Shown here: positions 1 through 37,151 of the stretch, one piece after another
Numbering within the stretch: position 1 is the stretch's first letter
Layout: each line of letters starts with the position of its first letter
Assembly (NCBI GenBank): GCA_012964825.1
Contig: DTTI01000034.1
Span: 1-37,151, forward strand
Source of the DNA: Candidatus Neomarinimicrobiota bacterium
GTDB lineage: Bacteria > Fidelibacterota > Marinisomatia > Marinisomatales > S15-B10
Reading direction: 5' to 3'
Length of the DNA: 37,151 nucleotides
Notes under the pieces: model-generated
Database searches by the model: none
What the model was told of the DNA's origin: nothing
What the model saw: only the letters and a program-made list of their open reading frames with translations
Position numbers and translations under genes: made by a program

Positions 1-1654
1 CCTCGAATTCCTTGAGGTTTTTCTCAGTCTGGTAGATAAGCTGGTCAGCCTGATTTTTTACATCCACCTCTTCTCGTTTTTCCTTGTCTTCAGTTTCGTG
101 CTTTTTCGCATCATCCACCATTTTGTCCACTTCTTCCTGGCTCAGTCCGCTGGACGCTTCGATACGGATGTTCTGTTCTTTTCCAGTGGCCTTATCCTGG
201 GCACCTACGTTGAGAATTCCATTTGCATCAATATCAAAGGTAACTTCAATCTGGGGAACCCCGCGCGGTGCCGGGGGAATGCCATCGAGATGAAACTTAC
301 CGATGGTCTTGTTATATACAGCCATCTCTCTTTCACCCTGAAGTACATGGATTTCAACCGATGGCTGGTTTTCGGCAGCGGTGGAAAAAATCTGGCTTTT
401 CTTTGTGGGGATAGTAGTGTTCCTCTCGATTAACTTGGTGAAAACACCGCCCATTGTCTCGATACCAAGTGACAGAGGGGTAATATCCAACAGAAGAACA
501 TCCTCAACATCGCCGCCAAGAATGCCACCCTGAATCCCCGCCCCCATGGCCACTACTTCATCAGGGTTTACCCCCTTGTTGGGTTCTTTCCCAAAGATAT
601 TCTTTACAATCTCCTGAACTTTTGGGATGCGCGTAGATCCACCAACAAGTATAACTTCGTGAATGTCGCCTGGTTTAAGCCCGGAATCCTTAAGCGCCTG
701 TTCACAAGGTTTTCTTGTACGCTCAACGAGGTCATCCACAAGTTCCTCAAATTTAGCGCGGGTCAACGTCATGTTGAGGTGCTTAGGTCCGGTTGAATCT
801 GCGGTAATGAAAGGTAGATTGATGTCAGTCTGTTTGGAGGAAGACAGTTCACGTTTTGCCGCTTCACCTGCTTCCTTCAACCTCTGCAGAGCCATAGGAT
901 CTTCTTTAAGATCAATACCTTCACTCTTTTTAAATTCATCAGCCATCCAATCGATGACTCTCTGATCAAAATCATCGCCGCCAAGGTGACCGTCGCCATT
1001 GGAGGCATTGACTTCAAGGGATTTCTCACCATCGATATCCATGAGATCGAGAATGGAAATATCAAAAGTTCCTCCACCCAGGTCGAAGACGACCACCTTT
1101 TGGTCCTTCTTTTTATCCATGCCATAAGCCAGGGCTGCGGCAGTAGGCTCATTAATAATTCGCCTTACGTTCAGGCCGGCGATCTTGCCTGCATCTTTTG
1201 TCGCCTGCCGCTGAGAATCGTTGAAATAGGCGGGAACAGTTATGACAGCTTCAATTACCGTCTCACCAAGATATTCCTCAGCCGTCTGGCGGAGTTTCTG
1301 AAGCACCATGGCGCTGATCTCCGGTGGTAAATATGTTTTTCCTTCTATGACAACTTCAACGGCGCCTGATTTTCCTTTCTTCACTTCATAGGGTACTTCA
1401 GAGATTTCTGTCTGGACCTCATCAAATTCCCTGCCCATGAACCGCTTAATGGAGTAAACGGTATTGTTCGGGTTAGTAACGGCCTGACGTTTTGCCGGCT
1501 GACCGACTAGACGTTCTCCATCCTTTGTAAAAGCAACAACTGACGGGGTTGTTCTCCCGCCTTCGGGATTTGTGATAACCTTAGGATCGCCGCCTTCCAT
1601 AACGGCGACACATGAATTGGTTGTTCCTAAATCGATTCCAATGATTTTAGACAT
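1..1654 (-). CDS. dnaK: Molecular chaperone DnaK (Hsp70), 3' end outside window
   Basis: ATP-driven cytosolic chaperone that binds exposed hydrophobic peptides and works with DnaJ and GrpE. Translating the minus strand from the ATG at 1654 gives an open frame of about 551 codons to the window edge. It begins [19 protein letters not shown], the Hsp70 phosphate-1 motif, followed by the typical [16 protein letters not shown] phosphate-2 segment, the [14 protein letters not shown] adenosine motif, and a substrate-binding beta domain ([15 protein letters not shown] onward). The frame stops at the edge while entering the helical lid, so roughly the last 80 residues are missing. A good ribosome binding site (AAGGAG, 1663-1668) lies 8 nt before the ATG. 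It follows clpC by 113 nt, the longest gap in the left part of the block, so it may have its own promoter. No dnaJ or grpE is visible here. Confidence 0.97.
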
Positions 1655-1767
1655 TCTTGAAACTCCTTAAAGTTTGATCAATTTTCGACTATTAAGGCAC
1701 AAATAGCGTGCCAGAGGTAATAATTGAGATAATATGTCAGGAAATTAGAGAATCCCGAGGGAAAAGA
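1655..1767 (-). promoter_or_regulatory. dnaK leader with inverted repeat / sigma-54-like element
   Basis: This 113-nt space separates clpC from dnaK. On the minus strand 1713-1698 reads TGGCACG, four bases, then TTGTG. That resembles the -24/-12 sigma-54 consensus (TGGCACG-N4-TTGCW) except that the -12 GC is GT. It would place a transcript start about 30 nt before the dnaK ATG. The same bases form a perfect 5-bp inverted repeat (GGCAC at 1696-1700, GTGCC at 1708-1712, 7-nt loop), so a repressor site or weak hairpin is an equal explanation. No CIRCE (HrcA) palindrome is present. Confidence 0.3.
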
Positions 1768-4269
1768 CTATGACTTCTTGTCAGTTTTTGCGGTCTTTCG
1801 AGCAGTCTTTGACTCTTTCGCGGCGGTTATTTTCGTCTTTTTTCTCGGCTTTACAATATGAATTTGTCCATTTCGGACATCCACTTTGACAGTATCACCT
1901 TCCGCAAATTTCCGTTTAAGTATTGATTCGGAGAGGGGTGCCTCGATAGACGATTGGATCTCCCGGCGCATGGGTCTGGCACCGAATTCATCGCTGAAAC
2001 CCTGCTCTAAAAGCAAGTTTTTGGCCGCATCGGTAACGTGTAGTTTCATCTTCTTCGCTTTTAGGTTGTCCACGAGATCGTTCAGTTGAAGATTTATTAT
2101 TTTCAGAACGCTTTCTTTTTGGAGAGGTCTGAATACAATCGATTCATCAAGTCTGTTCATGAACTCCGGGTTGAACACATCTTCAAGCTTTTCCAGCACC
2201 CGATTTTTCATCGCCTCGAAAGTTGAATCTTTTGAAGAATCCCCAAAGCCATAGTTCCCCACTTTCCCAAAACCACGGGTACCGATATTCGATGTAAGAA
2301 TAATGATCGTATTTCGAAAGTCTACCTTCCGCCCCATGCTGTCTGTGAGGATGCCTTCATCAAGAAGTTGGAGCAACAGATTAAAGACATCGGAGTGTGC
2401 CTTTTCAATCTCGTCGAGAAGTATGACAGAATAGGGATTACGGCGGACGCGCTCTGTGAGTTCTCCCCCCTCTTCGAATCCAACGTAGCCGGGAGGCGCG
2501 CCAATGAGCCGGGATACAGAGAACCGCTCCATGTATTCGGACATGTCGATCTTCACAAGGGCTTCATCGTGAACAAAGAGGAGCTTGGCCAGAACTTTAG
2601 CAGTCTCGGTCTTCCCGACGCCCGTGGGTCCCAGAAAAAGGAAAGCACCGATGGGTCGGCGAGGATTCTTCAGGCCGGCTCTCGCTCTCTGAATCGCTTT
2701 GGCAAGCGTTTCGATCGCTTCACCCTGACCTACAATGAACTCTTTGAGACTCTTGTCAATTTTGAGGAGTTTCTCCGATTCCTTTTCAGCTACTTCAGAG
2801 ATGGGAATGCCTGTCATCATAGAAACAACATCCGCAATATCCTTTTCGTTTACGGACGGTGCATGTTTCGTCTCTTCTTTGGCCCATTTTCGCTGAGATT
2901 CTTCAAGGGACTTCAACAGAACCTTTTCTTTATCCCGTAAACTGGCCGCCTTCTCAAATTGCTGGCTGGACACAACAGCATCTTTTTCAGATCTGATCTG
3001 CTCAATCTCCAATTCGAGCTCCACAACCTCATCAGGTACACTGAGATTCTGAAGATGAAGACGAGCACCTGCCTCATCCAAAACATCTATAGCTTTATCC
3101 GGTAGATACTTGTCTGTAATATATCTGTGGCTCAGTTCAACGCAAGCCCGAACAGCATCATCTTCAAACTTGACATTGTGATGTTTTGCATAGCGACCCC
3201 TTAGACCTTTGAGAATTTCCACTGACTCTTCAATGTTGGGTGGACTCACAGTAATTTTCTGGAACCGTCTCTCTAGTGCACCATCTTTTTCAATGTGCTT
3301 CCGGTATTCATCCAAGGTTGTTGCGCCAATACAGTGAATCTCGCCCCTTGACAGCGCCGGTTTGAACATGTTAGAAGCGTCCAGAGAGCCAGATGCACTG
3401 CCGGCGCCGACAATGGTATGAAGCTCATCAATAAAAAGGATAGTTTTATCCGTGGACTCCAACTCCGTCATGATGGCCTTCATTCGCTCTTCGAACTGAC
3501 CCCGATACTTGGTACCGGCAACGATGCCGGCAAGGTCCAGCGCAACGATTCGCTTATTGTGGAGCAGTCGTGGCACATCACGATCTATTATCCGCTGAGC
3601 GAGGCCTTCAGCTATGGCTGTTTTGCCTACACCCGGCTCACCGATGAGAACCGGATTGTTCTTTTTTCTTCGGCAAAGAATCTGCGCCACACGTTCAATC
3701 TCCTGCTGGCGACCGATGACAGGATCGAGTTTACCGTTACGGGCCATCTCGGTGACATCTCTGCTGAAGTGATCCAGAGCCGGGGTCTTGGTCTTCTTGG
3801 TAGTGGTAGAACTTGTTGATCTCAGCGGTGAGACAGTTTCCTTTTCCTCTTTCAGCAGTTTTTTGACGGATGAATAATCAATTTCAAAGGCAGTGAGAAC
3901 CTCAAATGCGACACCTTCCTTCTCCTGTAGCATGGCAAGTAACAGGTGATGGTCATCAGCGATGGTTGCACTAAGATTCGAAGCTTCGGTGAACGTATTA
4001 CGCAAAATACGCTCGGCACGTCTGGTGAGGGGAAGATGACCCAGGGTCATAGTGCCGCCGGCGGGCTTCACCATATCCTCGATCATGATCCTCATCTCGT
4101 CCAGGTCAGAGCCAAGCTCTTCAAGCATTCCCGCACCAAGGCCTGCGCCTTCGCGGATAATCCCAAGAAGAAGGTGTTCTGATCCCACATAGCTGTGGCC
4201 AAGCTGGATAGCCTCCTCCTTGGCGTACTTCATGATCCTTTGAACGCATTTGGAAAAGTTTTCTTTCAT
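1768..4269 (-). CDS. clpC: ATP-dependent Clp protease ATPase subunit ClpC
   Basis: Hsp100 unfoldase that threads substrates into the ClpP peptidase. The 833 residues match the ClpC layout: a double Clp N-domain (about 1-145), first AAA+ module with Walker A GEPGVGKT (210-217) and Walker [10 protein letters not shown], a UVR-like coiled middle segment near 420-470, and a second AAA+ module with Walker A GPTGVGKT and Walker [16 protein letters not shown] tripeptide in the second module is in the place of the (I/L/V)GF loop that docks on ClpP, so a ClpP partner is expected elsewhere. The tail is lysine-rich and probably disordered. The start fits the family N-terminus although no clear Shine-Dalgarno precedes it. 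It lies 58 nt after lolD and upstream of dnaK; the Bacillus-type ctsR-mcsA-mcsB regulators are absent. Confidence 0.96.
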
Positions 4270-4327
4270 GCAACTTAATTAAGCCTGGACAAATTTACTT
4301 TTCTATTACAGCCCAATCAAATCACTT

Positions 4328-5002
4328 TTATGACGCGGGAATAACTGTGCCTTCTTTTATTGTGAGGTTCCTTTCGCACAGTGCTGCCACGTCCGGATTG
4401 TGAGTAACAATGAGGAAAGCCTGATTGAAATCTTCCGCAAGAGCCTGGATTACTTCCATCAACTGCCGCGCCGCATCCACATCCAAATTACCCGTCGGTT
4501 CATCCGCCAGCACAATGCCCGGCTCATTCACAAGGGCCCTCAAGACTGCCACTCGCTGTCGTTCACCACCGGAGATGGCGTTAGGTCGATGATCAGCTCT
4601 TGGCAAGAGCTCCACCTTCGAAAGCAGTTCCTTCGCCCAATCAGCAGCGGCCCTCTCACTCCGGCCCAACAGTCGCTGGGGTATCATGAGATTTTCTACG
4701 ATGGTAAACTCAGGCAGAAGATGGTGGAATTGAAATACGAAGCCGATGGTTTCACAGCGCAACCGGGAGACTGATTCATCATCCAGTAACGCTACATCCT
4801 TGCCTGCTATTTCTAGGGTTCCTTTGTTAGGCTGGTCCAGAGTACCAAGTATATTGAGCAAAGTGGACTTGCCGCATCCGGACGGACCGGCGACGGAAAC
4901 TAGCTCCCCTTCTTTCAGAGATAAAGAAACATCTCTCAGCACTTCCAGCGGACCGGTGCTGGTGCGATAGCTCTTGCATATATTCTCAGCTTTCAGAATC
5001 AT
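4328..5002 (-). CDS. lolD: Lipoprotein-releasing ABC transporter ATPase LolD
   Basis: ATP-binding subunit of the LolCDE-type machine that extracts outer-membrane lipoproteins from the inner membrane and passes them to LolA. The 224-residue protein has Walker A GPSGCGKST (39-47), a Q-loop (FVFQFHHLLPEFT), the ABC signature ISGGERQRVAV (143-153) and Walker B IVLADEPTGNLD. These are typical of the LolD/MacB/FtsE branch. Its ATG overlaps the stop of the upstream permease by 4 nt, so translation is very likely coupled and the partner assignment is direct. MacB-type export cannot be excluded from sequence alone, but two adjacent LolC/E-type permeases make the Lol role the better reading. Confidence 0.93.
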   Translation of the reverse strand: MILKAENICKSYRTSTGPLEVLRDVSLSLKEGELVSVAGPSGCGKSTLLNILGTLDQPNKGTLEIAGKDVALLDDESVSRLRCETIGFVFQFHHLLPEFTIVENLMIPQRLLGRSERAAADWAKELLSKVELLPRADHRPNAISGGERQRVAVLRALVNEPGIVLADEPTGNLDVDAARQLMEVIQALAEDFNQAFLIVTHNPDVAALCERNLTIKEGTVIPAS

Positions 5003-6204
5003 TTTTCGTACTGTATGGCTTCGGTAGGTAAAAGCCTCCTTGCCTCCCTGCTGGGGAAATAGACCGCTATAGCGATAACGAAAATACCAATTAGGAAGAT
5101 CGTGACCACATCAATGAAAGAAATTGTCATTGGCAGTGACTGGACAAAATAGATGGTTTCGGGCAAACGAATCAATCCGAGACGCTCCTGACCCAGAACG
5201 AACAGCAGACCCAAGCCGCCTCCCAGCAGCAATCCAAAACCACCGATAAATATCCCTTGCAGGCGAAATATATTTCCAATTCTGGCTTGTGAAAAGCCTA
5301 TGGTTTTCAGTATACCAATCTCGCGAATCTTTTCCAATATAAGCATGGTAAGTGTGGAAGCGATGTTGAAACAGGCAACAATAACGATTAGGCTCAGCAC
5401 AACCATGCTGCCGAGCTTTTCCATCTGCATAGCCTGGAAGAGTGTCTGATGCATATCCTCCCAGCCAGAGACAACAGCACCAGCAGGTGCTTTGGAAAGA
5501 ATGAGTGCCTTCATATCATCTTTCCTGGCTGAAGACACCAGCCGAAAATCGATGCCATCAAAAGTATGGATGGATTTAAAAAGAGCCTGTCCCGCCTGGA
5601 TAGGGACAAAGACATAGGTCTGATCGAAATCTAGGATGCGTGTTTCGAACACACCCGCCACACGGGCATCTAATACAGTGGGCATTCCGAGATAAAGTTG
5701 ATTATCCTGTGGGTTCATAAGGCGTAAACGGTCTCCAATCTGTAAGCCGAGGCGGTCAGCGATCCCTTTCCCAACATAGACAGGCTGCTTGCTGCCGGTG
5801 ATCTCCATTTCTCCCACACCGTCAATCTTGTATATTTTCTGAAGGCTTCCTGCCTCTACAGCTTTTACTTTTACTAGCGACCGTTCGTTCATGGAAATAG
5901 CGACAGCCTTCCTTTCAATAAAAAAAGAATATCCCGCAATGTCACTTTCTTGATCAAAGGTTTTGCGGAGATTGTCCATGTCAAGCTTGGCTTCACCTGA
6001 AGTGAGCCTCAGATCAGTTTCAAAGCCCACCACTTTATTGCGAACCTCCCGTTCAAATCCGTTTAGAACGGCCACGGAAATGATAAGTGCAAAGCACCCC
6101 ACAGCCACACTTAGAATTGAAATGATTCCACTCCAAGAGATCAACCCTACTTTCTTGCGGGAAAGCAGCAAACGCCGGGCAAGCCAACTTTCAAGCTTCA
6201 TCAT
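4999..6204 (-). CDS. Lipoprotein-releasing permease, LolC/LolE family (second copy)
   Basis: Inner-membrane permease of the LolCDE type, 401 residues. One N-terminal membrane segment (about 24-46, after the basic RRLLLSRKK stretch) precedes a periplasmic MacB-like domain (about 47-265). Three C-terminal membrane segments follow, with the FtsX-fold sequence ILEKIREIGILKTIGFS between the second and third, the usual coupling helix contacting the ATPase. It overlaps lolD by 4 nt downstream and the first permease by 4 nt upstream. The two permeases are clearly diverged from each other, which fits a LolC plus LolE heterodimer rather than a recent duplication. Which copy is C and which is E cannot be decided by eye. 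Confidence 0.9.
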   Translation of the reverse strand: MMKLESWLARRLLLSRKKVGLISWSGIISILSVAVGCFALIISVAVLNGFEREVRNKVVGFETDLRLTSGEAKLDMDNLRKTFDQESDIAGYSFFIERKAVAISMNERSLVKVKAVEAGSLQKIYKIDGVGEMEITGSKQPVYVGKGIADRLGLQIGDRLRLMNPQDNQLYLGMPTVLDARVAGVFETRILDFDQTYVFVPIQAGQALFKSIHTFDGIDFRLVSSARKDDMKALILSKAPAGAVVSGWEDMHQTLFQAMQMEKLGSMVVLSLIVIVACFNIASTLTMLILEKIREIGILKTIGFSQARIGNIFRLQGIFIGGFGLLLGGGLGLLFVLGQERLGLIRLPETIYFVQSLPMTISFIDVVTIFLIGIFVIAIAVYFPSREARRLLPTEAIQYEK

Positions 6205-7424
6205 TCATAACGGACAGCCTCAGCGGGCTGGATACCGGAAGCTTTCCACGCCGGATAAAGACTGGCTGTGACAGCAGCAACGATTCCCAACAGACCGACG
6301 GTGAGAACATGACCAACAGTGAAAAAGATAGGGAGATCACTCATGAAGTAGACTTCTTCAGGAATTGAGAGCACACTGAAGCGGACTTGAATCCACCCCA
6401 ACAGAAGGGCCAGCGCCACGCCAAGGCTTACTCCCAGAAGTCCTACCATGCCGCCTTCAAAAAAGAAAAGTAGAGAAATTTTCTTCCTGGAGAAGCCAAC
6501 GGCCCGGAGAACGCCGATGTCCTTTGTCTTTTCCATAACAATCATTGTGAGGGATGACATGATATTGAGCAGAGCCACAAGAGCCACCAGTGCGAAAATG
6601 ACGGTGATGGGATATTTCTGAAGAGAGAGCCAGGCAAAAAGATTGTAATGGCGCTCTTTCCAGGTTGAAGACATGAGAGGATAATTAAGGTTGTCATCAA
6701 GAAACCCTGCCACCACATCCGTATCATCCCTGTCAGAAACGAATAAAATTTCACCGGTGATAAGGTCACGATAATTGAACAGTTGTTGGGCCGCCGACAA
6801 GTCAATATAAACTATGGATTCATCGTATTCGCTCAGACCCGTTTCGTAGATGCCCCGAATTTCAAACTGGCCGATTCGTGGCGCACGGCCCGGTTTTCCC
6901 AGTGAAGTCAGATCCATGACAATTAACCGCTCACCTGTTTCGGCGTTGAGTTTATCCGCCAATGCTCTGCCCAAAACGACACCGGACTTGCCACCCTCCT
7001 CACCCAGACTGAACTCTCCTGAAACAAGATTCTGCCACGTCCCCAGTACGCCTTGAGCTTTTTCCTCTTCAAAAGCCTCCACGAAAACAGCCTCTGTCCG
7101 GCCCTTCACCCGGGCAGTGGCGGCGTGATGGATGTACGGCATTCTTCGTATCAACTGAGGAAGTTGCGCCAGGGTAGAATCAAGTTGAGGCTGGGAATGT
7201 GCCACCGGATCTCCCAGAAATCCTTTTACACGAATATGTCCGTCAAAGCTGATGATCTTTCTCTCAACTTCCTGTTCAAAGCCTGTGAGAATGCCAAGTG
7301 TTAGAATGAGGACGGCGATGCCGATGGCGAGACCGGCTATGGAAAGGTAACTGACGAGAGAAATGAAGCTGAGGCTATGTCTCGAACCGAGATGCCGGCG
7401 GGCGATAAAGGAGAGAAGACCCAT
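6201..7424 (-). CDS. Lipoprotein-releasing permease, LolC/LolE family (first copy)
   Basis: The 407-residue partner permease with the same plan: an N-terminal segment beginning MGLLSFIARRHLGSR, a hydrophobic helix at about 23-48 ending GFEQEVERKI, a large periplasmic domain, then three C-terminal helices. The cytoplasmic signature MEKTKDIGVLRAVGFS (near 295-310) is the FtsX-family coupling motif. It starts 2 nt after the lysS stop codon and overlaps the next permease by 4 nt. Placing lysS directly before a lol operon links translation and envelope genes in one transcript. It most probably pairs with the next gene and LolD. Confidence 0.9.
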   Translation of the reverse strand: MGLLSFIARRHLGSRHSLSFISLVSYLSIAGLAIGIAVLILTLGILTGFEQEVERKIISFDGHIRVKGFLGDPVAHSQPQLDSTLAQLPQLIRRMPYIHHAATARVKGRTEAVFVEAFEEEKAQGVLGTWQNLVSGEFSLGEEGGKSGVVLGRALADKLNAETGERLIVMDLTSLGKPGRAPRIGQFEIRGIYETGLSEYDESIVYIDLSAAQQLFNYRDLITGEILFVSDRDDTDVVAGFLDDNLNYPLMSSTWKERHYNLFAWLSLQKYPITVIFALVALVALLNIMSSLTMIVMEKTKDIGVLRAVGFSRKKISLLFFFEGGMVGLLGVSLGVALALLLGWIQVRFSVLSIPEEVYFMSDLPIFFTVGHVLTVGLLGIVAAVTASLYPAWKASGIQPAEAVRYE

Positions 7425-7426
7425 CT

Positions 7427-8926
7427 TTATTCATCGTCTTGCGGACGCATGGCCGGAAAGAGGATGACATCCTTGATATTTTTCTTCCCAATGAGAAGCA
7501 TAGTGAGGCGGTCAATGCCCATACCGACTCCGCCTGTAGGAGGCATCCCCGTTTCAACAGATTGGAGATAGTCTTCATCCAGAGTGTGCGCCTCCTCATC
7601 ACCCCGTTCTCTAAGCTGCACCTGATCTTCGAACCGGCGGCGTTGGTCCAGAGGATCGTTCAGTTCGCTGAAAGCGTTGGCTAGTTCACCGCCATCCATA
7701 AAAAGCTCAAACCGCTCCACGATGGACTCGTTGCCGTCTCGCCGAACCTTGGCGAGAGGAGAAATCACTTTTGGATAATCAGTGACAAAGATCGGTTTAA
7801 TCAAATTCGGCTCCACTAGTTCCCGCATTAGGACTTCGTACATCCGACCAAGGTGAGCATCTTTCTCTAAAGGGATTTTCCGTTTATTACAGAGCGTTGA
7901 CAAATCCTTTTCCGTAGCGCCTGTCAGGTCTTCACCGATAGCATCCTTCAAGAGGTCCATGTATCTGGCCCGCCGGAACGGCTTACTGAGATCAACGCTT
8001 TGACCGGAGACATCTAAGGTACTTACGTCTATTGCCTCGGCGGCAGCGCGGATAAGAGATTCGACCAAATCTGTGAGAAAATCGTAGTCCACATAAGCTT
8101 TGTAGAACTCCAGCATGGTGAATTCAGGATTGTGGTTACGGTCCATACCTTCATTCCGGAAAACTTTCGAGATTTCATAAACGCCATCAAAACCACCAGT
8201 AATCAGACGCTTCAGGTAGAGTTCATCTGCAATGCGCAGATACAATGTCTGATCGAGAGCGAGATGTTGTGTGGTAAACGGTCGAGCAGAAGCGCCACCG
8301 TAAAGAGGCTGAAGAACAGGCGTCTCTACCTCCACAAAACCGTCGTCATCGAGAAAATTTCTGACAGCGGCGATGATCCTTGCCCGCTTGATAAAATCAT
8401 CCTTCACTTCAGGATTCTCGATGAGATCAAGATGCCGGTGTCGGTACCGCTGTTCCTTGTCTTTGAACGCGTGGTATACTTCTCCATCTTTTTCCTTGGC
8501 GCCGGGAAGAGGACGAATACTTTTTGACAACAGTTCCAGCTTCTCACAGCTGACACTCACTTCTTCAGTTTTTGTCTTGAAAACTTTACCGGAAATGCCA
8601 ACAATGTCACCCATGTCCAGCAACTTGAAGATCTCATAAATTCCCTCGCCCACTTCATCCCGTTTTATATAGACCTGGATTTTGCCTTCCATATCCTGAA
8701 CGTGAAAAAATGACGCTTTCCCCATTTTTCTCAACGATACGATCCTGCCGGCCACAGAGACCGGTTTATCGGCCATATTATCAAAACCATCCACGATTTC
8801 TTTTGAGTGGTGGGACACATCAAAGTTGTAAGGATATGGATTTACACCCAGGTCCCGGAGCTTCTCCAGCTTCTCCAGCCGGTATTGCATGATCTGCTTT
8901 AAACTTTGCTCTCGATCCGAAGACAT
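7427..8926 (-). CDS. lysS: Lysyl-tRNA synthetase, class II
   Basis: Charges tRNA-Lys with lysine in the cytosol. The 499-residue length is standard for bacterial class II LysRS. An OB-fold anticodon-binding domain (about 50-150, with VAGRIVSLRKMGKASFFHVQ) is followed by the catalytic core. That core has motif 2 FRNEGMDRNHNPEFTMLE and motif 3 GVGMGIDRLTMLL near the C-terminus. The ATG at 8926 lies only 3 nt after the prfB stop codon, so production is probably tied to prfB translation. In Bacillus subtilis lysS also sits between folate genes and clpC, as here. Confidence 0.97.
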   Translation of the reverse strand: MSSDREQSLKQIMQYRLEKLEKLRDLGVNPYPYNFDVSHHSKEIVDGFDNMADKPVSVAGRIVSLRKMGKASFFHVQDMEGKIQVYIKRDEVGEGIYEIFKLLDMGDIVGISGKVFKTKTEEVSVSCEKLELLSKSIRPLPGAKEKDGEVYHAFKDKEQRYRHRHLDLIENPEVKDDFIKRARIIAAVRNFLDDDGFVEVETPVLQPLYGGASARPFTTQHLALDQTLYLRIADELYLKRLITGGFDGVYEISKVFRNEGMDRNHNPEFTMLEFYKAYVDYDFLTDLVESLIRAAAEAIDVSTLDVSGQSVDLSKPFRRARYMDLLKDAIGEDLTGATEKDLSTLCNKRKIPLEKDAHLGRMYEVLMRELVEPNLIKPIFVTDYPKVISPLAKVRRDGNESIVERFELFMDGGELANAFSELNDPLDQRRRFEDQVQLRERGDEEAHTLDEDYLQSVETGMPPTGGVGMGIDRLTMLLIGKKNIKDVILFPAMRPQDDE

Positions 8927-8929
8927 CGT

Positions 8930-10061
8930 TTAACTCTTGGCCATTTTGATCTTTGTTTTACCTGTGGTAGCCATAAGGAGATAAGCCTTTATAAATTTGT
9001 CAAGATCACCATCCATAACCCTTTTTCCGTCCCCCACTTCAAGCTTTGTCCTATGATCTTTTACCATGGTGTAGGGATGGAAAACGTAAGACCTTATCTG
9101 GTTACCCCACCCGATGTCCGTTTTCTGACTCTCAAGTTCCTTAACGGACTCAGCCTGTTCTTCCAGATATTTCTGATAGAGCTTCGCCTTCAGAATCTTC
9201 ATGGCTGTGGCTTTGTTTTTATGCTGGGATCGCTCGTTCTGGCATTGCACCACGATCTTCGTAGGAATGTGGGTAATCCTGACGGCTGAATCAGTCTTAT
9301 TCACATGCTGCCCGCCGGCGCCGCTGGCGCGATAGGTATCAATCCGAAGTTCATCAGGCTTCACCTCCACCTCAATCTCCTCATCTATGGCAGGGTAGAC
9401 AAAAATAGAAGCAAATGACGTATGCCGACGGTTCGATGCATCGAAGGGAGATATCCGCACAAGTCTGTGAACACCCACCTCAGCCTTCAATAGGCCGTAA
9501 GCATACTCTCCCTTCACTTCCAGAGTAACATCCTTCAGGCCCGCTTCATCTCCGGGTTGGAAATCGGTGACAGAACAAGAGAACCCTTTTCTTTCAATCC
9601 ACCGCACATACATTCTGTACAACATCTCAGCCCAATCCTGGGATTCAGTCCCGCCGGCACCGGGATGGATGGTAAGTATGGCATCGTTTGCGTCTTCCGA
9701 CTTACTTAGTGTAAGTCGCAACTCTAAGTCGTCAACAATCTTCTGGAACCCATCCAGCTCCGTCTGGAACTCTTTCTGGGAAGCGGGATCCTCTTCCTCC
9801 TTCAAGAATGTGAGCAGTACTTCGCAATTTTCCTTTTTTCTCTGAGCGTCATTCCACAGCTCAAGTTCTTTTTCTATCATAGAAATCTTCTTGAGAGTAA
9901 TCTGTGCGGAATTGGTATTGTCCCAGAAATCTTCGGCGGCTGTTTGGGGCTTAAGCTTGGAGAGTTTGTCCTCCTGAGAGGCCAAGTCAAAGATACCCCC
10001 GAAGATCATTAAATCTTTTGTCGAGGTTTTGAAATATCTCTTTGAGTTCAGAAAGGTCCAT
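8930..10061 (-). CDS. prfB: Peptide chain release factor 2 (programmed +1 frameshift)
   Basis: Releases finished proteins at UGA and UAA codons. The gene is in two frames: codons 1-24 run from the ATG at 10061 to CTT at 9992-9990; the ribosome must skip T9989 of the in-frame TGA and continue at GAC (9988) to the stop at 8930. This gives 376 residues beginning MDLSELKEIFQNLDKRF and reading NDLRGYL then DLASQ across the join, matching the classical RF2 N-terminus. The uninterrupted frame up to an ATG at 10069 gives an N-terminus (MAIWTFLNSK) unlike any RF2 and should not be used. The body shows the SPF stop-codon-reading tripeptide (ISPFDASNRRH) and the GGQ catalytic loop (SGAGGQHVNKT). No strong ribosome binding site precedes the start. 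It lies between cdaA and lysS. Confidence 0.95.
9986..10001 (-). promoter_or_regulatory. RF2 programmed +1 frameshift site
   Basis: The minus strand here reads CGGGGGTATCTTTGAC. The GGGGG run acts as an internal Shine-Dalgarno-like element, spaced by TAT from the slippery CTT codon, which is followed by the in-frame stop TGA and C. Apart from the first base this equals the well-studied Escherichia coli prfB site. In that known mechanism low RF2 activity lets the ribosome pause at TGA and slip forward, so RF2 controls its own level. Confidence 0.95.
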
Positions 10062-10110
10062 ATCGCCAAGAATTAGGTGTGAAATTACTGTAGCTCTAAT
10101 GGAATCTCAA

Positions 10111-10884
10111 TCATTCACCTAAGTTGAGAAAGAGGTTTTCATCCAGAAAGCGCCGCAGAGAAAATTCGTCGAGATTCAATTGAAAAACACCATTGACAGC
10201 TACTGCAATCTGCTTCTTTTCCTCCGATACCACAATGGCAATAACATCTGTCTCTTCACTGATGCCGAGGGCCGCCCTGTGGCGTGTTCCCATGTCCGGA
10301 TCGATCATCTCACTTTCTGTCAGGGGTAGAATGCACTGTGCCGCTTCGATAATATTGTTTTGAATAATAACGGCCCCATCATGCAAAGGAGACTGGGGGT
10401 TGAAAATTGATAACAACAGAGGTGAACTGATTTCAGCTTTGACATGAGTGCCTGCTTCCTTGATGTGCTTAAGCCCCGTATCCCTCTGGAGAACAATGAT
10501 GGCTCCCCAACCTTTTTCTTTCAGCTTTGCAGTGGCATCAACAACCGAATCAATGGTGTTGGAGCTTCCAACACGGAACAATCGTTGAAAAAACCGTGTT
10601 GTTCCGACGTATATCAACAGTCGCCGCAGCTCCGGCTGAAAAAGTATGACAAATGCCACCACCCATACCGTCTGGACCTGATCCACGATCCATGTCATAC
10701 CGCTCATGCCAATTGCACGAAAGATGAAAGAAGAGAGAAGAATGATGATGAGCCCCACCAGCATCTGGCCTGCACGTGTGCCTCGAAAATAGTTATGTAG
10801 TTTGATGAACAGCCAAGTCACCAGCAAGATATCGATAATGTCGAGTACAGTGATGGTGAGGAAGCCGATCTTGAAGAGCGTCAC
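10111..10884 (-). CDS. cdaA: Diadenylate cyclase CdaA (c-di-AMP synthase)
   Basis: Membrane-bound enzyme that condenses two ATP into cyclic di-AMP. The 257 residues contain three N-terminal hydrophobic segments (about 12-30, 40-60, 63-84), then a DAC domain with both hallmark motifs: SPLHDGAVIIQ (DGA) and GTRHRAALGISE (RHR). The order of transmembrane region plus DAC identifies the CdaA class, not DisA. It overlaps the 3' end of folP by 4 nt, a pairing often seen in Bacteroidota-type genomes, and lies 49 nt before prfB. No cdaR-like regulator is present. A DHH/DHHA1 phosphoesterase in the same gene block could degrade linear products of c-di-AMP. Confidence 0.94.
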   Translation of the reverse strand: MTLFKIGFLTITVLDIIDILLVTWLFIKLHNYFRGTRAGQMLVGLIIILLSSFIFRAIGMSGMTWIVDQVQTVWVVAFVILFQPELRRLLIYVGTTRFFQRLFRVGSSNTIDSVVDATAKLKEKGWGAIIVLQRDTGLKHIKEAGTHVKAEISSPLLLSIFNPQSPLHDGAVIIQNNIIEAAQCILPLTESEMIDPDMGTRHRAALGISEETDVIAIVVSEEKKQIAVAVNGVFQLNLDEFSLRRFLDENLFLNLGE

Positions 10885-11732
10885 GCTTCACTCCCTACAA
10901 CAGATATTGAATCGGCGATAGTTATCACGCGCTTCATTTCTTTTACATCATGAACACGAACAATCTTGGCTCCGTTCAGTACGGCGGCGGTGACGGATGC
11001 AGCGGTACCTTCCAGTCGCTCATTTTCCGGAAGGTCCAACGTCATTCCGATAAAGGATTTCCTTGACGGCCCGACCAAAAGAGGCAATCCAAGACTCGAA
11101 AAGCGCTCCAACTGACTCAAAATGGTAAAATTGTGAAAAGGGGTTTTTCCGAAACCTATACCAGGATCGAGAATGATACTCTCTCTGGCGATACCACCGG
11201 ATTCGGCAGCGGTGATCCTTTCTTCAAAAAATGCCTCTATCTCACCCATGACATCACCGTAATCAGGTGAATTCTGCATGTTCCGAGGCGTCCCTTTCAT
11301 ATGCATCAACACAACGTAAGCATTATACTCTGCAACAAGTTCCGTTATGGCATCATCGAAACGGAGAGCGGAAATGTCATTCACGATAGAGGCGCCTGCC
11401 TCCAGACAAGATCTTGCCACAATTGATTTATAGGTATCGATGGAAATAGGAATATTTACCTCTGATACCAGCGCCTCAACCACAGGTAATACACGATTCA
11501 GCTCCTCTTCCTCACTAACAGGTTCAGCACCCGGTCGGGACGATTCGCCGCCAATGTCAATGATTTGTGCGCCTTCTTTAGCCATCTGAAGAGCACGGTC
11601 CACCGCCGCATCAATTCTGAAGTATTCTCCGCCATCAGAGAAAGAGTCAGGCGTCACGTTCAATACGCCCATAAGGAGCGTCCGCTCCTTATGCATCAAC
11701 TGATCCATTATTTGTCTGTTATCTGATTCCAC
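10881..11732 (-). CDS. folP: Dihydropteroate synthase
   Basis: Joins p-aminobenzoate to hydroxymethyl-dihydropterin diphosphate in folate synthesis; the sulfonamide target. The 283-residue TIM-barrel protein shows the family signature MGVLNVTPDSFSDGG at 21-35, the pterin-site IIDIGGESSRPG, VNDISA, and DPGIGFGKT. The start chosen is GTG at 11732; ATG codons at M9 and M13 are in frame and possible. A perfect 8-bp palindrome containing AAGGAG lies just inside the gene (11673-11690). It lies 35 nt after ftsH and overlaps cdaA by 4 nt. No folB, folK or pab genes accompany it. Confidence 0.95.
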   Translation of the reverse strand: MESDNRQIMDQLMHKERTLLMGVLNVTPDSFSDGGEYFRIDAAVDRALQMAKEGAQIIDIGGESSRPGAEPVSEEEELNRVLPVVEALVSEVNIPISIDTYKSIVARSCLEAGASIVNDISALRFDDAITELVAEYNAYVVLMHMKGTPRNMQNSPDYGDVMGEIEAFFEERITAAESGGIARESIILDPGIGFGKTPFHNFTILSQLERFSSLGLPLLVGPSRKSFIGMTLDLPENERLEGTAASVTAAVLNGAKIVRVHDVKEMKRVITIADSISVVGSEA

Positions 11733-11767
11733 TCCATTATTGAGTGGAAATGTGGGAAGGTTGGTTC

Positions 11768-13786
11768 TCAGGCGGACTCTTCCGCCACTTTTTTTTCTTT
11801 GGATGAATCAGAGACGGATTTTTTGGCTTTACTCTCTTTGGCACCATTGGCTGATTTAGAACGATGGCGCCTCAGGCGTTTACCAGCCATGATTTTGTCT
11901 AGATCATTCCCATCAATAGTTTCGTACTTCAGTAGTTCCTTAGCCACGCGATGAAGCTGTTTTTCGTTGTCTTTCAGCAGTTTCGTTGCTTCCTCTTCGG
12001 CCTCACGAATAATTCGAGAAACTTCCCTATCAATTTTCTTGGCAGTAGTTTCACTGTAATCGCGATGGGTGGCGATTTCTCTCCCCAAAAAGATTTCTTC
12101 GTTCTTTTTGCCAAATGTAAGAGGTCCTATGAGATCACTCATCCCCCACTCGCACACCATTTTTCGAGCCATTTCTGTGGCCACCTCAATGTCATTCCCG
12201 CCTCCTGTAGTCAGTTCATTAAAAATAAGCTGTTCCGCAGCACGACCGCCCAGAAGCACTCCCAAACGAGCCTTGATGTAAGATTCTGAATAGTTATGTT
12301 TCTCATCCATTGGCAGCTGAGCTGTAACACCAAGGGCACGCCCCCGAGGTATGATGGATACTTTATGGACCGGATCGGCCTCGGGAAGAAGTTTGGCCAT
12401 AAGGGCATGACCTGCCTCATGATAAGCCGTCAATTTTTTCTCTTCATCGCTGATGATCATACTTTTCCGCTCAACACCCATCATCACTTTATCTTTGGCC
12501 GACTCAAAGTCTTCCATGTACACTTTCGATTTTCCATCCCGGGCCGCCAGTAAGGAAGCTTCATTTACAAGATTTTCTAGGTCAGCCCCTACCAAGCCAG
12601 GCGTTCCTTTGGCCAATACTTTCAGATCTACATCTTTCGAAAGGGGAGTCTCTTCTGTATGGACTTTCAGAATTCCTTCTCTGCCGCGGAGGTCGGGAAT
12701 ATCCACAACCACCTGTCGATCAAATCTGCCCGGTCGCAACAAAGCATTGTCCAACACATCGGGGCGGTTCGTGGCAGCAATAAGAATGACGTTGGTAGTG
12801 GACTCAAAGCCGTCCATCTCCACCAAGAGTGCATTAAGGGTCTGCTCACGTTCATCGTGGCCGCCGCCCAGACCGGCGCCTCTGTGGCGGCCCACAGCAT
12901 CAATTTCATCAATGAAAATGATGGCGGGAGCGTTCTTCTTTCCCTGTTCAAATAGATCACGAACACGAGATGCACCAACACCAACAAACATCTCCACAAA
13001 ATCAGCACCGCTGAGGCTGAAAAACGGTACACCCGCTTCTCCGGCTACAGCGCGGGCAAGCAGTGTTTTCCCTGTTCCGGGCGGACCCAGCAAGAGAACA
13101 CCCTTCGGAATGCGCCCACCTAATTTTTGATACCGCTCAGGACTTTTCAGGTAAGTGATGATTTCATATAATTCCTGTTTTGCCTCTTCACAACCGGCAA
13201 CTTTATCAAAATTGATCTTCGGCTTATCCTCCACCCACAGGCGGGCTTTGCTCCTGCCGAAATTGAATAGGCCACCTCCACCCATGCCGCCTTGCATCCG
13301 CTTCATAATAAAGATCCAGAAAACAATAAGAAGCAACCACGGTCCCATGCTCAAGAGATAGCTGAACCAGTCCACCTTCCGCTCCCTAAAACTGTACTTT
13401 ACTTCATATTGATCCCATTCGGTCAGAACTGTCTCATTTACAAAAGGCAGCGTAACCACAAACAGGGTAAACTCACCAATTTTTTGTCCTTCACGAATGA
13501 CTTCTTCAGGCTCCTTAAGCTTTCCATGGAATTCTTTTTCAATGATTTCTGCCTCAAGAATGGCACCTGATGTGAGGAAATCTTTATACTGAAAATATTG
13601 AACCTCTACTTCATTGCGGTTCTTGGCAGTAAAAAGGTTCGACAGGAAAATGACTGACACAAGAATAACAATCCAGACAATAGAGGTTTTCCCAGCTTGT
13701 TTCCACTGGAACTTGTTTTCACTTTCGCCGCCAGGCTTGTTCTGGGAGGGAGGTCTATGGTCTTTTTTGTCAGTCTTCTTTGTCAC
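11768..13786 (-). CDS. ftsH: ATP-dependent zinc metalloprotease FtsH
   Basis: Membrane-anchored AAA+ protease that extracts and degrades membrane and short-lived cytosolic proteins. In 672 residues it has a charged N-terminal extension (1-32), a first membrane helix (34-51), a periplasmic domain, a second helix (142-160), and a glycine-rich linker. The AAA+ domain follows with Walker A GPPGTGKT (234-241), Walker B IIFIDEID and the SRH region [19 protein letters not shown]. The zinc site HEAGH is at 456-460. The C-terminus is lysine/serine-rich. It begins with GTG overlapping the hpt stop codon (GTGA). The tilS-hpt-ftsH order is conserved in many bacteria. Confidence 0.97.
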
Positions 13787-14304
13787 GCTGTTAAATCCTC
13801 TTGATCCAACACACAGATATTCTTGAGGTTCCGCATTTTTTGATTATGATCCAAGCCATATCCAACCACAAAATCCGAAGGGATTGTAAATCCAATGTAA
13901 TCAGGATCAAAATTTAGTTGGGCAACCTCTTTTTTGAAAAGCAAAGTTGCCACAGCCACCGACGAAGGACCAGACTCTTTCAGTCTACGAACGATAAAGT
14001 TTATGGTTAAACCGGAGTCAATAATGTCTTCCACAATAACAATGTCCCGCCCGGTAATCTCGGCTGAGATATCTTTAAGCAAGTGAACGGTACCGGAAGT
14101 TTCGGTGCCTTCATAGCTGGAAACTTTTAAGAAATCAACTTCAGAATCCTCTGTCAATTCACGCAGTAGATCGGCCATAAAGACGAAACTGCCGTTTAGG
14201 ATGCCGACAAAAATGGGTGTGCGATCGCTGTAATCTTTTGATATTTCAGCAGCCATCTCACAGACGCGATCACGAATGGTTTGTTCTGAAAGCAACTCCC
14301 TCAC
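13783..14304 (-). CDS. hpt: Hypoxanthine phosphoribosyltransferase
   Basis: Purine salvage enzyme that makes IMP (and GMP) from the free base and PRPP. The 173 residues carry the type I phosphoribosyltransferase PRPP loop [12 protein letters not shown] (89-100), the flexible-loop region around [11 protein letters not shown], and the C-terminal base-binding [15 protein letters not shown]. It starts with GTG inside the stop of tilS (GTGA, 4-nt overlap) and overlaps ftsH in the same way, so three consecutive genes are stop-start coupled. Confidence 0.95.
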
Positions 14305-15689
14305 TGTTCCCCCTGTCCATCGATGTGGCTCCAGTTCAATCGTGCCACAGAGGCGGTGGCGGACGTCACTTTAAATCGGTTATCCAGCCGAAGGCCACAG
14401 AGCCAGACGATCTTATGAGCAGATGTAAGGACGTACTTTGACATCTTTGAAAATCTGTCCACTTTGGCATCTACCAGGATATCGCTTACCTTTTTTCGTC
14501 CGGACATACCAACAGGTACCATCCTGTCACCCGCTTGCCAGGGGCGAAGTCGAATTGATCCATGATCAAGCTGGTCAAAATCGATGAACTCGGTTTCACT
14601 TTCAGAGGAAAAAGTTGGCTCAGTTGTGAGGTCCATGGTGAAAATGTGGTCGCCCGCCTTTAAGGAGACAGAGGTGGCGGTATCCAGATGAAAAGAGTTG
14701 AGATCACCTTCACCTGTTACCCTCATGATGAGAAACCGGTGACGATCTTTGAGAATTTTGCAGTTGTCTGGGAGAACCATTATATCTCCTACAGTCGCCT
14801 TTTGAAGGAAACGGCTAAGGTCGTCCCAAACATGGCCACGCCAGGGAAGATCATTCTCATTCACCACCTCCCTCACCAGTTCCTTCTGAAGAAGTGGGGG
14901 GACTTTCCTTAATTCCTTTTCATCAATTTGAATGAGGCCATTCTCAGAGACTGAGACGGCCTTCCCGTAAAGGTCACGCAAATGTCCATCCACCCATTCC
15001 GCAACCTCCACCATGTTGGAGACGGTTCTCTGGGCGGTCTGTGAAAAATGAGAGTTCAACTTTTGGATTTGTGGTAAAATATTTTCCCGAATTCTATTCC
15101 TTTGGAAGCGAGTATCCTGGTTTGAGGAGTCTTCCCGAAAAGAGAGTCCGTTCTCACTGGCGTATTGGGTGAGTTCAGCCTTGGTGAATTTTAGCAGTGG
15201 CCGAACAACTTTCCCATTCCGCTCCGGGATCCCCCTCAACCCACGGTAACCACTCCCTTCCACGAGTCGCATGAGGAGAGTCTCGGCCTGATCGTCAGCA
15301 TGATGGGCCGTGGCGATCCAGTCACAACCCAATTGCTGGCACGTTTTGTCCAGAAAACCGTACCGCGCTTCCCTGGCCCTCTCTTCCCAGTTACTCAGCT
15401 CTGAAGACACCCACTGAGCCGAGAAGAATGGCAGGTCCAGCGCTTTCGCCCAATCTTTCACAAAGGCCTCATCTGCATCCGATTCTTCACCCCGGAGGGA
15501 GTGATTGAAATGGGCAACAGCAAGAGTAAGCCTAAAACTTTCACGCACTTGGGCAAAAAGATGGGCAATCACCACCGAATCGACACCGCCGGACACCGCA
15601 AGTAGTCCTGAAGATCCCTTCTCAATAAGTTGAGAGGAAAGCAGGCCTTCTCTGAACCGGATTTCGATTCCTTTAACTTTCTTTGGCAT
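14301..15689 (-). CDS. tilS: tRNA(Ile)-lysidine synthetase
   Basis: Modifies C34 of the CAU-anticodon tRNA-Ile to lysidine so that it reads AUA and accepts isoleucine; essential in most bacteria. The 462-residue protein has the N-type ATP pyrophosphatase loop SGGVDS (33-38), the HFNHSLRGEESDADE segment, the IATAHHADDQAETLLMRL motif and the VRPLLKFTKAEL segment. A C-terminal substrate-binding domain follows with RPWQAGDRMVPVGM and GRKKVSDILVDAKV. A purine-rich AAGGAAAG stretch precedes the ATG. An 89-nt spacer without a convincing terminator separates it from the preceding GAPDH-like gene. Confidence 0.95.
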   Translation of the reverse strand: MPKKVKGIEIRFREGLLSSQLIEKGSSGLLAVSGGVDSVVIAHLFAQVRESFRLTLAVAHFNHSLRGEESDADEAFVKDWAKALDLPFFSAQWVSSELSNWEERAREARYGFLDKTCQQLGCDWIATAHHADDQAETLLMRLVEGSGYRGLRGIPERNGKVVRPLLKFTKAELTQYASENGLSFREDSSNQDTRFQRNRIRENILPQIQKLNSHFSQTAQRTVSNMVEVAEWVDGHLRDLYGKAVSVSENGLIQIDEKELRKVPPLLQKELVREVVNENDLPWRGHVWDDLSRFLQKATVGDIMVLPDNCKILKDRHRFLIMRVTGEGDLNSFHLDTATSVSLKAGDHIFTMDLTTEPTFSSESETEFIDFDQLDHGSIRLRPWQAGDRMVPVGMSGRKKVSDILVDAKVDRFSKMSKYVLTSAHKIVWLCGLRLDNRFKVTSATASVARLNWSHIDGQGEQ

Positions 15690-15778
15690 TTTTCTTTCCT
15701 TTCAGTCGAATTCCATTGATCAATACAAGTTACGCTTCAGAGGTGAGACTGACCATATGCGATACTGAGAGGTGGTAA

Positions 15779-16846
15779 CTAAACTTCAGAGAAGAAGAGG
15801 TGGTCCAGACCTTGAATCTTCTCATTGTAAGAGTCAGGATAGAGAAAATATGTTGCAGCAGCAATGGAACTGAGAAGCGAGTTCCCATCTTGAGGGGTAA
15901 AGCAGTAGCCCACCACCTCTGTCCCACCGTGAACAGCCAGGGTGGGAACAGAAACAACTGTCTGGTTAAGAATTCTTCCAAAGTGGCCATGGTCCCGTCC
16001 AAAGGAGAAAACAGAACTGGAGCTGGTTTTCTCAGTAAGAGCAATGAGCGGATTGGCGTCCAGTCTATCAATTACATCATTCAATGTCAAAGTTTCATTA
16101 AGCTCCAAATTGAACCAGATGACATGCATATATTGAGAATTAGTTTTCATAGCTGAGGAAAAAAGATGCGGCATCCGATCAATGGTCTGAAACAGTTCGT
16201 ATGCATCTCGAGCATGGTGGGTCCCAAACTTTTCGGAACCGTGTTTACCCACTTCGGGGGCTGGCACAAAAGCACTGGTCTGGCTGATATCGGAGGCTCT
16301 GCGAATGCAGACGAACCGACCTTCATCCAAAGTTTCGGAATCGTCAACCATACTAATTGATTTTGTCAGTGCTGCGATATTGTGTGTATTGCAGGAAACG
16401 ATCTGCACGAACTGCTCATCACTGTTAACCAGAGCGGTATCATTGATACCGCGAGCATACTTAATACCAAAACCGTGTTCACTTCCCTGCGCCAGAAAAC
16501 CCCTTCCGTTATCTACAAACTTCTCGTAATACTTGTGCTTATTCTCGTGACCGATCCCTCTCGGCGTACAGTCTATGACCACAGAAGCACTCTTGATGGC
16601 TTCTTCAGCGGTGAAAGATGGCTCCAGTCCAATCTCCTTGAAACTGTCCAGTTTTTCCTTATAGACGGCCAATTTTGCACCGCGCTTCATAAGGTCTTTC
16701 ACTTTAGCACGCTCATAGGTCAGTGGTGAATTCTTGTGAAAAGTGACCTCATCTATACCGAGCACTTTCTTGTAGTCGGAGAGAAGACCGATGAGAGGTT
16801 CTCCGATGGTTCCTGTGCCTACAATGTGAACAATTTTTTCAGACAT
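15779..16846 (-). CDS. Type II (archaeal-type) glyceraldehyde-3-phosphate dehydrogenase homologue
   Basis: The 355-residue protein resembles the archaeal GAPDH-II family rather than bacterial GapA. It has an N-terminal Rossmann motif VGTGTIGEP (9-17), VVIDCTPRGIG (89-99) where archaeal enzymes have VVDGAPKKIG, and FLAQGSEHG. The catalytic-cysteine segment VSCNTHNIAAL is present (Cys152; archaeal SCNTTGL), followed by phosphate-site arginines in CIRRASD and a paired histidine THH (210-211). The predicted reaction is NAD(P)-dependent oxidation of glyceraldehyde 3-phosphate with phosphate, or the reverse. Another phosphorylated aldehyde is possible because the neighbours are ccm and tilS, not glycolytic genes. 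It begins 5 nt after the ccmD stop codon and so appears to be the last gene of the ccm operon. Family assignment is fairly firm; substrate is not. Confidence 0.75.
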   Translation of the reverse strand: MSEKIVHIVGTGTIGEPLIGLLSDYKKVLGIDEVTFHKNSPLTYERAKVKDLMKRGAKLAVYKEKLDSFKEIGLEPSFTAEEAIKSASVVIDCTPRGIGHENKHKYYEKFVDNGRGFLAQGSEHGFGIKYARGINDTALVNSDEQFVQIVSCNTHNIAALTKSISMVDDSETLDEGRFVCIRRASDISQTSAFVPAPEVGKHGSEKFGTHHARDAYELFQTIDRMPHLFSSAMKTNSQYMHVIWFNLELNETLTLNDVIDRLDANPLIALTEKTSSSSVFSFGRDHGHFGRILNQTVVSVPTLAVHGGTEVVGYCFTPQDGNSLLSSIAAATYFLYPDSYNEKIQGLDHLFFSEV

Positions 16847-16851
16847 AATAT

Positions 16852-17001
16852 CTATTCCAGTTCACTCTTATTAGCGTTCAAACTTTTTAGCTCCTTTAGA
16901 AGTGCTTTCTCCTGTCGATAGATGGTGTAAATCCAACCACAGACAGCTACGAAAATTACCAAGAAAGCGGTAAGAAAAAAGCCGAAGTATTTATACATCA
17001 T
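16852..17001 (-). CDS. ccmD: Small heme-exporter protein CcmD
   Basis: A 49-codon gene on the minus strand, starting at ATG-ATG (17001 or 16998) inside the last codons of ccmC and ending at TAG (16852-16854). The product begins MMYKYFGFFLTAFL, has a single membrane helix (about 5-27), then the short basic/charged tail YRQEKALLKELKSL. This is the size and topology of CcmD, which holds CcmC and heme-loaded CcmE together with CcmAB. Position right after ccmC is the expected one. Sequence conservation in CcmD is low, so the call rests on position, length and topology. Confidence 0.85.
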   Translation of the reverse strand: MMYKYFGFFLTAFLVIFVAVCGWIYTIYRQEKALLKELKSLNANKSELE

Positions 17002-17674
17002 ATCGCATCTTCAGCACTTTCGAGCGAAGTTTCAGAATATGAACTCTATATCGAAGCATATGAACAAACAACAGTGTGAAAACCAAAAGTGAAAGCATAA
17101 ATGTCCAGAAGACATCAGGAGACTGCTGGCCCATGGCCGGCTGCGGGTGGAGCTGTGCATCAGCCGCCCAAAACTTTACTGAAACATAGATGATGGGAAC
17201 ATTAAAAAATGCTGCAATGCCTATGACGGATGATATTCTTCGGGTTCTTTCCCCCTCATCACCGAAGTTGCGTACCATAAAGTATCCTATATAGATGAGG
17301 AACATGATGAGTACAGTGGTGAGGCGTGGCTCCCAACTCCAGGGAGCGCCCCAAATGGGTTTCGCCCAGATGGGTCCTGTAATCAGGACAAGAGCGCAGA
17401 ATAGTGTTCCCAATTCAGCCGCAGCAAGACCGAGATGATCAAACTTTTCATCTTTTTTCATGAGGTAAAGAACAGCGGCAATCATGACAAGGAGATAAGC
17501 GACTCCTGCCGTCCATGCTGACGGTACGTGGTAGTAGAAGATCTTTTGTGCCATCTGCTGTTCGGGATCGATCCGTGTCACACTCAGCACAAGATAGAGA
17601 ACTGTAATCCACAGAACGGCTATAGCGCCGACCATTAATTTGGAACTCTGTTTAGAATGAAACGACTCCATCAC
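16991..17674 (-). CDS. ccmC: Heme export/handling protein CcmC
   Basis: Inner-membrane protein that presents heme to CcmE on the periplasmic side. The 227 residues form about six membrane helices. The tryptophan-rich WWD heme motif WGAPWSWEPRLTT is at 108-120, and the candidate axial histidines are H49 (FYYHVPSAW) and H176 (DAQLHPQPAMG). Start is GTG at 17674 overlapping the ccmB stop, or ATG one codon later. The stop overlaps ccmD. Confidence 0.95.
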   Translation of the reverse strand: MMESFHSKQSSKLMVGAIAVLWITVLYLVLSVTRIDPEQQMAQKIFYYHVPSAWTAGVAYLLVMIAAVLYLMKKDEKFDHLGLAAAELGTLFCALVLITGPIWAKPIWGAPWSWEPRLTTVLIMFLIYIGYFMVRNFGDEGERTRRISSVIGIAAFFNVPIIYVSVKFWAADAQLHPQPAMGQQSPDVFWTFMLSLLVFTLLFVHMLRYRVHILKLRSKVLKMRYDV

Positions 17675-18333
17675 TCCTCGCTCACATAGTCATAGATTAA
17701 ATAACCCACAAGGCTATAAACAACGACGAAGGTTACAATCAACTGGAACCACAGTTGCCACTGGCTGAACGGCTGATTCTCCATCATGGCGGCGGTACTC
17801 TTTACTGCACTGATAAGCAGTGGTGTCACCATAGGAAAGAGCAGCAGTGGAAGGAGCATTTCATTTACCCGGACGCGCATAACCGTCCCGGAAAGGAGAC
17901 TGCCAGCGGCACTGATTCCCAGGTCCACCAGCAGAAAAACAGCCATCATCTGGCCCAAGTTAGATGGAAGGGGCAGCTGAAGAAAAAGAAAAAAGAGCGG
18001 CAAAAGAATCACCTGAGCAACAACTAAGAAAATGAATCCGCTGAGACACTTGCTGACAAAGAGGATACTCCTTTCAATAGGAGCGGAAAGAATCATTGAA
18101 AAAGCATCAAACTCTTTTTCAAGACTGTGGGAACGGTGGAGTGCCAGCACGCTCACAAACAGGAAAATCATCCACATTAATCCAGGAGCGAATGTCTGCA
18201 TGGATTGAGGGGACGGCCGGAAAGCGAAGGCATAGAGCAGTGTAACTGCCGCACCGAATGTAACCATGGAGATGAGAATCTCTCGGCTCCGAAACTCTAT
18301 AAGAAGATCTTTTCTTAAAAGGACCGCCAGCAT
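17671..18333 (-). CDS. ccmB: Heme exporter membrane subunit CcmB
   Basis: Membrane subunit of the CcmAB ABC transporter that drives release of holo-CcmE. The 220-residue protein starts LLRKDLLIEFRSREI, the typical CcmB opening, and has six predicted membrane helices. The conserved loop TVMRVRVNEMLLPLLLFPM lies near 150-170. Its ATG overlaps the ccmA stop by one base and its stop overlaps ccmC by 4 nt. Confidence 0.93.
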   Translation of the reverse strand: MLAVLLRKDLLIEFRSREILISMVTFGAAVTLLYAFAFRPSPQSMQTFAPGLMWMIFLFVSVLALHRSHSLEKEFDAFSMILSAPIERSILFVSKCLSGFIFLVVAQVILLPLFFLFLQLPLPSNLGQMMAVFLLVDLGISAAGSLLSGTVMRVRVNEMLLPLLLFPMVTPLLISAVKSTAAMMENQPFSQWQLWFQLIVTFVVVYSLVGYLIYDYVSEE

Positions 18334-19016
18334 CAGGCCTCCGCCGCAAAACCATTACTTTTGGATCTCGCCTCGTTCCCTTCAGTCGTCTGAAGACGCC
18401 CTCCACTCAGCTCCACCATCCGGTCACAGTTTGAGGTGAGCCAATCTTCATCATGGGAAACAAGTAAAAGTGATCTGCCTTCTGCCCGCCAGGAGTTGAT
18501 CAATTTGGAAAGCGTCGACTTCCCCTCACTGTCAAGGCCGGTGGTGGGCTCGTCAAGAAGGAGAAGTTCCCAGGGAATGATCAAAGCTTTTGCCAGCGAC
18601 AGCCTCTGAAGCATCCCGCGGGAGAATTGCCTGATGGGACCGCTTCTGCCGGGATCGAGTCCCACTTCCGTTAAATTGTATTCAACATCAGCCTGTGTAA
18701 CATCCAGACCATAAAGCCTGGTTAGCAGCACAAGATTTTCTTGGGCGGATAGAGGCGGGTAAAATCCAGGCTCGTGCCCGATATAAAGAAGTGAACGGCG
18801 TTGGTCCGCACCACCATTCAGGATGGAATCACCGTTCCAGGAAACGGATCCCTCATCACAGGAAACCACCCTCACAACGATTCGCAGAAGGGTCGATTTT
18901 CCCGAGCCGTTAGACCCCGCCATTCCAACCGATTCGCCATCCCTGATCTGAAGCGAAACTTTCCGAAGAATCGGCCGGTAGCCGAACTGTTTACTGACAT
19001 TTTGTATGAAGAGCAC
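18333..19016 (-). CDS. ccmA: Heme exporter ATPase CcmA
   Basis: ABC ATPase partner of CcmB. The 227 residues contain Walker A GSNGSGKST (34-42), the signature region FSRGMLQRLSLAKAL and Walker B ELLLLDEPTTGLD, followed by the switch histidine in LLLVSHDEDWL. The signature reads SRGM rather than SGGQ, a variant common in CcmA. Start is GTG at 19016, 15 nt after the ccmI-like gene. The C-terminal tail after the ATPase core is short. Confidence 0.93.
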   Translation of the reverse strand: MLFIQNVSKQFGYRPILRKVSLQIRDGESVGMAGSNGSGKSTLLRIVVRVVSCDEGSVSWNGDSILNGGADQRRSLLYIGHEPGFYPPLSAQENLVLLTRLYGLDVTQADVEYNLTEVGLDPGRSGPIRQFSRGMLQRLSLAKALIIPWELLLLDEPTTGLDSEGKSTLSKLINSWRAEGRSLLLVSHDEDWLTSNCDRMVELSGGRLQTTEGNEARSKSNGFAAEA

Positions 19017-19031
19017 TGACTTTTGAATCAG

Positions 19032-19310
19032 TTAGCCGAAATTGATGGATTTCATCTGTTCCAACACATTTGACACTTCCCGCTTGAGTTCGTTCCTGTT
19101 CCTCTGAAAATCATCAGAGGAGACATTCCCCATTTCATATTCAAGCTCCAATTCCTTGATCTGTTCATAGAGGGAAAGTTTACGTAATGCCAGCGCTTCA
19201 ACTGTCACTCCATGACCGGTTCTATTTTTTCCTTTAACTTCAAAGAGTGGCTGGACGGCAAAGCCGATGACCAGAACAAATGTGAGGACGATCATGAGGA
19301 CGGCGAACAT
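19032..19310 (-). CDS. Short CcmI-like cytochrome c maturation protein
   Basis: The start is set at the ATG at 19310, one nt after the ccmF stop codon (19312-19314); a longer frame up to 19394 lies inside ccmF and its first 28 codons look like out-of-frame ccmF. The 92-residue product has one N-terminal membrane helix (about 1-22). A soluble segment follows with YEQIKELELEYEMGNVSSDD, close to the N-terminal helical part of CcmI/CycH proteins (typically LEYE.G.L...DY). The TPR domain of full-length CcmI is absent. The likely role is as a membrane assembly factor in apocytochrome handling. Confidence 0.75.
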   Translation of the reverse strand: MFAVLMIVLTFVLVIGFAVQPLFEVKGKNRTGHGVTVEALALRKLSLYEQIKELELEYEMGNVSSDDFQRNRNELKREVSNVLEQMKSINFG

Positions 19311-19311
19311 T

Positions 19312-21285
19312 TTATTTTCCCTTGCCTGATGCACGGCTCGGCCAGAGAGCAATGACGGTCCCGAAAAGAAGGAAATAGCCCCCCAACCAGACAAACCGAA
19401 CCAGGCGGTTTACCATAATCTTAATGGTGAGCAGTTCATTCTCCGGATCTATGCCGCCAAATACAGAGTAGACGTCCTCCCGCCATGTGGAGTGAAGCGA
19501 AAGTTCGCTATGAGGCTGGTGGCGGTCAGGATTCGGATTGCGGTGAAAATATATCCGTTTCTCCGGGGTCAGGGAAACCACATTTTTGCCCTCTTTGATC
19601 ACATCAAGTGTGGCAATCCAGGCATAGTGATTCGGTCTCTCCTCTTCTTTCAAATCGGCAAGAAGTATATCATAGCCGGCCAGTTGAACTTCGTCACCCA
19701 CTGACATGGTCCATTCCTTATCTTCATCAAAGGCCTTTCCTATAAATCCCACAAACATAAAGACAATCCCTATATGAACGATATACCCTCCGTAGCGCGA
19801 CCTGTTCTTTGAGACCATCTTTAAGAAGGCAGTAAATGGGCTCTCGTCAAACTTTCTGGTTCTTACACTGATACCCCGCCAGAATTCAAGCAAAATAGCG
19901 GCTGCCACAAAGGCCGCAAGAAAAACTGTAACCACAGGATATACGGTCCGGATGCCCAAAACCAGAACCACCATAACTACCAGAAGACCTGTAAGAACAG
20001 GAATGGAGAAGTTCCTGATCAAACTCTCTTTGGAGGTTCTCCGCCATGCCAGCAGCGGGCCAATGCCAGCCAGCAATAGCAGGAAAAGACCGATGGGAAT
20101 TGTGATCTGATTGAAAAATGGCGCACCCACTGTGATCTGAGTTCCTGTTACTGCTTCAGAAATAATAGGGAATACAGTCCCCCACAATACAGCAAAACAT
20201 ATACTCACAAAAATAACATTATTAAAAAGAAACCCGCTCTCTCTGGAAACAAACGATTCCAGTCGCTTCTCGGTTTTCAGATCATTGAGTCTGGTGATAA
20301 TCAGATAAATACTTACAGCAAGAATGAGCAGGACGAACGCAAAAAACATGGGGCCCAGGGAAGATTGTGTAAAAGAGTGAACTGAGGAGACCACACCACT
20401 GCGCGTGAGAAACGTGCCGAAAATACAGAGCAGAAACGTCACCAGAATGAGGATCATGTTCCACACTCTCAGCATATTTTTCTTTTCCTGAATAATGATA
20501 CTGTGGATAAAAGCGGTCCCCGTCAACCAAGGCATGAAGGAGGCATTTTCAACAGGGTCCCATGCCCAGTAGCCACCCCATCCCAGCTCATTGTAGGCCC
20601 ACCAGCCTCCCAATAGGACTCCGATTCCAAGGGCCAGCCAGGTGAACAGCGTCCACCGGCGGATGGTGCGTACCCAGACAGCGTCCAACTGCCGGGAAAA
20701 AAGTGCCGCTATGGCAAAGGCAAAGGGAACAGAGAAACCCACATAGCCTAGATAAAGCATGGGCGGGTGTATGGCCATGGCGGGATTTTGAAGCAGCGGA
20801 TTGAGCCCCAGTCCATCTTGTACCACAAAGTCAGCCTCAACTGGTGCAAAGGGATTAGCCACAAAATTGACCAGCAGCAAAAAGAAAGCCTGGATGACGG
20901 TGAGTGTTATGATGACATAAGGCATGAGCTTCTCATGCCTGTGCCTGTTTTGAAATATGACCACAGCCGAATAGCAGCAGAGAACAAAGAGCCAGAACAA
21001 AAGCGATCCTGACTGGCCCGCCCAGATTGCCGTGAATTTGTAGATGGTAGGCGTGCCCAGGCTGGTGTACTTGGCCACATAGTCCATGTCAAAATCGCTT
21101 TTCAAAAGACTTGCCAGCAGCGTTACCGTTGCCAGTACTACAAGAAAGCAGACGCTCAGGCTGGTTCTCTGAGCCGCAAAGAAAAATCTCTCATCGCTCC
21201 GCCGAAGGAAAAGAACGATGAGAAAAATGGTGACAACGGCTAAGCCGAGACTCAGACTGAGAAGTGAGGCACCGTATTGTGGCAT
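19312..21285 (-). CDS. ccmF: Cytochrome c heme lyase subunit CcmF
   Basis: Large membrane protein that takes heme from CcmE and attaches it to apocytochrome CxxCH sites. The 657 residues have many membrane helices, the conserved IHPPMLYLGYVG (172-183) and the WWD motif WGGYWAWDPVENASFMPW (236-253). The family's usual C-terminal periplasmic segment and last helix are complete. It follows ccmE by 30 nt and is followed immediately by the ccmI-like gene. No ccmG or ccmH thioredoxin/thiol subunit lies in the window. Confidence 0.95.
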   Translation of the reverse strand: MPQYGASLLSLSLGLAVVTIFLIVLFLRRSDERFFFAAQRTSLSVCFLVVLATVTLLASLLKSDFDMDYVAKYTSLGTPTIYKFTAIWAGQSGSLLFWLFVLCCYSAVVIFQNRHRHEKLMPYVIITLTVIQAFFLLLVNFVANPFAPVEADFVVQDGLGLNPLLQNPAMAIHPPMLYLGYVGFSVPFAFAIAALFSRQLDAVWVRTIRRWTLFTWLALGIGVLLGGWWAYNELGWGGYWAWDPVENASFMPWLTGTAFIHSIIIQEKKNMLRVWNMILILVTFLLCIFGTFLTRSGVVSSVHSFTQSSLGPMFFAFVLLILAVSIYLIITRLNDLKTEKRLESFVSRESGFLFNNVIFVSICFAVLWGTVFPIISEAVTGTQITVGAPFFNQITIPIGLFLLLLAGIGPLLAWRRTSKESLIRNFSIPVLTGLLVVMVVLVLGIRTVYPVVTVFLAAFVAAAILLEFWRGISVRTRKFDESPFTAFLKMVSKNRSRYGGYIVHIGIVFMFVGFIGKAFDEDKEWTMSVGDEVQLAGYDILLADLKEEERPNHYAWIATLDVIKEGKNVVSLTPEKRIYFHRNPNPDRHQPHSELSLHSTWREDVYSVFGGIDPENELLTIKIMVNRLVRFVWLGGYFLLFGTVIALWPSRASGKGK

Positions 21286-21315
21286 ATCTTTATACTATAG
21301 AATTGAAGAACAGGA

Positions 21316-21720
21316 TCAAAGGGAGGTATCCGTTTCCCTCAGGTCGCCCTCATAGCGAGAGGCGCACTTTGTCATGAGATTGTCCGCGTAGAATTTTTCA
21401 CCGTCGTAGATACCCTCCACAATGACTTCAGACCCATTTTTGAACATATCAGGTACGATTTTGTGATAATTGACAGGCAGCTGGTTTTGTTCCTGTATCA
21501 GAACAAAAGAAAGGGAGAGAGGATCATCCTTATTTCGGACAATAGAACCGTCTTTTACATTGCCGCCTAATCGAAACCGCTTACCGGGTTTATTATCTTT
21601 TTTTATTGTCAATTCCTGAATGGTGACATATGGAAGTTCATTCCCTTTAAAACCAAGGCCGACCCAGACAGTCATCAGGAGAGCGATGGCAATGATGACA
21701 GCTGCAAATTTCTTATTCAT
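21316..21720 (-). CDS. ccmE: Heme chaperone CcmE, cysteine (CxxxY) variant
   Basis: Periplasmic heme carrier anchored by an N-terminal helix (about 5-23), with the OB-fold core RLGGNVKDGSIVR and LPVNYHKIVPDMFKNGSEVI. The usual covalent heme ligand is a histidine in HxxxY; here the aligned segment is CASRY, with Cys119 and Tyr123. Such CxxxY CcmE proteins are known from archaea and some Desulfovibrio-type bacteria (system I*), where heme binds through cysteine. The ATG at 21720 lies 12 nt after the mutase gene. Confidence 0.93.
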   Translation of the reverse strand: MNKKFAAVIIAIALLMTVWVGLGFKGNELPYVTIQELTIKKDNKPGKRFRLGGNVKDGSIVRNKDDPLSLSFVLIQEQNQLPVNYHKIVPDMFKNGSEVIVEGIYDGEKFYADNLMTKCASRYEGDLRETDTSL

Positions 21721-21732
21721 GTGTCACTCTTA

Positions 21733-23403
21733 TTACAGAACAGGCGTTTCTGTCCACTCCCCAAAAACTTTTTTCATGGCGTCAACAATTTCTCCCATGG
21801 TGGCATCTGCTTTTGCAGCTTCCACGATGGGCGGAACCAAGTTTCCGCCTTCGCGCGAAATCTCTTCCACCCTATTGAGACAAGCATCAACCATTGCCTG
21901 GTCACGGTTTTCACGGAGCTTGACCAAATCTGCTTTTTGTTTTTCCTCGGCCTCCAGACCGATCTCCAGAATAGGGATCTCTATTTCTTCATCTTCTTTA
22001 ATGAAGTCATTAACCCCCACCACAATGCGGCTGTTTTCATTCACCTTCTTTTCATAGTCAAACGAGGCACGTGCAATCTCCCGCTGAAAAAATCCCTCCT
22101 CAAGTGCCGGAATAACACCACCCATTTTTTCCACTTTCTCAAAATATTCTTTTGCCTCTTTCTCCAGTTCATCAGTGAGTGATTCGATGTACCAAGACCC
22201 TCCCAGAGGATCAACAACATTGGCCACACCTGTTTCATAGGCAATAATCTGCTGGGTCCTGAGTGCAATCTCGGCAGCCTTTTTTGAAGGCAAGGCCAGT
22301 GTTTCATCCATGGAATTGGTATGAAGGGACTGTGTCCCGCCCAAGACGCCGGCCATGGCCTGGAATGCGGTGCGGGCAATATTGACTTCCGGCTGTTGGG
22401 CGGTGAGGCTGCAGCCGGCTGTCTGCGTGTGAAAACGCAGTTTCCACGAGCGGGAATCCTTGGCACCGTATTTCTCTTTCATATGACGGGCCCAGATTCG
22501 CCGCGCAGCCCTAAACTTTGCGATTTCTTCCAAAAAATCAAGATGGGAGTTGAAGAAAAAAGAGAGTCTAGGAGCAAACTTGTCAATATCAATACCGCGC
22601 TCGATGGCATGCTCAACATAACAGAATCCATCCAGCAGCGTGAATGCAAGTTCCTGAGCGGCGGTGGAGCCTGCCTCCCGGATGTGATAGCCGCTGACGG
22701 AGACAGTATTGAACTGTGGCATTTCGTTGGTGCAAAACTCAATAGTGTCTGTAATAATCCTCATATGATCTCTGGGCGGGTAGATCCATTCTTTCTGAGC
22801 AATGAACTCTTTCAGGATATCGTTTTGAAGTGTTCCACGGAGATCCTTTAGAGGGATACCCTGTTCTTCAGCAACGGCAATGTAGAGAGCCAGCAAAACG
22901 ATGGAGGGACCGTTAATGGTCTGGGAAACGCTCACATCACCGAGGCTGATACCGTCAAAAAGTGTCTTCATATCTTTGAGAGAGCAGACGGAAACACCGC
23001 ATCTACCCACCTCTCCCTCGGAAAAGGGGTGGTCCGGATCGTAGCCCATGAGGGTGGGCATATCATAGGCTATGGAGAGACCCATTTGACCCTCCCTCAT
23101 GAGAAAATGGTACCTTTCGTTGGTTTCCCTCGGTGTCCCGAAACCTGAGAATTGCCGCATGGTCCATAGCTTGCCACGGTACATGTTGGCGTGGATGCCT
23201 CTTGTGTAAGGATATTGCCCGGGAAAACTGATCTTATCCATGAAATCACCGGTGGGCTGTTCCGGGTAGTAGAGCACATCTACCTCTTCACCACTTAGAG
23301 TATCAAAGCTGTACTGACGCTCTCCATTTGAAGAGGATTCCTTCTTCCAGCGTGCCTCAGATTCAGAGAAGAATTCTAGTTGGTGGTTCCCGTTTGAGGA
23401 CAT
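21733..23403 (-). CDS. Coenzyme-B12-dependent acyl-CoA mutase, large subunit (isobutyryl-CoA mutase-like pocket)
   Basis: A 556-residue TIM-barrel mutase of the methylmalonyl-CoA mutase superfamily without the B12-binding domain, which must come from a separate small subunit outside this window. Radical-enzyme residues are kept: His240 in SGYHIREAG and Gln193 in GTLQNDILKEF (MCM His244 and Gln197). The substrate-pocket pair differs from MCM. Tyr89 is Phe85 (MRQFSGFGT) and Arg207 is Gln203 (KEFIAQKEW). Phe plus Gln is the known isobutyryl-CoA mutase combination, so interconversion of isobutyryl-CoA and butyryl-CoA is predicted over methylmalonyl/succinyl-CoA. Length matches the two-subunit IcmA type. 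It is separated from cstA by 1 nt and is followed by ccmE. Family is certain; substrate is inference. Confidence 0.85.
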   Translation of the reverse strand: MSSNGNHQLEFFSESEARWKKESSSNGERQYSFDTLSGEEVDVLYYPEQPTGDFMDKISFPGQYPYTRGIHANMYRGKLWTMRQFSGFGTPRETNERYHFLMREGQMGLSIAYDMPTLMGYDPDHPFSEGEVGRCGVSVCSLKDMKTLFDGISLGDVSVSQTINGPSIVLLALYIAVAEEQGIPLKDLRGTLQNDILKEFIAQKEWIYPPRDHMRIITDTIEFCTNEMPQFNTVSVSGYHIREAGSTAAQELAFTLLDGFCYVEHAIERGIDIDKFAPRLSFFFNSHLDFLEEIAKFRAARRIWARHMKEKYGAKDSRSWKLRFHTQTAGCSLTAQQPEVNIARTAFQAMAGVLGGTQSLHTNSMDETLALPSKKAAEIALRTQQIIAYETGVANVVDPLGGSWYIESLTDELEKEAKEYFEKVEKMGGVIPALEEGFFQREIARASFDYEKKVNENSRIVVGVNDFIKEDEEIEIPILEIGLEAEEKQKADLVKLRENRDQAMVDACLNRVEEISREGGNLVPPIVEAAKADATMGEIVDAMKKVFGEWTETPVL

Positions 23404-23404
23404 T

Positions 23405-25132
23405 TTAGTTAGATCCGGTCACCCGGGATCTGGTTACAGTTTGAACTCCTTCGTAGATCATCCAGACAATAAGGACAATCAGAAACATGTTTAGGCCGAA
23501 AAAAAGCCAGTTATTCGTGAAAAAATCTATGGTATTTATGATGATAGACACAAGTGTTCCTGTCATGACTAAGATCATGGGAATAAGTACCGGCAAGATT
23601 GGCCTTTTCAGCTGCCAGAAGTAGAGCGTTACCACCATGAGTGTCAATCCAGCCAACATCTGGTTACTGGCACCAAACATGGGCCAGAGTACCCATCCCG
23701 CCTGTTTGGCCGCACCGGTGGATGGATCGGTCACATTCCATAGAGTTAAAGCAAGGGCCGGCAGGACAGCAACAGCTGTTCCAATGTACCTGTTTGTCAG
23801 CAGCTTGATATTCACAGCACTGCCAAGTTCGGACAGGACGAACCGCTGAATACGTGTGGCAGTGTCCAGGGTTGTGGCGGCAAATGAAATAACCAGAACT
23901 GCCATAAGTGTTTTTGCCAATTCGGCCGGAACGCCCAATTCCTGAATGAGGGCACCTCCGCCCAGAACAAAAGCAGACGCCTTGTTACCGCTGGCATGGG
24001 CCCAGCTGTCATAATAGACGGCCCAGGAAAGATCCGCCACCTGCCCTTGAGAGGGCAGTGTGCAGGCAGCCACGAGGGAAATCCCCGCCACCGCTGCAAT
24101 CATGGATGCAAGGGCCAGAGTCCCCTCCCCCAACATACCGCCGTAGCCGATGAAGCGTGTATCGTTCACATGATTCACCTGCTTGGAGGTCGTACCCGAA
24201 GAAACAAGGCCGTGAAAGCCGCTGATGGCACCACAGGCGATTGTGACGAACAGGAGCGGGATCATAGGCGGTGCGCCGTGGTCCACCACCATCCTGATGG
24301 CCGGAGCCTCAACTAGAGGCCGAACATAGAAAATTCCTGCGTAAAGTAATCCGAGCCCAACAAGAAGTTGGTGGCTGTTAATAAAATCTCTCGGTTGAAG
24401 GAGGAACCAAACAGGCAAGAGACTTGCAATGGCCGAGTAGATAAACAGCAGAATCACCCAAGTGGTCGACGCATCGGTCGGTGACATGCCCAGACTCTCA
24501 AAACTGAGGGGTGTTTTTGTTCCAACCCAGACAAAGAAGTAGAGCAGGCCAAGAGCTACAAGAGACGGCACCAGTGCATCTACACCTTTTTTGTAAATGA
24601 GCCACCCCACAGCAATTGCCAGCAGGATCTCTATATTGATGGGTAGAACAGTGCTGGGGACACCCACAAAAAGATCGGCTATGGCCATAGCGAAAACGGC
24701 CAGCACCAACCACACCAACATCATGACAAACAGAAGGAACATAATGCGGGCATTATCGCTCATGAGCTTGCTGCTCACATCAGCGATGCTCCGCCCCTTT
24801 TCACGAACGCTCACAATCAGCGCACCAAAGTCATGAACAGCACCCATAAAAACGGTTCCGAGGATAATCCAGAGGCACGCCGGGAGCCAACCCCAGTAGG
24901 CGGCTACGCAGGGACCAATGATGGGCGCCGCACCGGCGATGGAAGTGAAATGATGACCAAAAAGGATGTGCTTTTTCGTGGGAACGTAATCCACATCGTC
25001 CCTCAGTTCATGAGCAGGGACTTTTAAGTCAGGATCAGTTTTGTATATCTGGTCAGAGATCCAGCGGGAATAGAAGCGATAACCCAGATAAAAGGCCGAC
25101 AAACCTATAACGGCAAGGAGTGCAGAATTCAT
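23405..25132 (-). CDS. cstA: Carbon starvation protein A family transporter
   Basis: Polytopic inner-membrane transporter of the CstA family, whose members import peptides or pyruvate. The 575 residues comprise an N-terminal CstA core with YVPTKKHILFGHHFTSIAGAAPI and the GPCVAAYWGWLPA segment, SGTTSKQVNHVNDTRFIGYG in the middle, and a C-terminal region with ATTLDTATRIQRF. About 14-16 membrane helices are evident. It starts 18 nt after dxs and ends 1 nt before the mutase gene. The substrate cannot be read from the sequence. Confidence 0.92.
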   Translation of the reverse strand: MNSALLAVIGLSAFYLGYRFYSRWISDQIYKTDPDLKVPAHELRDDVDYVPTKKHILFGHHFTSIAGAAPIIGPCVAAYWGWLPACLWIILGTVFMGAVHDFGALIVSVREKGRSIADVSSKLMSDNARIMFLLFVMMLVWLVLAVFAMAIADLFVGVPSTVLPINIEILLAIAVGWLIYKKGVDALVPSLVALGLLYFFVWVGTKTPLSFESLGMSPTDASTTWVILLFIYSAIASLLPVWFLLQPRDFINSHQLLVGLGLLYAGIFYVRPLVEAPAIRMVVDHGAPPMIPLLFVTIACGAISGFHGLVSSGTTSKQVNHVNDTRFIGYGGMLGEGTLALASMIAAVAGISLVAACTLPSQGQVADLSWAVYYDSWAHASGNKASAFVLGGGALIQELGVPAELAKTLMAVLVISFAATTLDTATRIQRFVLSELGSAVNIKLLTNRYIGTAVAVLPALALTLWNVTDPSTGAAKQAGWVLWPMFGASNQMLAGLTLMVVTLYFWQLKRPILPVLIPMILVMTGTLVSIIINTIDFFTNNWLFFGLNMFLIVLIVWMIYEGVQTVTRSRVTGSN

Positions 25133-25150
25133 TCTATGTTGATATTCAGG

Positions 25151-27037
25151 CTAGGGGATGGTTGAGACCGAGGCTGCCAGTTCTGACACCGTTTCAGCAA
25201 TCTTCTCCGCTGTGAGACCGAGGTCGTTCAACAGCCGCCGCCGATCACCGTGCTCAACAAACTCATCTGGAATACCCAGCTGACGTACTTTCCCGATAAA
25301 ATTTCTTTTATTCAAAGCGGACATAACGGCTGACCCAAAACCACCTTCAAGAGACCCTTCCTCAATGGTAACCACCGTTGAAAATTGTTCGCATATCTCA
25401 TCCAGCATCCTTTCATCCAGGGGCTTAACGAAACGAGCATTCACAAGTTGAAAATCCATGTTCTGTTTTTCAAGTGCATCCCGTGCTTCTATCACCATGC
25501 TGCCCACAGCCAGGACGATAAGGTCGCTTCCTTCTTTCAAAACTTCCCACGTGCCCACTTCAACAGCTTTCGGTGCCAGCGATTCATCAAAAACCATGGA
25601 TGAAGCTTTCGGATAGCGTACCGCAAAAGGACCTTGCCAATGGTTCAGTCCGGTGTACATGAGATCTCGCAGTTCATTACCATCTTTCGGCGCCGCCAGG
25701 GCCATACCGGGAATTAACCTGAGAAAAGAGAGGTCAAACACACCGTGATGGGTAGGGCCGTCCGGTCCCACAACGCCGGCTCTGTCCAGACAGAACAGGA
25801 CAGGCAGTTTCTGTAGAGCAATATCGTGGATGATCATGTCATAACTGCGCTGTAAAAATGTAGAATAAATGGCCACTATGGGCTTCAGCCCAGATGCAGC
25901 CAGACCACCGGCAAATGTTACGGTGTGGCCTTCGGCGATCCCGCTGTCAAAGAATCTGTCAGGATATTTTTCAGCAAAAGGAACAAGGCCTGTTCCCTCC
26001 CGCATGGCCGCCACCACGCTGACAACATCTTCATCTTCTTCGGCAAGCTGACAAGCGATGGAACCAAAAACTTTGCTGTATCCCGGCGCTATAGAAGGCT
26101 CTTTAGCCTGGCCGTCACCGTTGCCGGAAAGAGAATAATACTTCAGCGGATCGGCTTCAGCTTTTTCTTTGCCGATTCCTTTCCGTGTCAGTACATGGAC
26201 CACTGCCGGATATGATACACCCTTCAAATTCTGAAACGCCTCCAGCATTTCATCCATATTGTGACCATCGATGGGACCGAAATACCTGATTCCCAACTCC
26301 TCGAAAATCATACCCGGCACAAGAAAATGCTTGAGACCCTCCTGGATGGTGTGCGCTATTCGGCGGAGAACTTTCTTAGGGATTCCCGGAAGTATTCCTG
26401 TCAATTCCCAGATCTTATCCCTCACACGGTTGTAGAGCGGATTTGTCACCACCTTTGTGAGGTAGTGGGACAGGGCACCGACTGTGTGTGAAATGGACAT
26501 TTTGTTATCGTTCACCACCAACAACAATTGACTCGGGAGTACGCCAGCATTGTTTAACCCTTCGTAAGCAAGACCGCCTGTCATGGCGCCATCACCGATA
26601 ACGGCCACAATGCGGTGTTTTTCCCCTTTCAGGTCACGGGCTCGGGCCATACCCAAAGCAGCTGAAATGGAGGTGCTGGCATGGCCAGCACCAAAAACGT
26701 CATACTCACTTTCGTCACGCTTACAGAAACCGCTGATGCCGTCACCCTGGCGTAAAGTATCAAAGCTGTCCCGGCGTCCTGTGATAATCTTGTGGGGATA
26801 GCACTGGTGACCCACATCCCAGATGAGTAAATCTTTCGGAGTATCAAAAACCCTGTGAAGGGCCACGGTGAGATCAACAACACCAAGGGGAGATGAAAAG
26901 TGGCCTCCCTTCTCTTCAACCACATCGATGATGTTCTGGCGAATATCATCGCAAAGGGAAGAGAGTTCCGTGCGATCCAGCTGCCTCAGGTCATGGGGTG
27001 AATCAACCCTCTCCAAGATACTGGTTTTTTCAGGCAA
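25151..27037 (-). CDS. dxs: 1-deoxy-D-xylulose-5-phosphate synthase
   Basis: Thiamine-diphosphate enzyme that condenses pyruvate and glyceraldehyde 3-phosphate, the first step of the MEP isoprenoid pathway. The 628 residues show WDVGHQCYPHKIITGR, the ThDP motif GDGAMTGGLAYEGLNNAG (near 147-164), the middle domain DSGIAEGHTVTFAGGLA and a transketolase C-terminal domain. The start is TTG at 27037, overlapping pdxT by 8 nt; no in-frame ATG lies near the expected N-terminus. It shares the block with ispH, the last MEP enzyme. Confidence 0.96.
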   Translation of the reverse strand: MPEKTSILERVDSPHDLRQLDRTELSSLCDDIRQNIIDVVEEKGGHFSSPLGVVDLTVALHRVFDTPKDLLIWDVGHQCYPHKIITGRRDSFDTLRQGDGISGFCKRDESEYDVFGAGHASTSISAALGMARARDLKGEKHRIVAVIGDGAMTGGLAYEGLNNAGVLPSQLLLVVNDNKMSISHTVGALSHYLTKVVTNPLYNRVRDKIWELTGILPGIPKKVLRRIAHTIQEGLKHFLVPGMIFEELGIRYFGPIDGHNMDEMLEAFQNLKGVSYPAVVHVLTRKGIGKEKAEADPLKYYSLSGNGDGQAKEPSIAPGYSKVFGSIACQLAEEDEDVVSVVAAMREGTGLVPFAEKYPDRFFDSGIAEGHTVTFAGGLAASGLKPIVAIYSTFLQRSYDMIIHDIALQKLPVLFCLDRAGVVGPDGPTHHGVFDLSFLRLIPGMALAAPKDGNELRDLMYTGLNHWQGPFAVRYPKASSMVFDESLAPKAVEVGTWEVLKEGSDLIVLAVGSMVIEARDALEKQNMDFQLVNARFVKPLDERMLDEICEQFSTVVTIEEGSLEGGFGSAVMSALNKRNFIGKVRQLGIPDEFVEHGDRRRLLNDLGLTAEKIAETVSELAASVSTIP

Positions 27038-27614
27038 GTGACATTTCCCCTTTCAGGGTAGTAAAGTAGTCATGAATCCGGGTTTCTCCCGTCAGTTCGG
27101 GATGAAACGCAGCGGCCATGTGGTGCCCTTCCTGAACAAGGACAGGTTCATCATTAACGGATGCTAGGACCTCAACACCTTCACCCAGGTTCTTGATCCT
27201 TGGTGCCCGGATAAAGACACCACGCATGGAAAAGGCCTGACCATTGGTAGTAACATCCAGATTATCAATGAAGGAATCGACCTGTCGTCCATAAGCGTTC
27301 CGCTCAATTTCCATATGGATAAGGTTCAGTGTCTCCACACGGTCATCATCTACTTTGGTAGCCATGAGGATCATACCCGCACAGGTACCGAACACGGGCC
27401 GATCAGCGGCAAAGTTGAGTAGCGCGTCATACATATCAATCTCATTGATGAGCTTGGTCATTGTGGTGGATTCACCGCCGGGGATGATGAGACCGTAACA
27501 CTCTTTAAGGTCCTCAGGTCTCCGTACATCCACAGACTGAACATCCAGTTGTTTCAGAACTGCAAAATGTTTGGCATACGCCCCCTGGAGACCAAGGACG
27601 CCGATTCGCTTCAC
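27030..27614 (-). CDS. pdxT: Pyridoxal 5'-phosphate synthase glutaminase subunit
   Basis: Supplies ammonia from glutamine to PdxS. The 194-residue class I amidotransferase has IGVLGLQGAYAKH, the oxyanion segment PGGESTTM (46-53), the nucleophile Cys78 in FGTCAGM, and the His171/Glu173 pair in FHPELTGE. All catalytic residues are present. Its ATG overlaps the pdxS stop by one base, and its own 3' end overlaps dxs. Confidence 0.96.
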   Translation of the reverse strand: MKRIGVLGLQGAYAKHFAVLKQLDVQSVDVRRPEDLKECYGLIIPGGESTTMTKLINEIDMYDALLNFAADRPVFGTCAGMILMATKVDDDRVETLNLIHMEIERNAYGRQVDSFIDNLDVTTNGQAFSMRGVFIRAPRIKNLGEGVEVLASVNDEPVLVQEGHHMAAAFHPELTGETRIHDYFTTLKGEMSLA

Positions 27615-28495
27615 TACCAGCCACGCTCCTGGAGGCGCTCTCCTTCAGGAATCTCAGCCATATCCAGACCTTTCATGGCTTTCTGGAGATCATATGAAAC
27701 CTCCGCCAGTTTGGCCGGGTCGTTGTAGTAGGTCACCGATGCAACAATAGCCTTCGCCCTCACCGCTGGATCTTCAGACTTAAAGATACCCGAGCCTACA
27801 AAAACACTTTCCGCCCCAAGTTGCATCATAAGAGACGCATCAGCCGGAGTGGCGATTCCGCCGGCGGCAAAGTTGGGTACAGGAAGTTTTCCAAGTTTGG
27901 CCACCTGTTTCACCAGGCTGTAAGGAGCACCGAGATCTTTAGATCTCGCCATAATCTCATCATCGCCAAGGACAGTCAGCGATTTGATATCATTCTGAAC
28001 CTGCCGCATGTGGCGAACAGCTTCAACAATATTCCCACTGCCCGCTTCGCCTTTGGTCCTGATCATGGCGGCACCTTCTCCGATGCGCCGAAGTGCTTCG
28101 CCAAGGTTACGGCAGCCGCAGACATAAGGAACCTTGAAGGCATGTTTGTCAATATGATTGTACTCGTCCGCTGGTGTCAACACTTCACTTTCATCAATAA
28201 AATCGACACCCAGAGATTCCAGCACCTGCCCTTCGGCAAAATGGCCGATGCGGCACTTCGCCATGACTGGAATGGAGACAGTTTCCTGGATATCCTTGAT
28301 CACCTGCGGGCTGGACATGCGAGCAATCCCGCCGTCGGAGCGGATGTCAGCGGGAATGCGCTCTAACGCCATGACAGATACGGCGCCGGAATCTTCCGCA
28401 ATCTTCGCCTGTTCTGCATTGGTAACGTCCATAATGACGCCGCCCTTCAACATTTCAGCCAGACCGACCTTTACTTCAAATGAACCTTTTTCCAT
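27614..28495 (-). CDS. pdxS: Pyridoxal 5'-phosphate synthase subunit PdxS
   Basis: Builds PLP from ribose 5-phosphate, glyceraldehyde 3-phosphate and ammonia in the DXP-independent route. The 293 residues include the substrate lysines Lys80 (VMAKCRIGH) and Lys148 ([11 protein letters not shown]) and the N-terminal opening [15 protein letters not shown]. The sequence is highly conserved. It starts 3 nt after ispH (stop to start on the minus strand). Confidence 0.98.
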
Positions 28496-28497
28496 TA

Positions 28498-29352
28498 TTA
28501 GTACACCTCCTCTTCTTCAAGTGAGAACTGCTTAATCCTTTCATGAACCTGATCTATAAGGTAATCAGGTGTGGAAGCACCAGCAGATATACCGACCTTT
28601 TCCACCTGGTCAAACCAGGCCGGGTCCAAATTCTCAGCAGAATTCACTTGGTATGTGTTTGGGTTGATCTCCAACGCCAGTTGTGTCAGGCGCTTTGAAT
28701 TTGCACTTGTAAATGAACCTATGATCACCATGACATCGCTATCAGCAGCAAGTTCCTTAATCTGCTCCTGGTTCCGCTTGGTAGGAAAGCAGATGGTGTT
28801 GATAAAGTGAAGATCGAAAACTTTTGTCATGAGAATATTGATGATCTCCTTAACATTCTCAATAGTCTGTGTAGACTGGCTCACCACCCCGACCCGTTTC
28901 ATTTTCCGGAGGGCACGGGCTTCTTCTGGGGTGGCTAAAACAAGGGGATTATTGGCATGGCTCTCAATCCCCACCACCTCATCATGTCCGTGGTCACCGA
29001 TGATTATGATCTGCCGGCCGTCCTTCTCAAGCTTTTTCACTTCGTCATGTATTTCCTGAACCAGAGGACATGTGGCATCAATAATGTTGAGCCCTTTTTC
29101 ACCAGCCTCGTCCCACACCCTGGTGGCTGTACCGTGGGCACGGAAAAGGACAGGCTTATCATCAGGAATCTCATCCAGAGTTTCTACCACCTTGGTCCCT
29201 GCCTGGGCGAGGTCAGCTACAACCTGTTCATTATGGACAATGTCTCCCAGCATGTAGACTTTCCCGTCTTTCTCTGCACTTTCGTAGGCCAGGTTCACAG
29301 CATCCCGGACACCGAAACAGTAACCCGCATCTCCAGCAATGGTGATTTTCAT
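28498..29352 (-). CDS. ispH: 4-hydroxy-3-methylbut-2-enyl diphosphate reductase
   Basis: Iron-sulfur enzyme that makes IPP and DMAPP in the last MEP step. The 284-residue protein keeps the three cluster cysteines: Cys12 (GYCFGV), Cys95 (DATCPLVQ) and Cys188 (NTICFPT). The catalytic glutamate is in [10 protein letters not shown]. It overlaps the DHH phosphoesterase gene by 4 nt. With dxs 1.5 kb away, both ends of the pathway are in this block, while dxr, ispD, ispE, ispF and ispG are not. Confidence 0.96.
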
Positions 29353-30389
29353 AGTTGGCTTCCTTCACTCAGCTGTTTTTTTATTTCAGTGGCAGTGGCG
29401 GGGATAATAGCCTCTCTGGTGGTGTCCATGGTCTGACGCACAACAGCACCGGCGGCGAATGGGTGACCACCACCACCAAACTGTCGTGCCAAATCATCAA
29501 TCTTCACCCTCCCTTTTGAGCGAAAATTCAATCTTGTTTTGTTATCTGCAATTTCGTGGAGCATAACAGCCACTTCCACACCTTTAACGGACCGAACCGT
29601 ATCGGTAAAACCGCCCACATGTGTGCTGGAGGCGCCGGCTTCTTTGATCATCTCTCTGGTAACTATAAACCATGCCAGTTTTCCACCGGCTGAAAGATGA
29701 ATATTTTCCAGCACAGCGCCTAGAAGCTTCACCTTTTCCACAGGCGCGGACTCGTAGACTTGCTGATAAAGCTCATACGGCCTGACGCCGAACCGGATCA
29801 ATTCACCCGCCATTTCGTGGGCCGCGGCATCGGTGTTGTTGAATCTGAAGGAACCGGTGTCAGTCATTAGTGCAACGTAAAGCCCTTCGGCCGCCTTAAG
29901 GGAAATAGTCTCCATGGAACCGTTGGCATATTTCAAAAAATCGTAAATAAGGTAACCCGTAGCGCAGGCGGTGACATCGTGGACAGAATGGGAAAAACCG
30001 TTCGGCTCCTGGTGGGGGTGGTGATCAATGGAAAGAAGTTTAATACCTAATTCTTCCAGATCTTCCCCCAGGTGGCCCAGTCGATTATAATCCCCAATAT
30101 CAAAGATGATGGCCAAGTCAGCGGCGGCCAATATGTGCTTTTGGGTCTGCCTGTCATAGTGGCGAAAATCGGCATATTCCGAAAGAAAGTAGAGGTCCTC
30201 AGGGACGGGCGACGGATTGAGGATAGTGAATTTTTTACCCTTGCTTTCCAAGTAGTCTGCCATGGCAAGCTGGGAGCCAAGGCCGTCCCCATCGGGGTTC
30301 ATATGGGTGGACATAATTATATTCTCCGCTCCATCCAGAATTTCCTGAACGGCAGACCACCTATTATTCTTATCTATTTCAGTACTCAT
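29349..30389 (-). CDS. nrnA: DHH/DHHA1 phosphoesterase (NrnA-like nanoRNase / pAp phosphatase)
   Basis: Manganese phosphoesterase of the DHH family, 346 residues. The metal-site motifs are HMNPDGDGLGSQ (Asp33 and Asp35), IIFDIGD (near Asp97) and the DHH triad in IDHHPHQEPNG (122-124). A C-terminal DHHA1 domain ends with GGGGHPFAAGAVV. This two-domain plan without membrane or GGDEF parts matches NrnA, which removes 2-4-nt RNAs, pAp and in some species pApA from c-di-AMP. Because cdaA lies in the same gene block, a role in c-di-AMP turnover is plausible but inferred. It starts 18 nt after the dprA-like remnant. Confidence 0.88.
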   Translation of the reverse strand: MSTEIDKNNRWSAVQEILDGAENIIMSTHMNPDGDGLGSQLAMADYLESKGKKFTILNPSPVPEDLYFLSEYADFRHYDRQTQKHILAAADLAIIFDIGDYNRLGHLGEDLEELGIKLLSIDHHPHQEPNGFSHSVHDVTACATGYLIYDFLKYANGSMETISLKAAEGLYVALMTDTGSFRFNNTDAAAHEMAGELIRFGVRPYELYQQVYESAPVEKVKLLGAVLENIHLSAGGKLAWFIVTREMIKEAGASSTHVGGFTDTVRSVKGVEVAVMLHEIADNKTRLNFRSKGRVKIDDLARQFGGGGHPFAAGAVVRQTMDTTREAIIPATATEIKKQLSEGSQL

Positions 30390-30407
30390 CTTCTCGAGTC
30401 AAGAAAT

Positions 30408-31708
<1,301 letters not shown>

Positions 31709-34024
31709 ATGTACTTTCTCCGAGAATCTTTTTTAGTAAGGAACATTAGTTTGACACCTCAAGAACATAGCGAACGAAGGCTTGCCGCCATCATGTTCAC
31801 GGACATGGTGAATTATTCTGAACTCATGCAAAAGGATGAGGCGGGCACTCTTCAACTTCTTGAAGATCAGCAAGAGATCGTCAATAAGATCCTGAAGGAC
31901 CATGGCGGTCGGCAGATCAAAACAATCGGTGACGCCTTCTTTGCACAGTTTGACAGTATTCTGATTGCATTGAATTGCGGCGTCAATATTCAGGAGACCC
32001 TGGTAGAGTTTAATTCCACCCGTCAGTTCAGTCAGAGGATCAACCTACGTATCGGGATCCACCTGGGTGATGTTGAAGTCAAGGATAATGACGCTTATGG
32101 AGACGGTGTAAACATTGCTTCACGAATTGAGCCTTTTGCTGATGCAGGTGGTATCTGTATTACGGAAGATGTCTACCGCCAGGTTATGAATAAAACAGAA
32201 ATGAATTTCCGCTCCATCGGTAAAAAGGAACTGAAGAATATTACCTACAGCCCGGAGGTCTACAAGGTCATCCTCCCCTGGGAGGACCGGCGGCAAAGTT
32301 CAGGCCAAGACTATCCCGAGAATAAGGACCGTCGCGGTAAGCAAAGTCAACCAACACCTCAAAAGACCAGCAAGAAAAAACAGAATATAATGCCCATTGC
32401 CCTGGGCGGACTCCTGGTCGTTGTACTGGCCTTCATGATTGGGTCCTATATCAGCTCGAGTGAAGAAATTGGTGGTGATCCGAGTCGGTCACGTTCCATT
32501 GCTGTACTTCCATTTCAAAATCTCTCTGATGCATCGGGGAGTGATTATTTCTCAGATGGAATCACGGAAGATATCATCAGTCATCTGGCTGAGATAGAGG
32601 GGTTGAGGGTCATCGCCAGGACTTCCATACTTCAGTACAAAGGGACAAATAAAACTGTTGTGGAAATAGCAAAAGAGCTGAACGTGAACACCATCCTGGA
32701 AGGCTCCGTTAGGAGAGCGGGTGATCAAGTCCGTGTGGTGACGCAGCTCATTGACATAAAATCAGATGATCACCTCTGGACTCAGACCTATGACAAAAAA
32801 CTTGATGATATCTTTGCCGTTCAGACTGATATCGCCCAAAACATCGCCGCCTCCCTTGAAGCAAAACTTTCAACAAAGGTTCAGGAAAAGCTGGCGTCCA
32901 CTCCTACCACAGATACACAGGCCTATGACTATTACCTCAAAGGAAAAGAACAGTATTATTCCTACACCATGGAAGGTTTTAGAGAATCAGTGAAATTTTT
33001 TAGCCAGGCCCTGGAGATAGACCCTTCATATTCTCTTGCCTATGCAGGCCTGGGTAACGCATATGCCCAGATATTCTACAGGACAAAAGATCCAACATTT
33101 AGTGACCTGGGTTATACCGCTGTAAACGAGGCCTTGAAACAGAATCCCGAACTGGCTGAAGGTTATAAAGCAAAAGCCCTTCTGGCACATTTTAGCGACA
33201 AGAAGACCGAGGCGCTGAAACTGAACATGAAAGCCATCGAACTTAAGCCAGGCTACACCGAGGCTATTGGTAATGTGGGTACTGTAAATTATGATTTAGG
33301 TGATATCAGTCAATTCATAAAGTATTTCAAAATATTTAGTGCCAGTAACCCCAACCACAGGTTCTCCAGTGAGCGCATTGCCATCGCTTACTTCATGCTA
33401 AATGAAGTTCAAATTGGACTGGAAACAGCTATGGAAGGCATCAGGAAGATCCCAGATTCCTATGAATGCCGAAACCTTCTCTTTCACCATTATTTAAACA
33501 GCGGTAATTCAAATAAGGCTAAAACCATTCTTGATGAACTGGCTAAGCTCCGGCCAAATGACGGCCGGATCAGCGGTCTCTGGTCCCTTTATCATCTCAT
33601 GGCCAGCGATTTTGAAAAGGCCCGAGAAAAAGCTCTGTCCACCCCAAACCCAAACCAGCATATAAAATCCTTTCTGGCCTATGCCCACAAAAAACTGGGT
33701 AATTCAGACGAAACTGAAAAAATCCTTTCAGAAATTGAGTCGAAAGCATTGAAAGAACTGGCCGCCGGTGCTGAATCATACCATCAATATTTTATCTTGG
33801 CTCGAACTCATGCTATGCGGGACGATCTAGACAAAGCCGTCGCCAGCCTTGAAGATGCAATAAACAGCGGCTTCAGGGGATATGCTGATGACACCAATTT
33901 TCTTTCATGGACTGTAGATCCCATTCTTTCCAATGCTAGAAAAAAAGATGGCTTCATAAAACTTCAGGAGCGTATGGAGATGATCATAGATCGGGAACGC
34001 GCTGAAGCTGGCTTAACCAGTTGA
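31709..34024 (+). CDS. Membrane-bound class III adenylate cyclase with TolB-like and TPR regions
   Basis: A 771-residue signalling protein. A class III cyclase domain (about 20-190) comes first, with metal aspartates Asp32 (FTDMVNYS) and Asp75 (TIGDAFF), adenine-selecting Lys71 and Asp128, and transition-state Asn135 and Arg139 (YGDGVNIASRIE). All are present, so active cAMP synthesis is predicted. A basic linker and one membrane helix (227-246) follow. Next is a TolB-N/FlgO-like domain (about 262-390, SIAVLPFQNLSDASGSDYFS and ITEDIISHLAEIEGLRVIAR), then TPR repeats from about 405 (SQALEIDPSYSLAYAGLGNAY) to the end. Positive residues before the helix put the cyclase in the cytoplasm and the TPR part in the periplasm. 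A TTG at 31751, with AAGGA (31738-31742) 8 nt before it, is a better-supported start than the ATG at 31709. The signal sensed is unknown. Confidence 0.88.
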   Translation: MYFLRESFLVRNISLTPQEHSERRLAAIMFTDMVNYSELMQKDEAGTLQLLEDQQEIVNKILKDHGGRQIKTIGDAFFAQFDSILIALNCGVNIQETLVEFNSTRQFSQRINLRIGIHLGDVEVKDNDAYGDGVNIASRIEPFADAGGICITEDVYRQVMNKTEMNFRSIGKKELKNITYSPEVYKVILPWEDRRQSSGQDYPENKDRRGKQSQPTPQKTSKKKQNIMPIALGGLLVVVLAFMIGSYISSSEEIGGDPSRSRSIAVLPFQNLSDASGSDYFSDGITEDIISHLAEIEGLRVIARTSILQYKGTNKTVVEIAKELNVNTILEGSVRRAGDQVRVVTQLIDIKSDDHLWTQTYDKKLDDIFAVQTDIAQNIAASLEAKLSTKVQEKLASTPTTDTQAYDYYLKGKEQYYSYTMEGFRESVKFFSQALEIDPSYSLAYAGLGNAYAQIFYRTKDPTFSDLGYTAVNEALKQNPELAEGYKAKALLAHFSDKKTEALKLNMKAIELKPGYTEAIGNVGTVNYDLGDISQFIKYFKIFSASNPNHRFSSERIAIAYFMLNEVQIGLETAMEGIRKIPDSYECRNLLFHHYLNSGNSNKAKTILDELAKLRPNDGRISGLWSLYHLMASDFEKAREKALSTPNPNQHIKSFLAYAHKKLGNSDETEKILSEIESKALKELAAGAESYHQYFILARTHAMRDDLDKAVASLEDAINSGFRGYADDTNFLSWTVDPILSNARKKDGFIKLQERMEMIIDRERAEAGLTS

Positions 34025-34250
34025 TAAACATGCTTTGCAGGCATAAAATTAACCGCCTCAACAGCACTACCAATTTCATCATGGAAGATGCTACTGTTGA
34101 AATAAGCCTATTATTTTTTTCCTGTGTATAAGTTTATTTTAGTCTGATTTCAACCTGAGCTTCCAATATTATGGTAACTGTGGCTAATTTTACTCCGGGG
34201 ATTTATGCGGTCTGAACTCACAATACATTTAACAAATTTCAACTAGCATC
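34025..34250 (+). other. Intergenic region with a weak terminator-like hairpin
   Basis: No gene is visible in these 226 nt. TCAACAG (34058-34064) can pair with CTGTTGA (34094-34100) around a long loop, and a T-rich run (34110-34119) follows about 10 nt later. This is a weak candidate for termination after the cyclase gene. An AT-rich stretch before 34251 may hold the promoter of the next two genes, but I find no convincing hexamer pair. Confidence 0.3.
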
Positions 34251-35354
34251 ATGTCACTGAATACGAGATCCTGCCGATTAATAATCCTGTCCGCCTGCTG
34301 TGCATTTATACTTGCACTGTCTCCAGCTAACGGACAAGAGCAAAACCTGGACAACTTGTTGCAAACATCGGAGCAGGATATAGATATCTGTAATTCAACC
34401 ATCTATATTTTGCAAAATAACCTCCCGAAAAGAACCTCTAAAAAAATCAGCAAGAAACTATCAAAAGAGCTAAGGAAGGTTAAAAAACGGCTCAAGATAA
34501 AAAAACGTTACTACAATACGGAGTGCCGGTTCGTTGACTGCGTAGTTGAGGATATCGGAAAAACGAAGGCCACCCACGCTTTTGTCCTGGACAATAGTGT
34601 GAATCTGTTGGGAGCTGACCGGGGTATTGTCATGAGAGAACTTCTCTATGACTTCAACAGTGACAAGATAAAACCGTCGGCCCAGTTCGAACTGCTATAT
34701 CTCCTGGGTCTCCTGGAAGACAACTCGGAAATAAACCTTGAGCTTTCTTCCCATACAGACACAAGAGGCGTTGACGCCTACAACCTGGACCTTTCTCAGC
34801 GACGCGCAAATTCAGTTATGAAATGGCTTACTGACAACGGCGTTGATCCCGACCGGTTAAGGGCGGTGGGATACGGCGAGACAAGACCGGCCTTAATCAC
34901 TAGTCAGCAAGAGGGGCTCTACCCGTTCATAAAAGAGGGTGACATCCTGACTTCAGATTATATCAATTCACTCGACACTCCTCAAAAACAAGACATAGCC
35001 CATGCCTTAAACCGCCGGACCGAGGTATCTATTTCGAGCACTGTTGTACGCAAGATCATGGGTGGAACCCTCGATCTTATGCTTCTTGATTTGGACGACG
35101 GTGTTCTTGTGAGTGAAGTATCAACTGACTTTATTGGCAGCGAGAAGGATCTTTACGACAGGGTCCAGAATATGAGCTGGGAGCTGGTGGTGAATTTCGG
35201 CCTTGACAAATGTAAAAGAGGCCTGGGCGCATTATTGGTGCCAATAATCATCGTAGGCGGCGGTGCCGGTTACTATGCCTACACAGAAATGACGGCTGAA
35301 GAAGAAGGCATCGGTGCTCCCCCAGGATTGCCAGAGGATTGCTGCAACAAGTAG
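34251..35354 (+). CDS. OmpA-domain envelope protein with a C-terminal hydrophobic segment
   Basis: A 367-residue exported protein with a signal peptide (about 1-28, LILSACCAFILALSPANG in outline, cleavage near ANG-QE). A lysine-rich, possibly coiled segment (58-88) follows. An OmpA-like peptidoglycan-binding domain (about 125-265) comes next, with YDFNSDKIKPSA, the binding residues in SSHTDTRGVDAYNLDLSQRR, and LRAVGYGETRP. An insertion near 215-245 separates the last strand (NRRTEVSI). After about 60 residues comes a glycine-zipper-like hydrophobic segment (325-344, VPIIIVGGGAGYYAY) and a tail ending CCNK. The C-terminal membrane segment is unusual, since OmpA domains are generally tethered from the N-terminal side. 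It precedes the adhesin-like gene by only 5 nt, so the two are probably expressed together. Confidence 0.82.
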   Translation: MSLNTRSCRLIILSACCAFILALSPANGQEQNLDNLLQTSEQDIDICNSTIYILQNNLPKRTSKKISKKLSKELRKVKKRLKIKKRYYNTECRFVDCVVEDIGKTKATHAFVLDNSVNLLGADRGIVMRELLYDFNSDKIKPSAQFELLYLLGLLEDNSEINLELSSHTDTRGVDAYNLDLSQRRANSVMKWLTDNGVDPDRLRAVGYGETRPALITSQQEGLYPFIKEGDILTSDYINSLDTPQKQDIAHALNRRTEVSISSTVVRKIMGGTLDLMLLDLDDGVLVSEVSTDFIGSEKDLYDRVQNMSWELVVNFGLDKCKRGLGALLVPIIIVGGGAGYYAYTEMTAEEEGIGAPPGLPEDCCNK

Positions 35355-35359
35355 TTCTT

Positions 35360-37151
35360 ATGCATAAGAATTATCTAAAACAACTTTCCTTTACCTTGCT
35401 TTTCTCCACTGGCGCTCTGTATGCCCAGTATTCAACGGAACACTATCTACCACCACTCTATACGTCTTCATCAAACCAAAGCCCAAAAGACAGTGGATTT
35501 AAACTTCATCTAACCACCATGGAAACCAGTGCATTTACCGTAACTGTAAAAAAATCCAATGGGAACACACTAACTACTCTTAGCATCAGCAAAACCTCAC
35601 CAGGGGCATACGCTATAGCTGACGGGGGTGCTCATCCTGCTTACCTGTTTGCGGACGCTGTTGGTACCTCCGATGAGGACAAGGGGCTTTACCTAACCTC
35701 AACAACAAAGAAGTTTTATGTACGATTGGAGCTTGAGACAGAAAATCAATCTCAATCATCAACGATTTCTTCAAAGGGTGACAAAGGAAAAGGAAAGACA
35801 TTTTACTCTGCCCACTTCTTGCAAAATGGTTTTTCCGGAAACGACAAATCAAGCTTTGCTTCCATCATGGCCACGGAAGATGGAACAACTGTAACCATTG
35901 ATCCAAAAACAGGCGTCTACTGGAACAGCAGAGGGAATGCTAATTCATGGTCACAGTCCCTTGATAAGGGAGAATCATATGTCTTAGGCATGACCTCCAG
36001 TGAGGCCACCTATGATAACGACATTATCGGTACAAAAATCACCGCTGACAAGGATATCGTTGTGAACTCTGGTACCTGGATGGGTTCTATAGGCGGCACC
36101 TCTAATGGTAGCGACATTGGCATGGATCAACTGGTCCCGGTAGAGAAAATGGGTGAAGATTATTTTGCTGTGTCATACCATGACGCTAATAACGGTGGAA
36201 ATGCCGCCATTGTTCTTGCAACCGAGGACAATACCTCAGTAACAGCAGATGGATCTTCAGTTGACAGTGATCTTGATGAGGGTGAATTCGTTGAAGTTGA
36301 CATGGATAATGATGAATTCAGATATATTGCTGCCAATAAACCTGTGATGGTATGGTATCAAGGTGCTTCTGAATCGAATAAGAATGGGAAGAACAATTTC
36401 GATTTCATTGTATTGGCTCCTGTAAGCTCCGACGTGGATGATGATGGTTACAATCATGCCTATTTTAGTGACCCTGAGGATGCAATTAGTGGAAGTAAGC
36501 ATACCTGGTTTCTGATGGAAAAAAGTAGTGCGACTACTACCATCAAGAGAGGAAACAGTTCAGTAGTCAGTCCGAGCAGTTTTGGCATGACATCAATGGG
36601 CACCCAAAGCATTAATAGTGCAACATGGAAATACTGGCGCATTGTAAGTCAAACTTCTGATGATGATATTTATTTCTCCAGTAATGGACCTATACATGTT
36701 TGGTATGGATTGGGCTCTGGTACTCAGGGACACATGTCATCTCAGTTCCCCTTTTATGCCAGCAACACAGCACCCACAGCCACAGCCCAGACGGTGGCGT
36801 CTCCTTTTCCTCTTGAGGACGTGGATAAGACCATTACCCTGGCAGGTACTGATAATGAAGGTGATGACCTCACCTATACCATAACCACATTACCAAGTAA
36901 CGGAACACTCTATCAGACCTCAAACGGTTCTACCCGGGGAAACGCCATCTCCTCAACAGGAACCCAAGTTTCAGACGGAAGTCACCGGGTCATCTATGTT
37001 TCCGCCTCAAACGGTAATGGAGACATCCACGGAAATTTTGCCTTCAAGGTTAACGATGGCACTGTCGATTCTGACGCCGCTATCGTAACGGTAAATGTTA
37101 CAGCGGTGAATGACGCCCCTGTGATAGATCAGGTTTCGGATCCTTCAGCCA
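35360..37151 (+). CDS. Large secreted IgGFc-binding/cadherin-like protein, 3' end outside window
   Basis: An open frame from the ATG at 35360 to the right edge (597 codons) with no stop. A signal peptide MHKNYLKQLSFTLLFSTG (about 1-23, cleaved after YAQ) starts it. Residues about 100-470 resemble the IgGFc-binding N-terminal domain: beta-rich, with DIIGTKITADKDIVVNSG, GMDQLVPVEKMGEDYFAV and KPVMVWYQGA. A cadherin-like/tandem-95 type repeat begins near 475 and contains the linker VTAVNDAPVIDQV, which usually precedes another copy, so a long repeat array probably lies beyond the edge. Codons are rich in Asn, Ser, Thr and Asp, typical of extracellular proteins. A surface adhesin or matrix protein is likely; immunoglobulin binding itself should not be assumed. 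No ribosome binding site is evident, suggesting coupling to the OmpA-family gene. Confidence 0.8.
   Translation, partial: MHKNYLKQLSFTLLFSTGALYAQYSTEHYLPPLYTSSSNQSPKDSGFKLHLTTMETSAFTVTVKKSNGNTLTTLSISKTSPGAYAIADGGAHPAYLFADAVGTSDEDKGLYLTSTTKKFYVRLELETENQSQSSTISSKGDKGKGKTFYSAHFLQNGFSGNDKSSFASIMATEDGTTVTIDPKTGVYWNSRGNANSWSQSLDKGESYVLGMTSSEATYDNDIIGTKITADKDIVVNSGTWMGSIGGTSNGSDIGMDQLVPVEKMGEDYFAVSYHDANNGGNAAIVLATEDNTSVTADGSSVDSDLDEGEFVEVDMDNDEFRYIAANKPVMVWYQGASESNKNGKNNFDFIVLAPVSSDVDDDGYNHAYFSDPEDAISGSKHTWFLMEKSSATTTIKRGNSSVVSPSSFGMTSMGTQSINSATWKYWRIVSQTSDDDIYFSSNGPIHVWYGLGSGTQGHMSSQFPFYASNTAPTATAQTVASPFPLEDVDKTITLAGTDNEGDDLTYTITTLPSNGTLYQTSNGSTRGNAISSTGTQVSDGSHRVIYVSASNGNGDIHGNFAFKVNDGTVDSDAAIVTVNVTAVNDAPVIDQVSDPSA

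Follow-up and report, generated by a model that had tools for sequence, protein, structure and literature searches.

What does an enzyme resembling the type II GAPDH of archaea do in a bacterium, and does its position beside genes for cytochrome c maturation (ccm) bear on its function? The gene in question (355 aa; 15779..16846, minus strand) lies in the window, by which we mean the whole analysed stretch of 37,151 nucleotides from a Candidatus Neomarinimicrobiota bacterium. Its intact frame, its family matches and an AlphaFold2 (AF2) model mark it as a GAPDH-II-like dehydrogenase gene. The frame runs from ATG to stop on the minus strand, whereas the plus strand is interrupted by stops. The translation holds every motif quoted in an earlier sequence-only reading, namely GTGTIG (residues 10-15), SCNTHNI (151-157), IRRASD (181-186) and THH (209-211).

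The gene order in the window, all on the minus strand, is ccmE (21316..21720; PF03100), ccmF (19312..21285; PF16327 and PF01578), a ccmA-like ABC ATPase gene (18333..19016; PF00005), ccmB (17671..18333; PF03379), ccmC (16991..17674; PF01578), a 48-aa ORF in the ccmD position (16852..16998), the focal gene, tilS (14301..15689; PF01171 and TilS_C) and an hpt-like phosphoribosyltransferase gene (13783..14304; PF00156). The focal ATG at 16846 is 5 nt past the stop of the 48-aa ORF (16854-16852), which had no match in the Pfam search and takes its ccmD label from position and size alone. The sequence-only reading had placed the gene inside a ccm operon. The tight spacing to the ORF in the ccmD position is there, but the gene is the 3' end of the ccm block, closing it rather than lying in its interior. 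Upstream of ccmE is a methylmalonyl-CoA mutase gene of the large-subunit type (21733..23403, minus strand; TIGR00641 at 726 bits, PF01642). Its product keeps the Arg of HMRIITD and has RQFSGFG at a site that we take to be RQYAGFS, with Tyr, in characterised methylmalonyl-CoA mutases. Judging from these residues, its acyl-CoA substrate may depart from methylmalonyl-CoA.

Type II GAPDH models (the TIGR01546 and NF003251 equivalogs) were the sole NCBIfam matches of the focal protein. The scores were 102.7 bits (E 2e-29) against a cut-off of 185 for one model and 82.3 bits against 232.9 for the second. Class I GAPDH (PF00044/PF02800) was ruled out, as the Pfam search up to E 1 gave no match to PF00044 (Gp_dh_N). 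Semialdhyde_dh (PF01118; aspartate-semialdehyde and acyl-phosphate dehydrogenases) was also rejected, with a weak match to the N-terminal domain only that stayed below the gathering score (16.9 vs 26 bits); one further match was weaker and at chance level. Both phmmer and a profile of 48 sequences, the latter aligned near full length, matched the four archaeal GAPDH structures (TIGR01546/PRK04207; M. fervidus 1cf2, S. solfataricus 1b7g, P. horikoshii 2czc and M. jannaschii 2yyy). The AF2 model (mean pLDDT 93.4, pTM 0.92) has the GAPDH-II fold, and its best six matches in the PDB were chains of the same four structures (TM 0.76-0.80), followed by class I GAPDH (TM about 0.6-0.67). Sequence, predicted fold and catalytic residues thus all show the focal protein to be homologous to type II (archaeal) GAPDH, and it shares with these enzymes also the length and the paired arginines. 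Class I GAPDH (GapA/GapB), although alike in the overall two-domain fold and, by inference, in the reaction, is a different family.

The homology does not extend to membership of the canonical family. A scan of genome contigs retrieved 77 homologous loci, full or partial, mostly from Neomarinimicrobiota, and otherwise from Entotheonella, Acidobacteriota (Geothrix), Myxococcota, Nitrospinota, Planctomycetota, Acidimicrobiia and Thermoplasmatota. Given these loci and the NCBIfam score, the ORF and its family signal are not due to chance. In the tree, the 107 sampled focal sequences formed one group (SH-aLRT 100). The branch between them and the 34 canonical type II sequences was very long, and identity to canonical GAPDH-II is low, about 20-28% (around 25%). 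Because the focal protein scores below both NCBIfam cut-offs and belongs to a clade of its own, we place it, on sequence grounds, outside the canonical type II family. The assignment to the type II (archaeal) lineage made from the sequence alone thus holds for homology, fold and active site, whereas the label 'archaeal-type' has to be made more exact, to a sister clade separate from the canonical family.

Members of this clade occur in most Neomarinimicrobiota and in some Acidobacteriota, Tectimicrobiota and other groups; among archaea, they are found in part of the Thermoplasmatota. Among 175 genomes of the window's phylum, each at least 80% complete, about 138 carry the focal family, a count from which 15 weak cross-hits (to class I GAPDH) were taken out. 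A canonical type II GAPDH above the cut-off was found in none of the 175. Thermoplasmatota were basal in the tree and paraphyletic to a single bacterial group (support 98). An AU test did not, however, reject archaeal monophyly (p 0.384), and transfer between archaea and bacteria may have run in either direction. Other bacterial type II homologues are known from plasmids and clostridia (Methylocystis, Paracoccus, Meiothermus, P. thermosuccinogenes). Of these, the tree covered five plasmid-borne enzymes, which grouped with canonical GAPDH-II, apart from the focal clade; their neighbours are a P-type ATPase, glgP or pfkA.

The active site was compared in an alignment of 107 focal and 34 canonical sequences including the M. 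fervidus enzyme, and invariance was checked in a separate alignment (A1) of 48 diverse focal-clade sequences. The residues kept in both clades are, in M. fervidus and focal numbering, C140/C152, N141/N153, R167/R182, R168/R183, D171/D186, H193/H210, D197/D214, H219/H241, Q300/Q319 and K33/K38; R182, R183 and H241 do not vary in either clade. In A1, C152, N153, R182, R183 and H241 are invariant, as are G10, G12, T13 and G15 of the GTGTIG dinucleotide-binding loop (16802..16819; this and the following positions are on the minus strand). We take Cys140 and His219 to be the catalytic pair of M. fervidus. The predicted catalytic cysteine is therefore C152 (16391..16393), and R182-R183 (16298..16303) are candidate phosphate-binding arginines. 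The THH pair highlighted in the sequence-only reading is present, and its first histidine, H210 (16217..16219), is conserved in both clades. However, the predicted catalytic histidine is H241 (16124..16126), because it is H241 that aligns with His219. K38 (16733..16735), a candidate contact of the NADP 2'-phosphate, suggests NADP(H) as the cofactor.

Other positions set the clade apart. SCNTH replaces canonical SCNTT, a change of T143 to H155 that differs from all canonical enzymes; GTHHARD replaces PSHHGPD, and PQDGN replaces HQESD (HQES becoming PQDGNS). The focal sequences also have extra insertions. H155, Q238, R291 and the PQDGN loop are invariant or nearly so in the clade. As H155 directly follows the NT of SCNT, the substrate pocket may be unlike that of the canonical enzymes.

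Is the enzyme the only GAPDH of its hosts? In the window's genome it is not: a complete class I GAPDH gene is present, as a check for gapA revealed, and the suggestion that the focal gene replaced class I GAPDH is rejected for this genome, in which it is a second GAPDH system. The two class I genes there form an overlapping tandem pair (contig C3, L001 787-2813), in which the NASCTTNC motif is normal in the downstream copy, while in the upstream copy Ser stands in place of the catalytic Cys (SSTT). The same replacement was found in all 11 Neomarinimicrobiota pairs read, relatives L150-L159 among them, and the upstream copy is apparently a conserved GAPDH paralogue lacking the Cys beside an active one. 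Tandem class I pairs also occur in Geothrix and one planctomycete, and in L163 and L165 at least the motif is altered. The window's genome (G000) has PFK, PGK and TPI, while no pyruvate kinase (PF00224) was found, and its glycolysis may end in another enzyme, for example PPDK.

In some other genomes the focal gene stands alone. Thirteen of 41 carrier genomes tested have no class I GAPDH above the cut-off, and none of the 41 has a type II GAPDH above it. The 13 include two single-contig Entotheonella chromosomes, which encode PGK and TPI and in which no GAPDH of class I or, above the cut-off, of type II was found. In the window's phylum, class I GAPDH accompanies the focal gene in 107 of the 138 carriers and is missing from 31. 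The plainest example, a streamlined genus of 14 genomes (g11; 0.7-1.0 Mb, up to 98% complete), has the focal gene in 13/14 and PGK in 12/14, while class I GAPDH, PFK and pyruvate kinase were each found in 0/14. A genome that runs gluconeogenesis but no glycolysis would be expected to look like this. Across 77 Thermoplasmatota genomes, the focal family occurs in 19 and canonical GAPDH-II in 44 (42 above the cut-off and two C-terminal fragments), and never both together, against about 10.9 co-occurrences expected (P about 2e-9, with genomes treated as independent and phylogeny ignored). The focal enzyme is thus the only phosphorylating GAPDH found in streamlined relatives and in several other lineages.

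The neighbourhoods give a divided picture. Across 51 scored loci of the Neomarinimicrobiota type, the closest upstream gene among those scored was ccmC (24 loci), a GCS2-type ligase gene (16) or a methylmalonyl-CoA mutase gene (11). With ccmC in just 24/51, we rejected a functional tie to cytochrome c maturation, and with it the proposed link to redox metabolism: the ccm neighbourhood is lineage-specific and incidental, and carries no functional signal. The downstream side is stable, with tilS followed by hpt, ftsH and folP, and tilS is sometimes preceded by a gene for an MBL-fold hydrolase or methylenetetrahydrofolate reductase. This hydrolase, encoded directly 3' of the focal gene in L032 (6678-7376) and 20 other loci, many from Neomarinimicrobiota, resembles hydroxyacylglutathione hydrolase, below the cut-off. 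The triose-phosphate link to Dxs and PdxS is a matter of co-location in the window only. In the Neomarinimicrobiota, as had been remarked for the window, glycolytic genes never adjoin the focal gene, which stands against a role in central carbon metabolism as we propose it below.

Other lineages differ. In ten Thermoplasmatota loci (L051, L056, L061, L117, L124, L128-L132), pgk ends 13-30 nt upstream of the focal gene on the same strand; the L051 copy was confirmed by a family search and the other nine were read by sequence. In Acidimicrobiia, the focal gene comes directly after the glyoxylate-shunt genes for malate synthase A and isocitrate lyase. A histidine phosphatase in L048, considered as a phosphoglycerate mutase, scored best as a ribazole/phosphoserine phosphatase type, below the cut-off, and was dropped. 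Loci of Tectimicrobiota and Acidobacteriota (L050 10944-11897, L053, L070, L071 and L078) have, close to the focal gene, a gene for a MeaB-like GTPase (a mutase chaperone), which was identified by inspection of the sequence. Such neighbours, and the methylmalonyl-CoA mutase genes, may be a sign of gluconeogenesis fed by propionyl-CoA.

We consider it probable that the focal gene encodes a phosphorylating GAPDH of a deep sister clade of GAPDH-II, working most likely in the gluconeogenic direction. This reading draws on the homology to GAPDH-II only, the GAPDH-II fold of the AF2 model, the conserved M. fervidus residues and the Entotheonella chromosomes. It draws further on the pgk genes upstream and the mutual exclusion with canonical GAPDH-II in Thermoplasmatota, on the gene set of g11 and on the glyoxylate-shunt genes of Acidimicrobiia. 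Phosphorylating G3P dehydrogenase activity is in this way supported indirectly, through context and distribution. Of the three functions suggested from the sequence alone, a second enzyme for gluconeogenesis is hence the best supported, whereas no positive support was found for a different phosphorylated aldehyde as substrate.

From the predicted fold, residue conservation, operon partners and distribution we infer substrate, cofactor, direction and catalytic roles as follows. The 1,3-bisphosphoglycerate supplied by PGK would acylate C152, and a nicotinamide hydride, probably from NADPH, would reduce the thioester. H241 would act as acid/base, with R182, R183 and H210 holding the phosphate, and G3P would be released as the product. 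In the window's organism, the enzyme would complement a class I GAPDH serving glycolysis, similar to GapII and GapI of haloarchaea. Haloferax volcanii uses gapII for gluconeogenesis and gapI for glycolysis (PMC10817205). In both cases one genome encodes a class I GAPDH together with a type II-like one, with the division of labour that we propose; here, though, the organism is a bacterium and its type II-like GAPDH comes from another clade.

If in many hosts the enzyme were a GAPDH for both directions, or mainly a glycolytic one, this would explain why Entotheonella and f15 genera lacking class I GAPDH keep pyruvate kinase, and why a pyruvate kinase gene is found 3' of the focal gene in L054. 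Some focal-only genomes of f15 (genera g35-g40) keep PFK as well, and there the enzyme may also be glycolytic, or GAPN/GAPOR may do that step. As a general account this seems unlikely to us, since in g11 the focal gene and PGK have outlasted PFK, pyruvate kinase and class I GAPDH, which were lost together, and since class I GAPDH accompanies the focal gene in most carriers of the phylum.

Somewhat less likely again is the reduction or oxidation of another substrate. This could be, for instance, an acyl-CoA or a semialdehyde from the methylmalonyl/succinyl-CoA pathway, or else a phosphorylated aldehyde such as erythrose 4-phosphate. The 11 loci with an upstream mutase gene, the nearby MeaB-like GTPase genes, the family-specific active-site changes and the low identity to canonical GAPDH-II would all fit such a substrate. 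The pgk operons and the mutual exclusivity in Thermoplasmatota argue against it, as does the retention of the complete GAPDH-II catalytic and arginine set. For erythrose 4-phosphate in particular, PdxS/PdxT, read from the sequence of the window, make its oxidation unnecessary for PLP. It is highly improbable that the protein is a non-catalytic or moonlighting relative of GAPDH. The one assayed bacterial class II GAPDH, a different protein from P. thermosuccinogenes, showed no activity in a 2019 study (PMC6543838), which weighs against our preferred reading too. However, C152, H241, R182 and R183 do not vary among the 48 diverse sequences of the focal clade, and all but one of the 14 g11 genomes, small as they are (0.7-1.0 Mb), keep the gene. 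The gluconeogenic GAPDH remains our preferred reading.

A wider proposal, to which we give about even chances, is that the clade represents a third GAPDH subfamily with an altered active site, specialised for NADPH-driven gluconeogenesis, present in part of the archaea and in several phyla of bacteria, and the sole GAPDH of streamlined marine bacteria capable of gluconeogenesis only. A literature search of incomplete coverage found no published biochemistry or description of the clade, and none on Marinimicrobia GAPDH or the phylogeny of class II GAPDH. Few enzymes have been studied as much as GAPDH. Even so, the focal clade, found in most Neomarinimicrobiota and some archaea, falls under the annotation cut-offs. 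Functional evidence for class II GAPDH in bacteria was stated to be absent in 2019 (PMC6543838), and members of the focal clade are strong candidates for testing such a function. In complete Entotheonella chromosomes and in 1-Mb marine genomes, the focal gene would fill the missing GAPDH step that links PGK to the triose phosphates.
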